In this document: positions 1 to 64,000 of the stretch, one piece after another | Numbering within the stretch: the first letter of the stretch is position 1 | Layout: each line of letters opens with the position of its first letter | Assembly: GCA_016184365.1 (NCBI GenBank) | Contig: JACPCW010000074.1 | Location: forward strand, 1 to 64,000 | Source of the DNA: Candidatus Rokuibacteriota bacterium | Lineage (GTDB): Bacteria; Methylomirabilota; Methylomirabilia; Rokubacteriales; CSP1-6 | Length of the DNA stretch: 64,000 nucleotides | Reading direction: 5' to 3' | Made by a program: the position numbers and the translations under genes | The notes under the pieces: generated by a model | Seen by the model: the letters and a program-made list of their open reading frames with translations, nothing else | Databases searched by the model: none | What the model was told of the DNA's origin: nothing

Positions 1-342
1 GACCAGGCGCTGCGACAGCGGGATGCGCACGGGCTTGCCGGCATCGGGCAGATAGATCCAGAGATCGCGGCCGAGTCCCAGCAGCGATCGTCCGACGTTC
101 CGGGGCGGCGCGACGAACTTCACGAACGACTTCGCGCTGCCTTTGACGAACACCTCGAAGCCGTCGGTCGCCGGCGGCTTCGTTCCTTCCTGGCTCGTGA
201 CCGTGATCTTCCAGACGAAGCTGTCGGCCGGCCGGCGCGCGCGATCGGCATCGCGGACGATCTGCGCGGCGTCGTCGCCGCGCGCGGGCTCCGCCCACGC
301 GAGCGCGGCGGCCAGGACGAACAGCGCCACCGCCTTACACAT
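1..342 (-). CDS. Outer membrane lipoprotein-sorting (LolA-like) protein, 3' part beyond window
   Basis: Minus-strand reading MCKAVALFVLAAALAWAEPARGDDAAQIVRDADRARRPADSFVWKITVTSQEG...VKFVAPPRNVGRSLLGLGRDLWIYLPDAGKPVRIPLSQRLV; signal peptide; ATG overlaps the stop of the upstream permease (ATGTGTAA). Confidence 0.75.
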   Translation of the reverse strand, partial: MCKAVALFVLAAALAWAEPARGDDAAQIVRDADRARRPADSFVWKITVTSQEGTKPPATDGFEVFVKGSAKSFVKFVAPPRNVGRSLLGLGRDLWIYLPDAGKPVRIPLSQRLV

Positions 343-1564
343 GCCGCAGCGCCTCGACGACGTCGAGCCGCGCGGCGCGCCACGCGGGATAGAGCGACGC
401 GAGCGTCGCCGTCACGACGGAGAGCTCGAACGCCTGCCTCAGCACCTCGGGCACGACGAAGATCTGCACGAGGAAGCCGCGCGTCGAGCCGGGCGGCGGG
501 GGCAGCTGGATCCCGATCGCCGTGACCACCTTCGCGAGGACGATCCCGAGCACCACGCCGGCGATACCGCCGAGCACGCCCAGCGCGAGCCCCTCGAGCA
601 CGAACATCGACACGACACCGCGGCGGCGCGTGCCGAGCGCCATCACGGTGCCGATCTCGCGCGTGCGCTCGAAGATCGCCATGATCATCGTGTTGGTGAT
701 GCCGAAGACGACCATGATGGAGACGATCAGCGTCAGCACGCCGAAGATGCGGCCGAAGAGCTCGCGCACCTGGTGATACCGGAGCGCCAGGTCCTCCCAC
801 GTCTTGATCTCGAGCTCGAGCCCGCGCTCGCGCACGAGCCGTTCGACCGCGGCGCGCACCTCGGCCGTGTGCGCCGTCGCATCCAGCAGGACCACGACCG
901 ACTGCACCTCGTCGCCTTCGACCTCGAGCAGGCGCTGCACCTCGGTGAGCGGCGCCTTGAGGAAGCGGTCGTCGTACGCCTTCTCGGTCGACTCCCACGC
1001 GCCCCGCACCTTCACGGCGAGCGCGTTGATCGCGCCGCCCTTCGTCGTGCTGAGGAGCGTCAGATCGTCGCCGGGCCGCACACCGAACGCGCGGGCCAGG
1101 CCGACGCCCATGATGATGCCGCGCGGCTGGCGCGCGGCGAGGTCCTGGCCTTCGACGACGATCGCCATCGACGACAGCTCGGATTCGCCCTCGGGATCGA
1201 CGCCGATGCCCGCGAACGCCGTCGTCGTGTCGCCCGTCGACACCAGTCCGGAAAATCCGAGACGGCCCGTCACGACGTTCACGTGCGGAATCGCCAGCAG
1301 CTCCCGTCGCAGCGACGCGTAGTCGTGGATCAGGTAGTCGAACGGCGCGACGTTTCCCTTCTCGGAGAATCCCCTGCGGTAGAGCTGCAGATGCCCGATC
1401 TGGCTGCGGATCGTCGACTCGCGGACGCCCCAGTAGATCGAGTTCACGAAACCGCCGAAGACGATGATCGCCGCGGCGCCGAACGCCATCGCCGCCAGCG
1501 TGATCATCGTGCGGCGGCGGTTGCGGCCGACGTTCCGGATCGCGAGCTTGAGGTAGAGCGGCAT
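335..1564 (-). CDS. ABC transporter permease, FtsX/MacB/LolC-like
   Basis: MPLYLKLAIRNVGRNRRRTMITLAAMAFGAAAIIVFGGFVNSIYWGVRES...; start placed inside ORF 335..2044 because MPLYL overlaps the upstream stop (ATGA). Confidence 0.9.
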   Translation of the reverse strand: MPLYLKLAIRNVGRNRRRTMITLAAMAFGAAAIIVFGGFVNSIYWGVRESTIRSQIGHLQLYRRGFSEKGNVAPFDYLIHDYASLRRELLAIPHVNVVTGRLGFSGLVSTGDTTTAFAGIGVDPEGESELSSMAIVVEGQDLAARQPRGIIMGVGLARAFGVRPGDDLTLLSTTKGGAINALAVKVRGAWESTEKAYDDRFLKAPLTEVQRLLEVEGDEVQSVVVLLDATAHTAEVRAAVERLVRERGLELEIKTWEDLALRYHQVRELFGRIFGVLTLIVSIMVVFGITNTMIMAIFERTREIGTVMALGTRRRGVVSMFVLEGLALGVLGGIAGVVLGIVLAKVVTAIGIQLPPPPGSTRGFLVQIFVVPEVLRQAFELSVVTATLASLYPAWRAARLDVVEALRHV

Positions 1565-2115
1565 CACAGGCCCCCGAGCGACATCGGCCGTGGCGCCGCG
1601 ACGGGCGCGTCCTGTCCCGCACGCACGCGCGTCACGAGCGTGCGCTGCAGCAGCGCGAGCGCCATCACCGGCAGCGCGGCTCCGAACGCCGGATTGCCGC
1701 GGAACACGACCGACGCGGCCATGGCGAGACACGTGGCGCCGAGCAGGTACAGCGACGCACGGCGGATCGCCGCCGGCGGCGCATCGATCGCGCCGATGAA
1801 CCCCGCCGGCGCTGCGAGCGTCGTCACGACGCCGGCGCCGGCGATGAACAGAAAGATCCCGGATTCGCCGAGCACGCCGTACAGGCGCATGAGCCACCAC
1901 TGCTGCGTGAACGCGGCGAGTCCGCCCGTGAACAGCCAGACGTTCGCTCCGAGCACCAGCCGATTCATCGGCGGCGATTGCCGCAGGACGAAGATCAGCT
2001 GCGGCAGCGCGGTGACGCCGCCGAGCTGGAAGGCGGTGACCCACCGGTCGTCCGTCGGCACGCCGTAACGGAATGCGTAACCCGCAAAGATCGACAGCGG
2101 CAGGAACTGGATCAC
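1564..2115 (-). CDS. Multi-spanning membrane protein of unknown function
   Basis: GTG start, VIQFLPLSIFAGYAFRYGVPTDDRW..., several hydrophobic segments; between ABC ATPase and permease, 4-nt overlaps on both sides. Confidence 0.7.
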   Translation of the reverse strand: MIQFLPLSIFAGYAFRYGVPTDDRWVTAFQLGGVTALPQLIFVLRQSPPMNRLVLGANVWLFTGGLAAFTQQWWLMRLYGVLGESGIFLFIAGAGVVTTLAAPAGFIGAIDAPPAAIRRASLYLLGATCLAMAASVVFRGNPAFGAALPVMALALLQRTLVTRVRAGQDAPVAAPRPMSLGGL

Positions 2116-2780
2116 AGGAGCCTCCCGTCGGAGATCTCGACCACGCGGTCCGCGGCCTTCATGATCCGCGGGTCGTGCGTCGAGAAGACGAACGTGGTGT
2201 GGCGCTCGCGGTTCAGGCGCCGCATCAGGTCGACGATCTCCTGGCCCGTGCGGCTGTCGAGGTTGGCGGTGGGCTCGTCGGCCAGCACGAGCGCGGGGTC
2301 GGTCACGAGCGCGCGCGCGATGGCGACGCGCTGCTGCTGGCCGCCCGAGAGCTCGGACGGACGGTGGCGTGCGCGGTCGCCGAGGCCGACGTCCGCCAGC
2401 GCGGCACGAACGCGGTCCGCGACGTCGGCGCGCCGGCGGCCGAGGAGCAGCGGGTATTCGACGTTCTCCCATGCGGTGAGCACCGGCAGCAGGTTGAACG
2501 TCTGGAAGACGAAACCGAGCTTGCCCGCGCGCAGCTCGGCGCGCCGGCTCGGTGACATCGCGCTGGCGAGCTCGCCGTCGATGACGATCTCGCCGGACGT
2601 CGGCCGGTCGAGACAGCCGAGCAGGTTGAGCAGCGTCGTCTTCCCGCTGCCCGATGGCCCCGCCACGGCGAGGAACTCGCCACGCTCGACGGCGAGCGAA
2701 ACGCCCGCCAGCGCGGTCACGGTCACCGTTCCGAGGCGGTACGTCTTGCTCACGTCCTTCACGGTCGCCAGGTCGCTCAT
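2112..2780 (-). CDS. ABC transporter ATP-binding protein (LolD/MacB type)
   Basis: MSDLATVKDVSKTYRLG...GPSGSGKTTLLNLLGCLDRPTSG...LSGGQQQRVAIARAL...LADEPTANLDS. Confidence 0.93.
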   Translation of the reverse strand: MSDLATVKDVSKTYRLGTVTVTALAGVSLAVERGEFLAVAGPSGSGKTTLLNLLGCLDRPTSGEIVIDGELASAMSPSRRAELRAGKLGFVFQTFNLLPVLTAWENVEYPLLLGRRRADVADRVRAALADVGLGDRARHRPSELSGGQQQRVAIARALVTDPALVLADEPTANLDSRTGQEIVDLMRRLNRERHTTFVFSTHDPRIMKAADRVVEISDGRLL

Positions 2781-3020
2781 GCGCCGAGAATGACCCGGAC
2801 GGCCGCGGCCGTCGCCGGCCATCGGACGAGCGCCCGGAATCGGGGGACGAACGGCCGGAATCGAACGACGAACGAACGCGGTGGTACACTGCGACTGTCA
2901 CATCCTGACACCGGCTCACTTCCGAGCCGCTTCGTCAGGCGCGCGTCACGGTGGCGTTTTCGGCGCCGGACGCGCCATTCCTTCAACGCGGAAGACGATA
3001 TAGGCGGGTCGTCCGGCACG

Positions 3021-3317
3021 ATGGCGAAGCGACGCAATTACGGCTTCGAGCGGCGGCAGAAAGAAACGTTGCGCCAGGCGCGACAGGCGGCGAAGCGCGA
3101 CCGCAAGACGGAGCGTGACGCCGAAGGACAGTCCGGACCCGAGATGGGAGCGCCGGAAGAGTCCGGGCCGCCGCCAGGTCAGTGGGAATGGTTCTCTCCG
3201 AGTCGTGGGCGGGTCGTGCAGACGAACGCCGGACAGCGTCCGGACGAAGCCCCGGACGATTGGATCCTCTTGACGGACAACGCGGAGGAGTCGGACGCGA
3301 CGGACCGCGACAGTTGA
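3021..3317 (+). CDS. Small basic/charged hypothetical protein
   Basis: MAKRRNYGFERRQKETLRQARQAAKRDRKTERD...DDWILLTDNAEESDATDRDS. Confidence 0.55.
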   Translation: MAKRRNYGFERRQKETLRQARQAAKRDRKTERDAEGQSGPEMGAPEESGPPPGQWEWFSPSRGRVVQTNAGQRPDEAPDDWILLTDNAEESDATDRDS

Positions 3318-3343
3318 GATAGGGACAGAGAGAGGAGAGTCCG

Positions 3344-3781
3344 ATGACCGTCATCGCAAACGGGAGCCTGGTCGAGCTCACGTACACGTTGACGGATGCT
3401 TCCGGCAACGTGCTCGACGACTCCACGGAAGGCCAGCCCTTCACGTACGTGCACGGCGAGCAGCAGATCCTGCCGGCGCTGGAACAGGCGCTCGCCGGTA
3501 AGAGCGTCGGCGACGAAGCGAATTTGACGCTGCCTCCCGAGCAGGCGTACGGCGTCGTCGACCCCCAGGCGCTCACCGAAGTTCCGAAGCAGTCACTCCC
3601 ACCGGAAGCACTCGTCCCGGGCACCGAGCTCACGGCGAAGAAGAAGTCGGGCGAGAAGATGTTCGTCACGGTCAAGGAAGTGCGCGACGAGACCGTGGTC
3701 ATCAACATGAACCATCCGTTCGCGGGCAAGACGCTGCACTTCCATCTGCGCGTGCTGCAGGTGATCCCGCCGCCCGAGTAA
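3344..3781 (+). CDS. FKBP-type peptidyl-prolyl cis-trans isomerase (SlyD-like)
   Basis: GSLVELTYTLTDASGNVLDDSTEGQPFTYVHGEQQILPALEQALAGKSVGDEANLTLPPEQAYG; SlyD-like architecture. Confidence 0.88.
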   Translation: MTVIANGSLVELTYTLTDASGNVLDDSTEGQPFTYVHGEQQILPALEQALAGKSVGDEANLTLPPEQAYGVVDPQALTEVPKQSLPPEALVPGTELTAKKKSGEKMFVTVKEVRDETVVINMNHPFAGKTLHFHLRVLQVIPPPE

Positions 3782-3798
3782 GGGCGGCGGGCCACGCA

Positions 3799-5355
3799 TC
3801 ACCCCCGCGCGCGCAGCTCGCGACGCAGCACCTTCCCCGTGAGCGTCTTCGGCAGATCGGCGACGAACTCGATCTCGCGCGGCGTCTTGAACGGCGCGAT
3901 CAGCCGGCGCACGTGCGCGCGAATCTCCTCGGCGAGCGCGTCGCTGCCCGCGAACCCGGGCTTGAGCGTCGCGTACGCCTTCACGCGCTGGCCCATCACG
4001 TCGTCGGGCACGCCGACGACACCGGCTTCGAGGACGGCCGGGTGTTCCATGATCGCGGACTCCACTTCCTTCGGCGAGATCGCGTAGCCCCGGCTCTTGA
4101 TCAGGTCGTCCGAGCGCGAGACGTACCAGTAGTAGCCTTCGCCGTCGACGTACGCGTAGTCCTTCGTGTAGTACCAGCCGTCGCGGTTCACCGCGGCCCA
4201 GCGCTCCGGATCGCGGTAGTAGCCGAGCGCGAGCCCCGGGTGATCGTTGCGCAACACGAGGTGTCCGGCGTCGCCGGCCTTCTGCGGCTGGCCGTCGTCG
4301 TCGACGACGCCCATGCGCCACGTCGGCAGCGGCTTGCCCATCGAGCCGGGCTTGATCCGCATGCCCTGATGGTTGCCGACGAACATGTGCGATTCCGTCT
4401 GGCCGATCCCGTCGTGAATGAACCCGCCGAACCGGTCGTACCACTCGCGGAACGTATCGGCGGGCAGTGGCTCACCGGCGGAGACGCCGAAGCGCAGCGC
4501 CGGCAGGCGCGCGGGTCGCGCGCGGTCCGGCACCGCGAGCATCATGCGGTAGATCGTCGGCACCGCGCAGAACACCGTCACGCCATAGCGCTCGAGCGTC
4601 CGGTACGCCTCGACCGGATCGAAGCGGCCGCGGGGGATGACGACCGCCGCGCCGCCGAGGAGCGGGTAGAGGAAGTTGCACCCGAGCGGATAGATGAACG
4701 ACCAGTCCTGCGGCTGGTAGCAGACGTCGCCGGGCCCGACCGTCAGCACGGCGGACAGGATCGGATCGCCGGTGGCGCGAATCCATCGATGCGCGTGCTG
4801 CACGCCTTTCGGCTCGCCCGTCGTGCCCGACGTGTACATCATGTACGCGGGCTCGTTGGCCTCGGTCGCTTCCGCGGTCGGCTCGTCGCTCGCGCGCTCG
4901 ATCAGTCCACGCAGCGTGGTGCCGGTCGCCTGGTCACCGGCGAGAATCAGATGCCGAAACTTCGGGCTCTTGCCGCGGGCGGCATCGACGACGCCGGCGA
5001 GCTCGGGCGTCGCCAGCGCCGCGACCGCTTCGCTGTTGGCGAGGATCGCGCCCACTTCGTGTTCGCGCAGCAGCGGTGACGACGGAATCGGCAGCGCGCC
5101 GATCTTGCAGGTACCGATGAACGCGAGCATGAAGTCGAGGGTGCTGCCGCAGCGGAGCAGCACGGACTCGCCGCGACGCACGCCGAGCCCGCGGAGCGCG
5201 TTGCCGAAGCGGTTCGACAGGCGCCGCAGCTCGTCGAACGTGTACCGGCGGTCGCCGTCGTAGACCGCGACGTCGCCGCCGCGGCCTTCCCGCACGTTCC
5301 GATCGACGACCTCGTCACCGAGATTGAGCCGGGGCGGAATCATGCCGAGCGGCAT
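3799..5355 (-). CDS. AMP-forming acyl-CoA/benzoate-CoA ligase-like synthetase
   Basis: YMMYTSGTTGEPKGVQHAHRW..., GWYYTKDYAYVDGEGYYWYVSRSDDLIKSRGYAISPKEVE, LPKTLTGKVLRRELR. Confidence 0.9.
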   Translation of the reverse strand: MPLGMIPPRLNLGDEVVDRNVREGRGGDVAVYDGDRRYTFDELRRLSNRFGNALRGLGVRRGESVLLRCGSTLDFMLAFIGTCKIGALPIPSSPLLREHEVGAILANSEAVAALATPELAGVVDAARGKSPKFRHLILAGDQATGTTLRGLIERASDEPTAEATEANEPAYMMYTSGTTGEPKGVQHAHRWIRATGDPILSAVLTVGPGDVCYQPQDWSFIYPLGCNFLYPLLGGAAVVIPRGRFDPVEAYRTLERYGVTVFCAVPTIYRMMLAVPDRARPARLPALRFGVSAGEPLPADTFREWYDRFGGFIHDGIGQTESHMFVGNHQGMRIKPGSMGKPLPTWRMGVVDDDGQPQKAGDAGHLVLRNDHPGLALGYYRDPERWAAVNRDGWYYTKDYAYVDGEGYYWYVSRSDDLIKSRGYAISPKEVESAIMEHPAVLEAGVVGVPDDVMGQRVKAYATLKPGFAGSDALAEEIRAHVRRLIAPFKTPREIEFVADLPKTLTGKVLRRELRARG

Positions 5356-5366
5356 GGGGCCGGTCC

Positions 5367-6110
5367 TCAGCGCGCCGGAACGCCGAGATCGATCTGCGGC
5401 GGCAGCTCGAGCGGCAGCTCCTCGCGCTTCGGGAACGCGAGGCCGCACGCGGCCATGACGGGGCGAATGCTGTCGACGTAGGCCGCCGCGATGTCGCCGC
5501 TGTCGCGGCTCTTGAGACCGACCTCGATGCAGTACTCGTTGCCCTTCGTGCCGGCGCGCCCGAAGATGCGCATCGACGCGACGAACCACTTCGGGAAGCG
5601 GCGCTGGATCTCGGCGCGCGTCGCCGGGTCCTTGCACATCTCCTCGAGACAGAGCTCGCCGAAGCTCTTGTGGCCTTCCTCTTCCTTCAGGATGACCTCG
5701 TTCGCCTTCGCGAGCGGCAGGTAGCTGCCGCGCGTGTACTCGGAGAGCTGGAACGTCGCGGCGCGGTCGATCATGAAGTTGAAGAGCGTCGCGTCGATCC
5801 AGTCCTGGATCTGCGTGTCGGCTTCCTCGCCGGTGAAGCGCGCGCCGGCGCGCTGGCGGTTCTTCACGTACGCGTCCATGTCCATGCCGAGATCGGACAT
5901 GAGCCGCGAGATCAGCTGGAAGTGCTTGAGCTCCTCGGCCTGAAAGCGCGTGATCCGGATCTTGTCGTCGACCGTCGGCGCATACAGCACGCACTGGCCG
6001 AACACTTCGGCCGTCGCGACCTCGCGGCCGGCCTGCTTGTCCATGAGCGTGAGCACCATCTTCTTGTAGGCCTCGTCCGGGATCGCATCCTTCGTCGCCA
6101 CCGTCGTCAT
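5367..6110 (-). CDS. Phenylacetic acid catabolism (PaaA/PaaC)-like diiron protein
   Basis: MTTVATKDAIPDEAYKKMVLTLMDKQAGREV...FQAEELKHFQ...ILKEEEGHKSFGE: two EExxH-type motifs. Confidence 0.8.
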   Translation of the reverse strand: MTTVATKDAIPDEAYKKMVLTLMDKQAGREVATAEVFGQCVLYAPTVDDKIRITRFQAEELKHFQLISRLMSDLGMDMDAYVKNRQRAGARFTGEEADTQIQDWIDATLFNFMIDRAATFQLSEYTRGSYLPLAKANEVILKEEEGHKSFGELCLEEMCKDPATRAEIQRRFPKWFVASMRIFGRAGTKGNEYCIEVGLKSRDSGDIAAAYVDSIRPVMAACGLAFPKREELPLELPPQIDLGVPAR

Positions 6111-6218
6111 CCGCGCGCCTCCGTGTGTGCGAAGTGCGTCACTGTAGGCGGCGTTCGAGCGGAGTGTCAATCGACCGCCGGACCGGCCGGCGTGCCGGCG
6201 CGTGCTAGCATCCGCCCG

Positions 6219-7199
6219 ATGCGCGCCGTCATCTGCCGGGCCTGGGGACCGATCGACGATCTGCGGTTGGAGGATGTTCCGCCGCCGACGCCGAAGGCCG
6301 GGCAGGTGCTGATCGACGTCAAGGCGACCGGCGTCAATTACGCGGACTCGATCATGGTGGCCGGGCGTTACCAGACGAAGCCCGACTTCCCGTTCAGCCC
6401 CGGCCTCGAAACCGCCGGCGTCGTCGCGCGATGCGGCGACGGCGTCACGCGTTATCGGCTCGGCGACCGCGTGATGGCGATCCTGTCCTACGGCGGCTTC
6501 GCCGAGCAGGCCGTCGCCGACGAGGTCGAGACGTTCGCGATTCCGCCCGCCATGCCGTTCGACGACGCCGGCGCGTTCCCGATCGCGTACGTCTCGAGCC
6601 ACGTCGCGATCCGCTGGCAGGGGCGCCTGGAAGCGGGCGAGACGATGCTCGTCCTCGGTGCGGCCGGCGGCGTCGGGCTCACCGCCGTCGAGATCGGCAA
6701 GGCGATGGGCGCGCGTGTCATCGCGGCCGCGAGCACCGCGGAGAAGCTCGCGGTCGCGCGCGAGCACGGCGCCGACGACGTCATCGACTACTCGCGCGAG
6801 AAACTCACCGAGCGCGTCATGGAGCTCACCGGCGGCAAGGGCGCCGACGTGTGCTTCGATCCCGTCGGCGGCGACCTGTTCGACGCGGCGCTCTCGTCGC
6901 TCGGCTGGGGCGGTCGGATTCTGCTCGTCGGCTTCGTCGGTGGCATTCCGCAGATTCCGGCGAACCGGCTCCTCGTGAAGCACCGCGCGGCGCTCGGCTC
7001 GGCGCTCCGATATTTCCGGTGGCACGCGCAGGACAAGATGCGACGCACCGTGGACGAGCTGCTCGCGTGGTACGGAGCCGGCAAGCTGAAGCCGGCGGTG
7101 ACGCATCGCCTGCCGCTCGAGCAGACGGTGGACGCGATCCGCCTGCTCACCGACCGCAAGGCGTACGGCAAGGTCGTCGTCATGCCGGCGGGTACCTAA
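6219..7199 (+). CDS. NADPH:quinone oxidoreductase / zinc-type MDR family
   Basis: MRAVICRAWGPIDDLRLEDVPPPTPKAGQVLIDVKATGVNYADSIMVAGRYQ...LGAAGGVGLTAVEIGKAMGARVIAA. Confidence 0.9.
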   Translation: MRAVICRAWGPIDDLRLEDVPPPTPKAGQVLIDVKATGVNYADSIMVAGRYQTKPDFPFSPGLETAGVVARCGDGVTRYRLGDRVMAILSYGGFAEQAVADEVETFAIPPAMPFDDAGAFPIAYVSSHVAIRWQGRLEAGETMLVLGAAGGVGLTAVEIGKAMGARVIAAASTAEKLAVAREHGADDVIDYSREKLTERVMELTGGKGADVCFDPVGGDLFDAALSSLGWGGRILLVGFVGGIPQIPANRLLVKHRAALGSALRYFRWHAQDKMRRTVDELLAWYGAGKLKPAVTHRLPLEQTVDAIRLLTDRKAYGKVVVMPAGT

Positions 7200-7436
7200 T
7201 GAGTCTCGCGGAATTGCTTGACGGCCCCGGCGCCCGCCGCCGCGGCTGGCTCGCCTGTCGCCGTCGCTCGTTCCGAGGCGGGACGAGCTTCGACCCCCCA
7301 TCCCCCTGCGGGGGCCGCGCGAGCGCTGCCAATCCGCGAGCCTCGCTCGTCCTGCGTCGGAACGAGCACGGCGACGACGGCTCGCCAGCCGCGGCGGCGG
7401 GCGCCGGGGCCGTCAACCAATTCCACGAGAGTCATT
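7198..7436 (+). repeat. Long imperfect inverted-repeat element, arms about 95 bp
   Basis: AATGAGTCTCGCGGAATTGCTTGACGGCCCCGGCGCCCGCCGCCGCGGCTGG... is the near-exact reverse complement of ...CCAGCCGCGGCGGCGGGCGCCGGGGCCGTCAACCAATTCCACGAGAGTCATT. Confidence 0.93.
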
Positions 7437-7438
7437 AG

Positions 7439-8194
7439 ATGGAGCTCCGCGTCGAGCCGCACGGCGCGCACGTCGTCGTCATCACGATCGACAACCAGCC
7501 CCGGCGCAATGCGATGCCGCGCGCGATGATGGCCGAGCTCGCGGCGCTGTGGGACCGTCTCGAGCGCGACGCGTGCCGCTGCGTCGTGATCACCGGCGCC
7601 GGGGATCGCGCGTTCAGCTCGGGCGCCGACATGAGCGGCGATCTCTCCGCCGATCCCGACATGGCGCGGGTGGTGAGTCACGCGCTGCTCAAGCACCATC
7701 CGTTCTCGAAGCCGATCGTCGCGGCCGTCAACGGCGACTGCGTCGCCGGCGGCCTCGAGCTCCTGCTGTCGACGGATATCCGCGCCGCCGCGCCCCATGC
7801 GCGCCTCGGCTTGCCGGAAGTCCGCTGGTCCATCTATCCGTTCGGCGGCGCCACCGTGAAGCTCGTCCAGCAGATCGGCCACGTGCACGCGATGGAGCTG
7901 CTGCTGACCGCGAAGCTCATCGACGCGGCGGAAGCCGCGCGGATCGGCCTCGTGAACCGCGTGGTGCCGGCCGACCGGCTGATGCCGTGGGCGATCGAGA
8001 CGGCCGAGACCATCGCCGGCAACAGCCCGAGCGCCGTCCAGGCCGTGAAGCGCCAGATCAGCACGACGATCGCCGAGCACGCGCTGACGCGCGAGGCCCT
8101 GGAGCAGGAGCTCGGGGATCGCGTGCGCGCCAGCGACAACTTCCGTGAAGGCGTCCGCGCGTTCCTCGAAAAGCGCACGCCAAACTACACGTAA
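7439..8194 (+). CDS. Enoyl-CoA hydratase/isomerase family protein
   Basis: NQPRRNAMPRAMMAELAALWDRLERD...GAGDRAFSSGADMSGD...AAVNGDCVAGGLELLLSTDIRAAAPHARLGLPE. Confidence 0.92.
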   Translation: MELRVEPHGAHVVVITIDNQPRRNAMPRAMMAELAALWDRLERDACRCVVITGAGDRAFSSGADMSGDLSADPDMARVVSHALLKHHPFSKPIVAAVNGDCVAGGLELLLSTDIRAAAPHARLGLPEVRWSIYPFGGATVKLVQQIGHVHAMELLLTAKLIDAAEAARIGLVNRVVPADRLMPWAIETAETIAGNSPSAVQAVKRQISTTIAEHALTREALEQELGDRVRASDNFREGVRAFLEKRTPNYT

Positions 8195-8206
8195 CCGGAG
8201 GATCCG

Positions 8207-9892
8207 ATGCACGACCTCGTCATCGAAGACGCGCGGATCGTCGACGGCACGGGCGGCCCGTCACGCCATGGGAGCGTGGCCGTCCGCGACGGGCGGATCG
8301 TCGAGGTCGGCGGCGCCGCCGGGCAGCTCGCGCGCCAGCGTGTCAACGCCGCCGGCCGCGTCGTCGCCCCGGGTTTCATCGACCCGCACACGCACTACGA
8401 CGCGCAGGTCGCGTGGGATCCGCTCGTCACCTGCTCGTCGTGGCACGGCGTGACGACGGTCGTCACCGGCAACTGCGGCGTGGGCGTCGCGCCCGTCCGG
8501 CCGGACGCGCGCGAGATCCTCATGGGTGATCTGGTGAACGTCGAAGCGATTCCGCTCGACGTCATGCGCCGCGGCATCGACTGGACGTGGGAATCGTTCC
8601 CGCAGTGGATGGACGCGCTCGCGCGCGCGCCGCTCGGCATCAACGTGGCGCCGCTCGTACCGCTGACGCCGCTGCGCCACTACGTCGTCGGCGAAGCGTC
8701 GTTCGATCGTGCCGCGACGTCCGACGAGATCGTCACCATGGCGCGGCTCTTCGACGAGGCCGTTGGCGCGGGTGCGTTCGGCTTCTCGACGACGTTCCTC
8801 CGCAACCACGTCGGGCACGAGGGCCGGCCGCTCGCCTGCCGCAACGCGAGCGCCGACGAGCTGCGCGCGCTCTGCGGCGTCCTGCGCCGGCGCGGCCGCG
8901 GCGCGATCGAAGCCGCGCTCACCGCCCTCACCGATCGTGTGACCGACGAGGAGCTCGCCACGCTGACGTTGCTCGTCGAAGAGAGCCGGCGTCCCGTGAC
9001 GTACCTCGCGCTGTTCGCGCGCCCGGGCAAGCCGGCCGGCGCGCACGAGGAAGCGCTGACGCGCGTCGCCCCGCTGCTGAGCCGGAATCGCGCGGTGCCG
9101 CAGGTGTCGTGCCGGCCGCTGCGCGCCCAGTTCACGCTGAAGAATCCGTTCATCTTCGCCGGGATGGACGCGTGGGCGGGCGCGTTCAACCGCACGGTCG
9201 AGGAGCAGGCGGCGCTCTATCGCAGCGACGGGTTCCGGAAACAGTGGAAGGCGGACATGGAGCGGCGGCGCGCCGGCGGCGGACTCTGGCGCCGCATCAC
9301 GATCCGCGACGCGGCGACGCCGGGAGTCGCGGCGCTCGCCGGCCAGTCGATCACGGACATCGCGGCCGCGCGGAATGTCGATCCCGTCGACGCGTTCCTC
9401 GACGTCGCGCTGGACGACGGGCTCGAGGCGCTGTTCGACTTCCCCATTTTCAACCAGGATCCCGAAGCCGTCCGTCCGCTCGTGACCGACCCGCGCTTCC
9501 TGATCGGCCTGTCCGACGGCGGCGCGCACGTCGATCAGCTCTGCGACGCCGGGTACGCGACCTACCTGCTCGGGAAGTGGGTGCGGCAGTGGCAGGCGCT
9601 CACGCTCGAGAGCGCGGTGCACCGGCTGACGGGCGAGGTCGCCGACTTCTTCGGCATTCCGGATCGCGGGCGGCTCACCGCCGGCGCCGCGGCCGATCTC
9701 GTCGTCTTCGATCCCGACACCGTCGACGACTGCCCGCCGGAGTACGTGCGCGACCTGCCCAACGGCGCCAAGCGGCTCGTGGCGCGCGCGCGCGGCGTGC
9801 ACGCGACCGTCGTCGCCGGCCAGGTCGTCTCCGAGGACGACGAGCCGACGGGCGCGCGGCCCGGCACCGTGCTGCGCTCGCGAGGGAACTGA
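8207..9892 (+). CDS. Amidohydrolase / N-acyl-D-amino-acid deacylase family
   Basis: MHDLVIEDARIVDGTGGPSRHGSVAVRDGRIVEVG...VVAPGFIDPHTHYDAQVAWDP...LTAGAAADLVVFDPDTV. Confidence 0.9.
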   Translation: MHDLVIEDARIVDGTGGPSRHGSVAVRDGRIVEVGGAAGQLARQRVNAAGRVVAPGFIDPHTHYDAQVAWDPLVTCSSWHGVTTVVTGNCGVGVAPVRPDAREILMGDLVNVEAIPLDVMRRGIDWTWESFPQWMDALARAPLGINVAPLVPLTPLRHYVVGEASFDRAATSDEIVTMARLFDEAVGAGAFGFSTTFLRNHVGHEGRPLACRNASADELRALCGVLRRRGRGAIEAALTALTDRVTDEELATLTLLVEESRRPVTYLALFARPGKPAGAHEEALTRVAPLLSRNRAVPQVSCRPLRAQFTLKNPFIFAGMDAWAGAFNRTVEEQAALYRSDGFRKQWKADMERRRAGGGLWRRITIRDAATPGVAALAGQSITDIAAARNVDPVDAFLDVALDDGLEALFDFPIFNQDPEAVRPLVTDPRFLIGLSDGGAHVDQLCDAGYATYLLGKWVRQWQALTLESAVHRLTGEVADFFGIPDRGRLTAGAAADLVVFDPDTVDDCPPEYVRDLPNGAKRLVARARGVHATVVAGQVVSEDDEPTGARPGTVLRSRGN

Positions 9893-9894
9893 CG

Positions 9895-11073
9895 ATGGCG
9901 AAGCCGATCATCTCCGCCGACTCGCACGTCACGGAACCGCCGGACACGTACGTCACGCGCATCGACCCGAAGTTCCGCGAGCGCGCGCCGCACGTCGTGC
10001 ACGACCCGAAGCGCGGCGATCTCTTCGTCATCGACGGGATGGACAAGCCGATCCCGATGGGTCTCATCGCCGCGGCGGGCAAGCCCGCCGAAGAGCTCCG
10101 CATGTTCGGCACGCGCTTCGCCGACATGCATCGCGGCGGCTGGGACCCCGACGCGCGCCTGGCGGACCAGGACCGGGACGGCGTCGCCGCCGAAGTCCTG
10201 TATCCGACGGTCGGGATGATGCTCTGCAACCATCCCGACGTCGACTTCAAGCACGCGTGCTTCGAGGCCTACAACCTCTGGATCGCGGAGTACGCGGGCG
10301 CGCATCCGGATCGGCTGATCGGCACCGGGCAGACGGCGATGCGCTCGGTGGACGACGGCATCCGCGATCTCCGCCGCATCAGGGAGCTCGGGCTCCGCGG
10401 CGTGATGATGACCGGCAACCCGGCCGTCGCCGACTACGACGATCCGATGTACGACCCCGTGTGGGAAGCGGCCGTCGATCTCGAGCTGCCGTTGAGCTTC
10501 CACATCCTCACGAGCCAGCAGGACAACTTCAAGACGCGCGGACCGAAGCTGAACTCGTTCATGTCGATCATCCGCGGCTGCCAGGACATCATCGGCCTGT
10601 TCATCCTGGGCGGCGTGTTCGAGCGGCACCCGAAGCTCCGGCTCGTCTGCGTCGAGGCCGACGCCGGCTGGGTGCCGCACTTCATGTACCGGATGGATCA
10701 CGCGTACAAGCGGCACCGCTACTGGCTCACCGCCGGCGCGCTCAGCCGGCTGCCGAGCGACTACTTCCGCGATCACGTCTACACGACGTTCCAGGACGAC
10801 TGGTCCGCCTTCCAGGTGAAGGACCTCTGCAACGTGCGGCGGCTGCTCTGGGCCAACGACTTCCCGCACAGCGATTCGACGTGGCCGCACTCGCAGGAGG
10901 TGCTCGCGAAGCACGCGGCGCATCTGACCGACGCGGAGCGCGATCTCGTGCTCCACGACAACGTCGCGGAACTCTATGGAATTGGGGGCCCCGACATGGC
11001 CCCCAAACCCCCCGACGCTCGGCGCGCCCCGGCAAAGCCGTGGCACGCCTCGAATCTCGGGCAGCCGAGCTAG
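9895..11073 (+). CDS. Amidohydrolase_2 (TIM-barrel) family protein
   Basis: MAKPIISADSHVTEPPDTYVTRIDPKFRERAPHVV...FHILTSQQDNFKT...LLWANDFPHSDSTWPHS; C-terminal tail GGPDMAPKPPDARRAPAKPWHASNLGQPS overlaps a repeat. Confidence 0.9.
   Translation: MAKPIISADSHVTEPPDTYVTRIDPKFRERAPHVVHDPKRGDLFVIDGMDKPIPMGLIAAAGKPAEELRMFGTRFADMHRGGWDPDARLADQDRDGVAAEVLYPTVGMMLCNHPDVDFKHACFEAYNLWIAEYAGAHPDRLIGTGQTAMRSVDDGIRDLRRIRELGLRGVMMTGNPAVADYDDPMYDPVWEAAVDLELPLSFHILTSQQDNFKTRGPKLNSFMSIIRGCQDIIGLFILGGVFERHPKLRLVCVEADAGWVPHFMYRMDHAYKRHRYWLTAGALSRLPSDYFRDHVYTTFQDDWSAFQVKDLCNVRRLLWANDFPHSDSTWPHSQEVLAKHAAHLTDAERDLVLHDNVAELYGIGGPDMAPKPPDARRAPAKPWHASNLGQPS
10984..11004. repeat. Hairpin GGGGGCC-N7-GGCCCCC within 3' coding end
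   Basis: gggggccccgacatggccccc followed by aaacccccc. Confidence 0.7.
11025..11053 (+). repeat. 29-bp dispersed repeat, copy A
   Basis: CGCCCCGGCAAAGCCGTGGCACGCCTCGA; one mismatch to 42122-42150. Confidence 0.85.
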
Positions 11074-12143
11074 ACGAGCGCCGCCGGCGGCTCGCCGCGG
11101 CGGACCCGCGCGACGTTGTCGAGCACCGCGTGCACGTCGCGCAGCAGATCGGTGCCGGAACCCGCCGCCACGTGCGGCGTGAGCACGACGGTCGGCAGAT
11201 GCGCGAGGCCCTCCGCATGCTTCGGCGGCTCTTCGGCCCGGACATCGAGGCCGGCCCCGCCCAGGTGACCGCTACCGAGCGACGCGATCAGCGCCGCCTC
11301 GTCGACCAGCCCGCCCCGCGACGTGTTCACGAGGATGGCGCCACGACGCATCCGCGCGAGCTCCGCGGCGCCGATCATGTGGCGCGTCTCCGGCGTCAGC
11401 GGCACGTGCAGGCTGACGACGTCGGAGTCGGCGATCAGCGATGCGAGCGACCGGAACTCGATGGCGAGCGAGCTCTCGAGCGTGGGATCGAGCCGGCGGC
11501 GCTGGGTGTAGAGGAGGCGCATGCCGAAGGGCCGCGCCTTGCGCGCGACGTCACGTCCGATCTCGCCCAGGCCGATCAGGCCGAGCGTCAAGCCGCGCAG
11601 TGATTGCACGCCGTCGAGGCGCGGCCAGTTGTACGAGCTCTCGCCGCGCGGCACGTCGCCGGTCGGCTTCACGGCGGCGGCATGCGACGGGAGCAGCCGG
11701 CGCACCGCGGCGAGCAACAGCAGCATCGTCTGCTCCGCGACCGCGGAGTTCGCCCACCGCGTGAGTGGCGCGACGGGGATGCCCCGCCGCCCGGCCGCGT
11801 CGAGATCGATGTTGCGGCAGTCCTCGCCGTGCTTCTGCACGAGCCGGAGGTCCGCGCCGCGCGCGAGCACGGCGTCGGTGATCTCGGCGCCTTCGACCAG
11901 CAGGTAGTGCACGCCGTCGACCTGCGTCTCGAGCGGGTCGCCGGACGCCACGACCGGCGTCACCTGGTCCGCGAGCCCGAGCCCAGCCCCGATCGCGCGT
12001 AACCGCGCGAGGCTCGCGTCTGGATCCGTGAGGAAGAAGCGCGACACCGCGGTCCGCATCCGCGCGTCGAGCGGCGCGCCGAGCGCGAGGCCGACGAGCC
12101 GCAGCGGCGGATCGTCCTCGGCGATCAGCAGGCGCTCAACCAC
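11070..12143 (-). CDS. D-2-hydroxyacid dehydrogenase
   Basis: LRGLTLGLIGLGEIGRDVARKARPFGMRLLYTQRR...MRRGAILVNTSRGGLVDEAALIASL...TPHVAAGSG. Confidence 0.9.
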   Translation of the reverse strand: MVERLLIAEDDPPLRLVGLALGAPLDARMRTAVSRFFLTDPDASLARLRAIGAGLGLADQVTPVVASGDPLETQVDGVHYLLVEGAEITDAVLARGADLRLVQKHGEDCRNIDLDAAGRRGIPVAPLTRWANSAVAEQTMLLLLAAVRRLLPSHAAAVKPTGDVPRGESSYNWPRLDGVQSLRGLTLGLIGLGEIGRDVARKARPFGMRLLYTQRRRLDPTLESSLAIEFRSLASLIADSDVVSLHVPLTPETRHMIGAAELARMRRGAILVNTSRGGLVDEAALIASLGSGHLGGAGLDVRAEEPPKHAEGLAHLPTVVLTPHVAAGSGTDLLRDVHAVLDNVARVRRGEPPAALV

Positions 12144-13515
12144 GGAGCACGTCCATCAGCGGCGCCACCGACGGCAGCGTCTCGAAGGTTTCCAGCATCG
12201 TCAGCGCGCGCGCGGCGCGGTCGGAATCGAGGCTCAGCCGCGCGCAGTCGCGGTACTTCGCATGCAGCTCGTCGCGGCTCATCGGATTCTCCGGGCTCCC
12301 GCGCGCGAACCGCACCGTGTCCGTGAATTCCGCGCCGTCGTCGAGCACGATCGTGACCGTCGTGCGGTCGCCCATCGGATCCGTCGCGACGGCCGGCTGA
12401 CCGCGCTCGAGCACCGGATCGACGTACGTCCGCACCTTTGCCATCATCGCGCGCGTCGCGGCGTCCCGGACGCGCTCGTCCGTGAAGGCGTCGAGACCGA
12501 GCCGGCCATCGAGCATCGCGACCGCGGCGCAGAACTCCAGGCTCGGCTTGCCCTCGAGCCCGGTGCGCGGCTCGGTGCGGATGAGCACACCCGTGAACAT
12601 GTAGCTCACGCCGACGCGGATCTCCCGCACGCGCTCCGGCCGGATGCGATGCCGCGCGCGGAGATCGAGGATCGCGTCGATCGCGCGCTGCAGCGGCGCG
12701 CCGCACGGATAGGGCTTCAGCACGTAGCCGGCGCGCTGGATCTCCCACGGATCGCCGAGCCCCTTCGTGAGCTGCTCGACGTCGGCGCCGTCGGCGCCGG
12801 CGAACAGCGCACAGTAACCCATGCGCGATTCGAGGATGCCGCGGTCGGCGCTGACGCCGCGCGCGGCGAGCTCCGCGGCCACGACACCGGCGCGCGCCGC
12901 CTGCCCCGCGTGGAGCGGCATCGTCATCGTGCCGAACTGCTGGCGTGACCCGCCCGCCATCGACGCCGCGATGCCGAGCGCCATCTCGACGTGATCGGCG
13001 TCGAGCTCCAGCAACCGCGCGGAGGCGGCGGCCGCCGCGACCGTGCCGAAGCTCACGGTCGCGTGCCAGCCCTTCTCGTAGTGCGACGGGTTCAGCGCGC
13101 GCCCGAGCTTGTTCGACACCTCGTAGCCGATGACGTAGGCGTCGAGCACGCGCCGGCCCGAGGCGCCGGAGAGCTCGCCGAGCGCGAGCAGCGCCGGCGC
13201 GAGCGCGACCGTCGTGTGCGCCATCGACACGAACGTCGTGTCCTCGTACAGGAGCGCGTGCGCCAGCGTGCCGTTGGCGAGCGCGGCCTGCGCCGTGCTC
13301 GTCTTGAAGCCGCTGGCCACGACCGTCGCCTGCGCGCTGCCGCCGGCCTCGCGCACCCAGTCGGTGACGATCCGGCCGACCGGCTGGGCGGCGCCGGCGA
13401 GCGTCGTCGCCGTGACGTCGACGAACGCCGTGCGCGCGAGCGCGATCGCCGGCGGCGGGATCGCCGCCGGATGCGTCTCCGCGACGAACCGCGAGAGCTG
13501 CGCGGTCGCGCTCAT
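12136..13515 (-). CDS. MmgE/PrpD family protein
   Basis: ATTLAGAAQPVGRIVTDWVREAGGSAQATVVASGFKTSTAQAALANGTLAHALLYEDT; KPYPCGAPLQRAIDAILDLRARH. Confidence 0.92.
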   Translation of the reverse strand: MSATAQLSRFVAETHPAAIPPPAIALARTAFVDVTATTLAGAAQPVGRIVTDWVREAGGSAQATVVASGFKTSTAQAALANGTLAHALLYEDTTFVSMAHTTVALAPALLALGELSGASGRRVLDAYVIGYEVSNKLGRALNPSHYEKGWHATVSFGTVAAAAASARLLELDADHVEMALGIAASMAGGSRQQFGTMTMPLHAGQAARAGVVAAELAARGVSADRGILESRMGYCALFAGADGADVEQLTKGLGDPWEIQRAGYVLKPYPCGAPLQRAIDAILDLRARHRIRPERVREIRVGVSYMFTGVLIRTEPRTGLEGKPSLEFCAAVAMLDGRLGLDAFTDERVRDAATRAMMAKVRTYVDPVLERGQPAVATDPMGDRTTVTIVLDDGAEFTDTVRFARGSPENPMSRDELHAKYRDCARLSLDSDRAARALTMLETFETLPSVAPLMDVLRG

Positions 13516-13531
13516 GACGCGCGCGCGATCC

Positions 13532-14542
13532 TCACGGAAACTTCGTCGGCACGTAGCGCGTGTCGACCACTTCCTCGAACGCGGGCGGGCGCGTGATGAG
13601 CCCCGCGAACTTCAGCATCTCGCCGATGTTCGCCACGGCCTGCCTGGTGATGACCGGCCGATACGCCTTCATGCTGTCCTGGAGCGTCTGGCGCAACAGC
13701 TTCGGATCGATGCCCTCGAAGTACTTCTCGGCCACCTTCACCGCGTCCTCGAAGTTCTTCGGATCGGCGAGGAAGCGGTGCGTCTCGACGATCGCGGCGA
13801 CCATGCGCCGCGCCGTCTCGGGATTGGCGTCGAGGTACTCCTCCTTCGCGACCATGCTGTTGTACGCGTACTCGCGCAAAACTTTCGGTCCCTCGCCCTT
13901 CCGCATGTCGACCACCGGCTTCGCGATGGCGAGGCCGTGGACCGCCTGCGTCTGGATCGGCTCGAAGCCGATGAAGCCCTGGATGTCGCCTTTCGAGAGC
14001 GCGGCGAGGCTCGTCGAGACGCCCCCCGTCGCGATGATCGTGACGTCCTTGTCGGGGTCCAGCCCGCCATCGCGCAGCAGGAAGCGGAGCGTGAAGTCCG
14101 TGCTCGCGCCGCGGCCCGTGATGCCGAGCTTCAGACCCTTCAGGTCGCGCATCACGGCCGGATAGCCCTGGCTCGCGCTCGGCAGCGGCACTTCCTTGCG
14201 GACGATGAGGGTGAACGGCGAGTCCGTCAGGTTGGCGACGATCGCCTTCACGCGCAGGCCCTTGTCGCGGACCTGCGTGACGTGCTCGGTCGCGAGCGCC
14301 CCGAATTCGACCGACCCTGACACGACCGCCGTCGTCGTCTCGGCGCCGCTGCGGAAGTACACGAGCGAGGCGTCGAGGCCGTGCCTGGCGAAGATGCCGC
14401 GCGCCTCCGCGACGTACGGCGCGAAGTAGACGAACGCCGAACGGAGGACCGAGATCTTCACCGGCGTGCGGCCCTGCGCGTCGGGTCCGGACACCGTGAT
14501 CGCGGTCAGTACGAGAGCGAGCGCGAGAACGAAAACCTTCAT
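13532..14542 (-). CDS. ABC transporter substrate-binding protein (NitT/TauT-like)
   Basis: Signal peptide; VKISVLRSAFVYFAPYVAEARGIFARHGLDASLVYFRSGAETTTAVVSGSVEFGAL. Confidence 0.9.
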   Translation of the reverse strand: MKVFVLALALVLTAITVSGPDAQGRTPVKISVLRSAFVYFAPYVAEARGIFARHGLDASLVYFRSGAETTTAVVSGSVEFGALATEHVTQVRDKGLRVKAIVANLTDSPFTLIVRKEVPLPSASQGYPAVMRDLKGLKLGITGRGASTDFTLRFLLRDGGLDPDKDVTIIATGGVSTSLAALSKGDIQGFIGFEPIQTQAVHGLAIAKPVVDMRKGEGPKVLREYAYNSMVAKEEYLDANPETARRMVAAIVETHRFLADPKNFEDAVKVAEKYFEGIDPKLLRQTLQDSMKAYRPVITRQAVANIGEMLKFAGLITRPPAFEEVVDTRYVPTKFP

Positions 14543-14579
14543 CGATCGGCTCCTTGTCCGGCGGGGCGCGTCGCGCCCG

Positions 14580-15419
14580 TCACAGGCCGGGAATCTGCGG
14601 CCGCCAGCGCAACAGCTTCTTCTCGGCGGCCTTCATGAGCTCGTTGAGCAGCATGGCGATGACCATGAGGATGATCAGCGCGCTGAAGACGCCGGTGGTG
14701 TTGAACACGCCGGCGTAGTGCGCGATGAGAAAGCCGAGCCCCGCCTGCGCGACGATGACTTCGCCGACGACGGCGCCGATGAGCGCGTACGCGAGGCCGA
14801 GGCGCAGCCCGGCGAAGATCCACGGGATGCTCGACGGCAGGATGACCTTGAGCGTCAGCTGCCGGCGCGTCGCGCCGAGCAGGCGCGCGATGATCACGAG
14901 ATCCTGGTCCACGTTGCGGGCGCCGGCGTGCGTGTTGACGAGCAGGATGAACACGACGAGCGAGAAGGCGAGCACGACCTTCGACGTGAGCCCGATGCCG
15001 AACCAGAGGATGAACAGCGGCGCGAGCGCCACCCGCGGCAGGCTGTTCAACGCGGTGACGTAGGGATCGAAGATGCGGGCCAGGCGGTCCCAGCGCGCGA
15101 GGGCAAAGCCGCCGAGAATGCCGGCCACGGCGCCGGTGACGAACCCGAGAAACGCCTCGTACAGCGTGACGCCGATGTGCAGGTACACCGCGCCGAGCGA
15201 GAACTGCTTCCAGAGGTCGACGACGATGAGGCTCGGGCTCGACACCCAGAACGGATTCACGAGCCCGCTCCCCGTCGCGCCTTCCCACGTACCCGCGATC
15301 AGGACGAGCACCACGAGGCGCCAGCCGTTCGTCCAGAGCTGCTCCTGGCGCCGCGCGCGCCGGCGGCGGTCGCGCGCTCCCGCCTCGACGGCGGCCGCGT
15401 CGCGCGGAATCGCGCTCAC
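14580..15419 (-). CDS. ABC transporter permease (SsuC/TauC-like)
   Basis: GTG start VSAIPRDAAAVEAG...; GATRRQLTLKVILPSSIPWIFAGLRLGLAYALIGAVVGEVIVAQAGLGFLI. Confidence 0.9.
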   Translation of the reverse strand: MSAIPRDAAAVEAGARDRRRRARRQEQLWTNGWRLVVLVLIAGTWEGATGSGLVNPFWVSSPSLIVVDLWKQFSLGAVYLHIGVTLYEAFLGFVTGAVAGILGGFALARWDRLARIFDPYVTALNSLPRVALAPLFILWFGIGLTSKVVLAFSLVVFILLVNTHAGARNVDQDLVIIARLLGATRRQLTLKVILPSSIPWIFAGLRLGLAYALIGAVVGEVIVAQAGLGFLIAHYAGVFNTTGVFSALIILMVIAMLLNELMKAAEKKLLRWRPQIPGL

Positions 15420-16220
15420 GAGGGCGGGCTGCCCGCGGCCACGACTTCGTACCGCAGATCGTCCCAGAGCCGGTCGTACAGCTCCTGGAAATGCGGCCCG
15501 AACCGCCCACCGGTCACCGAGCGAGGCCTCGGCAGGTCGATGGCGACGAGGGACTTGATGCGCCCCGGTCGCGCGGAGAAGACGGCCACGCGATCGGCCA
15601 TCGCGATCGCCTCGAACAGATCGTGCGTCACGAAGATCACCGTCTTGCGGTCGCGTTCCCAGATGCGCAGGAACTCGTCCTCGAGCACCAGCTTCGTCTG
15701 CGCGTCCAGCGCGCCGAACGGCTCGTCCATCAGGAGCACGTCGGGATTCGTCGCGAGCGTGCGCGCCAGCGACACCCGCTGGCGCATGCCCTGCGACAGC
15801 TGGCTCGGATAGCTGCCTTCGAACCCGCCGAGCCCGGTGACGCGCAAGAGGTCGCGCGCTCTGGCCTCGCGGCGGTCGAGCGGCTGCTGCTGGAGCTCGA
15901 GGCCGAACGCGACGTTCGCGAGCGTCGTGCGCCACGGCAGGAGCGCGTCGCGCGCGAACATGTAGCCGATGCGCGGATTGATCCCGGTGACCGGTGCGCC
16001 GTCGACCGTGATGCGACCGGTCGCCGGGGTGAACAGGCCGGACACCATGTTGAGTGTTGAGCAGCGTCGATTTACCGCAGCCGCTCGGCCCGACGATGGC
16101 GAGGAACTCGCCCTCGGCGACGTCGACGCTGACGTCGTTGAGCACGGGGACATTGCGACCGTCGATGTCGAACGCGTGCGAGACGTGCGTGATGCTGATC
16201 TTCGGACGGATCGTTGACAA
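15416..16220 (-). pseudogene. ABC transporter ATP-binding protein (SsuB/TauB-like), frameshifted by a 7-bp duplication
   Basis: N-terminal MSTIRPKISITHVSHAFDIDG...[13 protein letters not shown] in one frame; [17 protein letters not shown]...LSQGMRQRVSLARTL...LLMDEPFGALDA in another; break at TGTTGAGTGTTGAG 16048-16061. Confidence 0.88.
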
Positions 16221-16259
16221 CGCGCAGGGACGCTATCACAGTCGTCCGGGCGCTCGCAA

Positions 16260-17897
16260 TTGAACGCCGCGATGACGACGCCACCACGAAGCCGCACGCT
16301 CGGTCACCTGCTCGACGAGATCGCCGCGGCGCGCCCGGATGCGGACGCGGTCGTCTTCCGCGGGCGGCGGCTCAGCTACGCGCAGCTCACGACGGGCGTG
16401 AACGACGTCGCGCGCGCGCTGCTGGCGCTCGGCGTGCGCCACGGCGACCGCGTCGCGATCCTGCTCGGGAACCGGCCGGAATGGCTCATCACGCTCTTCG
16501 CCGCCGCGAAGGTCGGCGCCGTCACGGTCGGGATCAGCACGTTTTCGACCGCGCGCGAGCTCGCGTGGACGCTCGACCACGCGCGCCCGAGCGTCCTCGT
16601 CACCGCGGAGACCGTGCGCGGGCGCGATCACCTCGCCGCGATCCAGGAGCTCGTTCCGGAGCTCGACCATGCGACGCCCGGGGGGCTCCGAAGCGATCGC
16701 CTGCCGGAATTGCGCGCCGTCGTGACCGTTGGCGACGGGCCACACGACGGCCTCTATCGCTTCGACGAGCTCTCCGTGCCGGCGACGAACACGCGGGCGG
16801 CGGCGCTCCGCGAGGCGCACGCTGCCGTCGCGCCCGACGATGTCTGCTACATCCTCTATACGTCCGGCTCGACGGCCACGCCGAAGGGCGTGACGCTCGC
16901 GCATCGCGGCGTGATCGAAAACGGCTTCGCGATCGGCGAGCGCCAGCACCTGGGACCCGGCGACCGCGTGTGGCTCGCCGTGCCGCTGTTCTGGTCGTTC
17001 GGCTCGGCAAACGCGCTGCCGGCGATCGTGACCCACGGCGGCGCGATCGTGCTGCAGGAGACGTTCGAGGCCGGCGAAGCGCTCGCGCTCATCGACGAGG
17101 AGCGCTGCACCGTCTACTACGGGATGGCGAACATGGCGCGCGCGATGCTCGAGCATCCGGATCGCGCGCGCCGCTCGCTCGCGACGATGCGCACCGGGCT
17201 CACGATCGGCCTGCCGGAAGACATCGCGATGACGATCGACGCCGTGAACGCGCGCGAGCTCTGCAACGTCTATGGATCGACCGAGACCTACGGCAACTGT
17301 GCGGTGACCGATGCGCACGATCCGCTCGACCTGCGGCTGGCGACGCAGGGGCTGCCGCTGCCCGGCATGGAGATTCGCGTCGTCGATCCGGACAGCGGCC
17401 GCATCCTGCCGCACGGCGAGGTCGGCGAGCTGCACGTGCGCGGCTACATCACCCCGGGCTACTACCGCGATCCCGACGCGACGGTCGCCGCCATCGATGC
17501 CGACGGCTATTTCAAGACCGGCGACCTCGGTCTCGTCGGCGACGACGGCCGCGTCCGCTTCCGCGGCCGGCTGAAGGAGATCATCAAGACGGGCGGCGTC
17601 AACGTCGCGCCGCTCGAGGTCGAGGGCGTGCTGCTGTCGCACCCGGCGGTGAAACAGGCGTATGTCGTCGGCGTGCCCGATCAGACGCGGGGCGAAGCGG
17701 TCGTGGCGGCGATCGAGCTCCACGACGGCGCGACGGCGACGGCGGACGCGCTCGTCGCGTTCTGTCGCGAGAGCCTCGCGAGCTACAAGGTGCCGGCGCG
17801 CATCGTGTTCCGGAAGGCCGACGAGTTTCCGCGGACGCCGACCGGGAAGATCCAGAAGCCGCGCCTGAGAGACGAGCTGAGCGGCACCGCCCGTTGA
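16260..17897 (+). CDS. AMP-dependent acyl-CoA synthetase
   Basis: YILYTSGSTATPKGVTLAHRGVIENG...GYFKTGDLGLVGDDGRVRFRGRLKEIIKTGGVNVAPLEVE...PTGKIQKPRLRDEL. Confidence 0.92.
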   Translation: MNAAMTTPPRSRTLGHLLDEIAAARPDADAVVFRGRRLSYAQLTTGVNDVARALLALGVRHGDRVAILLGNRPEWLITLFAAAKVGAVTVGISTFSTARELAWTLDHARPSVLVTAETVRGRDHLAAIQELVPELDHATPGGLRSDRLPELRAVVTVGDGPHDGLYRFDELSVPATNTRAAALREAHAAVAPDDVCYILYTSGSTATPKGVTLAHRGVIENGFAIGERQHLGPGDRVWLAVPLFWSFGSANALPAIVTHGGAIVLQETFEAGEALALIDEERCTVYYGMANMARAMLEHPDRARRSLATMRTGLTIGLPEDIAMTIDAVNARELCNVYGSTETYGNCAVTDAHDPLDLRLATQGLPLPGMEIRVVDPDSGRILPHGEVGELHVRGYITPGYYRDPDATVAAIDADGYFKTGDLGLVGDDGRVRFRGRLKEIIKTGGVNVAPLEVEGVLLSHPAVKQAYVVGVPDQTRGEAVVAAIELHDGATATADALVAFCRESLASYKVPARIVFRKADEFPRTPTGKIQKPRLRDELSGTAR

Positions 17898-17930
17898 CCC
17901 GTCGCACGACGGGCGGTACCGTCTGCCCCC

Positions 17931-19016
17931 ATGCGCACGACGGCCGCCATCGCGCCCGCCAAAGGTCAACCGTTCGTCGTCGAGCCGATCGAGATCGAGG
18001 AGCCGCGCGCCGACGAAGTGCTCGTCCGGATCGTCGCGGCCGGCATGTGCCACACGGATCTCGGGTTTCGCGACATGTTCCCCTGGGACCGGCCGATCGT
18101 CCTCGGTCACGAAGGCGCCGGCATCGTCGAACGCGTCGGCGCGAACGTCACCGCGCTGGTACCCGGGGATCGCGTCGTCCTCACGTTCGATTCCTGCGGG
18201 CGCTGCCGCCGCTGCGCGCGCGGCAAGCCGTCCTACTGCGACCAGTTCCGGCCCCGGAACTTCGGCGGCGCCCGCGCGGATCGATCGAGCGCGCTGAAGC
18301 GTGACGGCGGACCGCTCGCCGGACATTTCTTCGGCCAGTCGTCGTTCTCCGGCCACGCGATCGCCACCGAGCGCAACGCCATCAAGGTCGCGGACGATCT
18401 GCCGCTCGAGCGCCTCGGCCCGCTCGGCTGCGGCATCATCACCGGCGCCGGCGCGGTGCTGAACTCGCTCGGTGTCCCGACCGGCGCGAGCATCGCGGTC
18501 TTCGGCGCCGGCGCGGTCGGCATCAGCGGCGTCATGGCCGCGCGCGTCGCCGGCGCGACGACGATCATCGCGGTCGACGTGAAGCCCGCGCGCCTCGCGC
18601 TCGCGATGGAGCTCGGCGCCACGCACATCGTGAACGCCGCGCAGGAGGACGTGGTCAAGCGCATTCGAGCGCTCACGCTCGGCGGCGCCGACTTCTCGAT
18701 CGACACGACCGGAGTTCCCGACGTGCTGCGCCAGGCCGTCGTGGCGCTCGCGACGCTCGGCGTGTGCGGCGTCATCGCCGGATCCGAAGCGCCGATGACA
18801 CTGCCGTGGCGCGACGTGCTCTACGGCCGTACGGTGCGCGGCATCCTCGAAGGCGACGCCATCCCGTCCGAGTTCATCCCGCTGCTGATCGAGCTGCATC
18901 GCCAGGGCCGGTTTCCGTTCGATCGGCTCGTGCGGTACTACCCGCTCGCGGAGATCAACCAGGCCGCGCAGGACTCGCTGAACGGCGAGACGGTCAAGCC
19001 GATCCTCACCTTCTGA
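17931..19016 (+). CDS. Zinc-dependent alcohol dehydrogenase
   Basis: AAGMCHTDLGFRDMFPWDRPIVLGHEGAGIVERVG...CGRCRRCARGKPSYCDQF...VFGAGAVGISGVMAARVAGATTIIAVD. Confidence 0.93.
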   Translation: MRTTAAIAPAKGQPFVVEPIEIEEPRADEVLVRIVAAGMCHTDLGFRDMFPWDRPIVLGHEGAGIVERVGANVTALVPGDRVVLTFDSCGRCRRCARGKPSYCDQFRPRNFGGARADRSSALKRDGGPLAGHFFGQSSFSGHAIATERNAIKVADDLPLERLGPLGCGIITGAGAVLNSLGVPTGASIAVFGAGAVGISGVMAARVAGATTIIAVDVKPARLALAMELGATHIVNAAQEDVVKRIRALTLGGADFSIDTTGVPDVLRQAVVALATLGVCGVIAGSEAPMTLPWRDVLYGRTVRGILEGDAIPSEFIPLLIELHRQGRFPFDRLVRYYPLAEINQAAQDSLNGETVKPILTF

Positions 19017-19807
19017 TGGGCATCCGGACGCTCCTCGCCACGATCCTCGCCGCGTCCTCACTGGTCCTCTCGGTGCCGGGCGACAGCCGGGGCGCGCCCG
19101 TGCGCGTCGGCTTCGTCGAGGGCGCCGCGCACACCTTCCTCGTGCTGCGCGACGGGAACGCGAAAGCGATCGCTCATGGCGAGTGGTGGCAAGTCGCGGC
19201 GGGCGAGCGGCTCGAGGTCCACCTGCGCTTCCGGTTCGCCGACGGCTCGCTGTCCCATGAGACGTTCGTCCTCAACCAGCGTCGCGTGTTCACGCTGGCG
19301 TCGTACCGGCTCGTGCAGCGCGGCCCGAGCTTCCCGCGTGACGTCGACGCCACGATCGAACGGCCGAGTGGCCGGTACACGATCACGCATCGCACGCGGG
19401 GCGACGTGCAGGACATCGTCGACTCCGGCCGGCTCGACCTGCCGGACGATGTCTACGGCGGCAGCATGCTCCCGCTGCTCGTCAGGAACTTCGAGCCGAC
19501 GGTCGCCTTCAGCGTGCACGTCGTCGTGTTCACGCCGAAGCCGCGCGTCGTACGAGTCGACGTGAAGCGAGCGGAGGACGAGAAGTTCATGCTCGGCCCC
19601 GCGGAGCGGACGGCGCGGCGGTACGTCGCGCACCCGGAGCTCCGCGGCCTCACCCGCGTCCTCGCGTCGCTCACGGGCAAGACGCCGCCGGACCTCCACA
19701 TCTGGATGGCCGGAGAGGCGGTGCCGTCGTTCGTCCGGTTCGAAGGACCGCTCTATCCCGGCGGCCCCGTCTGGCGCATCGACAGCGCCGGGCCTCGCTG
19801 GAAATAG
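19016..19807 (+). CDS. Secreted hypothetical protein
   Basis: MGIRTLLATILAASSLVLSVPGDSRG signal peptide; overlaps upstream stop. Confidence 0.65.
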   Translation: MGIRTLLATILAASSLVLSVPGDSRGAPVRVGFVEGAAHTFLVLRDGNAKAIAHGEWWQVAAGERLEVHLRFRFADGSLSHETFVLNQRRVFTLASYRLVQRGPSFPRDVDATIERPSGRYTITHRTRGDVQDIVDSGRLDLPDDVYGGSMLPLLVRNFEPTVAFSVHVVVFTPKPRVVRVDVKRAEDEKFMLGPAERTARRYVAHPELRGLTRVLASLTGKTPPDLHIWMAGEAVPSFVRFEGPLYPGGPVWRIDSAGPRWK

Positions 19808-19853
19808 GCGTCGCACGGGACGTGTACGGCCTCCCCGACGAAGGAGCGAGCTC

Positions 19854-20843
19854 ATGACGATCCGGGTCGCCGCGATCGAAGTCAGTCACTGGCACTCCCT
19901 CTGGGACTCGGCGTACCTGCGTCATCTCCGCGGCATGCCGGACGTCGAGCTCGTCGGCCTCCATGATCCCGATCCGGCGATCGCGGCGCATCGCGCCGCC
20001 GAGCTCGGGAACCCGCCGACGTTCACCGACTACCGGCAGATGATCGCGCAGACGCGGCCGGATTTCGTCATCGCGCTCGGCCGCCACGACCGCATGCCGG
20101 AGACGGCGCACTACCTCCTCGACGAAGGCGTGCCGTTCCTGATGGAAAAGCCGATGGGCGTCAGCGCGAAGGACGTCGAGTCGATCGCGGAGAAGGCGGC
20201 GGCGAAACGCGCGTTCGTCGCGGTGCCGCTCGGACAACGCTATCTGCCATTCACCGTCCGCGCGCGGGAGCTCCTGGCGCAGCAGCGATTCGGGCCCGTC
20301 TCGCACATCTACGTGCGGCTGAACCGTCCGACGTCGGCGCGGTATCCGGCGTGGGGCGCCACGTGGATGCTCGATCCGAAGCACGCCGGCGGCGGCTGCC
20401 TGCGCAATCTCGGGCCGCACGGCCTCGATCTGTTCCTGCATCTCACCGGCGAAGCCGCCGACGTCACCGGCGCGCAGCTCAGCCACCGCGCGCTCGGCCA
20501 GGCCGTCGAGGACTACGCCTCCGTGCTGCTGCGCTCGGCGAGCGGCGTGCTCGGGACGATCGAGGTCGGGAACACGTTCCCGCGGCCGGGGTACGACAGC
20601 CAGTGGAAGGTGTCCGGACGCGACGCGATCCTCGTCACGGGCGACGAGAAACTACGCTTCGTCACGGCGACGGGCGAGGAGGTCACCGCCGCCGAGCCGG
20701 ACAAACCGGTCGCGTGGTACGCGGTGCGCGACGCGCTCGATCACTTCCAGCGCGGCGCGCCGGCGCCGATCGGCGTCGAGGCCTGTCTGCGCGCCGTCCG
20801 TCTCATCGATCGCGCCTACGAGATCGCCCGCCGCGTTGGCTGA
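19854..20843 (+). CDS. Gfo/Idh/MocA family oxidoreductase
   Basis: MTIRVAAIEVSHWHSLWDSAYLRHLRGMPDVELVGLHDPDPAIAAHRAAELG...LLDEGVPFLMEKPMGVSAKD. Confidence 0.9.
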   Translation: MTIRVAAIEVSHWHSLWDSAYLRHLRGMPDVELVGLHDPDPAIAAHRAAELGNPPTFTDYRQMIAQTRPDFVIALGRHDRMPETAHYLLDEGVPFLMEKPMGVSAKDVESIAEKAAAKRAFVAVPLGQRYLPFTVRARELLAQQRFGPVSHIYVRLNRPTSARYPAWGATWMLDPKHAGGGCLRNLGPHGLDLFLHLTGEAADVTGAQLSHRALGQAVEDYASVLLRSASGVLGTIEVGNTFPRPGYDSQWKVSGRDAILVTGDEKLRFVTATGEEVTAAEPDKPVAWYAVRDALDHFQRGAPAPIGVEACLRAVRLIDRAYEIARRVG

Positions 20844-21843
20844 GCCGCGCTTCGGCTTCTTCTTCTGGCCGTACGCGGCGGACTACACGACGCGCATGGC
20901 GTCGCTGGGCGAGCGGCGCGGGTGGGACCTCGTCGGCATCGCGGACACGCCGGGCAACGCGATGGACGTGTGGGTCGCGCTGGCGCTGGCGGCGACGAAG
21001 ACCGAGCGCGTGCCGCTCGCGGCGTGCGTGACGAATCTCGAGTCGCGCCATCCCGCGATCACCGCGGGCGCGGCCGCGTCGACGGACGAGCTGTCGGGCG
21101 GCCGGCTGATCCTCGGTGTCGGCACGGGCCACAGCGGCGTCGTGAACGTCGGATCGAAGGCGACCGCGCCGGGCGCGTTCCGCGACGGCGTCGCGTTCAT
21201 GCGGGCGCTGCTCGCAGGCGAGCGCGCGACGCTCGACGGCGCGCCGGTGCAGCTGCCGCGCGTCACGCGGCGCGTCCCGGTGTACACCGCCGCGTCCGGT
21301 CCCGGCGCGCTGCGCACCGCCGGCGCCGCCGCGGACGGCGTGTTCGTCAACTACGGGCTCGGAGCGGAGCACGTCGCGCACGCGCGCGCGCTGATCGCCG
21401 ACGGTGCGCGCAAGGCCGGGCGAAACCCGGATGAGATCGACGTCTGGTGGATCGCGGCGCTCGACGTCGACGAGCGGCGCGACGTCGCGCTCGCGAAGCT
21501 CGGCAACATCCTCGGCTTCGTCGCGGCGTACATCCTCGGGCCGGCGCCGGAGCAGCGCGGCGTTCCGCCGGAGCTCATCCCGGCGATCCGCGAACTGCGC
21601 AAGACGTACACGACACATCGCGCAGCGATGGATCCGCAGCTCACACGACGTCTCGGGCTCTTCGATTACCTGCGCACGCGGCTCGCGGTGGCCGGCACGC
21701 CGGACGATTGCATCGCCCAGGTCCACGCCGCGATCGCCGCCGGCGCGACGCGGCTCATGTTCACGGTGAGCCTCGCATCGGATCCGGTAAAGACGGTCGA
21801 GCTGTTCGGGCGCGAGGTGCTGCCGAAGCTACGTTCGGCGTGA
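20836..21843 (+). CDS. LLM class flavin-dependent oxidoreductase
   Basis: TTG start; EPRFGFFFWPYAADYTTRMASLGERRGWDLVGIADTPGNAMDVWVALALAA...SGGRLILGVGTGHSG. Confidence 0.9.
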   Translation: MAEPRFGFFFWPYAADYTTRMASLGERRGWDLVGIADTPGNAMDVWVALALAATKTERVPLAACVTNLESRHPAITAGAAASTDELSGGRLILGVGTGHSGVVNVGSKATAPGAFRDGVAFMRALLAGERATLDGAPVQLPRVTRRVPVYTAASGPGALRTAGAAADGVFVNYGLGAEHVAHARALIADGARKAGRNPDEIDVWWIAALDVDERRDVALAKLGNILGFVAAYILGPAPEQRGVPPELIPAIRELRKTYTTHRAAMDPQLTRRLGLFDYLRTRLAVAGTPDDCIAQVHAAIAAGATRLMFTVSLASDPVKTVELFGREVLPKLRSA

Positions 21844-21919
21844 CAGGTTTAGCCGGCGTCCGTTGGCGGCCTCGCCCTGCGGAGCTTGCTCATGTGAGCC
21901 GATTGACTAGGAGGAAACC

Positions 21920-22162
21920 ATGGTTCGACTCGTCGAGGCTCGCTACGTTCGCGACTACGTGATCTGGCTCCGCTTCAGCGATGGCGTCACGGGCGAAGTG
22001 GACTTGCGCGATGAGCTGGACGGCCCGGTCTTCGAACCGCTGCGCCAGACGGCCGTCTTTCAACGCGTTTGCCTGCATCCGGAGCTGCACACAATTGTTT
22101 GGCCGAATGGCGCGGATTTCGCGCCGGAGTTCCTGCATGAGCGAGTACGCGTTCACGCATGA
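21920..22162 (+). CDS. DUF2442-like protein
   Basis: MVRLVEARYVRDYVIWLRFSDGVTGEVDLRDELDGPVFEPLRQTAVFQRVCLHPELHTIVWPNGADFAPEFL; RBS aggaggaaacc. Confidence 0.8.
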   Translation: MVRLVEARYVRDYVIWLRFSDGVTGEVDLRDELDGPVFEPLRQTAVFQRVCLHPELHTIVWPNGADFAPEFLHERVRVHA

Positions 22163-22253
22163 CAAGCAGTTTCACCTGACGTCGGGCCTCGCCCCCTTCG
22201 ATCGCTCGGTCCGGCGCAGGTGCTGAACGGCGGCGTTGACGTCTCAGAGAAGA

Positions 22254-22535
22254 ATGAGGCACGACGAGTTCCGAATCGGGATCGAGTTTTGGTGCGGCGG
22301 CCGCCGGTGGCGCTGCACGGATATCGGCACCCGCACTGTGATCGCTATTTGTCTTGACCCACACGAGGTCGTTTCCGTCACGCGCGGCGTTGGAGCAGGC
22401 GATATGACAACGACACGAATGATCACGGCTGACGACTCTTGGTTCGCAGGACCGCCGTATGCCGTGGCCGAAGACGTCTTCGATGAATACTCGATCGAAG
22501 GGTGCAGTCTCTCGTCCGATGCGGTCGACGAGTAG
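22254..22535 (+). CDS. Small hypothetical protein
   Basis: MRHDEFRIGIEFWCGGRRWRCTDIGTRTVIAICLDPHEV...WFAGPPYAVAEDVFDEYSIEGCS. Confidence 0.6.
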   Translation: MRHDEFRIGIEFWCGGRRWRCTDIGTRTVIAICLDPHEVVSVTRGVGAGDMTTTRMITADDSWFAGPPYAVAEDVFDEYSIEGCSLSSDAVDE

Positions 22536-22636
22536 GTCCACGGACGCGGCAGCTCCTCGCCGCGGACCCTGAAAAGTTTTGCAGGGCGCGGGCGCCAACG
22601 CGCGCGGCGCGCGCGATCGTCCGGTACGATCGATAT

Positions 22637-23680
22637 GTGGCCGGTTTCGAGAGCGCGCCCCCTGACCTGAAGCCCCTGCTGTCGAAGCAGATCTGCAAGC
22701 TCGGGCTCAAGCTCGAAGGTTCGCCGATGGAAGGGTTCGTCGCCGAGCTCTATCGCGAGCTCGAGGGCAAAGGCCTGCGCCGGTTCCAGCCGCGCACGTA
22801 CCTCACGGACGAGTGGGGCTGCCCGTCGGAAGAACCGATCATCGGCATCCCGTTCTATCTCGCCGATCCGAAGCTCGCGCAGCTCGGCAAGCACGTCGAC
22901 GACCTCGAAGACGCGCGTGAGATCCGCATGTACCTCCGGCACGAGGCGGGACACGCGTTCAACTACGCCTACAAGCTCTACGAGACCCGCGACTGGCGCG
23001 ATCTCTTCGGGCCGTTCAACCGCCCGTACCGCGAGCGCTACAGGCCCGTGCCGTTCGACCGGAACTACGTGCGGCACATCGAGGGCTGGTACGCGCAGAA
23101 GCATCCCGACGAGGATTTCGCCGAGACCTTCGCGGTATGGCTGACGCCGGGTTCGCGCTGGCGCGAGCGGTATCGCGGCTGGCCGGCGCTGCGCAAGCTG
23201 CAGTACATCGACCGGACGGCGCGTCGCGTGGGCGATCTCGAGCCGATCGTCCGGATCGCGTCCACCGACATCACCGTCGAAGAGATGAACATGACGGTGG
23301 GCGAGTTCTTCCAGTGTCAGCAGCCGGCGCCGACGCCGATCGACGTGACGTTCGAGCACGATCTCCGCGATCTCTTCTCGCGCAAGCGCAAGGACCGGCA
23401 GCCGGCCGTCGACTTCGTGCGCGCGCACCGCGCCGACCTGATCAACAAGATCGAGTACTGGACCGGCGTGCCGCGCCCGGTGGTGCGCGCGCTCGTCGAC
23501 CGCATCACCGAAACGCTCGGCCCGCTGAGCGTCGCGGTGATTCCCGGTTGCGAGGAGATCACGCTCATCGAGCTCACGGCCTACGCGACGACGCTCACCA
23601 TGAACTACCTCACGTACGGCCGCTTCATTCCGAGATCGCGCCGGCGGCGCGACCAGCCGCGCGAGCGGAAGAGCGCGTAG
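22637..23680 (+). CDS. Putative zinc metallopeptidase
   Basis: RHEAGHAFNYAYKL (HExxH) and downstream DEDFAETFAVWL; GTG start chosen. Confidence 0.75.
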   Translation: MAGFESAPPDLKPLLSKQICKLGLKLEGSPMEGFVAELYRELEGKGLRRFQPRTYLTDEWGCPSEEPIIGIPFYLADPKLAQLGKHVDDLEDAREIRMYLRHEAGHAFNYAYKLYETRDWRDLFGPFNRPYRERYRPVPFDRNYVRHIEGWYAQKHPDEDFAETFAVWLTPGSRWRERYRGWPALRKLQYIDRTARRVGDLEPIVRIASTDITVEEMNMTVGEFFQCQQPAPTPIDVTFEHDLRDLFSRKRKDRQPAVDFVRAHRADLINKIEYWTGVPRPVVRALVDRITETLGPLSVAVIPGCEEITLIELTAYATTLTMNYLTYGRFIPRSRRRRDQPRERKSA

Positions 23681-23682
23681 GC

Positions 23683-24687
23683 ATGCGCATCGCGGTCGCC
23701 CACGGCCCGGACGAGACCACGGACACGCCGAAGCGCGGTCAGAAGAAGACCGACGTCCAGGAGGTCGCCGCGATCCTCCGCGCCGCGCGCCACGAGGTCG
23801 TGGGCGTCGCCGTCGACGGCACGCCGGAATGTCTCAGGACGCTCGCGGGGCTCCAGATCGATCTCGTCTTCAATCTCGTGGAGTCGTTCGGCGGCGACAG
23901 CACGAAGGAGCCGAACGTTGCGGCGTACTACGACCTGCTCGGCCTGCCCTACACCGGCTCCGGCCCGCGCGGGCTCAGCCTCGCGATCGACAAGGCCGTC
24001 ACGAAGAAGCTCCTCGCGTTTCACGGGATCGCCACGCCGAAGTTCGCCGTGATGTGGCGCGGCCGGCTCGACTGGGCGCACGACATCGACTTCCCCGTCA
24101 TCGTGAAGCCCGTGCGCGAAGACGGCTCGATCGGCATCGGCTTCGACGCGCTCGCCGCGAACATCAAGGAGCTCATGGAGCGCATCGACCAGCTCCACTC
24201 CGAGTTCGACCATCCGGTGCTGATCGAGCAGTTCATCGACGGCCGCGAGGTGTACGTCGGCGTCCTCGGCAACGGCCAGCCCGAGGCGCTCCCGCCCGTC
24301 GAGCTCGACCTCTCCCACCTGCCGAAGGGCACGCCGCGCATCGCCGGCTCCGAGGTGAAATGGGAGGAGGGCACGCGCGCCTATCGCGGCAGCAAGGTCC
24401 GCATCCCGAAGCTGCCGGACGAGATGCGCGGCACGATCCAGAAGTACGCGCTCACGGCGTTCCAGGCGCTCGGGCTGCGCGACTACGCGCGCATCGACTT
24501 CCGGGTCGGGCGCGACGGCACCGTGTATCTCATCGAAGCGAATCCGAACCCGTACCTGCACTCGAACGCGGAGTTCATCCGCGGCGCGCGCGCGTCCGGG
24601 CGGACGCATCCGCAGACCATCCTCGAGATCGTGGCGCTCGCGCGGGCGCGCTACGCCGGCCGTGAGCTCGGCCGGCGCGCCAGCTGA
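23683..24687 (+). CDS. ATP-grasp ligase, D-Ala-D-Ala ligase-like
   Basis: MRIAVAHGPDETTDTPKRG...VFNLVESFGGDSTKEPNVAAYYDLLGLPYTGSGPRGLSLAIDKAVTKKLL...FPVIVKPVREDGSIGI...YARIDFRVGRDGTVYLIEANPNPYL. Confidence 0.88.
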   Translation: MRIAVAHGPDETTDTPKRGQKKTDVQEVAAILRAARHEVVGVAVDGTPECLRTLAGLQIDLVFNLVESFGGDSTKEPNVAAYYDLLGLPYTGSGPRGLSLAIDKAVTKKLLAFHGIATPKFAVMWRGRLDWAHDIDFPVIVKPVREDGSIGIGFDALAANIKELMERIDQLHSEFDHPVLIEQFIDGREVYVGVLGNGQPEALPPVELDLSHLPKGTPRIAGSEVKWEEGTRAYRGSKVRIPKLPDEMRGTIQKYALTAFQALGLRDYARIDFRVGRDGTVYLIEANPNPYLHSNAEFIRGARASGRTHPQTILEIVALARARYAGRELGRRAS

Positions 24688-24723
24688 CACATCCCCCGGC
24701 ACCTGGCGTAGACTCACCCCGCG

Positions 24724-25524
24724 ATGCTCAGCAGCGGGGCGCACCTTCCGGCTGACTCTCCGGTCACCGTTCGCGATCGTTCCACGGTGCTGACGTGCGG
24801 CGCGCTGCTCGCGATCGCCGCCGTCGCCTGGGTCCACGTCGTCACATCGAGTACGGCATCCCACGACGACATGGCGATGGGGACCATGACGCCGACGCTC
24901 GTCGACGCGACGGCATTCGTCGCGGCCTGGGGCGTCATGATGACGGCGATGATGCTGCCGAGCGCGCTGCCGATGATCGCGCTCTACGGCGCGATCCGGC
25001 GCAAGGCAGCGGACGCCGCCACGAAGGGCGTCCCCGTCGCGGTCTTCACGCTCGTGTACCTCGCCCTGTGGGCGATCGCCGGCGTGCCCGTCTACGCCGG
25101 CAGCGTGCTCGTCGACGTCGTCGCCGCCGACCTCGTGCCGTACGGCGTGGCGCTCGTGCTCGTCGTCGCGGGCGTGTATCAACTGTCGCCGCTCAAGCAG
25201 GTGTGCCTGCGCGCATGCCGCAGCCCGCTCGGCTTCCTGCTCGGGCGCTGGCGCCCGGGCCACCGTGGCAGCCTGGCGCTCGCCTGGGCCCACGCGATGT
25301 ATTGCCTCGGATGCTGCTGGGCGCTGATGCTCGTGCTCGTCGTCGCGGGCGCGATGGGTCTGCCGTGGGTGCTGCTGATCGCCGCGCTCGTGACGGTCGA
25401 GAAGTTGTCGCCGGGTGGAGAATGGATCGCGCGAGTCGCGGGCAGCGTCCTCGTGGTGCTGGGACTCGTCCTGACGATGCGGCCGGACGTCGTGGCCATG
25501 CTGCGAGCCGGTCACGTGATGTGA
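24724..25524 (+). CDS. DUF2182-like integral membrane protein
   Basis: ATAFVAAWGVMMTAMMLPSALPMIALYG...YQLSPLKQVCLRACRSPLGFLLGRWRPGHRGSLALAWAHAMYCLGCCWALMLVLVVAG. Confidence 0.85.
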   Translation: MLSSGAHLPADSPVTVRDRSTVLTCGALLAIAAVAWVHVVTSSTASHDDMAMGTMTPTLVDATAFVAAWGVMMTAMMLPSALPMIALYGAIRRKAADAATKGVPVAVFTLVYLALWAIAGVPVYAGSVLVDVVAADLVPYGVALVLVVAGVYQLSPLKQVCLRACRSPLGFLLGRWRPGHRGSLALAWAHAMYCLGCCWALMLVLVVAGAMGLPWVLLIAALVTVEKLSPGGEWIARVAGSVLVVLGLVLTMRPDVVAMLRAGHVM

Positions 25525-25547
25525 ACCGACGACCGGGGAGGATCGAG

Positions 25548-26168
25548 ATGGCGAATCCGGAGTGGCAGATCACCGGCGAGTACTTCGAGGCGTGCAGCTG
25601 CGATTTCGTCTGTCCCTGTCCCACCTCCGGTCTCGCCGCGCGGCCGACGAAGGGCTTCTGCGACGCCGGGCTCGTGTTCCGCGTCGAGCGCGGCCGCCAT
25701 GGCGCCACGACGCTCGATGGGCTCGCGTTCGGCGTGCTGCTGCACACGCCCGGCGCCATGATCGAGGGCAACTGGACGGTCGGCGTGATCCTGGACGAGC
25801 GCGCGACGGCCGAGCAGCGGGCGGCGCTGACGACGATCGCGAGCGGCCAGGGCGGCGGACCGATGGCGGCGGTCGGCCCGCTCGTCGGGACATTCGCGGG
25901 CGCCGAGGCCAAGCCGATCCGCATCGAACGGGACGGCATGAAGCGATCGGTATCCATCCCGGGCATTCTCGACATCGCGATCGAGGCCGTGACCGGCGCG
26001 AATGGCACCGATCCGATCTACTTCGACAACATCGGTCATCCCGCCGCGACGAAGCTCGCGCTCGCGAAGGCGTCCCGCGGTCACATGCACGCGTTCGGCA
26101 TCAACTGGGACGACACGTCCGGCCGCAACAACGGCCACGTCGCGCCGTTCTCCTGGAGCTCGAGCTAG
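25548..26168 (+). CDS. DUF1326-like protein
   Basis: MANPEWQITGEYFEACSCDFVCPCPTSGLAARPTKGFCDAGLVF; Cys-rich N-terminus. Confidence 0.87.
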   Translation: MANPEWQITGEYFEACSCDFVCPCPTSGLAARPTKGFCDAGLVFRVERGRHGATTLDGLAFGVLLHTPGAMIEGNWTVGVILDERATAEQRAALTTIASGQGGGPMAAVGPLVGTFAGAEAKPIRIERDGMKRSVSIPGILDIAIEAVTGANGTDPIYFDNIGHPAATKLALAKASRGHMHAFGINWDDTSGRNNGHVAPFSWSSS

Positions 26169-26194
26169 CCGGGACCGCGCGCGCGAAGATCGCC

Positions 26195-27127
26195 ATGCCG
26201 AAAGCGGTCGCCGCCGAATACCGGTCGGTCGTGCGCAAACCCGATGACTTCGACGCGTTCTGGAACGACGTGCTGCGGCAGGCCTCGACGATCCCGCTGG
26301 ACGCCGAGGTCGTTCCGGACCCGCTCCGGAGCTCGGACGACGTCGAGGTCTTCCAGGTCTTCTACACGAGCCTCGACCGCGTGCGCGTCGCCGCCTGGTA
26401 CTGCCGGCCGTCGCGCCGGGCGGAGCGCACGCCGGCGATCATGTTCACGCCGGGCTATCAGATGGATCCGCCGATCCCCAAAGACTGGGCGCGGAAAGGC
26501 TACATCGCGCTGTCGGTCGCGCCGCGCGGCAAGCTGCGCAGCATGCGGCAGTTCAATCCCGGGTATCCGAATCTCCTGACGCACGACATCGTCGACCGGC
26601 ACACGTACGCGTATCGCGGGTTCTACGTCGACACCTGGCGCGGCGTCGATTTCCTCCTCTCGCGCCCGGACGTCGACGCGGCCCGCATCGGCGTGACGGG
26701 CAGCAGTCAGGGCGGGGGCCTCACGATCACGACGGCCGCGATGCGACGGGAGGTGCGCGCGGCCGCCGCCGGCGCCCCGTACCTCTGCGGCTTCATGGAC
26801 GCCATCGAGCTGACGCACACGTATCCGTACGAAGAGATCAACGACTATCTGCGCCTCCATCCCGACCGGCGCCAGGCGGTCGCGGAGACCCTCGCCTACT
26901 TCGACGGGATCAACTTCGCGGACAGGATCACGTGCCCGGTCGTCGTGAACATCGGGCTTCGAGACAATGTGTGTCCGCCGGAAACGGGCTACGCGCTGTT
27001 CAACCGGATCGCCGCGAAGGACAAGCAGCTCCATCCCTACGACGGCCACGGTCACGAAGCGGGACGCGTGCATCACGGCGCGGTCGTCGACCGATTCTTT
27101 GCGGAACACCTGGGAGCCGCGACATGA
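26195..27127 (+). CDS. Acetylxylan-esterase-like alpha/beta hydrolase
   Basis: DDFDAFWNDVLRQA...IGVTGSSQGGGLTITTAAM (GxSxG) ...DNVCPP...YDGHGHEAG. Confidence 0.85.
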   Translation: MPKAVAAEYRSVVRKPDDFDAFWNDVLRQASTIPLDAEVVPDPLRSSDDVEVFQVFYTSLDRVRVAAWYCRPSRRAERTPAIMFTPGYQMDPPIPKDWARKGYIALSVAPRGKLRSMRQFNPGYPNLLTHDIVDRHTYAYRGFYVDTWRGVDFLLSRPDVDAARIGVTGSSQGGGLTITTAAMRREVRAAAAGAPYLCGFMDAIELTHTYPYEEINDYLRLHPDRRQAVAETLAYFDGINFADRITCPVVVNIGLRDNVCPPETGYALFNRIAAKDKQLHPYDGHGHEAGRVHHGAVVDRFFAEHLGAAT

Positions 27128-28023
27128 CGGACGCGCGCGACGACTGGCAGCCGACGCTCGACGAGCTGGCGCGCTATCCGGCGCGCCCCGACATCGAGGT
27201 GCTGCCCCTGCGGAGCACCGCGTTCGCGACGCTGTACGGCGTTCGCCTCACCAGCCTCGGCCCGTACCGACTCTTCGGGTATCTGAGCATCCCGACCGGC
27301 AGCGGACCGTTTCCGGCGATCTACTATGCGCCGAAGTATCAGAGCGTCCTCGAGATCATTCCGCAGGGCACCGCGAATCTGCAGCGGAGCCGGTACATCA
27401 CCTGGAGCCTGGCCGGGCGCGGACAGCGCAACGCCGATTCGCCCTACGCCGCGATGTTTCCCGGGCTCCTCACCGACGGCATCGACGACGCGAGGGCGTA
27501 CGTCTTCCGCGGCATCGTGGCGGACAGCGTTCGAGGTCTGGAGTTCCTGCTCACGCGGCCGGAGCTCGATCCCGCACGCGTCGTTGTGTTCGGCAACGAC
27601 CTGGCGCTCATCACGGCCGCGCTCGCGCCGGGCGCCAGCCACGTGGTGACGACGCCGGCCCTGTTCCACGACACGGCGGCGCTGGCCCCGAAGACGCAGG
27701 CGTATCCGCTCGAAGAGATCAACGACTATCTCCGGCGATTTCCCGAGCGGATCGAGGCCGTGCACCGCACGCTGGCGGGCTTCGATCTGCGCGCGTTCGC
27801 GCCGCGCGTGACCGCCACCACGCTCCTCATGGCTGGCGCGCCGGGCAGCGCGCTGGACCGGCGCGCGCTGCAGCCACTCGCGGCGGCGCTCCGCGGCCCG
27901 GTGACCGTCTACGAATCACAGCAGTCGAGCTACAAGGACGGTCTCTACGTCGAGGAGTGGATGGCCGCCCGGTGCGGCATCACGGACGTGCAGGTGATCC
28001 TGCCGGAGCACTGGCGAGCCTAG
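27124..28023 (+). CDS. Acetylxylan-esterase-like paralog lacking the nucleophile motif
   Basis: Same layout as preceding gene (YPLEEINDYLRRFPERIEAVHRTLAGFDL vs YPYEEINDYLRLHPDRRQAVAETLAYFDG) but VVVFGNDLALITAAL in place of IGVTGSSQGGGLTITTAAM. Confidence 0.75.
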   Translation: MTDARDDWQPTLDELARYPARPDIEVLPLRSTAFATLYGVRLTSLGPYRLFGYLSIPTGSGPFPAIYYAPKYQSVLEIIPQGTANLQRSRYITWSLAGRGQRNADSPYAAMFPGLLTDGIDDARAYVFRGIVADSVRGLEFLLTRPELDPARVVVFGNDLALITAALAPGASHVVTTPALFHDTAALAPKTQAYPLEEINDYLRRFPERIEAVHRTLAGFDLRAFAPRVTATTLLMAGAPGSALDRRALQPLAAALRGPVTVYESQQSSYKDGLYVEEWMAARCGITDVQVILPEHWRA

Positions 28024-28080
28024 AATGGCGTCACGCCACCCGTGGCCTATACTCCGCTCACGTCCGTGGGGGTGACGCGA

Positions 28081-29637
28081 ATGGCGACGACGACCGCGGC
28101 TTCGACCGAGTCAGCGTCCGACGCTGACTACGCCCGTCTCGAAGAACGCATTCTCGCGCGGGATCAGCTCGGCGCGAGCCAGGCGCTCTATGGCCTGCTG
28201 AAGCGGAAACGGCCCGTCACGGACATCCTGCGCCAGACCATTCGCATCCACGCCCCCTACACCCACGTGCCGTATCACCAGCGCCTCGACGACGGCCTCG
28301 TGAAGTTCGTGAACAACGATCACTGCTTCCTCAGCGAGCGCGTCGGGCTGCCGCTCATGTCGATGATCCGCCCGGAGCTCGCGCTGCTCCCGCTCGCGCA
28401 GACCGTCTGGTACATGCCGACCGGCCTCGATCCATGGAACCAGCTCCTCGGCAAGGCGCCGGGGCATTACACGCGCCTCTACAACATCGCCGTGAACCAG
28501 GCGCCGCCGATGCCCGAAATCCACTGGCCCGATCAGGAGCCGGTGCATCTCGAGGGCCCGATCGGCGAGCGGCTCAACCACTGGCTCACGCTCGTGCAGC
28601 GCGGCGACGTGGTCGCGTCGTATCGCGTGTTCCTCGGCCTGATGGACGACGTACCGAACCGGCGCGCGGTGCTGGCGCAGCTCGCGTTCGCCGGGCTCAT
28701 CGACGTGCAGGACCGGATGTTCCACAACCGCTCCTACACGACGGGGCACAAGGCGTATCGCGCGCGCGCCACCATCGAGCTCGGCGAAGCGTTCGGATGG
28801 CACGACGCGCACAGCGTGCTCTATGCCGGCGTGCCGGACATCGCCGTCGGGCCGCGCTGGTATTCCACCTACGAGATGGGTGGCAACGTCGTGCAGAACG
28901 TCCTCGAGGGACGCGATCGCGAGCTGCTCGCGCAGCGCGAGCCGCTCACCGCCGCCGAAGAGGCGATGCTCGTCGAGACGATCACGCGCCAGCGCGAGCC
29001 GTCGGTGATCGACGCGGTGGTCGCGCTGCTCCGCGCCGGCCGGAGCCCGCGCCGCATCCTCGATGCGATCCAGATCGCCTCGGCGCAGGTCATCCTCGAG
29101 ACGGGCCATCCGACCAACTTCTCGATGTCGCAGCACGGCTACGAGTACTGCAACACGGTCGGCTGGTTCTTCGACACCTTCGAGCATCCCCATCGGCTGA
29201 AGCTGCTGTTCGTCGCCGCGGCGTTCATCACTCGCGCGGCCGAGCATCAGGCGATCACGCCGAACAACGGACGCCGCGCGATCACGATGCCGGCGGGCGC
29301 GGACACGCGGTCCGCGCCGCAGCTCCTCGAACGGCTGGAGACCGCGCTGCTCGCGCTCCGGCCCGACGAGTCGGTCGACCTGACGGCGGCGTATCTCCGC
29401 GCGGGTCACGATCGCGCGCCGCTCGTGCAGACGCTCGCGACGGCGGCGGCGAAGGTCGGCAACGATCCGCACAACCAGGAGCTCGGGCTCTGCCTGCTGG
29501 AGGATTACGGACACACCCAGGCGCACGATCGTGACCGGCTGCTGCTGGCGTCCGCGCAGCACACGGCCGGCCACCGCAAGTACGGCGACCATCTCGAGGC
29601 GTACCGCCGGTTCGCCGAGGCCTTCGACCTCCTATGA
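28081..29637 (+). CDS. Conserved hypothetical protein next to LigB/Rieske genes
   Basis: Long ORF MATTTAASTESASDADYARLEERILARDQLGASQALYGLLKRKRPVTDIL...; alternative start 28042. Confidence 0.75.
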   Translation: MATTTAASTESASDADYARLEERILARDQLGASQALYGLLKRKRPVTDILRQTIRIHAPYTHVPYHQRLDDGLVKFVNNDHCFLSERVGLPLMSMIRPELALLPLAQTVWYMPTGLDPWNQLLGKAPGHYTRLYNIAVNQAPPMPEIHWPDQEPVHLEGPIGERLNHWLTLVQRGDVVASYRVFLGLMDDVPNRRAVLAQLAFAGLIDVQDRMFHNRSYTTGHKAYRARATIELGEAFGWHDAHSVLYAGVPDIAVGPRWYSTYEMGGNVVQNVLEGRDRELLAQREPLTAAEEAMLVETITRQREPSVIDAVVALLRAGRSPRRILDAIQIASAQVILETGHPTNFSMSQHGYEYCNTVGWFFDTFEHPHRLKLLFVAAAFITRAAEHQAITPNNGRRAITMPAGADTRSAPQLLERLETALLALRPDESVDLTAAYLRAGHDRAPLVQTLATAAAKVGNDPHNQELGLCLLEDYGHTQAHDRDRLLLASAQHTAGHRKYGDHLEAYRRFAEAFDLL

Positions 29638-30704
29638 AGGAGACGGACATGGGCGAGATTCTCGGGCTCGGCATGACGCACTATCCGCCGCTCGTCGGCG
29701 TCGACGAGAACATGGCGCACATCCTCAAGACCGTCCTGAAGGATCCTGGGCTACCGGAGCGCTATCGCGATCCCGCGAACTGGCCCGAGCCGCTGCGGCG
29801 CGAGTTCGGCGACGACGGCGGCAAGAAATCCGCCGCGGTGCATCGCGCCGAGCTGGTCCGTCATTTCCGCCACGCGCGAAAGCTCCTCGACGACTTCCGG
29901 CCCGACGTCGTCGTCATCTGGGGCGACGACCAGCACGAGAACTTCACCGAGGACGTCATCCCGCCCTTCTGCGTGCTCGCGTACGACGCGATCGAGGCGC
30001 GGCATCGCCCGCGCGACACCGCCGCGCCGAACACGTGGAACGAGACCGCGGAGACGGTCTTCCGGTACGCCGGGCACCGCGCCGCGGGCAAGTTCCTGGC
30101 GGCGCGGCTGATCGAGCAGGGCGTCGACGTGGCGTACGCGTACACGCCGCTCCATCACGCGGGCCTCGCGCACGCGTTCCTCAACACGCTGCTGTTCCTC
30201 GATTACGATCGCGCCGGCTTTCCGTATCCCGTCCTGCCGTTCCAGGTGAACTGCTACGGCCGGCGCGTCATCGCGCAGCGCGGGTACCGCAGCAGTCTCG
30301 CGAACCCGATCCCCGAGGCCGACCTGGATCCGCCGTCGCCGTCGCCGAAGCGCTGCATGGAGATGGGCGCGGCCGTCGCCCGCGCCGTGCGCGAGAGTCC
30401 CTGGCGCACGGCGCTCATCGCGTCGTCGAGCTGGTCGCACGCGTTCCTGGTCGACAAGCACTACCAGCTCTATCCGGACATCCCCGCCGACCGGCGGCTG
30501 TACGAGGCGCTGGCGCGCGGCGACTGGGACGCGTGGCGCCAGACGCCGCTCGCCGCCATCGAAGAATCCGGGCAGCACGAGATGCTGAACTGGTTCGCGC
30601 TCGCCGGCGCCATGGAAGAGCTCGGGCGCAAGCCCGACGAGTGCGAGTTCGTCGAGACGTGGACGTTCAACTCGAACAAATGCTTCGCGGTGTTCCGGCC
30701 GTGA
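29634..30704 (+). CDS. Extradiol ring-cleavage dioxygenase, class III (LigB-like)
   Basis: MGEILGLGMTHYPPLVGVDENMAHILK...RPDVVVIWGDDQHENFTEDVIPPFCVLAYD...ASSSWSHAFLVDKH. Confidence 0.87.
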   Translation: MKETDMGEILGLGMTHYPPLVGVDENMAHILKTVLKDPGLPERYRDPANWPEPLRREFGDDGGKKSAAVHRAELVRHFRHARKLLDDFRPDVVVIWGDDQHENFTEDVIPPFCVLAYDAIEARHRPRDTAAPNTWNETAETVFRYAGHRAAGKFLAARLIEQGVDVAYAYTPLHHAGLAHAFLNTLLFLDYDRAGFPYPVLPFQVNCYGRRVIAQRGYRSSLANPIPEADLDPPSPSPKRCMEMGAAVARAVRESPWRTALIASSSWSHAFLVDKHYQLYPDIPADRRLYEALARGDWDAWRQTPLAAIEESGQHEMLNWFALAGAMEELGRKPDECEFVETWTFNSNKCFAVFRP

Positions 30705-31969
30705 CGACCGACCGCGCGAGCGGCGTCGTCCCGAAGCTCTCCGGCGACATCCGGCCGCTCATCCCGAAGCTCGGGCTCCGCAATTACTGGTACCCGGTCG
30801 TCGCCGATCGCAAGGTCGGCTCGCGCAAGCCGATGAAGGTCGCGCTGCTCGGCGAGGAGCTCTGTCTCTTCCGCGGCGCCGCCGGCAACGTCGTCGCCAT
30901 CCAGGACGTCTGTCCGCACCGCGGCGCGCGACTCAGCGAAGGCGACTGCCACTACCGCGGCACCGTCGCGTGTCCGTATCACGGCTGGGTGTACGACGAG
31001 GCCGGCAAGAACACGATGGTGCTGTCCGAAGGCCCGGGCTCCGGCGTGTGCGGCAAGCCGGGCACCGAGGCGCGCGTGTATCCGACGCGCACGCTGAAGG
31101 GCGTCGTGTTCGCCTGGATCGGCGACGGCGACCCGGCGCCGATCGACGAGGACGTGCCGGAGGAGTTCTTCGACGACGACGCGCTCGTGCTGACGGGGCA
31201 GGTCGAGTGGCGCTGCAACTGGGAAGTCGCGCTGGAGAACTCGATGGACTCGCACGTGAACTACGTGCACCGCGACGCGTTCGTCGTGGCGCGCAACGGG
31301 TTCATCGCGCGCGGCGCGCAGGGCGAGCATCCGATCTTCGTCGGCAACGGCTTCGGCGGCGACGTCGCGGAGAGCAACTATCTCCGCCGCAGCCCGCAGC
31401 ACGACCTCTATGCCGACGGCCGCGAGTGGCCGAAGACGAACTACCGTCGCTACTGGACGTGGCTCTTCCGCCCGCTCGCGGAGCGCGCGCGGCGACACAT
31501 TCCGGCGCCGAAGTCCGCGCGCTGGTGCGGTGGCCATCACCTGCCCGGCATGTTCCGCACGGAGTTCGCGTGGGATCTCTACACGCGGATGTGCGTGCCC
31601 GTCGAAAAGCACCTGACGCGCGTCTGGTACTACCACTGCGTGCGACCGAAGACGGCGCTCGGGCGCTGGTGGCAGACCGTCCTCTATTACGGCCTGCACC
31701 GCTGGATCATCGAGTACAACTTCTCGCGCCAGGACGAGAAGGTCATGGTGAACCAGCGCTACGACACGCCGGAGAAGCTGTCGGGCACCGACGCCGAAGT
31801 GATCCAGTGGCGCCGCCTCGTCGTCACCAAGCACTACGGCGGACGCGACGCGGCGTTCGAGTACCGGAACCCCGACGGTCTCGCTCCCGACGCCGTGCCG
31901 CTCGAGCGCGTGTCGGTCCGCTATCTGCAGGAGCAGGCGCGGCGCGCGAAGACGACGACGTCGCGGTGA
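30701..31969 (+). CDS. Rieske [2Fe-2S] aromatic ring-hydroxylating oxygenase
   Basis: GTG start; VCPHRGARLSEGDCHYRGTVACPYHGWVYDEAGK Rieske motif; ENSMDSHVNYVHRD iron-site region. Confidence 0.92.
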   Translation: MTTDRASGVVPKLSGDIRPLIPKLGLRNYWYPVVADRKVGSRKPMKVALLGEELCLFRGAAGNVVAIQDVCPHRGARLSEGDCHYRGTVACPYHGWVYDEAGKNTMVLSEGPGSGVCGKPGTEARVYPTRTLKGVVFAWIGDGDPAPIDEDVPEEFFDDDALVLTGQVEWRCNWEVALENSMDSHVNYVHRDAFVVARNGFIARGAQGEHPIFVGNGFGGDVAESNYLRRSPQHDLYADGREWPKTNYRRYWTWLFRPLAERARRHIPAPKSARWCGGHHLPGMFRTEFAWDLYTRMCVPVEKHLTRVWYYHCVRPKTALGRWWQTVLYYGLHRWIIEYNFSRQDEKVMVNQRYDTPEKLSGTDAEVIQWRRLVVTKHYGGRDAAFEYRNPDGLAPDAVPLERVSVRYLQEQARRAKTTTSR

Positions 31970-31985
31970 CGATACAATCCGATTG

Positions 31986-32174
31986 ATGGCACGCGAGGAA
32001 TCCGGCGACGACCCGACGTGGGACCAGCGCATCCTCGCGCTCGTCGACGCTGGCGTCGATGGCACGCTCATCGAAGAGAACCTCCGCCGGACGCCGACCG
32101 AGCGCCTGCGGCGCATGCAGGAGATGGCGCGGTTCCTCGAAGAGACGCGTGACCGACGTCCAGCGACTGCTTGA
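31986..32174 (+). CDS. Small protein, possible antitoxin
   Basis: MAREESGDDPTWDQRILALVDAGVDGTLIEENLRRTPTERLRRMQEMARFLEETR; overlaps nucleotidyltransferase start. Confidence 0.6.
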   Translation: MAREESGDDPTWDQRILALVDAGVDGTLIEENLRRTPTERLRRMQEMARFLEETRDRRPATA

Positions 32175-32625
32175 CGCACTGACGGCCGCCCGCGTCGATT
32201 TCGTGATCGTCGGCGGGGTGGCTCTCGTCCTCCGTGGCTCGTCGCGCGTCACGATCGATCTCGACGTCTGCTATGCCCGCGACCGGGACAACCTGCGCCG
32301 CCTCGCGGGCGCCCTCGCCCCGTTCCACCCCCGACTTCGAGGCGCTCCGTCGGACCTCCCGTTTCTCTGGGACGAGCGCACGCTGGCCAGCGGCCTGAAC
32401 TTCACGCTCACCACGGACCTGGGCGACGTCGACATCCTCGGGGAGATTCCCGGAATCGGCGATTACGCGAAGGTCGCTGCGGGTTCGTCGGATCTCTCCG
32501 TGGGATCGACGCGGGTGCTCGTGCTGGATCTGGATGCGCTCGAGCGGGCCAAGCGGGCCGCTGGACGCGCGAAGGATCTGCTCGACCTCGCCGAGATCGC
32601 CGAAATTCGCCGGCGCTCGCGATGA
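32149..32625 (+). CDS. Nucleotidyltransferase-fold protein (AbiEii/MNT-like)
   Basis: VDFVIVGGVALVLRGSSRVTIDLDVCYARDRDNLRRLAGAL...DLGDVDILGEIPGIGDY. Confidence 0.75.
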   Translation: MTDVQRLLDALTAARVDFVIVGGVALVLRGSSRVTIDLDVCYARDRDNLRRLAGALAPFHPRLRGAPSDLPFLWDERTLASGLNFTLTTDLGDVDILGEIPGIGDYAKVAAGSSDLSVGSTRVLVLDLDALERAKRAAGRAKDLLDLAEIAEIRRRSR

Positions 32626-33440
32626 AGCTCGCCGGGAAGGTCGCCGTCGTCACCGGCACCAGCCCCAACATCGGCGGCGGCATCGCGCAGGGCCTCGCCG
32701 ACGAAGGCGCGCGCATCGTGTGCGTCGACGTGGCGGCCGACAACGCGCAGCAGTGCGCGGAGTGGATCGAGCGCCGCGGTGGCGAATCGCTCGGCGTCGT
32801 GTGCGATACGACCGACGAAGCGCAGGTCGAAGCCATGGTCACGCGCGCGCGCGACGCGTTCGGCGGCGTCGACATCCTCGTCAACAACGCCGGCATCCTC
32901 GGCGGCCAGAGCGTGCTCGACATGCCGCTCGAGCGCTGGACGCGCCAGATCTCCGTGAACCTGACGGGCACGTTCCTGTGCACGAAGCACGTGGCGCGCG
33001 TCATGGTCGAGCAGCAGCGCGGCGGCAGCATCATCGTCATCGTGTCGACCGCGGGGCATCAGGGCCAGGCCGGCAACATCGGCTACGGCACGAGCAAGAG
33101 CGGCCTCCTGAACTTCACGCGCGCGGCCGCGATGGATCTGGCGCCGCATCGGATCCGCGTCAACAGCCTCACGCCGACGGCGACCGACGTCGAGGAAGGT
33201 CTCGAGCGCGCCGTCGCGTGGGGCCGCGCGAGACCCGAGCGCCGCGGCCGGCTGCTCGACTTCCGGAAGATGATCCCGACCGGTCAGCTCCCGAGCCCGC
33301 GACATTACGCGCGCGCCGCGGTGTTTCTGGCGTCCGACGATGCGGAGATGATCACCGGCTTCGATCTCCGCGTGGACGGCGGCGCGCTCGCGAAGTACTG
33401 GCCCTGGATTCCGGGGGACGGCCCTCGGGAACGTGAATGA
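32622..33440 (+). CDS. SDR family oxidoreductase
   Basis: KVAVVTGTSPNIGGGIAQGLADEGARIVCVD...NNAGILGG...YGTSKSGLLNFTRAAAMDLAPHRIRVNSLTP. Confidence 0.93.
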   Translation: MKLAGKVAVVTGTSPNIGGGIAQGLADEGARIVCVDVAADNAQQCAEWIERRGGESLGVVCDTTDEAQVEAMVTRARDAFGGVDILVNNAGILGGQSVLDMPLERWTRQISVNLTGTFLCTKHVARVMVEQQRGGSIIVIVSTAGHQGQAGNIGYGTSKSGLLNFTRAAAMDLAPHRIRVNSLTPTATDVEEGLERAVAWGRARPERRGRLLDFRKMIPTGQLPSPRHYARAAVFLASDDAEMITGFDLRVDGGALAKYWPWIPGDGPRERE

Positions 33441-36400
33441 AGCGGCGCGCGTTCATCGCGCGCGCCACCGCCGCGGCCGTCGGCGCCACGCTCGGCGGGC
33501 GCGTCGCGGAGACGGCGCCGCGGTGGATCGTCGCGCGCGGGCGCCGATCCGACGTCGCCGAGCCCGACAATCTGCTTCGCAACGCGACCTTCCAGGACGA
33601 CTGGCTCACGCGGCTTCCGACCACGCAGACCCTCCACTGGACGTATCCGTATGCGTTCTACAACCGGCGCGACTTCAATCCGGACGGGTGGCGCTGTCGC
33701 GGGAGCTGGGAATGGCTCGACGCCGATCGGCCGAACGGCGCCCGGCGCTTCGTGCTGCGCGGCCCCGGCGCCGAAGCACGGCAGCGCCTGCCCTGGATCG
33801 CGGTGCACGATGAATCGCGTCTGACGGGTTCACCCGACGCCGGCGGATTTCCTGAGTTACGGCCGCATCGCAGCCGCACCCCGGATCGGCTCGTCCGCGA
33901 TCTCACGCTCCGCGTGCTCGTGCACGGCGACGCCGTGCCGGACAACGCCGGCGCGATCGAGGTCGGCCTGGGCCCGCTGGGCGGAGCGACGGCCGGCGAT
34001 CCGCTCGGCGCCGTCGTCGCGCCGCTCGTGTCGAGCACGACGCCGCTGCCGTCCGGAACCTACGACTGGCGATGGATCGAGGCGCGGCTGCCGGCCGCCG
34101 CGTGGCTCGCGGCCGCGTCGCGCCTTCCGGCCGATGCGGCACAGCCCGGATCGTTGCTGCCCGCCGTCGTCTCGGTTGCGATCCGCTACGCGGCGGCCGC
34201 CGGCTCGATCGAAATCCGCACGGCGCACCTGTCGGCGGCGAACGCCGCCGGCACGAATCTCATCGCGAACGGCGCGTTCACCGCCGTGGACGGTGACGGC
34301 TATCCGGTCGGCTGGGGGCGTCCGGTGAAGTACCGCTACTTCCCGCCGCGCGAGTTCTACCTCTTCAACACGTGGCACAACGCACGCTTCGACAACCGCG
34401 GCCTCGTCGAACGCGATCGCCTCGTCACGCGGAGCGGGACGCCGAGCCTCAAGATGGTCGTGCCGTCCGGCGACGAGGTCGCCGTCGCCTCCGCGCCGAT
34501 CGCCGTGAACCAGCGCGCGCCGCGCCTGATCGAAGTCACCGCGCGCGTGAAGACGGATCGCCTCTGCATGCTGGACCTCGATGCGGTCGATGCGAGCGGC
34601 GCGCGGCTCGACGGCTTCCGCTTCGTGCACAAGGCGCCCGTCTCGATCGGCTCGGACGGCTGGCGCGTGCTGCGCCAGGTCTTCCGTCCGCGCACGCCGG
34701 TCGTGTCGTTCCGCCTCATGCTCTGCGCGCGCGGCGCGAACGGCTACACGCTGGACGCGACCGGTATCCAGCCGCACAACAACGTCGTCGGGACCGTGTG
34801 GTGGGACGAGATCCGCGTCGTCGAGCCGGAGAGCACCGCGCGGGAGTTCGCGGCCCGCGGCGTGAAGCCGACGGCCGACGCGCCCGGCGACCTCGCACCG
34901 TACGTCGAGGACGTCGACCTCGGTGAGCGGCTCCTCGGCGACAACGTGCTCGCGGCGCGCGTCGTGAACCCCGGTCGCGCGGCGACGTTCGCGCTCGCGT
35001 GGAGCTTCACGTCGCCGACGGGCAAACGCTCGGCGCGCCGCAGCGCGGCCGTGCGTGTCGCGGCAGGCGGCGACAGCGAGCTCCGTGTCCCCTACACGCT
35101 CGACGAGCCGTGCGCGACGGCCTACACGGAATACCGCGGCGAGCTCGCCTTGCTGCGCGACGGCGCGACGGTCGCGACCAGCGCGCTGTGGTTCACCACG
35201 TGGGCCGTGCCGATCGACGTCAGGCTCGGCGCGCTGTACCTCAAACCGGAACAGCGCCAGCTCGTGCGGGTGAATCTCGGATTCAGCGCGGCGACGATGC
35301 GGCAGCTCGCCAGCGTGCGATTCGAGATCGTCCGACGGCGGTCGGGCGAGGCGGTGCAGACCTCCGAGATCGCCGCGACACGGGACGCGATCCGCGCGCA
35401 GCGCGAGCGCATTCCCGCCGGCCTGCGCGGCGACTTCACGAACCTGCTGCTCGCCGATCTCGACGTCTCGGCGCTGCCGATCCAGCCATTCGACGAGCCG
35501 GACCGCCGGTGGCTCGTGCGCGCGACGGCGCTCGACCGCGCGCATCGCGGCGTCGCGACCGTCGACTCTCCGCCGTTCTGCCGGCAGGCGCCGGCGCCCG
35601 CGCAGCCGCCGGTTCGGGCCGTCGCCGTGGGACGCGACGGCGTGGCGCGCGTGAACGGCGAGCCGTGGATGCCGTGGGGCGGCGTCTACGGCTTCGCGCC
35701 GGCGTACGCCGGTCCCGCCGATCCCGGCGCCGGTGGCGCGCGCGACCTCCGTGCGCTGCCGGAGTGGTCGCTGTACGACCGCCTTTCGCCGGACCACTAC
35801 ATGCGCCGCGCGAACGACTTCAACGCCGCGCGCGACGTCGCCGGCACGATCACGCCGCGCGGGACCATCGAGCAGCGGTGGAACGACGACAACCGGTATT
35901 CGTCGACCGCGTTCGTCGCGGCGTCGCCGGCATTCTCGACGGCCGAGCTCACGCGGCAGGCCGGCGGACCGGCAGCCCTCGCCGCGCATCTCGACTTCAT
36001 CCGCAGCGCGCCGATGGTCGTGTCGACGGCCCCGGGGATCGAAGAGGCGTTCGGGCTGTTCCACGGCGCCACGGCGCCGCAGCTCGCGGGCTTGCGCGAC
36101 GTCGTCGAGTCGATCCGGCGCGCGACCGGAAAGCCCGTGATGGTCGGCCACGGCGGGTACTGGAACCGGTTCGAGTTCGAAAAGGTCCCGTACTTCGACA
36201 TCTACGATCCGGAGACGGAGCCGTTCTACCCGGCGAACCTGCACACGGACCTGGCGCCGCTCGTCCGTGACCAGGCGAAGGCGATCTGGCTGCGGCCGCA
36301 GATGTACGAGGACGTGCCGTACGAGCGGTGGCGCTTTCACGTGTACGTCGAGCTCATGCGTGGGTGCCGCGGCTGGCAGATCGCGCACGGCCCGGGTGAT

Positions 36401-37354
36401 GCGTCGCTCGCACGCGGGCTGCACGGCGAGCTCGCGTTCATGCGGCCGATCGCGGCGTCGTCCGACGCCGGCCCCACGGTGACGATCGAGCCGTGGATCG
36501 AACACTGGTCGCGGCGGTACCGCGGCAAGACGTACGTGATCGCCGCGACGACGCGCGGCATCGCGTTCGGCCGGTGGCGTCCGGGCGCGGACGCGGGCGG
36601 CGCGATCGGTCGCGCGCGCGTCACGGACGCGCCGCGTGAGCCCGCCGCCTACGCGGCCCACGGCATCCAGTACCTGCCGTCGGCGCGCGCGTGGCCGTCA
36701 GGCACCCGGCTCGTGCAGTGGGTGCGGCTCGATCCAGGCCGCGCACCGCGCGGCGTGCTCGTCGTCGTGAAGACGGACGGGCGATTCACGCACGCGACGT
36801 CGGCCGGCGCCTTCGACGTCGCCGCGATGCGCCGGGACGCGGCGCTCTGGTTTCTCGAGACGGCCTACCCGCACGCGACCGGGTTCCTCGGCTGGGACGA
36901 CAAGCGGCTCGGCGCCGCCCTGCCCTACGTCCCGGCGACCGCCGTCGACCTCGGCGCCCGGCCGGCGCCTGGAACGTGGACGCGGCTCGAGGTGCCGCTC
37001 GACGCGATCGGCGCCGCGGGCAAGCTCGTCGACGGCGTCGGATTCGTTCATCCGGCCGGCCGCGCGGAGTGGGGACGGACGTCGATCGTCGGGCCGAACG
37101 GCGAGGCGCTCGAGGTGTGGGGCGACACGATCGCGCTCGCGCCCGAACGCCTCGCGCGCACGAAGATCTCCGTGGCCGGGCTGCGCGCGGGCACGCGGGT
37201 CCGCGCGCTCTTCGAGGATCGTGAGCTGCGCGCGGCCGACGGCCACTTCGTGGACGACTTCCGCGGCCAGGATCTCTATCAGCGCTTCGGCGGCGGTCCG
37301 ACGCACGGCTACGGCGATGCGCCGGTCGCGCTGCACGTCTACGAGATCGGCTGA
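33437..37354 (+). CDS. Large (1305 aa) exported protein, possible glycoside-hydrolase-like
   Basis: MKRRAFIARATAAAVGATLGG Tat-like signal; VNGEPWMPWGGVYGFAPAYAG resembles GH-type lead-in; no family firmly recognised. Confidence 0.75.
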   Translation: MKRRAFIARATAAAVGATLGGRVAETAPRWIVARGRRSDVAEPDNLLRNATFQDDWLTRLPTTQTLHWTYPYAFYNRRDFNPDGWRCRGSWEWLDADRPNGARRFVLRGPGAEARQRLPWIAVHDESRLTGSPDAGGFPELRPHRSRTPDRLVRDLTLRVLVHGDAVPDNAGAIEVGLGPLGGATAGDPLGAVVAPLVSSTTPLPSGTYDWRWIEARLPAAAWLAAASRLPADAAQPGSLLPAVVSVAIRYAAAAGSIEIRTAHLSAANAAGTNLIANGAFTAVDGDGYPVGWGRPVKYRYFPPREFYLFNTWHNARFDNRGLVERDRLVTRSGTPSLKMVVPSGDEVAVASAPIAVNQRAPRLIEVTARVKTDRLCMLDLDAVDASGARLDGFRFVHKAPVSIGSDGWRVLRQVFRPRTPVVSFRLMLCARGANGYTLDATGIQPHNNVVGTVWWDEIRVVEPESTAREFAARGVKPTADAPGDLAPYVEDVDLGERLLGDNVLAARVVNPGRAATFALAWSFTSPTGKRSARRSAAVRVAAGGDSELRVPYTLDEPCATAYTEYRGELALLRDGATVATSALWFTTWAVPIDVRLGALYLKPEQRQLVRVNLGFSAATMRQLASVRFEIVRRRSGEAVQTSEIAATRDAIRAQRERIPAGLRGDFTNLLLADLDVSALPIQPFDEPDRRWLVRATALDRAHRGVATVDSPPFCRQAPAPAQPPVRAVAVGRDGVARVNGEPWMPWGGVYGFAPAYAGPADPGAGGARDLRALPEWSLYDRLSPDHYMRRANDFNAARDVAGTITPRGTIEQRWNDDNRYSSTAFVAASPAFSTAELTRQAGGPAALAAHLDFIRSAPMVVSTAPGIEEAFGLFHGATAPQLAGLRDVVESIRRATGKPVMVGHGGYWNRFEFEKVPYFDIYDPETEPFYPANLHTDLAPLVRDQAKAIWLRPQMYEDVPYERWRFHVYVELMRGCRGWQIAHGPGDASLARGLHGELAFMRPIAASSDAGPTVTIEPWIEHWSRRYRGKTYVIAATTRGIAFGRWRPGADAGGAIGRARVTDAPREPAAYAAHGIQYLPSARAWPSGTRLVQWVRLDPGRAPRGVLVVVKTDGRFTHATSAGAFDVAAMRRDAALWFLETAYPHATGFLGWDDKRLGAALPYVPATAVDLGARPAPGTWTRLEVPLDAIGAAGKLVDGVGFVHPAGRAEWGRTSIVGPNGEALEVWGDTIALAPERLARTKISVAGLRAGTRVRALFEDRELRAADGHFVDDFRGQDLYQRFGGGPTHGYGDAPVALHVYEIG

Positions 37355-37471
37355 ACCTACCGGCCGCGAACGCGCTGCGAGCCGCTGCAGGAGTGCCGGA
37401 GGCCCGCGAGGCGCGCTACCATGCTGCCTGACGTGAGCGATCTTCATGCGGCTCGCGTCACGGAGAGGGCG

Positions 37472-38047
37472 ATGACCAGGTTCGGTTTTCTCGTGGCGTG
37501 CCTCTTGTCCGCGACGGCGTGTGCGACGACGACCGAGTCGAGGGATCCGGCGCGCCCCCCCAGCGCGGAATCGAGCACCGCACGGGACGATGCAGTCGAC
37601 GGCGCACGCGTCGCGCTCGTGATCGGAAACAGCAAGTATCAGCACGCGCCCCCGCTCGCCAACCCGCCGAACGACGCCCGGGCGATGACTCGCGTCCTCA
37701 AACGGCTCGGCTTCGACGTCGCGCGGTGTGTCGAACGGTCTCTACGCGCGACGGCGGAGCTCTGCGCCGAGTGGTACGGACGCGCCGTGCCGCGGCATCA
37801 GGTCACGCTCGACACGTATTACCTCGACCGCTTCGAGGTCACCAACGCCCGATTCGAGCGGTTCGTGCAAGCGACAGGGCACCGGACGACCGCGGAGATG
37901 GAAGGGCATGGGTGGTCGTGGCAGCAGAAAGACGGCAAATGGCAGTGGGTGCAGGTCGACAGCGCGAACTGGCGAACGCCGAATGGCCGTGCGTCCGTCG
38001 CCGAGTCGGATCATCCGGTCGTTCATGTTTCGTGGCACGACGCCTCG
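37472..38047 (+). pseudogene. Truncated lipoprotein with caspase-like and FGE-sulfatase fragments
   Basis: MTRFGFLVACLLSATACATT lipobox; RVALVIGNSKYQHAPPLANPPNDARAMTRVLKRLGFDV (caspase start) fused to VTLDTYYLDRFEVTNARFERFVQATGHRTTAE...HPVVHVSWHDA (FGE), then frame runs into the antisense of a toxin gene. Confidence 0.75.
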
Positions 38048-38641
38048 TTACAGCCCGCGGATTCCGCGGGCCCACGCAGGGATTGGCGGGCGGCGAACGG
38101 TCACCTGGCCGTCCGTGGAGACCGCGACGAGGCGATACGGGTCGTCGGCGGAGCTGTTGTCGAACAGGAACGCCTCGTCGACGAGCTCGATCGCAGCCCG
38201 GAGATTCTTCAACGTCCGCGGAAACCGCGCGCGCAGCTTCGCGTCCGGCACGTCGTGTCCGCCCTGCGCGACCCGCTGCATCACGCGCGCGATCGAGAGC
38301 GCGGGGCTTTCGAGGCCGATGAAGATCAGAACGACGACGAATCCCCGGGCGCGCGCCGAGCGGAGCAATCCGAGCTTCGCGCCCGCCGGGTCCGAGAACA
38401 CCGTCTCCGTGCAGAACGCCATCTGCGCCTGGACGAAGGCGGTCCGAAGCTGCTCGGCCGCGGCGAATGCGCGCCGGTCGACGTCACCGGCAGGTGCCGT
38501 CGGATCCGCCGCGCGCAACGCCGCCGCCACACGATCGGCGTTGACGTACGGCAGGCCGAGATCGGCCAGGTACCGCTCGAAGAACGTGGACTTGCCCGAC
38601 CCGTTGGGTCCGGCGAGAAAGATCAGAACCGGCGCAGTCAG
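38048..38641 (-). CDS. Zeta-toxin-like P-loop kinase
   Basis: TAPVLIFLAGPNGSGKSTFFERYLADLGLPYVNADRVAAAL (Walker A); no ATG/GTG/TTG start found, CTG at 38641 assumed. Confidence 0.82.
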   Translation of the reverse strand: MTAPVLIFLAGPNGSGKSTFFERYLADLGLPYVNADRVAAALRAADPTAPAGDVDRRAFAAAEQLRTAFVQAQMAFCTETVFSDPAGAKLGLLRSARARGFVVVLIFIGLESPALSIARVMQRVAQGGHDVPDAKLRARFPRTLKNLRAAIELVDEAFLFDNSSADDPYRLVAVSTDGQVTVRRPPIPAWARGIRGL

Positions 38642-39099
38642 GCGGTTCGCCGCCCCGGGCGCTTCGGCCGCCGCGACACCTTGCGAGCCGCGATCTTCAG
38701 CGCCGGCGGATCCGCGACGAACCGGCGACCTTCGAGATGGCCCGGCGTCCGGGTGCCGTCAGGCTCGATCTGGACGAGCTTGCCGGGATACGCCGGATCC
38801 GTCGTGTAGATCGGCGTCCCGGCGGCACGGATCCGCGCCTTGACGTCCTCGCGGCGCGCGTCGTCCGCGACGGCCGCGAGCAGCGCGTGCACCTCGTCGT
38901 GCGGGACATGAGCCGGCACCGGCAGCGACTCGCCAGCGCGCTTGAGCGCGAGCACGTCGCGGTAGGCCATCATCGCCTCGACGGCCCGGCCGAGCGTCGC
39001 CCAGTGCTCGATCTGCGCCGTCGCCGAGCGATACGTGCCCTGCGCTTCTTCCTTCGCCAGCGCCAGGAGCCGATCCGAGACTTTTACCGGCGATGCCAT
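38638..39099 (-). CDS. ParD-like antitoxin of zeta-type TA system
   Basis: MASPVKVSDRLLALAKEEAQGTYRSATAQIEHWATLGRAVEAMMAYRDVLALKRAGESLPVPAHVPHDEV. Confidence 0.82.
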   Translation of the reverse strand: MASPVKVSDRLLALAKEEAQGTYRSATAQIEHWATLGRAVEAMMAYRDVLALKRAGESLPVPAHVPHDEVHALLAAVADDARREDVKARIRAAGTPIYTTDPAYPGKLVQIEPDGTRTPGHLEGRRFVADPPALKIAARKVSRRPKRPGRRTA

Positions 39100-39113
39100 G
39101 TCGGCCTCCGTGT

Positions 39114-39151
39114 GGTAGCCCGTTGCTACCTCATGGTAGCACTTTACTACC
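39114..39151. promoter_or_regulatory. Operator-like cluster of alternating GGTAGC/GCTACC half-sites upstream of TA operon
   Basis: GGTAGCccgttGCTACCtcatGGTAGCactttaCTACC, half-sites about 10-11 bp apart. Confidence 0.7.
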
Positions 39152-39167
39152 GCCGGGCCGCGACGGC

Positions 39168-40379
39168 TCACCCGAGCGCCCGGCGCGGCGACGCGAGCCA
39201 GAAGCACGCCGTGCCCGCGGCGCAGCAGGCCACCGCGATCAGGAACGCCACGCGATACGTCCCGGTCACGTCGAACATCGCGCCCGCGAACCACGGGCCG
39301 AGCGCGCCACCGATCCCGTTCCCGACCGACATGTACCCGTAGATCGCGCCGAAGCGGCGGCCGGGGAACCGCTGGGCGGCGATCGCGGTGATGATCGGAC
39401 CGCGCGCGCCGAAGCCGAGACCGAAGAGCACGCCGTAGACGTACAGCGCCGCGACGTGGGGCCAGACCTCGATCGAGAGGAGCGCGAGCGTTCCCGCCGC
39501 CGTGCAGCCGTAGGACATCGCCGCCGCTTCGACGCGGCCGACGCGATCCGCCGCGAACCCGAACACGATGCGGCCGACGATCGACATCAACCCCGTGATC
39601 CCGAAGATGCCCGCGACGAACAGCGGGTCGTAGCCGTGATCGACGGCGAAGGCGACCTGGTGCGTGATCACGGGAAAGACGGCGAGCGGCGTGAACACGT
39701 AGGCGGCGAAGAGCGCCCAGAACGCCCGCGTCCGCATGGCCGCGCGCACGTCGATGTCGGGCCGCGGAGGCAGCGCGTCGGCGCGCGGCACCCCGCGCGC
39801 CGTGCCCGCCGGGGCTTCTCGGACACCGAACCAGACGATCGGCATCAGGATCGCCAGGGTGCCCACACCGAGCGCGAGATAGGCGTACCGCCAGCCGTAG
39901 TGGACGATGAGCCACTGCGCGAGCGGCCCGAGCGTCAGCACGCCGACGCCCATGCCGGAAAAGACGAGGCCCATCATGCTCGCCTGCCGGTGCGCGAACC
40001 ATTGCGCGACGAGCGCGCCGCTCGGCACCTGGCCGACCGCGCAGAGCCCCACGGCGGTGAGCACGCCGACGACGAGATAGAGATGCCAGAGCGACGTGAT
40101 CCGGCTGGCGAGCACGCACGCGATGCCGAGCACGAGCGCCCCGGCCACGATGATCCGCCGCGGGCCGACGCGATCGACCAGGCCGCCGACGCCCGGCGAC
40201 AGCACGCCCTGCACGATGGCGGAGATCGAAAACGCGCCCGCGGCCACGCCGCGCGACCAGCCGAATTCCGCGAGCAGCGGGACGAGGAAGACGGAGAACG
40301 AAAACTGCAGGCCGTTCGCGAACCCCATCGTCAGCCACGCGCTGACGACCATGAAGGCGGCGGACGCGCGTGGCGGCAC
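39168..40379 (-). CDS. MFS transporter
   Basis: AAFMVVSAWLTMGFANGLQFSFSVFLVPLLAEFGWSRGVAAGAFSISAIVQG...; about 12 hydrophobic segments. Confidence 0.9.
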   Translation of the reverse strand: MPPRASAAFMVVSAWLTMGFANGLQFSFSVFLVPLLAEFGWSRGVAAGAFSISAIVQGVLSPGVGGLVDRVGPRRIIVAGALVLGIACVLASRITSLWHLYLVVGVLTAVGLCAVGQVPSGALVAQWFAHRQASMMGLVFSGMGVGVLTLGPLAQWLIVHYGWRYAYLALGVGTLAILMPIVWFGVREAPAGTARGVPRADALPPRPDIDVRAAMRTRAFWALFAAYVFTPLAVFPVITHQVAFAVDHGYDPLFVAGIFGITGLMSIVGRIVFGFAADRVGRVEAAAMSYGCTAAGTLALLSIEVWPHVAALYVYGVLFGLGFGARGPIITAIAAQRFPGRRFGAIYGYMSVGNGIGGALGPWFAGAMFDVTGTYRVAFLIAVACCAAGTACFWLASPRRALG

Positions 40380-40392
40380 GTGGCGGGGCGCG

Positions 40393-42171
40393 CTACGCGC
40401 GCGGGTCGGAACCGCGGGCGCTGCGCAGCGCTCGCGTCGCGTCGGCGTCGACGTCGAGCGTGACCGGATCGATGGCGACGCCGTGCTCGCGTCGCGCGTA
40501 GTCGACGGTGATCTTGTCGTCGCGCACGTCGGCCGCAACGCGCGCGGGGTCGCGCGCGAACGGATCCCCGTGGCCGCCGCCGCCCGGCTGGTCGTGCTGG
40601 ACGACGTCGCCGCGCCGCAGCACCATCGCGAACTTCGCCGGCATGTCGCGCTCGTCGGGGCCGGGATTCAGGACGTTCCGCGTGCCACGCGCGGGCTGGC
40701 CGCCGGCGAGGCCGTACGGCCGGAACGCCATCCGATCGGACCTGAGCTGCAGCGTGGCCTCGTCGTTCAGCAGCGTGTAGCGCCGGCGCAGCCCGAGACC
40801 GCCGCGCCACCGGCCGGCGCCGCACGAATCCGGGATGAACCCGTACTCGTCGATGCGGATCGGATGCTGCGCCTCGAGCACTTCGACGGGTGCGTTCGAC
40901 ATGTTCTGCGAGGGGTTCGTGACCGCTTCCATCCCGTCGCGGTCCGGCCGGCCGCCCCACGCGCCGGTGATCATGTCGACCAGCACGAACGGCTTCCGCG
41001 CCGCCGTGAGGCCGCCGATCGACAGCACGGTGTTGCCGCCCTCGCCCGCGGCCGGGACGCGATCCGGCAGCGCCTGCGCGAGCGCGCCGAGCACGACGTC
41101 GAGCATGCGGTAACCGGTCAGCGCGCGCGCGGCGCACGCGCCCGGCAGTCGTGGGTTGAGCACGGTGCCCTCGGGCGCGACGACGTCGATGCACCGGAAG
41201 ACGCCGGCGTTGTTCGGCACGTCCTGGCGCAGCACCGAGCGCACCGACAGGTACGTGCACGACTTCGTGAACGACAGCGTCGAGTTCAGCGCGGCTCGCA
41301 CCTGCGGCGCGCTGCCCGTCCAGTCGCACGTGAGATGCCCGTCCGCGTGCACCGTGATCGCCACCGTCAGCGGCACGGGCGCGTCGCTCAAGCCGTCGCT
41401 GTCGAGGTAGTCGGTGAAGCGATACGTGCCCTGCGGCCAGCGCGCGATCTCGGCGCGGGTGACGCGCTCGGCGTAATCGAGCAGGTCGGTCATGTACGCG
41501 CGGACCGTGTCGCGGCCGTACCGCGCGAAGAGCCTGCCCAGCTCGCGCTCGCCCACCTTGCACGCGGCGTACTCCGCATCGAGATCGCCGAGCACGCGAT
41601 CGGGCACGCGCACGTTCTTCTCGATGATGCGCCGCATCGTGCGGCTCGGCACGCCGCGCTCGTAGAACTTCACCGGCGGGATGCGCAAGCCCTCCTGGTA
41701 GATCTCGGTGGAGTCGCTCGCGTTCGAGCCGGGCACGCGTCCGCCCATGTCGGTCTGGTGGCCGATCACGACGGTGAACGCCTCGATCCGGCCGTCGACG
41801 AACACCGGCATGAAGAGGAAGACGTCCGGGATGTGCATGCCGCCTTCGTACGGGTCGTTCATCATCACGACGTCGCCGGGATGGAGATCGCCGCGAAACT
41901 CGCGCCGCACGCTCTGCATCGCGTCCGGCACCGCGCCGAGATGCTGCGCGATGGTCTTCGCCTGCGCGATCAGCACGCCGTCGGCGTCGCAGAGCGCGGC
42001 CGAATAGTCCATGACGTCCTTGATGATCTCGGAGCGCGCGGTGCGAATGACGGAATACGCCATGTCGTCGACGATGGCGTCGAGCGCGCTCTTGATGACG
42101 GCGAAGGTGATGGGATCGCGACGCCCCGGCAAAGCCGTGGCGCGCCTCGAGGTTGACTCGGGATCTCTCAT
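40393..42171 (-). CDS. Hydantoinase B/oxoprolinase family protein
   Basis: DPITFAVIKSALDAIVDDMAYSVIRTARSEIIKDVMDYSAALCDADG...NDPYEGGMHIPDVFLFMPVF...GGGGHGDPFARDP. Confidence 0.93.
   Translation of the reverse strand: MRDPESTSRRATALPGRRDPITFAVIKSALDAIVDDMAYSVIRTARSEIIKDVMDYSAALCDADGVLIAQAKTIAQHLGAVPDAMQSVRREFRGDLHPGDVVMMNDPYEGGMHIPDVFLFMPVFVDGRIEAFTVVIGHQTDMGGRVPGSNASDSTEIYQEGLRIPPVKFYERGVPSRTMRRIIEKNVRVPDRVLGDLDAEYAACKVGERELGRLFARYGRDTVRAYMTDLLDYAERVTRAEIARWPQGTYRFTDYLDSDGLSDAPVPLTVAITVHADGHLTCDWTGSAPQVRAALNSTLSFTKSCTYLSVRSVLRQDVPNNAGVFRCIDVVAPEGTVLNPRLPGACAARALTGYRMLDVVLGALAQALPDRVPAAGEGGNTVLSIGGLTAARKPFVLVDMITGAWGGRPDRDGMEAVTNPSQNMSNAPVEVLEAQHPIRIDEYGFIPDSCGAGRWRGGLGLRRRYTLLNDEATLQLRSDRMAFRPYGLAGGQPARGTRNVLNPGPDERDMPAKFAMVLRRGDVVQHDQPGGGGHGDPFARDPARVAADVRDDKITVDYARREHGVAIDPVTLDVDADATRALRSARGSDPRA
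42122..42150 (+). repeat. 29-bp dispersed repeat, copy B
   Basis: CGCCCCGGCAAAGCCGTGGCGCGCCTCGA; one mismatch to 11025-11053. Confidence 0.85.
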
Positions 42172-44276
42172 CGGACGAGCACGAGGTTGCCGAAGGCATC
42201 GCGCGCGATCGTCGCCTCCGGTGGCACGACGACCGTCGAATCGTAGCTTTCGACGACGAGCGGTCCCGGCCGCGCGGTCGTGCCGACGTCCGCGCGTCCG
42301 ATCACCGGCGTCTCGATCGGCGCCGCGCCCCGCCGGAAATGCACGGGCCGGGTGCGCGCCGCCGTCGAGGGCTCGTCCGCGACACCGACCGCCCGGAAAT
42401 CGAGACGCCGGTCGCTCAGCCCGCGGGCGACCAGGCGGACGTTGACGAGCTCGAGCGCCTCGTCGCTCGCGTAGCCGTACGTCGCTTCGTATTCCGTCTG
42501 AAACGCGTCGCGCAGCGCGCCGAGCCGCGCGGCATCGAGCGTTCCGCCGGGGAGCGGGACGATGAGCTCCGACGCCTGGCCGGCGTAGCGCAGGTCGGCC
42601 TGCGGCTCGAGCCGCGTGCGCGCGTCGTCGTATCCCTCCGCCGCCAGCGTCGCCACGGCCTCGCGGCGCAGCCCGGCGAGGCGCTCGCGCGCACGCTCGA
42701 GGGCGCCGGCATCGCCGAGCAGGCCGCCGGCGGCGCGGACGAAGTGGTGCTCGACGTCGCTGGCCAGCATGCCCACGGCGGTGAAGACACCGGGCGACAC
42801 CGGAACGAGCACGCGGCGGATCTCGAGCGCCGCGGCGACGTCGCACGCGTGGACCGGCCCGCTGCCGCCGAACGCGACCAGCGTGAAGTCGCGCGGATCG
42901 CGACCGCGCTCGATCGTCACCGCGCGGATCGCGCGCGCCATGCTCGCGTTCGCGACGTCGCGGACGCCGTGCGCGGCCTCGACGACGGACAGCCCGAGCG
43001 GCCGCGCGACGTGCCGCGTGATCGCGTCGCGCGCCAGGTCCGCGCGCAGCTTCAGCCGGCCGCCCGCGAGCTGCTCCGGATTGAGATAGCCGAGCACGAC
43101 GTTCGCATCGGTGATCGTCGGCGTGTCGCCGCCGATGCCATAGCAGGCCGGTCCCGGTCGTGCGCCCGCCGATCTCGGACCGACGCGCAGCAGGCCGCCG
43201 TCGTCGATCCACGCGATCGATCCGGCACCGGTCCCGACTTCCGCGAGGTCGATCGCCGGCACTTTCAGCATCACGCCGCCGGCCTTGATGAAGCGGCTCG
43301 ACGTGCTGATGCCTTCGCGGAACTCGTACTCGGTCGTGAGCGCCGGCCGGCCGTGCTCGACGAGCGCGGCCTTGGCCGTCGTGCCGCCCATGTCGAACAC
43401 GATCAGGTTCGGCTCGTCGATCGCGACGCCGAGCCGCGCGGCGCCGGCGACGCCGGCGGCCGGTCCCGAGCCGACGACGAACGCCGGCCGCTCCGCCGCC
43501 TGGCGGGCGCCCATCACGCCGCCGTTCGACGCGACGACGAGCAGCGGCGCGTCGATGCCGAGGCGCTTCAGACTCGCCGCGAGGGTGTCGAGATACCGGC
43601 GCATCACGGGCAGGAGATACGCGTTCGCGACGGTCGTGCTCGTGCGCTCGTATTCCTTGATCTCCGGCAGCACGGCGTACGAGGCGGTGACGTCGACGTC
43701 CGGGAAGCGGTCGCGCACGAGACGCTCGGCCTCCCGCTCGTGCGCGGGATTCGCGTAGCTGTTGATGAAGCAGATCGCGATCGAGCGGATCCGCGCCTCG
43801 ACGAGGTGCTGCGCGGCCGCGACCACCCCATCGCGATCGAGCGGACGCACGATCGAGCCGTCCGCCGCGATGCGCTCGTCGACTTCGCGCCGATGGCGCC
43901 GCGGCACGAGCGGCGGCGGCTTGACCCACGTGAGGTCGTAGAGGTCGGGCGTGCGCACCCGTCCGATCTCGAGCACGTCGCGAAAGCCGCGCGTGGTGAT
44001 CAGTCCGGTGGCCGGGCCGGTCTTCTGCAGCACGGCATTGGACGCGACGGTCGTGCCGTGCACGATCTCCCGGACGTCGCCCGCGGCGACGCCCGCGACG
44101 CGCAGCAACTCGGCGAGACCGTCGACCACGGCGACGCCGGGATCGTCCGGCGTCGACGACACCTTGCTGACGCGGAGCGAGCCGTCGGGAAGCGCGAGCA
44201 CGATGTCCGTGAACGTGCCGCCGATGTCGACGCCGACACGCGGCGCGACACGCGTGACGCGCGGCTTCGTGATCAT
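42168..44276 (-). CDS. Hydantoinase A/oxoprolinase family protein
   Basis: VGVDIGGTFTDIVLALPDGSLRVSKVSSTPDDP...GTTVASNAVLQKTG...GGSGPVHACDVAAALEIRRVLVP. Confidence 0.94.
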   Translation of the reverse strand: MITKPRVTRVAPRVGVDIGGTFTDIVLALPDGSLRVSKVSSTPDDPGVAVVDGLAELLRVAGVAAGDVREIVHGTTVASNAVLQKTGPATGLITTRGFRDVLEIGRVRTPDLYDLTWVKPPPLVPRRHRREVDERIAADGSIVRPLDRDGVVAAAQHLVEARIRSIAICFINSYANPAHEREAERLVRDRFPDVDVTASYAVLPEIKEYERTSTTVANAYLLPVMRRYLDTLAASLKRLGIDAPLLVVASNGGVMGARQAAERPAFVVGSGPAAGVAGAARLGVAIDEPNLIVFDMGGTTAKAALVEHGRPALTTEYEFREGISTSSRFIKAGGVMLKVPAIDLAEVGTGAGSIAWIDDGGLLRVGPRSAGARPGPACYGIGGDTPTITDANVVLGYLNPEQLAGGRLKLRADLARDAITRHVARPLGLSVVEAAHGVRDVANASMARAIRAVTIERGRDPRDFTLVAFGGSGPVHACDVAAALEIRRVLVPVSPGVFTAVGMLASDVEHHFVRAAGGLLGDAGALERARERLAGLRREAVATLAAEGYDDARTRLEPQADLRYAGQASELIVPLPGGTLDAARLGALRDAFQTEYEATYGYASDEALELVNVRLVARGLSDRRLDFRAVGVADEPSTAARTRPVHFRRGAAPIETPVIGRADVGTTARPGPLVVESYDSTVVVPPEATIARDAFGNLVLVR

Positions 44277-44336
44277 GTCGGTGCACTGTATCATCGGCGC
44301 TCGTGTCCGCTCGGCACGCGACGCCAGAGCCGCCGT

Positions 44337-44663
44337 ACGCGTGGGCTGCCGGTGCTCTACGTGCTGAGCGCGCTCTTCGGGCTCGGCTTCAGCGGCGTGA
44401 TGACGTCGATCTGGGTGTCGCTCCGCGAGCTCGTGCCGCCGCGCGTGGCAGCGACGTCGCTGGCGACCGTCGTGATGTTCGCGTGGATGGGCATGGGCTT
44501 CGGCGGCTGGTACGGCGGCCACGTCTTCGACATGACGGGCGGCTACACGCACTCGTATGCGCACGCCGTCGTGAGCGGCGTCGTCAACGTCGCGATCGTC
44601 GCCGCGCTCGTGCGGCACGTCGGCCGCGCGCGCGCGGCACTGGTTGCGCACCCTGCGGCCTGA
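44337..44663 (+). pseudogene. 3' fragment of an MFS transporter gene
   Basis: LPVLYVLSALFGLGFSGVMTSIWVSLRELVPPRVAATSLATVVMFAWMGMGFGGWYGGHVFDMTGGYTHSYAHAV; no N-terminal half upstream. Confidence 0.75.
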
Positions 44664-44704
44664 CATGGCGAAGTGGTCCTTTACCGCCTCGCGGCGCCAC
44701 ACTC

Positions 44705-44786
44705 AACGAACCTCGCGGAACGGCGTGCGGGCGAGCCCGCTGCGGCCGCCGTGGGCGGGACCGTTGACCAATTCCGCGAGACTCAT
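44705..44786. repeat. Short relative of the 7.2-kb inverted-repeat element
   Basis: CCGTTGACCAATTCCGCGAGACTCAT matches 7198-7436 arm; outer CTCGCGGAA...TTCCGCGAG; internal GCGGGCgaGCCCGC hairpin. Confidence 0.8.
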
Positions 44787-44798
44787 GAGCGTGCGCTG

Positions 44799-46022
44799 AT
44801 GCATCGTACCCGCCTCATGGCGACGCTGTTCGTCGCCCAGGTCTGCGGCAGCACCGGCCACTCGATGAGCCTCGCCGTCGGCAGCATCATCGCGGCCGAG
44901 ATCACCGGCACGAACGTCTGGTCCGGACTGCCCGTCGCGATCGGCTCCGTGGGCACCGCGCTCGCCAGCTGGCCGCTCGCGCGCCTGATGGGGAGGTTCG
45001 GACGGCGTCCGGGGCTGGCGCTCGGTTACGGGCTCGCGGTCATCGGCGCGGCGGGCGGCATGGCCGGCGTCATCGCCGGGAGCTTCGCCGTCATGCTCGT
45101 CGGCATGGCGCTCTTCGGCATCGCGAACACATCGAACCTGCTCGCGCGCTACGCCGCCGCCGACATCACGCCGGTCACCGAGCGCGGCCGCGCGATGGGG
45201 CTGATCGTCTGGGGCTCGACGGCGGGGTCGATCATCGGACCGAACCTGATGGGCCTCGCGGTCCAGGCCGGCAGGCACGTCGATCTCAGTCCGGCCGGCA
45301 GCGCGTTCCTGATCAGCATCGCGGGCTACGGGCTCGCGATGATCCTCGTGCAGATCTTCCTGCGCCCGGATCCGCTGCTCATCGCGCGCGAGATGCAGGC
45401 GCGCGTCGCGACCGACCGCGCGCCCGCCGCCGCGCGGGAGTTCTGGACGATCGCGCGCGAGCCGCGCGTGCGCGTCGCGCTCGGCGCACTGACGCTCGGC
45501 CAGTTCGTCATGATCGCGACCACGTCGACGTCACCGCTCTATCTCCACGACCAGGGCCACGCGGTCGGCGTGATCGGCATCGCGGTGTCGATGCACCTGG
45601 CCGGGATGTACGTCGCGTCGCCGCTGTCCGGCTGGCTGAGCGACCGGTTCGGGCGCATGCCCGTCATCATCGCCGGCGGCGTCGGGCTCATCGGCGCGGT
45701 GCTGCTCGCCGGCTTCGTGCCCGGCCATCAGGGCGCGCTCGTCATCTTCGGCCTGTTCCTGAACGGGATCGGCTGGAACCTCTCGTTCGTCGCCGGCAGC
45801 GCCCTCCTCACGGATGCGCTCGCGCCGACGGAGCGCGCATCCGTGCAGGGACTCGCGGACCTGGCCCTCGGGATGTCGGGGGCGCTCGGCAGCACGGTCG
45901 GCGGCATGATCCTCGGCACGCTCGGCTTCACGGTGCTGAACGCCGCCAGCGCGGTCCTGGTCGTCGGCTCGCTATTCGCGCTGCGATTCGCGCGCCGGCC
46001 GGTCCGGCTGACGACCGCCTGA
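44799..46022 (+). CDS. MFS transporter
   Basis: MHRTRLMATLFVAQVCGSTGHSMSLAVGSIIAAEITGTNVWSGLPVAIGSVGTALASWPLARLMGRFGRRPGLALGY. Confidence 0.93.
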   Translation: MHRTRLMATLFVAQVCGSTGHSMSLAVGSIIAAEITGTNVWSGLPVAIGSVGTALASWPLARLMGRFGRRPGLALGYGLAVIGAAGGMAGVIAGSFAVMLVGMALFGIANTSNLLARYAAADITPVTERGRAMGLIVWGSTAGSIIGPNLMGLAVQAGRHVDLSPAGSAFLISIAGYGLAMILVQIFLRPDPLLIAREMQARVATDRAPAAAREFWTIAREPRVRVALGALTLGQFVMIATTSTSPLYLHDQGHAVGVIGIAVSMHLAGMYVASPLSGWLSDRFGRMPVIIAGGVGLIGAVLLAGFVPGHQGALVIFGLFLNGIGWNLSFVAGSALLTDALAPTERASVQGLADLALGMSGALGSTVGGMILGTLGFTVLNAASAVLVVGSLFALRFARRPVRLTTA

Positions 46023-46039
46023 GCGGTCCTCGGGCGAGT

Positions 46040-46261
46040 TCAGGCAAGCACGAGCGCGACCTCGTCACGCCGCTCGGCCTCGGACAGGCGCAACAGTTCC
46101 TTCCTCCGATGCAGGAGGTCGCACATCAGGCGATTGGTGATCGCCCATCCGGCCTCGCTGTCCCGCTGGCTCGCACACCAGTGGTGGAGCGCGTCATCCG
46201 TCGCGTCCGTCTCCAGGGTGATCGCGTTGCCGCACATCGCGCATGTCATCGTTGCCCCCAT
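46040..46261 (-). CDS. Small Cys-containing hypothetical protein
   Basis: MGATMTCAMCGNAITLETDATDDALHHWCASQRDSEAGWAITNRLMCDLLHRRKELLRLSEAERRDEVALVLA. Confidence 0.55.
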   Translation of the reverse strand: MGATMTCAMCGNAITLETDATDDALHHWCASQRDSEAGWAITNRLMCDLLHRRKELLRLSEAERRDEVALVLA

Positions 46262-46518
46262 ACCCCGCCGAGAGCGAGGCCCGAGAGGAGCATCACAACC
46301 GCCGCACCGCAGTAGGAGCATCGCCCGTCCGCGCACCGATGGCACTTCAGGCGCACGTCGCAGCCGCACACCGAGCACCGTGGCTGGAGGGGCGCCACCG
46401 AGCGCTGACGGAGCCTTCGACGCTCTGCGACCGGCGTCCCGGTCAGCCCAGGAGGAGAAGTTCTGTCCATCGTGCGTCGCCCCCTCTCCCTCTCGTTCTG
46501 CCCGACTCCGCAATGCAA
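46246..46518 (-). CDS. Small zinc-ribbon-like protein with C-terminal hydrophobic segment
   Basis: PRCSVCGCDVRLKCHRCADGRCSYCGAAVVMLLSGLALGGVWG; overlaps next gene start. Confidence 0.5.
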   Translation of the reverse strand: MHCGVGQNERERGRRTMDRTSPPGLTGTPVAERRRLRQRSVAPLQPRCSVCGCDVRLKCHRCADGRCSYCGAAVVMLLSGLALGGVWGQR

Positions 46519-46709
46519 GAAGAGCGCCCAACCGCGCCGTATAGAGAAATCGATGAGTTATGACGGCGTGCCATGAACGCCTGGGTGATTGCTTGACGGA
46601 CGGCCGGATCGATCTGGCACGTCGTCGACGTCTTGCGCAGGAGCCGATCCGCAGCACGGACCACTCGACGGCGCCCGCGCCGGCGCCCGCATCCCGGTCG
46701 GTCGGATGG

Positions 46710-46729
46710 TGTACTATTCGAGTGGTACA
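46710..46729 (+). promoter_or_regulatory. 20-bp palindromic motif, copy 1
   Basis: TGTACTATTCGAGTGGTACA upstream of the glucan synthase start. Confidence 0.75.
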
Positions 46730-46787
46730 GATTCCGTGCTCTGGCGATCCCGTCGGTCGTGCGCGTCCGCCGCCGCGCTCGCACGTG

Positions 46788-49700
46788 GTGTCCGGTTTCC
46801 CTCTCCAGAAAGGCGGCTTGCCGATCGCTCCGAAGTCCCTCGAGCCTCCGATCCGTGCCGAGATCTTCGGCATCGAGCGCTTCGAGCAGCACGCCGAGAC
46901 CCTCGCGGCCGCCCAGCGCGTGGCCGGACCGTCCGGCCGCGGCAAGCGCTTGCTGTCGCGCGTGGAAGACAACGGCCGCGTGCTGCGCGACTCGTACCGC
47001 GCGATCGCCGAGGCGATCCGCGAGGAGCGCGCGATCACCCCCGCGGCGGAGTGGCTCGTCGACAACTTCCACGTGGTCGACGAACAGCTGCGCGAGATCC
47101 GCGACGATCTACCGCCCGGGTACTACCGCGAGCTGCCCAAGCTCGCCGACGGACCGCTCGCCGGATATCCGCGCGTCTACGGGCTCGCATGGGCGTTCGT
47201 CGCCCACACCGACAGCCGCTTCGATCCCGAGACCCTCCGGCGCTTCGTGCGCGCCTACCAGCGCGTGCAGCCGCTGACGATCGGCGAGCTGTGGGCGGTG
47301 GCGATCACGCTGCGCGTCGTGCTCGTGGAGAATCTTCGCCGCCTGGCGGAAGCCATCGTGCGCGGGCGCGCCGCGCGCCAGGAGGCCGACGCGCTGGCCG
47401 ACGATCTGCTCGGCGTCGGCGACGGCGTGGTCACGCCCGCGGCGAAGGCGCTCGCGCACTACGAGGGCGGCCCGCTGATGACGGCGTTCGCGGTGCAGCT
47501 CGTCCAGCGGCTGCGCGAGCAGGATCGCGCCGTGACGCCGACGCTCGTCTGGCTCGACCGGCGGCTCGAGGCGCAGGGCACGACGGCCGAGGACATCGTC
47601 CGCGTCGAGCATCAGCGGCAGGCCGCGATGAACGTGACCGTCCGCAACGTGATCCTGAGCATGAGCCTGATGTCCGCGCTCGACTGGACGGAGTTCTTCG
47701 AGGCCGTCAGCCTCGTCGACGACGTGCTGCGCACGGGCCCGAACTACGGCGCGATGGACTTCGCGACGCGCGACGCCTACCGTCATGCCGTCGAGGACCT
47801 CGCGCGGGGATCGAGCCGCCCCGAGCAGGACGTGGCGCGCGAGACCGTGGCGCGAACGCGCCCGGCGGATGCGAGCGGCGACGATCGGCGAACCGATGCC
47901 GGCTTTCACCTGATCGGCGCCGGACGCGCGACCCTCGAGCTGGCGCTCGGCTACCGCGCGCCGCTGATGCGCCGGCTGCTTCGCGGCTATCTCGCGGCGG
48001 CGACGCCCGGGTATCTGGGAATGATCGCCGTGCTGAGCGGCCTCGTGTTCATGCTGCCCGTCCTCGCGGCCGGAGCTTCCGGCGTGGGGCCGATGGGCCT
48101 GCTGCTGCTCGCGTTGCTCGCCGTCATCCCGGCCTCGGACCTCGCCATCGCGCTGCTCAATCGAAGCGTCACGGCGCTCGTCCCGCCGCGCGCGCTGCCG
48201 CGACTCGAGCTCGGCGACGGCATCCCGCCGTCGCTGCGCACCCTGGTCGTCGTGCCGATGCTGCTGACCGATCGCGCCGAAGTCGCCGAGCAGGTCGAGC
48301 GGCTCGAAGTGCACTACCTGGCGAATCCGGACGGCGACGTTCGCTTCGCCGTGCTGTCCGACTGGACGGATGCGCCGTCGGAGGCGATGCCGGGTGACGA
48401 GGCAGCGCTCGGCGCCGCGCGCGAGGGGATCGCCCGTCTCAACCGGCGCCACGGCCTGGTGCCGGATGGCGGCGAGCGGTTCCTGCTCTTCCACCGCCGC
48501 CGGCTCTGGAACGAGAGCGAGCGGGTCTGGATGGGATGGGAGCGCAAGCGCGGCAAGCTCCACGAGCTGAATCGGCTTCTGCGCGGAGCGGCCGACACCA
48601 GCTTCGTGACCGGCAGCACGCCGCCCGCCGGTGTCCGTTACGTCGTCACGCTCGACTCGGACACGCGGCTGCCGCGGGGCGCGGTGCAACGGCTGGTCGG
48701 CACGCTCGCGCATCCGCTCAACCGGCCACGCTTCGAGCCCGCCGGACGGCGCGTCGTCGAGGGGCACGCCGTGCTGCAGCCGCGCGTGACGCCGCCGCTC
48801 CCCGGACTCGAAGGCTCGTTCTTCCAGCGGCTGTCGTCCGGTCCGGCGGGCATCGATCCATACGCCGCGGCCGTGTCCGACGTGTACCAGGACCTCTGGG
48901 GCGAAGGCTCGTACACGGGCAAAGGCATCTACGACGTGGACGCCTTCGAGACGGCGCTGGCGGGCCGGGTGCCGGAGAACGCGCTGCTGAGTCACGATCT
49001 GTTCGAAGGCGTGTTCGCGCGGGCCGGGCTCGTCACGGACGTCGAGCTGTTCGAGAGCGCGCCATCGCACTACGGCGTGGCGGCCGCGCGGCAGCACCGG
49101 TGGGCCCGGGGCGACTGGCAGCTCCTGCCGTGGATCGTCCGCAGCCGTATCCCGGTCATCGGACGCTGGAAGATGCTGGACAACCTGCGCCGCACGCTGT
49201 CCGCGCCGGCCGCCTTCCTGACCCTCGTGGTCGCGTGGACGCTGCCCGGCACGTCACCGCCGCTCTGGAGCGCCTTCATCCTGGCGACCGTGGCCGTGCC
49301 GGCGGTCCTGCCGGTGCTCGGCGGCGTGATCCCTCGCCGACGCGGCATCTCGAAGCGCAGTCATGGCCGCGCCGTGGGCCGAGACGTGGTCCAGGCGACT
49401 TCACACGTCGGACTCGCCGTCACGATGCTCGCGTACCAGGCCTGGCTGATGAGTGATGCGATCGTCCGGACGCTCGCGCGCCTGTACGTCACGCGCCGCC
49501 GGCTGCTGGAATGGATGACCGCGGCGCAGGCGAAAGCCGGGCTGCGTCTCGATCTGCGCGGCTTCGGCCAGCGCATGGGCGGCGGGCTCGCGCTCGCCGC
49601 CGCGGCGGCGCTCGCGGTGGCGTGGGGCCGGCCCGACGCGTGGTCGGCCGCGCTGCCCTTCGTGCTGCTGTGGCTCGCGGCGCCGGCGATCGCCCGATGG

Positions 49701-52700
49701 ATCAGCCTGCCGCGCAGCACCGCGCCGTCCCGGCCGCTCGCGCCGACGGAGGTGGAAGCGCTCCGGTTGATCGCGCGGCGCACGTGGCGGTTCTTCGCGA
49801 CCTTCGTCGGTCCCGACGACCACGCGTTGCCGCCCGACAACTTCCAGGAATCGCCGAGCCCGGTGATCGCGCATCGCACGTCGCCGACGAACATCGGGCT
49901 GTACCTGCTGTCCACGGTGGCGGGGCGCGATTTCGGCTGGCTCGGCACGGTCGAGACCGTCGAGCGGCTCGAGGCGACGGTCGCGACCATGAACTCGCTC
50001 GACCGCTTCCGCGGCCACTTCTACAACTGGTACGACACCGAGCACGGCCGTCCGCTCGAGCCCATGTACGTCTCGTCGGTCGACAGCGGCAATCTCGCCG
50101 GCCATCTCATCGCGCTGGCGCACGCCTGCGAGGAGATGATCGCCCGCCCGCGCCTCGACCGCGCGGCGCTCGCCGGCATCGACGACACCGCGCGGCTCGT
50201 CGGCGTGTCCGCCGCGGCCGTCGGCGGCGCCCGCCACGGCGGCACCACGCACGACCGGCTGACGCAGGCGCTCGACGGCGTCGCGGCGGCGGTCCAGGAG
50301 CCCCCGCGCGACCCGTCGTCGTGGGGCGCGCGGCTGGCGGCGCTGCAGGCGCACGCGCGCGCGGTGCTGGACGCCGCGCACGCGTTCGTCGACGAGGACG
50401 CCGAGCGCGCGCGGACGGACGTCCTCGTCTGGGCCGAGGCGCTCTGCGCCACCGTCGACAGTCACGCGCGTGACCTCGCCGCGACCGACCCGCTGGCTCC
50501 GCGCCTCTCCGCGCTCGCCGGGCACGCACGCGCCCTGAGCCGCGGCATGGACTTCGGCTTCCTCTTCGACCCGATGCGGAAGCTGTTCGCGATCGGCTAT
50601 CGCGTCGCGGACGGCAGCCTCGATCCCGGCCGGTACGACCTGCTCGCGTCGGAAGCGCGGCTCACGAGCTTCGTCGCGATCGCGAAGGGCGACGTCCCCG
50701 TGTCGCACTGGTTCCGGCTGGGCCGGTCCCTCACCCCGGTAGAACAGGACTCGGTGCTCGTCTCCTGGTCGGGGTCGATGTTCGAGTACCTGATGCCCGC
50801 GCTCGTCATGCACACGCCGGCGGGCAGCCTCCTCGAACAGACGTCCCGGCTCGTCGTGCGCCGGCAGATCGCGTACGGCGCCGAGCGTGGGGTGCCGTGG
50901 GGCGTCTCGGAGTCCGGCTACAACGTGCGCGACCGCCACATGACCTACCAGTATTCGAACTTCGGCGTGCCCGGGCTCGGGCTGCGACGGGGACTCGGCG
51001 AGGACGTCGTCGTGGCGCCGTACGCCACCGGACTGGCAGCGATGATCGACCCGGGGGCCGCGCTCCGTAACTTCCGGCGGCTGGCGGCGGCGGGCGCGAG
51101 CGGGGCGTATGGCTTTTACGAGGCGGTCGATTACACGGCGCCGCGCCTGCCCGAGTCGGCCGAGCTCGCGGTGGTCCGCGCCTACATGGCGCACCACCAG
51201 GGCATGGTGATCGTCGCGATCGCGAACGCCCTCCACGACGGCGCGATGCGCGCGCGCTTCCATGCCGAGCCGAGCGTCCAGGCGACCGAGCTGCTGCTCC
51301 AGGAACGCACCCCGCGCGGCGTGGCGGTCGCGCGGCCGCGCGCGGAGGAGGTCGAGGCCGCCGGCGATGTGCGCGACCTCGTGCCGCCGGTCGAGCGGCA
51401 TTTCACGTCGCCGCACGCGTCGACGCCCCGCACCCAGCTCCTCTCGAACGGGCGCTACGCGGTCATGCTGACGGCGGCCGGCTCGGGGTACAGCCGCTGG
51501 CGCGATCTCGCGATCACCCGCTGGCGTGAGGACGTCACGCGTGACGCGTCGGGGACGTACGTGTTCGTCCGCGACGCGGACAGTGGCGCGACCTGGTCGG
51601 CCGGGTACCAGCCGTGCGGCACCGAGCCAGACTCGTACGCGGTCACGTTCTCCGAGGATCGCGCCGAGATCGTCCGGCGCGACGGGGACATCACCACCAC
51701 GCTGCAGGTCATCGTGTCGCCCGAGGACGACGCCGAGGTCCGTCGCGTCTCGCTGACGAACTTCGGCGCGAGGAGCCGTGACGTCGAGCTGACGTCGTAC
51801 GCGGAAGTCGTGCTGGCGCCCCCCGCGGCCGACGCGGCGCATCCGGCGTTCTCCAACCTGAGCGTGCAGACGGAGTGCGTCCCCGAGCTCGACACGCTGC
51901 TGGCCCGGCGCCGGCCGCGGTCGCCCGGTGAGACCGAGGTCTGGCTCGCCCACGTGGCGGTCGTCGACGGCGAAGCGGCCGGAAGCCCGGAGTGGGAAAC
52001 CGATCGCGCGCGGTTCCTCGGGCGCGGGCGCGGCATCCGGAATCCCGCCGCGGTGCTGGACGGGACTCCGCTCTCCGGCACCGTCGGCGCGGTGCTCGAT
52101 CCGATCGTGAGCCTCCGGCGGCGCGTGCGGCTTCGTCCGGGCGCGACCGCGCGCATCACGTTCTCGACGCTCGTCGCGCCGTCGCGCGCCGAGGCGCTGG
52201 GCCTGGCCGAGAAGTATCGCGACGCGTCGACGTTCGACCGCGTCCGGACGCTCGCGTGGACGCAGGCGCAGGTCCAGATGCACCACCTCGGCATCGGTCC
52301 GGACGAGGCGCACCTCTTCCAGACCCTCGCCGGTCGCGTGCTCTATTCCGACCGGGCGCTCCGGCCGGCGCCGGACGTGCTCGCGCGTCACGCCGGCGGT
52401 CAGGACGCGCTCTGGGCGCACGGGATTTCCGGCGACCTCCCGATCGTCCTCGTGCAGATCGACGAGCCCGAGGACATCGGCATCGTGCGCCAGCTGCTTC
52501 GCGCGCACGAGTACTGGGGGATGAAACGTCTCGCGGTCGACCTCGTGATCCTCAACGAGCGCGCGCCGTCCTACCTGCAGGACTTGCAGTCGGCGCTCGA
52601 GACGCTCCTGCGCACGAGCCGGTCGATCGGACCGGACGACGGACACGCGCCCCATGGCCACGTGTCGATCGTGCGAGGGGACCGCGTGACGGCGCGGCAA

Positions 52701-55268
52701 CGCGACGTCCTCCAGGCCGTCGCGCGCGCGGTGCTGTCGGGCCGGCGCGGGACGCTGGCCGAGCAGCTCGCGCACGCGCAGCGCCCCGACAGCGCGCCGG
52801 CGGCCGCGCCGCGGCGAGCGACGGCGACGAAACCCGAGCCCGGCGCAGCGGTCACGTCGCGGGATCTCGAGCTCTTCAACGGGCTCGGCGGCTTCGCGGC
52901 GGACGGGCGCGAGTACGTGACGATCCTCGAGCCGGGCGCATGGACGCCGGCGCCCTGGATCAACGTCATCGCGAATCCGGGGTTCGGCTTCCAGGTCTCC
53001 GAGTCGGGCGCGGGGTACACGTGGTCGATCAACAGCCGCGAGAACCAGCTCACCCCGTGGTCGAACGATCCGGTCCTCGACCCGCCGGGCGAGACGATGT
53101 ACGTGCGCGACGAAGAGACGGGCGCGGTGTGGGGACCGACGGCGCTGCCGATCCGCGAGCCCTCGCCGTACGTCGTCCGGCACGGCCAGGGGTACACGCG
53201 CTTCGAGCACGTCTCGCATGGCGTGTCACTCGAGCTCCTGCAGCTCGTGCCGGTCTCCGACTCGATCAAGCTCTCGCGCCTGACGCTGACGAACCTCTCG
53301 GGCCGCGCGCGACGGCTGTCGGTGACCGCCTATGTCGAGTGGGTGCTCGGGGTCTCGCGCAGCGACGCCGCGCCGCACGTCGTCACCGAGGTCGACGGAG
53401 CGACGGGCGCGATCTTCGCGCGGAATTCGTGGAGCCGCGAGTTCGGCGGCCGCGTCGCGTTCGCGGATCTCGGCGGGCTCCAGACGGCGTGGACCGCGGA
53501 CCGCACGGAGTTTCTCGGGCGTCACGGCACCATGGATCAGCCGGCGGCGCTCCGGCGAAAGGATCGTCTCTCGGGACGGGTCGGCGCCGGCCTCGATCCG
53601 TGCGGCGCCCTGCAGGCGACGTTCGACCTGCCCGCTTCCGCGCGAATGGACGTCGTGTTCTTCCTCGGCGAAGCGGCGAGCGCCGGGCAGGCCCGCGAGC
53701 TCATCGAGCGCTATCGAACGTCGGACGTGGCCGTCGTCCTCCAGGCGGTCCGCGCGGGCTGGGACGACCGGCTCGACACCGTGCAGGTGACGACGCCCGA
53801 TCGGTCCCTCGACCTGCTGCTCAACCGCTGGCTGCTGTACCAGACCCTCGCGTGCCGGGTCTGGGCGCGCGCGGCGTTCTATCAGGCCGGCGGGGCGTAC
53901 GGCTTCCGCGATCAGGTCCAGGACGTGATGGCGCTCGCGATCGCCGATCCCGCGATCGCGCGCGAGCATCTGCTCCGCGCCGCGGCGCGGCAGTTCACCG
54001 AGGGCGACGTCCAGCACTGGTGGCATCCGCCCGGCGGTCGCGGCGTGCGGACCCGGATCACGGACGATCTCCTCTGGCTGCCGTACGTCGCGCGCCGTTA
54101 CGTCGACGTCACGGGTGACGAGGGCATCCTCGACGAGATCGTCGCCTTTCTCGACGGGCCCACGCTCGATGCCGGGCAGACGGAGTCGTACTTCGAGCCG
54201 CGCGTCTCGGACGAGCGGGCCGCGCTGTACGAGCACTGCGCGCGCGCCCTCGACTGGAGCCTGACGGTCGGCGCGCACGGCCTGCCGCTCATGGGCACGG
54301 GCGACTGGAACGACGGGATGAACGAGGTGGGCGCCGGGGGGAAGGGCGAGAGCGTCTGGCTCGGATGGTTCCTGCACGTCGTCCTGTCGGAATGGGCGGA
54401 CGTGGCCGACGCGCGCGGCGACGGCAAGCGCGCCGACCGGTGGCGGGACCACGCGCGCGCGCTCGGAGCATCGCTCGAGCGCGAGGCCTGGGACGGTGAC
54501 TGGTACCGGCGCGCGTACTTCGACGACGGCACGCCGCTCGGCTCCGCCACCAACGACGCATGCCGCATCGATTCGATCGCGCAATCCTGGAGCGTCATCT
54601 CGGGCGCGGCCGACCCTGCCCGCCAGGCGCGCGCCATGGCGGCGGTCGACGAGCGCCTCGTCCGTCGCGCCGATGGCCTCGTGCTGCTGTTCACGCCGCC
54701 GTTCGACGACACGCGCCTCGAGCCGGGCTACATCAAGGGCTACGTGCCCGGCGTCCGTGAAAACGGCGGCCAGTACACGCACGCGGCGATGTGGGTGGCC
54801 ATCGCCTTCGCCATGCTCGGCGACGGCGACGCGGCCGCCGAGATTCTCGCGCTGTCGAATCCGATCAACCGCTCCCGCACCGCGGCGGACGTGCGGCGGT
54901 ATCGCGTCGAACCCTACGTCGTCGCGGCCGACGTCTACGCCGAGCCGCCGCACGTGGGGCGCGGCGGCTGGACGTGGTACACGGGGTCCGCGGGCTGGAT
55001 GTATCGGGCGGGGCTCGAATCGGTGCTCGGATTCCGGCTGCGGGGCACGCGGCTCGTGATCGACCCGTGCATCCCGCGCGCGTGGCCCGGGTTCGAGATC
55101 GCGTTCCGCTATCGCTCGGCGCGCTATGCGATCGTCGTGAGCAATCCGCGCGGCGTGTCGAGCGGCGTGTCGTCGGTGGACGTCGATGGCGTCGTCCTCG
55201 CCAGTGCCCCCGCCATCATGCTCGCGGACGACGGCCAGACGCACCGCGTCCGGATCGTGCTCGGCTGA
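46788..55268 (+). CDS. ndvB: Cyclic beta-glucan synthase (GT84 / glycoamylase-like / GH94), NdvB-like
   Basis: About 2,830 aa; YVVTLDSDTRLPRGAVQRLVGTLAHPLNRP (GT), DNFQESPSPVIAHRTSPTNIGLYLLSTVAGRDFGWL (glycoamylase-like), GTGDWNDGMNEVG...GGWTWYTGSAGWMYRAGLESVLGFR (GH94). Confidence 0.9.
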   Translation: MSGFPLQKGGLPIAPKSLEPPIRAEIFGIERFEQHAETLAAAQRVAGPSGRGKRLLSRVEDNGRVLRDSYRAIAEAIREERAITPAAEWLVDNFHVVDEQLREIRDDLPPGYYRELPKLADGPLAGYPRVYGLAWAFVAHTDSRFDPETLRRFVRAYQRVQPLTIGELWAVAITLRVVLVENLRRLAEAIVRGRAARQEADALADDLLGVGDGVVTPAAKALAHYEGGPLMTAFAVQLVQRLREQDRAVTPTLVWLDRRLEAQGTTAEDIVRVEHQRQAAMNVTVRNVILSMSLMSALDWTEFFEAVSLVDDVLRTGPNYGAMDFATRDAYRHAVEDLARGSSRPEQDVARETVARTRPADASGDDRRTDAGFHLIGAGRATLELALGYRAPLMRRLLRGYLAAATPGYLGMIAVLSGLVFMLPVLAAGASGVGPMGLLLLALLAVIPASDLAIALLNRSVTALVPPRALPRLELGDGIPPSLRTLVVVPMLLTDRAEVAEQVERLEVHYLANPDGDVRFAVLSDWTDAPSEAMPGDEAALGAAREGIARLNRRHGLVPDGGERFLLFHRRRLWNESERVWMGWERKRGKLHELNRLLRGAADTSFVTGSTPPAGVRYVVTLDSDTRLPRGAVQRLVGTLAHPLNRPRFEPAGRRVVEGHAVLQPRVTPPLPGLEGSFFQRLSSGPAGIDPYAAAVSDVYQDLWGEGSYTGKGIYDVDAFETALAGRVPENALLSHDLFEGVFARAGLVTDVELFESAPSHYGVAAARQHRWARGDWQLLPWIVRSRIPVIGRWKMLDNLRRTLSAPAAFLTLVVAWTLPGTSPPLWSAFILATVAVPAVLPVLGGVIPRRRGISKRSHGRAVGRDVVQATSHVGLAVTMLAYQAWLMSDAIVRTLARLYVTRRRLLEWMTAAQAKAGLRLDLRGFGQRMGGGLALAAAAALAVAWGRPDAWSAALPFVLLWLAAPAIARWISLPRSTAPSRPLAPTEVEALRLIARRTWRFFATFVGPDDHALPPDNFQESPSPVIAHRTSPTNIGLYLLSTVAGRDFGWLGTVETVERLEATVATMNSLDRFRGHFYNWYDTEHGRPLEPMYVSSVDSGNLAGHLIALAHACEEMIARPRLDRAALAGIDDTARLVGVSAAAVGGARHGGTTHDRLTQALDGVAAAVQEPPRDPSSWGARLAALQAHARAVLDAAHAFVDEDAERARTDVLVWAEALCATVDSHARDLAATDPLAPRLSALAGHARALSRGMDFGFLFDPMRKLFAIGYRVADGSLDPGRYDLLASEARLTSFVAIAKGDVPVSHWFRLGRSLTPVEQDSVLVSWSGSMFEYLMPALVMHTPAGSLLEQTSRLVVRRQIAYGAERGVPWGVSESGYNVRDRHMTYQYSNFGVPGLGLRRGLGEDVVVAPYATGLAAMIDPGAALRNFRRLAAAGASGAYGFYEAVDYTAPRLPESAELAVVRAYMAHHQGMVIVAIANALHDGAMRARFHAEPSVQATELLLQERTPRGVAVARPRAEEVEAAGDVRDLVPPVERHFTSPHASTPRTQLLSNGRYAVMLTAAGSGYSRWRDLAITRWREDVTRDASGTYVFVRDADSGATWSAGYQPCGTEPDSYAVTFSEDRAEIVRRDGDITTTLQVIVSPEDDAEVRRVSLTNFGARSRDVELTSYAEVVLAPPAADAAHPAFSNLSVQTECVPELDTLLARRRPRSPGETEVWLAHVAVVDGEAAGSPEWETDRARFLGRGRGIRNPAAVLDGTPLSGTVGAVLDPIVSLRRRVRLRPGATARITFSTLVAPSRAEALGLAEKYRDASTFDRVRTLAWTQAQVQMHHLGIGPDEAHLFQTLAGRVLYSDRALRPAPDVLARHAGGQDALWAHGISGDLPIVLVQIDEPEDIGIVRQLLRAHEYWGMKRLAVDLVILNERAPSYLQDLQSALETLLRTSRSIGPDDGHAPHGHVSIVRGDRVTARQRDVLQAVARAVLSGRRGTLAEQLAHAQRPDSAPAAAPRRATATKPEPGAAVTSRDLELFNGLGGFAADGREYVTILEPGAWTPAPWINVIANPGFGFQVSESGAGYTWSINSRENQLTPWSNDPVLDPPGETMYVRDEETGAVWGPTALPIREPSPYVVRHGQGYTRFEHVSHGVSLELLQLVPVSDSIKLSRLTLTNLSGRARRLSVTAYVEWVLGVSRSDAAPHVVTEVDGATGAIFARNSWSREFGGRVAFADLGGLQTAWTADRTEFLGRHGTMDQPAALRRKDRLSGRVGAGLDPCGALQATFDLPASARMDVVFFLGEAASAGQARELIERYRTSDVAVVLQAVRAGWDDRLDTVQVTTPDRSLDLLLNRWLLYQTLACRVWARAAFYQAGGAYGFRDQVQDVMALAIADPAIAREHLLRAAARQFTEGDVQHWWHPPGGRGVRTRITDDLLWLPYVARRYVDVTGDEGILDEIVAFLDGPTLDAGQTESYFEPRVSDERAALYEHCARALDWSLTVGAHGLPLMGTGDWNDGMNEVGAGGKGESVWLGWFLHVVLSEWADVADARGDGKRADRWRDHARALGASLEREAWDGDWYRRAYFDDGTPLGSATNDACRIDSIAQSWSVISGAADPARQARAMAAVDERLVRRADGLVLLFTPPFDDTRLEPGYIKGYVPGVRENGGQYTHAAMWVAIAFAMLGDGDAAAEILALSNPINRSRTAADVRRYRVEPYVVAADVYAEPPHVGRGGWTWYTGSAGWMYRAGLESVLGFRLRGTRLVIDPCIPRAWPGFEIAFRYRSARYAIVVSNPRGVSSGVSSVDVDGVVLASAPAIMLADDGQTHRVRIVLG

Positions 55269-55285
55269 TCCGCGCCGCCCACGGA

Positions 55286-55561
55286 CACGCGACGGCACTG
55301 GAACGACACGCACCTCAGCTTCGGGAAATCGAGCACGGTCGTGGCGATCCCCGCGGGCGCTGCCGCCGCGACCCGGCGGCGAAGCTCGCCCGCGCACGCC
55401 CCCGTCCACGCCTCCAGGTCGGCGTGCTGCATGTGCAGCAGGCGATCTTCGGTGAACCCGAAGCTCGCCTGCCGCAGGAGCTCGAGCTTCCGATCGACGA
55501 GGGCGTGCTGGCCGTCGGTCAGCGGCGGTTCCGGCTCAGGTCGACGCCACGGGATCCTCAC
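55286..55561 (-). CDS. Hypothetical protein (3' extent uncertain, frame open to 55124)
   Basis: RIPWRRPEPEPPLTDGQHALVDRKLELLRQASFGFTEDRLLHMQHADLEAWTGACAGELRRRV; 4-nt overlap with RHH-like gene. Confidence 0.3.
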
Positions 55562-55782
55562 GCGCTTGTCGAGCGCGCCCCGGCATCCGGCCGTGGTGTC
55601 CAGCCTCCGGCCGCGTACTCCGTCAAGGCCTGCACGAACACGGCGCGCAGCGTCGTCCCGTCGCGAACGGCGCGGGCCCGCGCCGCGCGCCGAAGATCGC
55701 GTGAGACGCCGTGCACGCGGTAGATCCGCGTCGGGCCGACCGGAGCGGGCACGCCGGGCAGCGACGTCTGCCGCGGCATCAC
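55558..55782 (-). CDS. Small RHH-like protein
   Basis: RIYRVHGVSRDLRRAARARAVRDGTTLRAVFVQALTEYAAGG resembles RHH antitoxin core. Confidence 0.5.
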   Translation of the reverse strand: MMPRQTSLPGVPAPVGPTRIYRVHGVSRDLRRAARARAVRDGTTLRAVFVQALTEYAAGGWTPRPDAGARSTSA

Positions 55783-56609
55783 TTGCCCGCGCCGATGGAG
55801 ACGGGGATGCGGACGGTCTCCTCGCGGTACGGCGACGGGATGTAGACGAGCTCGAGCCGCATCTCCTTCAGGTTCTTCGCCTTCAGCGCCTCGGTGGGAA
55901 AGTCGACGTCGAGCGCCTCGATGGCGTCCTGCCCCGGGTCGAGCCGCTCGCTCCCGGAGGCGGTGAACTTGAAGCTGGGCGCGCTCCGCGGCATCTCCAT
56001 CTCGATCGGGCGCCCGGCGGTATCGAGGTAGTGGAGCTTCGCCCCGACGAGCCGGACCGTCTGGTTCGTGGAGGTGTTCGTCAGCCGGAGCATGCCCGTG
56101 AGCCTGGCGGCCGAGACGACCTGGGCGGAGCCCGTGTCCACGCGCTCGACGACCTTCAGGTTGTCGATCTCACCGGCGACGATGCCGGCCTTCACCTTCA
56201 TCGACGCCGGCGTCACCGCGTAGGTCCGGTCCTCGACCATCGCGGCCGTCGCGGCGGGCTGCTGCGTGGGGCCGAGGGTCAGCCAGAGCACCGTGACCAC
56301 GGCCGCGGCGGCCAGACCCCATTGCCACACCGCCGGCTTCCGCTCGCCGGCACCGTCCGTCGGGCGGAGCTTGCGCTGCGCGACGATCGCCAGCGCCGCG
56401 CCGACGAGCGCGATCACCGCCGCCAGCACGAGGCTCGAGCCCGAGACGATCCCCATGGCCCGGAGCATCCAGCTCAGCCCGACGCTGCCGAGGAGGCCGA
56501 GCGTGATGTCCCACCGCCGCCCGGATCCGCCCTGCGCCACGACCATGCCGGCGAGCCCGCCGGCCAGCAGCCCCACGAGAATCCACGTCGCGAAAATCCC
56601 CAGCGTCAT
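55779..56609 (-). CDS. GlsB/YeaQ/YmgE-like membrane domain with long C-terminal region
   Basis: MTLGIFATWILVGLLAGGLAGMVVAQGGSGRRWDITLGLLGSVGLSWMLRAMG... then an extra-membrane domain. Confidence 0.75.
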   Translation of the reverse strand: MTLGIFATWILVGLLAGGLAGMVVAQGGSGRRWDITLGLLGSVGLSWMLRAMGIVSGSSLVLAAVIALVGAALAIVAQRKLRPTDGAGERKPAVWQWGLAAAAVVTVLWLTLGPTQQPAATAAMVEDRTYAVTPASMKVKAGIVAGEIDNLKVVERVDTGSAQVVSAARLTGMLRLTNTSTNQTVRLVGAKLHYLDTAGRPIEMEMPRSAPSFKFTASGSERLDPGQDAIEALDVDFPTEALKAKNLKEMRLELVYIPSPYREETVRIPVSIGAGK

Positions 56610-56650
56610 GTCTCTTCCTCCTTCGCCCGGTGGCCCGGGCTCGAGCCATC

Positions 56651-56670
56651 TGTATGCTTACATTAGTACA
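56651..56670 (-). promoter_or_regulatory. 20-bp palindromic motif, copy 2 (minus orientation)
   Basis: Reverse complement reads TGTACTAATGTAAGCATACA; contains the -10 of TTGACA-N17-TAATGT on the minus strand. Confidence 0.75.
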
Positions 56671-56692
56671 GTTGACCTCCGGTGTCAACTAC

Positions 56693-56712
56693 TGTACTAC
56701 TTGAGTACTACA
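56693..56712 (+). promoter_or_regulatory. 20-bp palindromic motif, copy 3
   Basis: TGTACTACTTGAGTACTACA. Confidence 0.75.
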
Positions 56713-56743
56713 GACAGGAATGACGCCGCGCGGCTGACTCGCC

Positions 56744-57134
56744 TTGCCCGCCGGCACGACTGAAGTCGTCGCCGTCGTCGATCTCGGCTCGACGGCCGTG
56801 GGCTTTCTGCTCGCGCGGGTCGTCCGGGCGGGACGCCGCAAATCGCGAACGGCTCCTCGAACCGCTCCGGCGCCGCGAGGGCATCGACGTGCGCACCGCG
56901 GTCGAGAACGGCAAGGAGGTGACGGTGCTGGTGGAGCTGCAGGCGCGCTTCGACGAGGAGGCGAACATCCGCTGGGCGCGTGCGCTCGAGGCCGTCGGGG
57001 CCCACGTCGTCTACGGCGTCGCCGGCTTCAAGACGCACTGCAAGGCGTGTCTCGTCGCGCGCATCCGGGCGGACGGCGCGCCGGCGCTCCGGTCCCAGGA
57101 CCGCCTGTACGAGGTGACGGGCGCGGAGCGGTAG
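56744..57134 (+). pseudogene. Fused remnants of ppx/gppA-like and polyphosphate kinase (ppk1)-like genes
   Basis: [26 protein letters not shown] (Ppx/GppA start) then, in another frame, [57 protein letters not shown] (PPK1 segment). Confidence 0.7.
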
Positions 57135-57143
57135 GGGCGGCCG

Positions 57144-57542
57144 CTACCCGACGGGCGCGGAATTCACGCCGGCGGGCGCGTCGGGCTGCAGGCTCTTGAA
57201 GCGCTCGTTGAGCTGCTGGATCCGCTCCCGCTCCCTGATCTCGGTGTCGATGCGCGTGGCCCGCTCGTGACGCTCCCGCTCGACGGTCGTGGCATGCCGC
57301 ACGTTCGTCGCGGCGATCCACCGGTCGAGCGACCGGATCCAGAGCTCCACGTGCTCTTCATCGCTCTTGAAGAAGGCGGTCTCGCGGTCGAAGACGACGC
57401 GCTGCGGAATGATGGTCGCGGACGAGTCCGGCAGCCGTCTGAAGAGGTCCAGCCACTCGCGCGACGGGCTCGCGCCGAGCTGCACTTCCCACTGCCGTCC
57501 GTTCCTGGTCTCCGGTGCGGTCGTTCGCTTGATGTCATCCAT
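57144..57542 (-). CDS. Hypothetical protein
   Basis: MDDIKRTTAPETRNGRQWEVQLGASPSREWLDLFRRLPDSSATIIPQRVVFDRETAFFKSDEEHVELWIRSLDRWIAATN. Confidence 0.6.
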   Translation of the reverse strand: MDDIKRTTAPETRNGRQWEVQLGASPSREWLDLFRRLPDSSATIIPQRVVFDRETAFFKSDEEHVELWIRSLDRWIAATNVRHATTVERERHERATRIDTEIRERERIQQLNERFKSLQPDAPAGVNSAPVG

Positions 57543-57554
57543 GGGTGTCCCTCA

Positions 57555-58427
57555 TCAGGCCTCGATGGCCGACAGCATCCAGAAGTGCAGGCCGCGCGGC
57601 CGCGTGAACGTCCAGAATTCTTCGACGACCCGGGCGATCGTCCGCGAGCCGCTGACCACACGGGCGCTCGCCTCGTCGACGGTGTAGTCGACGATCGAGC
57701 CGCCGATGTACGCGGTGACGTAGTCGCGACCGCTCTCCTGCCACGCCTCCGTGACCTCGGCCGTGATCTCGATGTCCTCGACGCGGTTCACGCGGCGGAC
57801 GCTTCGCAGCCGGTCGTCCTCGGCCTGCAGCGCTCCGTGCAGCTCCGCGGTGACGCGGTCACGCAGGGAACCGACGTCCCGCGCGACCCACGCACGCTGC
57901 GCGTCGCGGAACATCATCCCCGCGTATCCGACGAACCGGCCGGGATCGAAGCCCGGGTCCGTACGGCGGATGTCCCGCACGCCCGCGTCGAGGCTCGAGT
58001 CCGCGGGCGGCGCGGCCGGCACGGCGGGCGCCTCCACGAGAACGGGAATGGCGAGCGGCGCGCGCGCCGGCGACGCGGACGCGAACTGCCAGCGGCGCAG
58101 CACCAGCAGCACGACGACGAGGCCGCCGCCGAGCAACGGCGCGATGAGGGCGACGTCCGCAGCCCCGAGGTCGTGACCGAAGGCGCGGAAGACGACGGCG
58201 CCGAGCAGGCTCGCGGCGGCCAGACCCGCCACCCGGCCCATCCATGCCTCGGGACGCGCGGCTGGCGGCGCCGGCCGCGTGATCACCGGCGGCGGGGGTG
58301 GCTGACCGCGATCGGGGACCGGACGCGCGGCCGCCGCGCCGCGTGAGCCGCGGCTGCCGATCCGACGTGTCGGGTAATCGAAGAAGATGATGCGGCTCCG
58401 ATCAGAAGGGCGTCCGCGCCGCGGCAC
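57555..58427 (-). CDS. Tim44-like domain protein
   Basis: [91 protein letters not shown] segment upstream. Confidence 0.75.
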
Positions 58428-58520
58428 GATACACGGCGACGTCGTGCCAGAGCACCCAGCCCGACAACAGCGTCACGACGAGCGCCCCACGGCGGCCGCC
58501 CGGGAACGTCATCGTCGGGG

Positions 58521-58796
58521 CTACGCGGCGATCAGCGGGGCGCGCCAGAACATCCGCTGAGCGGCGATCGCCAGCGCCGCGCCGGCAAACCCGACCCCGA
58601 ACATCCCCGGCATCCCGGCGTCGATCGAGAAGACGGTCCAGACGGCCGCGCCCGCGACCACGCTGCCGGCGAGACCGACGGCCACGTCGTGAAGAAAGCC
58701 GTAGCCGCCCGCGCGCGAGCTCGCTTCGGCGACCCAGCCGGCCATGAGCCCGGCGAGCCCCAGCATGGGGCCCATGTGCACGATGTCATCGAGCAT
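58521..58796 (-). CDS. GlsB/YeaQ/YmgE-like small membrane protein
   Basis: [84 protein letters not shown]. Confidence 0.72.
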
Positions 58797-58860
58797 GACG
58801 TGACCGCCTTTCCGTGTCTGTATGCCCAGGGTAGGACGGACCGGAGTGTCTGTCAACGAG

Positions 58861-58880
58861 TGTACTATTTCAGTGATACA
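58861..58880 (+). promoter_or_regulatory. 20-bp palindromic motif, copy 4
   Basis: TGTACTATTTCAGTGATACA upstream of groES; TTGACA-N17-TACCCT on the minus strand nearby. Confidence 0.78.
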
Positions 58881-58923
58881 CTCACCTCGCGCGGCGCCCG
58901 GCCGTGCGCAAGGAGATCTGCCC

Positions 58924-59228
58924 ATGACTCAGGCCACGAAGACCATCCTCCGCCCGCTCCACGACCGCGTGCTCGTCAAGCGCCTCGCCGCGCAGGACGA
59001 GAAGCACGGCAGCCTCATCATCCCCGACACCGCCAAGGAAAAGCCGCAGGAGGGCCAGGTGATCGCCGTGGGCCCCGGCCGGGTGACCGACGACGGCACC
59101 AAGCTGCCCCCCGCGCTGAAGCAGGGCGATCGCATCCTCTTCGGCAAGTACTCCGGCAGCGAGGTCACGCTGGACGGCGAGGAATTCCTCGTCATGAAGG
59201 AGGACGACGTCCTCGGGGTCGTCGGCGC

Positions 59229-59232
<4 letters not shown>
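58924..59232 (+). CDS. groES: Co-chaperonin GroES
   Basis: [46 protein letters not shown]...[33 protein letters not shown]. Confidence 0.97.
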
Positions 59233-60809
<1,577 letters not shown>

Positions 60810-60815
60810 AGAACC

Positions 60816-60845
60816 CGCCGCCGCGAGCCCGGTCTCGCGGCGGCG
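60816..60845. terminator. 12-bp-stem hairpin after groEL (terminator or attenuator-like, no T-tract)
   Basis: CGCCGCCGCGAG-cccggt-CTCGCGGCGGCG. Confidence 0.55.
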
Positions 60846-60876
60846 ACGGTCGGGCTCTCGAAGAAGGGAGGACTCC

Positions 60877-61035
60877 ATGCTCACCACGCACCGATGTGTC
60901 TCGTGCACGGCCGAGCTGCCGAGCGGAATCGAAGGCAACTGCACCGTGTGTTTCCTGAAGGCGGGGCTCAGCAAACGCTTCCCCGGACGCACGGCCGCGC
61001 GGCGACGCCGCCGACGCGGCGGCCGCAGGCGCTAG
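60877..61035 (+). CDS. 52-aa zinc-ribbon-like protein with Arg-rich tail
   Basis: MLTTHRCVSCTAELPSGIEGNCTVCFLKAGLSKRFPGRTAARRRRRRGGRRR; CxxC...CxxC; aagaagggagg RBS; below the ORF-track size cutoff. Confidence 0.6.
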   Translation: MLTTHRCVSCTAELPSGIEGNCTVCFLKAGLSKRFPGRTAARRRRRRGGRRR

Positions 61036-61110
61036 CCCGGACCGGTGGTAGTCGCCGCGTGCGCACGTCCACGAAGGCGCGTAGAGTCTGATCTCCACGG
61101 GGGCCATGAC

Positions 61111-61521
61111 GTGACAGCCGCGGCGGAACTCTTCGATCTTCTCTGGGAGTCGCTCGCCGACGATGCGCCCACTGTGCTGGAAGTCGTGACCGTCATCCTC
61201 ACGCAGGATGGCGCCAGGGTCACCGCCGTCGGTTCCGCGGAGGAGGCGCTCGCCGCGCTGCAAGGGGAGCGCCCCGACGTCCTCCTGAGCGATCTCTCGA
61301 TGCCAGCAAAGGGCGGCTACTGGCTGATCGGGGAGGTTCGGGCGCTGCCACCCGAACTCGGCGGAGTCACACCCGCCGCCGCGCTCACGGCCCACACCGG
61401 TCCCGCACACCGCGCGAGCGTCCTGCGCGCGGGATTCCAGCTCCATGTGGAGAAGCCCATTCGTCTCGATGAGCTGATCGAGGCCGTGGCGATACTGGCA
61501 CTCAAGGAACACGCGCCGTAG
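61111..61521 (+). CDS. Stand-alone response-regulator receiver domain
   Basis: VLEVVTVILTQDGARVTAVGSAEEALAALQGERPDVLLSDLSMPAKGGYWLI...AAALTAHTGPAHRASVLRAGFQLHVEKPIRLDELIEAV. Confidence 0.82.
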   Translation: MTAAAELFDLLWESLADDAPTVLEVVTVILTQDGARVTAVGSAEEALAALQGERPDVLLSDLSMPAKGGYWLIGEVRALPPELGGVTPAAALTAHTGPAHRASVLRAGFQLHVEKPIRLDELIEAVAILALKEHAP

Positions 61522-61536
61522 CTCCGGGAGGCACCC

Positions 61537-61749
61537 ATGTCACGCCGATCGGTCACGCCTCGCCACGCGGACACGCCCGAACGAAGCTCGGACGAGCAGA
61601 CCATCCGCGCGCGTCTGTTCGACGTCGATGTGGATCGCAAGAAGCAGATCGACGACACCATCGACTACTTCGGCGAGGGCCGCGCGCGGCGGTCCGTCGT
61701 CACGTCGGATCCGGCCAGTTGCCTCGGCACGGGCTGGAACATGAGGTGA
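61537..61749 (+). CDS. Small hypothetical protein
   Basis: MSRRSVTPRHADTPERSSDEQTIRARLFDVDVDRKKQIDDTIDYFGEGRARRSVVTSDPASCLGTGWNMR; RBS gggagg. Confidence 0.5.
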   Translation: MSRRSVTPRHADTPERSSDEQTIRARLFDVDVDRKKQIDDTIDYFGEGRARRSVVTSDPASCLGTGWNMR

Positions 61750-61791
61750 TCGTGGACGAGAGGGCGCAACAGGCCCTTGCGCCAGAAGGGG

Positions 61792-62205
61792 TCAAGCCGG
61801 TTCGCGAGACTCGAGAAGGCGCAGCGCAGCCGAACGGTTGTGCTCGAGGAAGTCGCCCGCGCGCTGATGACGCGCGCGCCTCCACCAGCCGCCCAGGACG
61901 ACCAGCGAGAGCGCGATCACGTTCAGCGTGACCGGCAGGATCTTGCCCCGCGTCGACACGGTCGACAACGAGTAGCCGAGCGTCCCGGCCAGGAGCAGCG
62001 GGACCAGCACCACCGCCGGCGGCGGCCAGACGCGGCGCCACCAGCGAAGCAGGCCATCGCCGAACTCTCCCTCGAGCCGGTGGTGGACGACCGCCCACAC
62101 GACGAACGCGGCCACGAAGAGCGCGGGCATCCATTCGTGCAGCCAGATCACGCTGGTGACGATGAGGAGCACGCCGGCCGCGCGCCGCCGTTCCAGGCCG
62201 CTCAC
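61792..62205 (-). CDS. Small membrane protein
   Basis: GTG start VSGLERRRAAGVLLIVTSVIWLHEWMPALFVAAFVVWAVVHHRLEGEFGDGLLRWWRRVWPPPAVVLVPLLLAGTLGYSLS; GTGA overlap with desaturase. Confidence 0.65.
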   Translation of the reverse strand: MSGLERRRAAGVLLIVTSVIWLHEWMPALFVAAFVVWAVVHHRLEGEFGDGLLRWWRRVWPPPAVVLVPLLLAGTLGYSLSTVSTRGKILPVTLNVIALSLVVLGGWWRRARHQRAGDFLEHNRSAALRLLESREPA

Positions 62206-62969
62206 CCTCGAGGCTCGCGGTTGGCGGGAACGCGCACGGGCTCGCCAACGACCATGGCCAGCCGCATCGCCGCCAGGGCGCGGATCACCAGCCACGACGG
62301 ATCGAACTCGAGCCGCCGCATGCTGAACTTCGGCGCGCGTGGATGCGCGTGATGATTGTTGTGGAGACTCTCCCCGGCCGTCAGCCACGCCAGCACCGTC
62401 GAGTTGTACGCGGTGTTGCCGAAGTTCTGTGCCCCTCGCCAGTGTCCGAGCCCGTTGATGAGCGGCGCCGCGACGAAGACGTAGAGGACGGCATGGAGCA
62501 GCGCCGCCAGGAGACCGGGGACGACGCCGAGCACGACGCAGAGCAGGGCAATGCCGAGCGCGGGACCGACCAGACCACGCGAGAAGGCGACACGATCCAG
62601 CCAGTCCGGCGCGAGGTCGCGCGCGAACTTCGCGATCGTGTCCGGGTTGCGCGCTTCCCGGATGTAGTAGACGACGTTCAGGAGCTGGACGCGCCAGAAC
62701 CCGAGGACGAGCGGGCTGTGCGGATCCCCCTCGCGGTCGGTGAACGCGTGGTGTTTGCGATGGACCGCGACCCACTCCTGGCGGCTCTGTCCCGTCGTGA
62801 TCCAGAGCACGATCCGGAACAGCACGTCCGCGCCGGGCGTCACGACGAGCGCCCGGTGCGCGAGCGCCCGGTGCAGGTAGACCGACGTCGCGATCAGCGC
62901 CAGCTGGGTGACGGCCACCGCGACGACGGGAACGATCCAGATGTCGGACCACACGAACATTCCACTCAC
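62202..62969 (-). CDS. Fatty acid (acyl-CoA) desaturase
   Basis: Histidine boxes: HRALAH, HRKHH, HNNHH in YLHRALAHRAL, WVAVHRKHHAFTDREGDPHSP, ESLHNNHHAHPRAPKFS. Confidence 0.93.
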   Translation of the reverse strand: MSGMFVWSDIWIVPVVAVAVTQLALIATSVYLHRALAHRALVVTPGADVLFRIVLWITTGQSRQEWVAVHRKHHAFTDREGDPHSPLVLGFWRVQLLNVVYYIREARNPDTIAKFARDLAPDWLDRVAFSRGLVGPALGIALLCVVLGVVPGLLAALLHAVLYVFVAAPLINGLGHWRGAQNFGNTAYNSTVLAWLTAGESLHNNHHAHPRAPKFSMRRLEFDPSWLVIRALAAMRLAMVVGEPVRVPANREPRG

Positions 62970-62972
62970 GGA

Positions 62973-63317
62973 TCAGGCCTCCCCGCCGTCGTCCCGGTAT
63001 GGATCACGGTCCAGGCTCGGCGCGGAACCGTCGCCGAGGGACTCGCCATCGATCGTGATGAAGACGATGGCCTGCGGCCACGGCGCGCGATTCACCCAGA
63101 TGGCCGACGCGACCGATCCCGTACGCGTGTTCACGCCCTGCCAGAGACCACCGGCCGGACGGATATCGCGGCGGCTCGTCGTCATCTCGCGCTTGCATTC
63201 GTCGAAGCCGTCCTTCGACAGGGCGCCGATCACGTCGTCCGGCGCCGCCATCCAGCCCTGCTCCTGCTGGACCCAGTCCATCCCGCCCTGGCGGCGAAGG
63301 TCGTCGAGGCCGTGCAT
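62973..63317 (-). CDS. Hypothetical protein
   Basis: MHGLDDLRRQGGMDWVQQEQGWMAAPDDVIGALSKDGFDECKREMTTSRRDIRPAGGLWQGVNTRTGSVASAIWVNRAPWPQ. Confidence 0.55.
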   Translation of the reverse strand: MHGLDDLRRQGGMDWVQQEQGWMAAPDDVIGALSKDGFDECKREMTTSRRDIRPAGGLWQGVNTRTGSVASAIWVNRAPWPQAIVFITIDGESLGDGSAPSLDRDPYRDDGGEA

Positions 63318-63322
63318 CGGCT

Positions 63323-64000
63323 TCAGCGCTTCGCCCGCAGCGTCGTCGCCACGGTGCTGGATGAACGAGTGCGCGTCCGGCGGGCGCCGTCGGCGCGCGC
63401 CGGGGCCGTTCCATCCCCGTCGCGTCGCACGAGGACGGCCGCCAGCATTTCGATCGCGCGCGGGTCGAGCGCCCGGTCATCGACGATCACGCGCACCGCG
63501 GCGCGCGCCAGCCTGCGGACCCGCTCGGCCGCGGCGGTCGAACACACGATGGCGTCCACCCGATCGAGCAGGCGCGCCAGCGGCGGACCTTCGACGGGAC
63601 ACGCACCGGCCAGCACGATGTTCGGCAGGCGGGCGTTGGCGATCGAGTGCTCCAGGTTGTGTGCGGTCTCGCCGGCGGTCGAGACCACGCCCACGCGCGT
63701 TCCCGCCGGCAGCTGGGCGAGGGCATGAAGGGTCTCCAGATGCGCCTCGGCGAGCAGCGCGATCACGGGGACGCCCAGGCCGCGCAGGAGCCGCTCCACC
63801 TCCGGGAGATGCGTGAAGCTCGTGACCGCCGCCCGCCACCGCGCGTCCCGCTTCCGGCGCCGCACGGCGGTGGCCAGCTCGCCCAGCAGCACCTCGTCGA
63901 TGCGCACGGGAAGCTGAGCCTCGAGCTGCCGGGCGAAGAAGTCGAGCTCCGGCGGACTGCATTCCACCAGGAGGACGTCGACGGTGCCCTGCACCGCGGC
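63323..64000 (-). CDS. Probable transcriptional-regulator effector domain (possibly GntR-type), may extend past window edge
   Basis: VDVLLVECSPPELDFFARQLEAQLPVRIDEVLLGELA...VTSFTHLPEVERLLRGLGVPVIALLAEAHLETLHALAQLPAGTRVGVVS; DNA-binding part not visible. Confidence 0.5.
   Translation of the reverse strand, partial: AAVQGTVDVLLVECSPPELDFFARQLEAQLPVRIDEVLLGELATAVRRRKRDARWRAAVTSFTHLPEVERLLRGLGVPVIALLAEAHLETLHALAQLPAGTRVGVVSTAGETAHNLEHSIANARLPNIVLAGACPVEGPPLARLLDRVDAIVCSTAAAERVRRLARAAVRVIVDDRALDPRAIEMLAAVLVRRDGDGTAPARADGARRTRTRSSSTVATTLRAKR

Follow-up and report, generated by a model that had tools for sequence, protein, structure and literature searches.

Why should a long and nearly symmetric palindrome lie between the stop codon of one gene and the start codon of the next, at a junction where related genomes leave almost no space? 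The locus belongs to a 64,000-nucleotide stretch of a Candidatus Rokuibacteriota genome (here called the window), in which a zinc-type alcohol dehydrogenase/oxidoreductase gene (6219-7199, plus strand) is followed by an enoyl-CoA hydratase gene (7439-8194, plus strand). An earlier note on this DNA had described a 239-bp near-perfect inverted repeat between the two genes at 7198-7436. The inverted repeat is present at this junction, with 99 of 113 aligned pairs (88%) complementary across the entire element, but comparison of its copies sets slightly wider limits: the repeated unit is C-TA-[7199-7435]-TA-G (interior ATGA...TCAT), which corresponds to a 243-bp palindrome (7196-7438, CTAATGA...TCATTAG) that is 88% symmetric and includes a split CTAG target. 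The outer arms (7196-7255 and 7379-7438) are 92% complementary across 60 nt, and the 23-nt inner arms (7266-7288 and 7345-7367) are 91% complementary. A left terminal inverted repeat (ATGAGTCTCGCGGAATTGCTTGACGG) occupies 7199-7224 on the plus strand and its right counterpart (ATGACTCTCGTGGAATTGGTTGACGG, read on the minus strand) 7410-7435; the latter was placed by a repeat-end scan, its flanks and the alignment with related ISs. Between them, a conserved core (7266-7367), in which the inner arms GCTCGTTCC...GGAACGAGC flank ACCCCCCATCCCCCtgcGGGGG and CGCGAG motifs, is the part of the element most widely common to Rokubacteria.

The ends and flanks of the element reveal how it came to lie there. 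As previously noted, it begins inside the TAA stop of the oxidoreductase gene, which is composed of the left copy of a duplicated target TA (7197-7198) and A7199 and is directly followed by an in-frame TGA. It does not end 2 nt before the downstream ATG: the right copy of the TA (7436-7437) is followed by G7438, the last base of the reconstituted CTAG, and the hydratase ATG begins at 7439. In 20 of the 21 relatives examined the site is empty, the distance from oxidoreductase stop to hydratase start ranging from -1 to +4 nt, so that the hydratase gene abuts or overlaps its upstream neighbor. Closing the element in the window yields GGTAC-CTAG-ATGG, i.e., a native TAG stop directly before the ATG. 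Since the rejoined flanks form CTAG, insertion occurred at CTAG with duplication of TA, as in IS630; all clean copies in the genome are likewise flanked by C...G, and have the TA duplicated at both ends. The same oxidoreductase-hydratase junction also carries an unrelated insertion in another relative (L154, G025:C39:33500-34800, approximately 552-803 on the reverse strand), in which a GC-rich unit of approximately 80 bp is repeated in tandem about three times; two independent events have interrupted this junction.

The element is short, is bounded by terminal inverted repeats and contains neither a transposase gene nor a conserved protein. The genome (5.58 Mb in 146 contigs, approximately 90% complete) contains approximately 22 complete or partial copies, not counting short fragments, which are dispersed at unrelated sites on different contigs; those with the longest matches show 76-94% identity. 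At least three subfamilies can be distinguished among the copies, which differ in arm sequence but keep their self-complementarity, and several copies are internally deleted forms of 189, 182, and 141 bp. The terminal inverted repeat CTAATGAnnCTCGCgGAATtGGTTGACGG is common to all of them, and repeat ends of the form CTAATGANNCTCGCGGAATTG with three or fewer mismatches occur 35 times in the genome versus zero for a reversed control pattern. A second, decayed and shortened member (approximately 87 bp) lies in the window itself at 44703-44789; its ends are degraded and subfamily-B sequence is retained in its arms. An element present once, or identical arms produced by misassembly, had been proposed as grounds for dismissing a mobile element, and neither applies. 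An assembly artefact or collapsed repeat has a negligible probability: the draft is fragmented and several contigs end within copies, as is expected of a dispersed repeat, whereas the copies are mutually divergent and each has different unique flanks, the copy under study is located mid-contig, the empty sites are precise, and precise CTAG ends recur in independent assemblies of other species.

A likely partner of the element was found in five relatives, in which the same repeat, with few mismatches (CTAATGA...TCATTAG), bounds elements of 1123-1134 bp (L095-L099). These ISs contain two frames that overlap around a run rich in A (AAAAAAA/AAAAAAAA), an arrangement that suggests programmed frameshifting of the transposase. 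Among the products tested, the first frame contains HTH_33, HTH_32, and HTH_23 domains and the second frame DDE_3, and the ORFs of L096 and L098 match the NCBIfam model transpos_IS630; the ends of the palindrome are thus those of IS630-family ISs, and the alignment between palindrome and IS is consistent only across the terminal 19-29 bp. The genome that contains the window has a contig beginning within a truncated IS630 transposase (DDE_3), and the stop codon of this fragment precedes the same repeat end (G000:C33:97-382); the assembly, which is approximately 90% complete and comprises 146 contigs, yielded no intact IS of this type.

We therefore consider the palindrome to be, with a probability of about 94%, a non-autonomous and fully palindromic MITE that was moved in trans by an IS630-family transposase and inserted at the TA of CTAG. 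Its copy number, the ends common to IS630-type ISs, the empty site and the CTAG/TA signature can be read directly from the genomes, and together they point to mobilisation by this transposase family; the cut-and-paste mode would be that expected from IS630/ISY100 biochemistry. A Tc1/mariner-like (DDE) transposase of the IS630 family would recognise the repeat ATGAnnCTCGCgGAATnGGTT, excise the element and paste it into the TA of a CTAG site, with duplication of the TA. The insertion would split CTAG at TA, changing an upstream TAG stop to TAA with an in-frame TGA next to it. With regard to the earlier suggestion of a MITE/REP-like element, the MITE was borne out, of IS630 type with a CTAG target and TA duplication, and the REP-like part was not. 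REP/BIME elements mobilised by a RAYT (Y1) transposase are also palindromic, GC-rich and mostly extragenic; however, their units of 20-40 nt compare poorly with an element of approximately 240 bp whose ends match ISs with DDE_3 transposases and whose TA is duplicated at CTAG, and such an origin is very improbable here. The MITE thus appears to represent an undescribed family of IS630-type palindromic MITEs in Rokubacteria, as no paper on MITEs of these organisms was found as far as our literature searches reach, and a likely partner IS can now be supplied for such a family in an uncultured phylum.

Several known systems offer useful comparisons. Members of the IS630 family (IS630 of Shigella sonnei and ISY100, within the Tc1/mariner superfamily) are similar in TA duplication, CTAG preference, terminal repeats of approximately 20-29 bp and, in the ISs of the relatives, a DDE_3 transposase with HTH domains, whereas the element in the window is palindromic throughout and lacks a transposase gene. 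IS630 reportedly prefers the TA in 5'-CTAG-3' (Tenzen and Ohtsubo 1991, as cited in PMC2170065). TA-specific cut-and-paste insertion was observed in vitro for ISY100 (PMC2170065). The RUP element of Streptococcus pneumoniae, whose proposed mover is IS630-Spn1, is likewise non-autonomous, with ends matching an IS630-family IS, TA duplication and many copies (PMC2229807). RUP is 107 bp long, with short repeats and more than 100 copies, whereas the element described here is GC-rich and approximately 240 bp long, with arms of approximately 95 bp and approximately 22 copies; no sequence relation between the two is known. The Correia/NEMIS elements of Neisseria are also short mobile palindromes with a terminal TA and transcripts forming long hairpins (PMC2229807), but they measure approximately 107/155 bp, have 24-bp repeats and differ in sequence, host, and partner transposase. 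QMITE2 of Coxiella burnetii is a MITE located mainly at the 3' ends of genes, a bias for which no CTAG explanation was given (PMC5896051); its variable duplications of 7-11 bp indicate a different type of transposase.

The distribution of CTAG may explain why the MITE is wedged precisely between a stop and a start codon. In 464 kb of the genome, CTAG was observed 59 times against 248 expected, an approximately fourfold depletion, and, according to gene calls based on a codon-composition heuristic, 26 of the 59 sites (44%) are stop codons, 20 are intergenic, and 13 lie inside called genes. By the same calls, eight of 11 complete copies of the MITE replaced a TAG stop with TAA-TGA, three are intergenic, and none is inside a called gene. 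The position of the element between stop and start would therefore follow from the strong depletion of CTAG in genes and from the frequency of TAG stops among the sites that remain. Active targeting of stop codons beyond the CTAG preference found no support, as the excess over background is not significant (8/11 vs. 26/59, Fisher p = 0.11); CTAG preference together with loss of harmful insertions suffices, and recognition of stop codons by the element need not be assumed. The inserted end reads C-TAA-TGA, so that translation of the upstream gene still terminates in frame and its product is preserved. Insertion into a remainder of CTAG sites made up largely of stop codons and intergenic positions thus swaps TAG for TAA-TGA while the upstream protein is spared, which provides a quantitative account of elements wedged between genes. 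The stop-codon habit recurs among ISs and related MITEs of other Rokubacteria, including the ISs L095, L097, and L098 with the same ends, which are also located in TAG stops. A literature search for stop-codon-targeting ISs or MITEs retrieved nothing specific.

A different explanation for the position of the element would be function in the transcript. As a single-stranded RNA, the element has a predicted folding energy of -214.6 kcal/mol, compared to -131 +/- 5.5 kcal/mol in 200 dinucleotide shuffles (z = -15), so that the strong RNA hairpin proposed earlier would form if the element is transcribed. The arms also covary: 24 of 103 pairs are changed on both sides, a value reached in none of 500 shuffles and far above that obtained with partner columns slid, although the covarying copies are few and related and represent few independent events. 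Such stability and covariation, as well as the proposal that transcripts of comparable Neisseria MITEs are RNase III substrates (PMC2229807), would be consistent with a selected hairpin in the operon mRNA (a processing site, mRNA stabiliser or attenuator) that is repeated by chance. The mismatch pattern, however, gives no sign of selection on an RNA fold. In seven copies that lie in stop codons of genes, G-U and A-C mismatches are equally frequent on the transcribed strand (25:25), as expected if only DNA palindromy matters, which argues against RNA-level selection and for symmetry at the DNA level. Moreover, G-C to C-G swaps without a wobble intermediate account for many of the changes in the stem, some copies lie outside genes, and the ends carry transposase-type repeats, all of which make a selected RNA hairpin unlikely. 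A bidirectional transcription terminator, which had also been suggested, is less likely still. A long GC-rich hairpin at gene ends would suit it, but neither strand has a T-run, a scan of 6900-7700 for intrinsic terminators (a GC-rich stem followed by a T-run) returned zero sites, and a terminator would be unexpected inside a unit that is a tight two-gene arrangement in approximately 20 relatives. No sigma-70-like promoter was present in a scan for such sequences.

The ends of the MITE had further been reported to encode MSLAEL(L/V)DGPG... when read inward. Inward peptides do exist (MSLAELLDGPGARRRGW and MTLVELVDGPGARRRGW), and the MSLAEL(L/V) reading is only approximate on the minus strand. 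A small bidirectional protein-coding unit (MSLAELLDGPG...) could be proposed from the fact that the frame from the repeat-end start is open on both strands in all 11 complete copies; nevertheless, at this composition 30% of shuffles leave a given 79-codon frame open, the beginning of the peptide is constant only as a consequence of the constant repeat, and the interior frames are shifted between subfamilies and by copy-specific indels. On the basis of these shifts the coding reading was rejected as very improbable, and the shared peptide is a by-product of conserved repeat ends.

The symmetry of the MITE reaches far past the 19-29 bp that recognition requires. This DNA-level symmetry may have been maintained by constraints of transposition or by correction of one arm against the other. 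A tentative possibility, to which we would give rather low odds, is that direct arm-to-arm correction of the DNA (e.g., template switching within the palindrome) keeps the arms of approximately 95 bp matched, with concerted change in each subfamily far beyond the transposase-binding ends, and that this, together with the stop-codon-coincident target and the C-TAA-TGA ends, makes the element adapted for harmless landing in dense operons. The paired arm changes without a wobble excess offer suitable material for research on how symmetry persists in long palindromes. As for the host genes, the tight junction in relatives suggests translational coupling, and their separation by a very stable 239-nt hairpin should weaken the coupling of the hydratase.

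A search for the core pattern of the MITE in 84,980 species genomes matched seven contigs, all from Candidatus Rokubacteria, and related copies occur patchily in relatives of the same taxonomic family. The exact repeat-end pattern had no match in a contig collection, the element had none in phage and plasmid collections, and the window had none in Rfam. Distinct and very short elements (77-87 bp) with the same repeat ends were observed in L031, L120, L133, L190, L191, and L197, where several of them are likewise located at TAG stops; they apparently form MITE families of their own within the same IS group. In addition, a 24-bp stretch of the core (query positions 96-119) recurs at seven or more positions, with 96% identity, in a genome from a different family of the order (G036/G037, loci L033 and L038), and possibly represents a separate repeat family.

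Follow-up and report, generated by a model that had tools for sequence, protein, structure and literature searches.

Two 62-bp modules in the 64,000-nucleotide stretch of Candidatus Rokuibacteriota DNA analyzed here (the window) most probably belong to a local regulon under an autoregulated GntR-type regulator encoded at 63323-64366. The modules, R1 (56651-56712, TGTATGCTTACATTAGTACAGTTGACCTCCGGTGTCAACTACTGTACTACTTGAGTACTACA) and R2 (58819-58880, TGTATGCCCAGGGTAGGACGGACCGGAGTGTCTGTCAACGAGTGTACTATTTCAGTGATACA), are, on their sequence, real promoter-operator regions, and they are two of the four operator locations found in this gene cluster (46710, R1, R2 and 64380), where the initial annotation had seen R1 and R2. 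What the sequence shows directly, as described below, is where the sites lie, how specific they are genome-wide, how well they are conserved and that they co-occur with gntR.

Both modules were present exactly as first described, each 62 bp long, with a common TGTATGC start, a TGTCAAC box starting 10 bp 5' of the right palindrome and a TGTACTA...TACA end. Ungapped alignment of R1 and R2 gave 38/62 matches, against 17.0 +/- 3.6 for dinucleotide-preserving shuffles of R2, none of which (0/20,000) reached 38; when the best of 41 registers was taken the mean of the shuffles was 21.4. R2 also matched R1 better than any other 62-mer in the window did. The similarity is concentrated in the right palindrome (16/20) and in the TGTATGC and TGTCAAC boxes, while the central spacer taken alone showed no significant similarity (p = 0.07). 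R1 holds an additional perfect inverted repeat, AGTTGAC-N7-GTCAACT (56671-56691), which arises because its TTGAC boxes face each other; being absent from R2 and from relatives, it was rejected as an operator.

The operator consensus is TGTACTA-N6-TAGTACA, a 20-bp palindrome whose half-sites contain GT...AC. Across the entire 5.58-Mb assembly the palindrome pattern was found only at 46710, 56693 and 58861, all in this cluster, and the reversed-pattern control gave 0 matches in the same assembly; a less stringent search added the left site of R1 (56651). This left operator of R1 (TGTATGCTTACATTAGTACA, 56651-56670) is an exact match to a gntR-side class, TGTATGN7TAGTACA, and the right one (TGTACTACTTGAGTACTACA, 56693-56712) occurs in this genome only at the cluster, with 0 control matches. 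The left operator of R2 (TGTATGCCCAGGGTAGGACG, 58819-58838) is decayed, with two mismatches to the gntR-side class, and the right operator is TGTACTATTTCAGTGATACA (58861-58880). In both modules the spacing between operators is 42 bp, versus the usual 40 in relatives. A third operator location (TGTACTATTCGAGTGGTACA, 46710-46729) lies upstream of a gene for a GH94 cyclic-glucan-synthase-like protein. The operator of gntR itself (TGTATGCATATACTAGTACA, 64380-64399), of the left-hand class, is located just past the window edge.

A two-operator module that separates groESL from a divergent gene of the GntR family (~340 aa) was found in ~20 other Rokubacteria genomes, with the paired palindromes 40 bp apart in 19/30 modules and a gene like that for the R1 target GlsB276 (see below) often 3' of the divergent gntR. 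Allowing <=1 mismatch, TGTACTAYTNNARTRGTACA had matches in 23/57 family genomes, with 0 control matches in all 57, and the match regions that were opened turned out to be gntR/groESL loci. In 24 family genomes, ten had both a gntR orthologue and the palindrome, one had gntR without palindrome, none had the palindrome alone and 13 had neither (Fisher p = 5.6e-6, a value that overstates independence because the genomes are related); in the single exception the gene is cut by a contig end. When TGTACTA-N6-TAGTACA was searched in 60 genomes with <=1 mismatch, the placed matches were at this gntR, at its targets or at distant GntR paralogues, the matches in G058 and on G008:C99 being unplaced exceptions. 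Four such distant paralogues (36-39% identity; in G008, G018, G022 and G029) have the palindrome upstream, whereas none was found near several others. In one sister genus two operator pairs flank an inserted orf92-ftsH, one on the groESL side and the other, in most of those genomes, on the gntR side. One relative (L053:1-250, G038:C198) has TGTACTACAACAATAGTACA, with perfect outer half-sites, immediately 5' of a gene related to the desaturase gene of the window. Some other local factor might conceivably recognize the palindrome; none is as consistently linked to it as gntR.

The gntR gene (63323-64366, minus strand, G000:C127; 63323-64000 inside the window) spans the window edge and heads a gntR-orf114-desaturase run with its own operator upstream. 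Its product has 78% identity to the groESL-linked GntR proteins of relatives, which are ~330-350 aa long. By its DNA-binding domain the putative regulator is a member of the GntR family: the N-terminal domain PF00392 was detected above cut-off in orthologues from relatives (E 7e-13 and 1.3e-11), and in the motif LPSIRELA...NxNTxAR the Arg and Asn are invariant, both being kinds of residue for which contacts with G and A are predicted in the GntR family (PMC4494728). The C-terminus, about 200 residues, has no Pfam name and appeared as alpha/beta at ~residues 129-313 in a structure model of low confidence (mean pLDDT 64.7, pTM 0.43), so that its FolD-like and periplasmic-binding-like fold matches (TM about 0.3) are a mere hint. 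A Chloroflexi GntR protein (L116:4001-4963) aligned with 24% identity over query residues 1-279, and the domain architecture may therefore extend beyond Rokubacteria. Orthologues with 79% identity were also found on contigs labelled Deltaproteobacteria (L103, L105), labels that may be wrong. A search of the open-access literature returned no report on this GntR regulator, and none on how groEL is regulated in Rokubacteria.

Judged by site position, the predicted regulon would include groESL and GlsB91 (R2), GlsB276 with a small downstream ORF (R1), and gntR-orf114-desaturase (64380), and probably also the GH94 gene, via the site at 46710. R2 separates the minus-strand gene for GlsB91 (58524-58796) from groES (58924-59232, plus strand), which is followed by groEL (59229-60809, plus strand), the sole Cpn60 found in this assembly. 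The R1 target is the minus-strand gene for GlsB276 (55782-56609), which follows gntR in most relatives. The GH94 gene (46821-55268, plus strand; PF06165, PF17167, PF10091) shows homology to relatives from about 46821, and adjoins gntR or groEL in several of them. The gene after gntR, probably in the same operon, is orf114 (62976-63317, minus strand), present also after gntR-GlsB276 in several relatives, and next comes the fatty acid desaturase gene (62205-62969, minus strand; PF00487, E 4.9e-16). The first description of these loci had both minus-strand promoters driving GlsB-like membrane proteins from divergent regions. The targets are indeed both small membrane proteins (starts at 56609 and 58796), but the likeness to GlsB is weak: the two copies in the window had no significant Pfam match, and a relative of GlsB276 gave sub-threshold matches to PF04226 (E 0.0012) and PRK10457 (E 0.0017). 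The resemblance of GlsB276 to GlsB/Transgly_assoc lies in its N-terminus. The divergent layout is firm at R2, with GlsB91 on one side and groES on the other, and doubtful at R1, whose plus side has only decayed ppx/ppk-like remnants. These remnants (56744-57134, plus strand) consist of a short start that we interpret as Ppx/GppA-like and an 81-aa piece of the C-terminal domain of polyphosphate kinase (PF17941, E 3.2e-25), matched by a segment of a 686-aa ORF in one relative (L040).

The minus-strand promoters that had been proposed could be read at both modules: TTGACA-N17-TAATGT in R1 (-35 at 56688-56683, -10 at 56665-56660, within the left operator), with the same geometry in relatives, and TTGACA-N17-TACCCT in R2 (-35 at 58856-58851, -10-like element at 58833-58828, overlapped by the left operator), each with 9/12 consensus positions. 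Scanned strictly for sigma-70 promoters, the region returned none, neither the R1 nor the R2 minus-strand one, so these claims rest on conserved geometry and not on consensus. On the GlsB/gntR side, R1, R2 and many relatives share the arrangement TTGACn-N17-TANNNT, in which the -10 begins ~15 bp short of the module's outer end, and the predicted overlap of operator and -10 is kept in many relatives. The promoter of gntR follows the same plan (TTGACC-N17-TAGTAT, spacing counted by hand), with its -10 inside the 64380 site. In two relatives (L051 and L052; G002:C113 and G038:C171) the corresponding promoters are TTGACC/TTGACA-N17-TATTCT/TATTGT, again with the -10 inside the operator, and the ATG of gntR comes 2-3 nt after the operator, which suggests a very short leader or a leaderless mRNA. 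On the groES side, GTGGTACACT is conserved (GTGATACACT in R2) and holds a possible extended -10, TGn-TACACT. In R2 the end of the right operator plus the next two bases form TGA-TACACT, and TGG-TACACT is nearly invariant in the groES modules of relatives; the -35 on this side, ~18-19 bp upstream of the extended -10, is poor in most modules.

This geometry is such that a dimer on each site would cover or adjoin both -10 elements, in line with the operator block of the -10 that the initial annotation had suggested. We propose that a GntR dimer would bind each 20-bp palindrome, TGTACTA-N6-TAGTACA. In a full module, with two palindromes ~40 bp apart, the outer one would cover the GlsB/gntR-side -10 and the inner one would lie between the -35 region and the possible extended -10 of the groES-side promoter. 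Bound GntR would then block the GlsB-side, groES-side and gntR promoters, behaving as an autoregulated repressor, and would be released by a signal sensed in the alpha/beta C-terminal domain; binding, the direction of control and the signal are what we infer from the DNA. Control of GlsB91 could be weak, since the left site of R2 is decayed. The set coordinated in this way would comprise groESL, the two small membrane proteins, gntR-orf114-desaturase, probably GH94 and, in relatives, ftsH, and such a set of genes points to membrane or protein-folding stress. The same GntR could instead be an activator, or activate groESL while repressing its own side, as the position of the groES-side site between a poor -35 and the TGn-TACACT -10 would fit and as would be in keeping with GabR-type GntR proteins, which are capable of autorepression as well as activation (PDB titles). 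We consider this unlikely, given that in most modules the gntR/GlsB-side site lies over the -10, the classical position of a repressor.

The presence of groESL among the predicted targets of GntR calls for a comparison with the best-known control of these genes. Bacterial chaperonin genes are usually under HrcA/CIRCE or heat-shock sigma factors, and the module resembles the HrcA/CIRCE system in having a palindromic operator upstream of groESL at which repression is expected. That the palindrome upstream of groES could be a diverged CIRCE read by HrcA is in line with groESL being a classical target of this pair, with the HrcA encoded in this genome (C84:34912-35562) and with a faint likeness of GAGTGTA...TACACTC in R2 to CIRCE half-sites. 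It is nonetheless a very improbable explanation, and the operators were rejected as CIRCE/HrcA sites: no TTAGCACTC-N9-GAGTGCTAA was found within 3 mismatches anywhere in this genome, despite its HrcA, while most relatives carry CIRCE, and among the elements opened it mostly fronts another groESL, on other contigs and with a GroEL beginning MPKQLKF, whereas the gntR-linked copy has the TGTACTA palindrome. Moreover, genomes without a gntR orthologue have HrcA, yet no palindrome. The module thus differs from HrcA/CIRCE in operator sequence, in regulator family and, in relatives, in the groESL copy concerned. This assembly, 90% complete, has a single groEL where most relatives have more than one, which could reflect loss or an assembly gap.

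The initial annotation had taken R1 and R2 for one duplicated cassette, and in this respect it was only partly borne out: in gapped alignment R1 scores best with the gntR-side module of a relative (G030; score 31, versus 19 with R2), and R2 is closest to groES-side modules and not to R1. As neither is the closest match of the other, they resemble two functional classes more than recent copies, although a lineage-specific copy may still have been made, since the 42-bp spacing is common to both; multiplication of such modules is seen both here and in the genus that contains ftsH. The view that a single recent local duplication produced R1 and R2 as copies without any role in regulation could draw on their 38/62 identity, on the 42-bp spacing and on the TGTATGC and TGTCAAC boxes that both contain, but it is hardly credible for modules conserved at equivalent places in many genomes and not each other's best match.

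Among described regulators, those of the YtrA subfamily offer the nearest parallel to the proposed GntR-controlled regulon. YtrA-type structures (4ham, 3neu, 6sbs) were among the best matches to the DNA-binding domain of this GntR. YtrA of B. subtilis, PmtR of S. aureus and YtrASa of S. acidocaldarius (PMC6746942) resemble the proposed system in having a small local regulon, membrane-protein targets, a promoter-covering site and autoregulation, and the palindrome described here fits the sites of the YtrA type, in which GT and AC lie far from the centre (PMC4494728). However, the C-terminus of YtrA proteins consists of two helices and about 50 residues, against about 200 in this GntR, and their ABC transporter operon, which is typical of them though not universal, was not seen among the conserved neighbours examined (GlsB276, groESL, ftsH, GH94, orf114 and the desaturase); the length of the C-terminus speaks against membership of the subfamily. 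The targets of this GntR would also differ in including groESL and a divergent region with paired sites, the latter being rare for YtrA (PMC4494728). The PlmA subfamily was compared with this GntR by published description. PlmA and this GntR are of similar overall size. The DNA-binding domain of PlmA is described as close to those of YtrA and MocR, and the subfamily as exclusively cyanobacterial (PMC4494728).

A wider reading, which we advance tentatively as possible though somewhat short of probable, is that Rokubacteria have a membrane-proteostasis stress regulon run by an undescribed GntR subfamily, whose alpha/beta sensor may be periplasmic-binding-like. This subfamily would have taken over a dedicated second groESL free of HrcA, together with genes for a desaturase, GlsB-like proteins, FtsH and a cyclic-glucan synthase, and in the present genome the sole groESL may be under its control. 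The modules would represent a promoter-operator cassette that has been re-used and split by gene insertion, and the rarity of the operator lets the members of the regulon be listed straight from sequence. In an uncultured phylum about whose gene regulation hardly anything is known, a GntR-type regulator seems to be wired to a separate groESL and to membrane, lipid and glucan genes.
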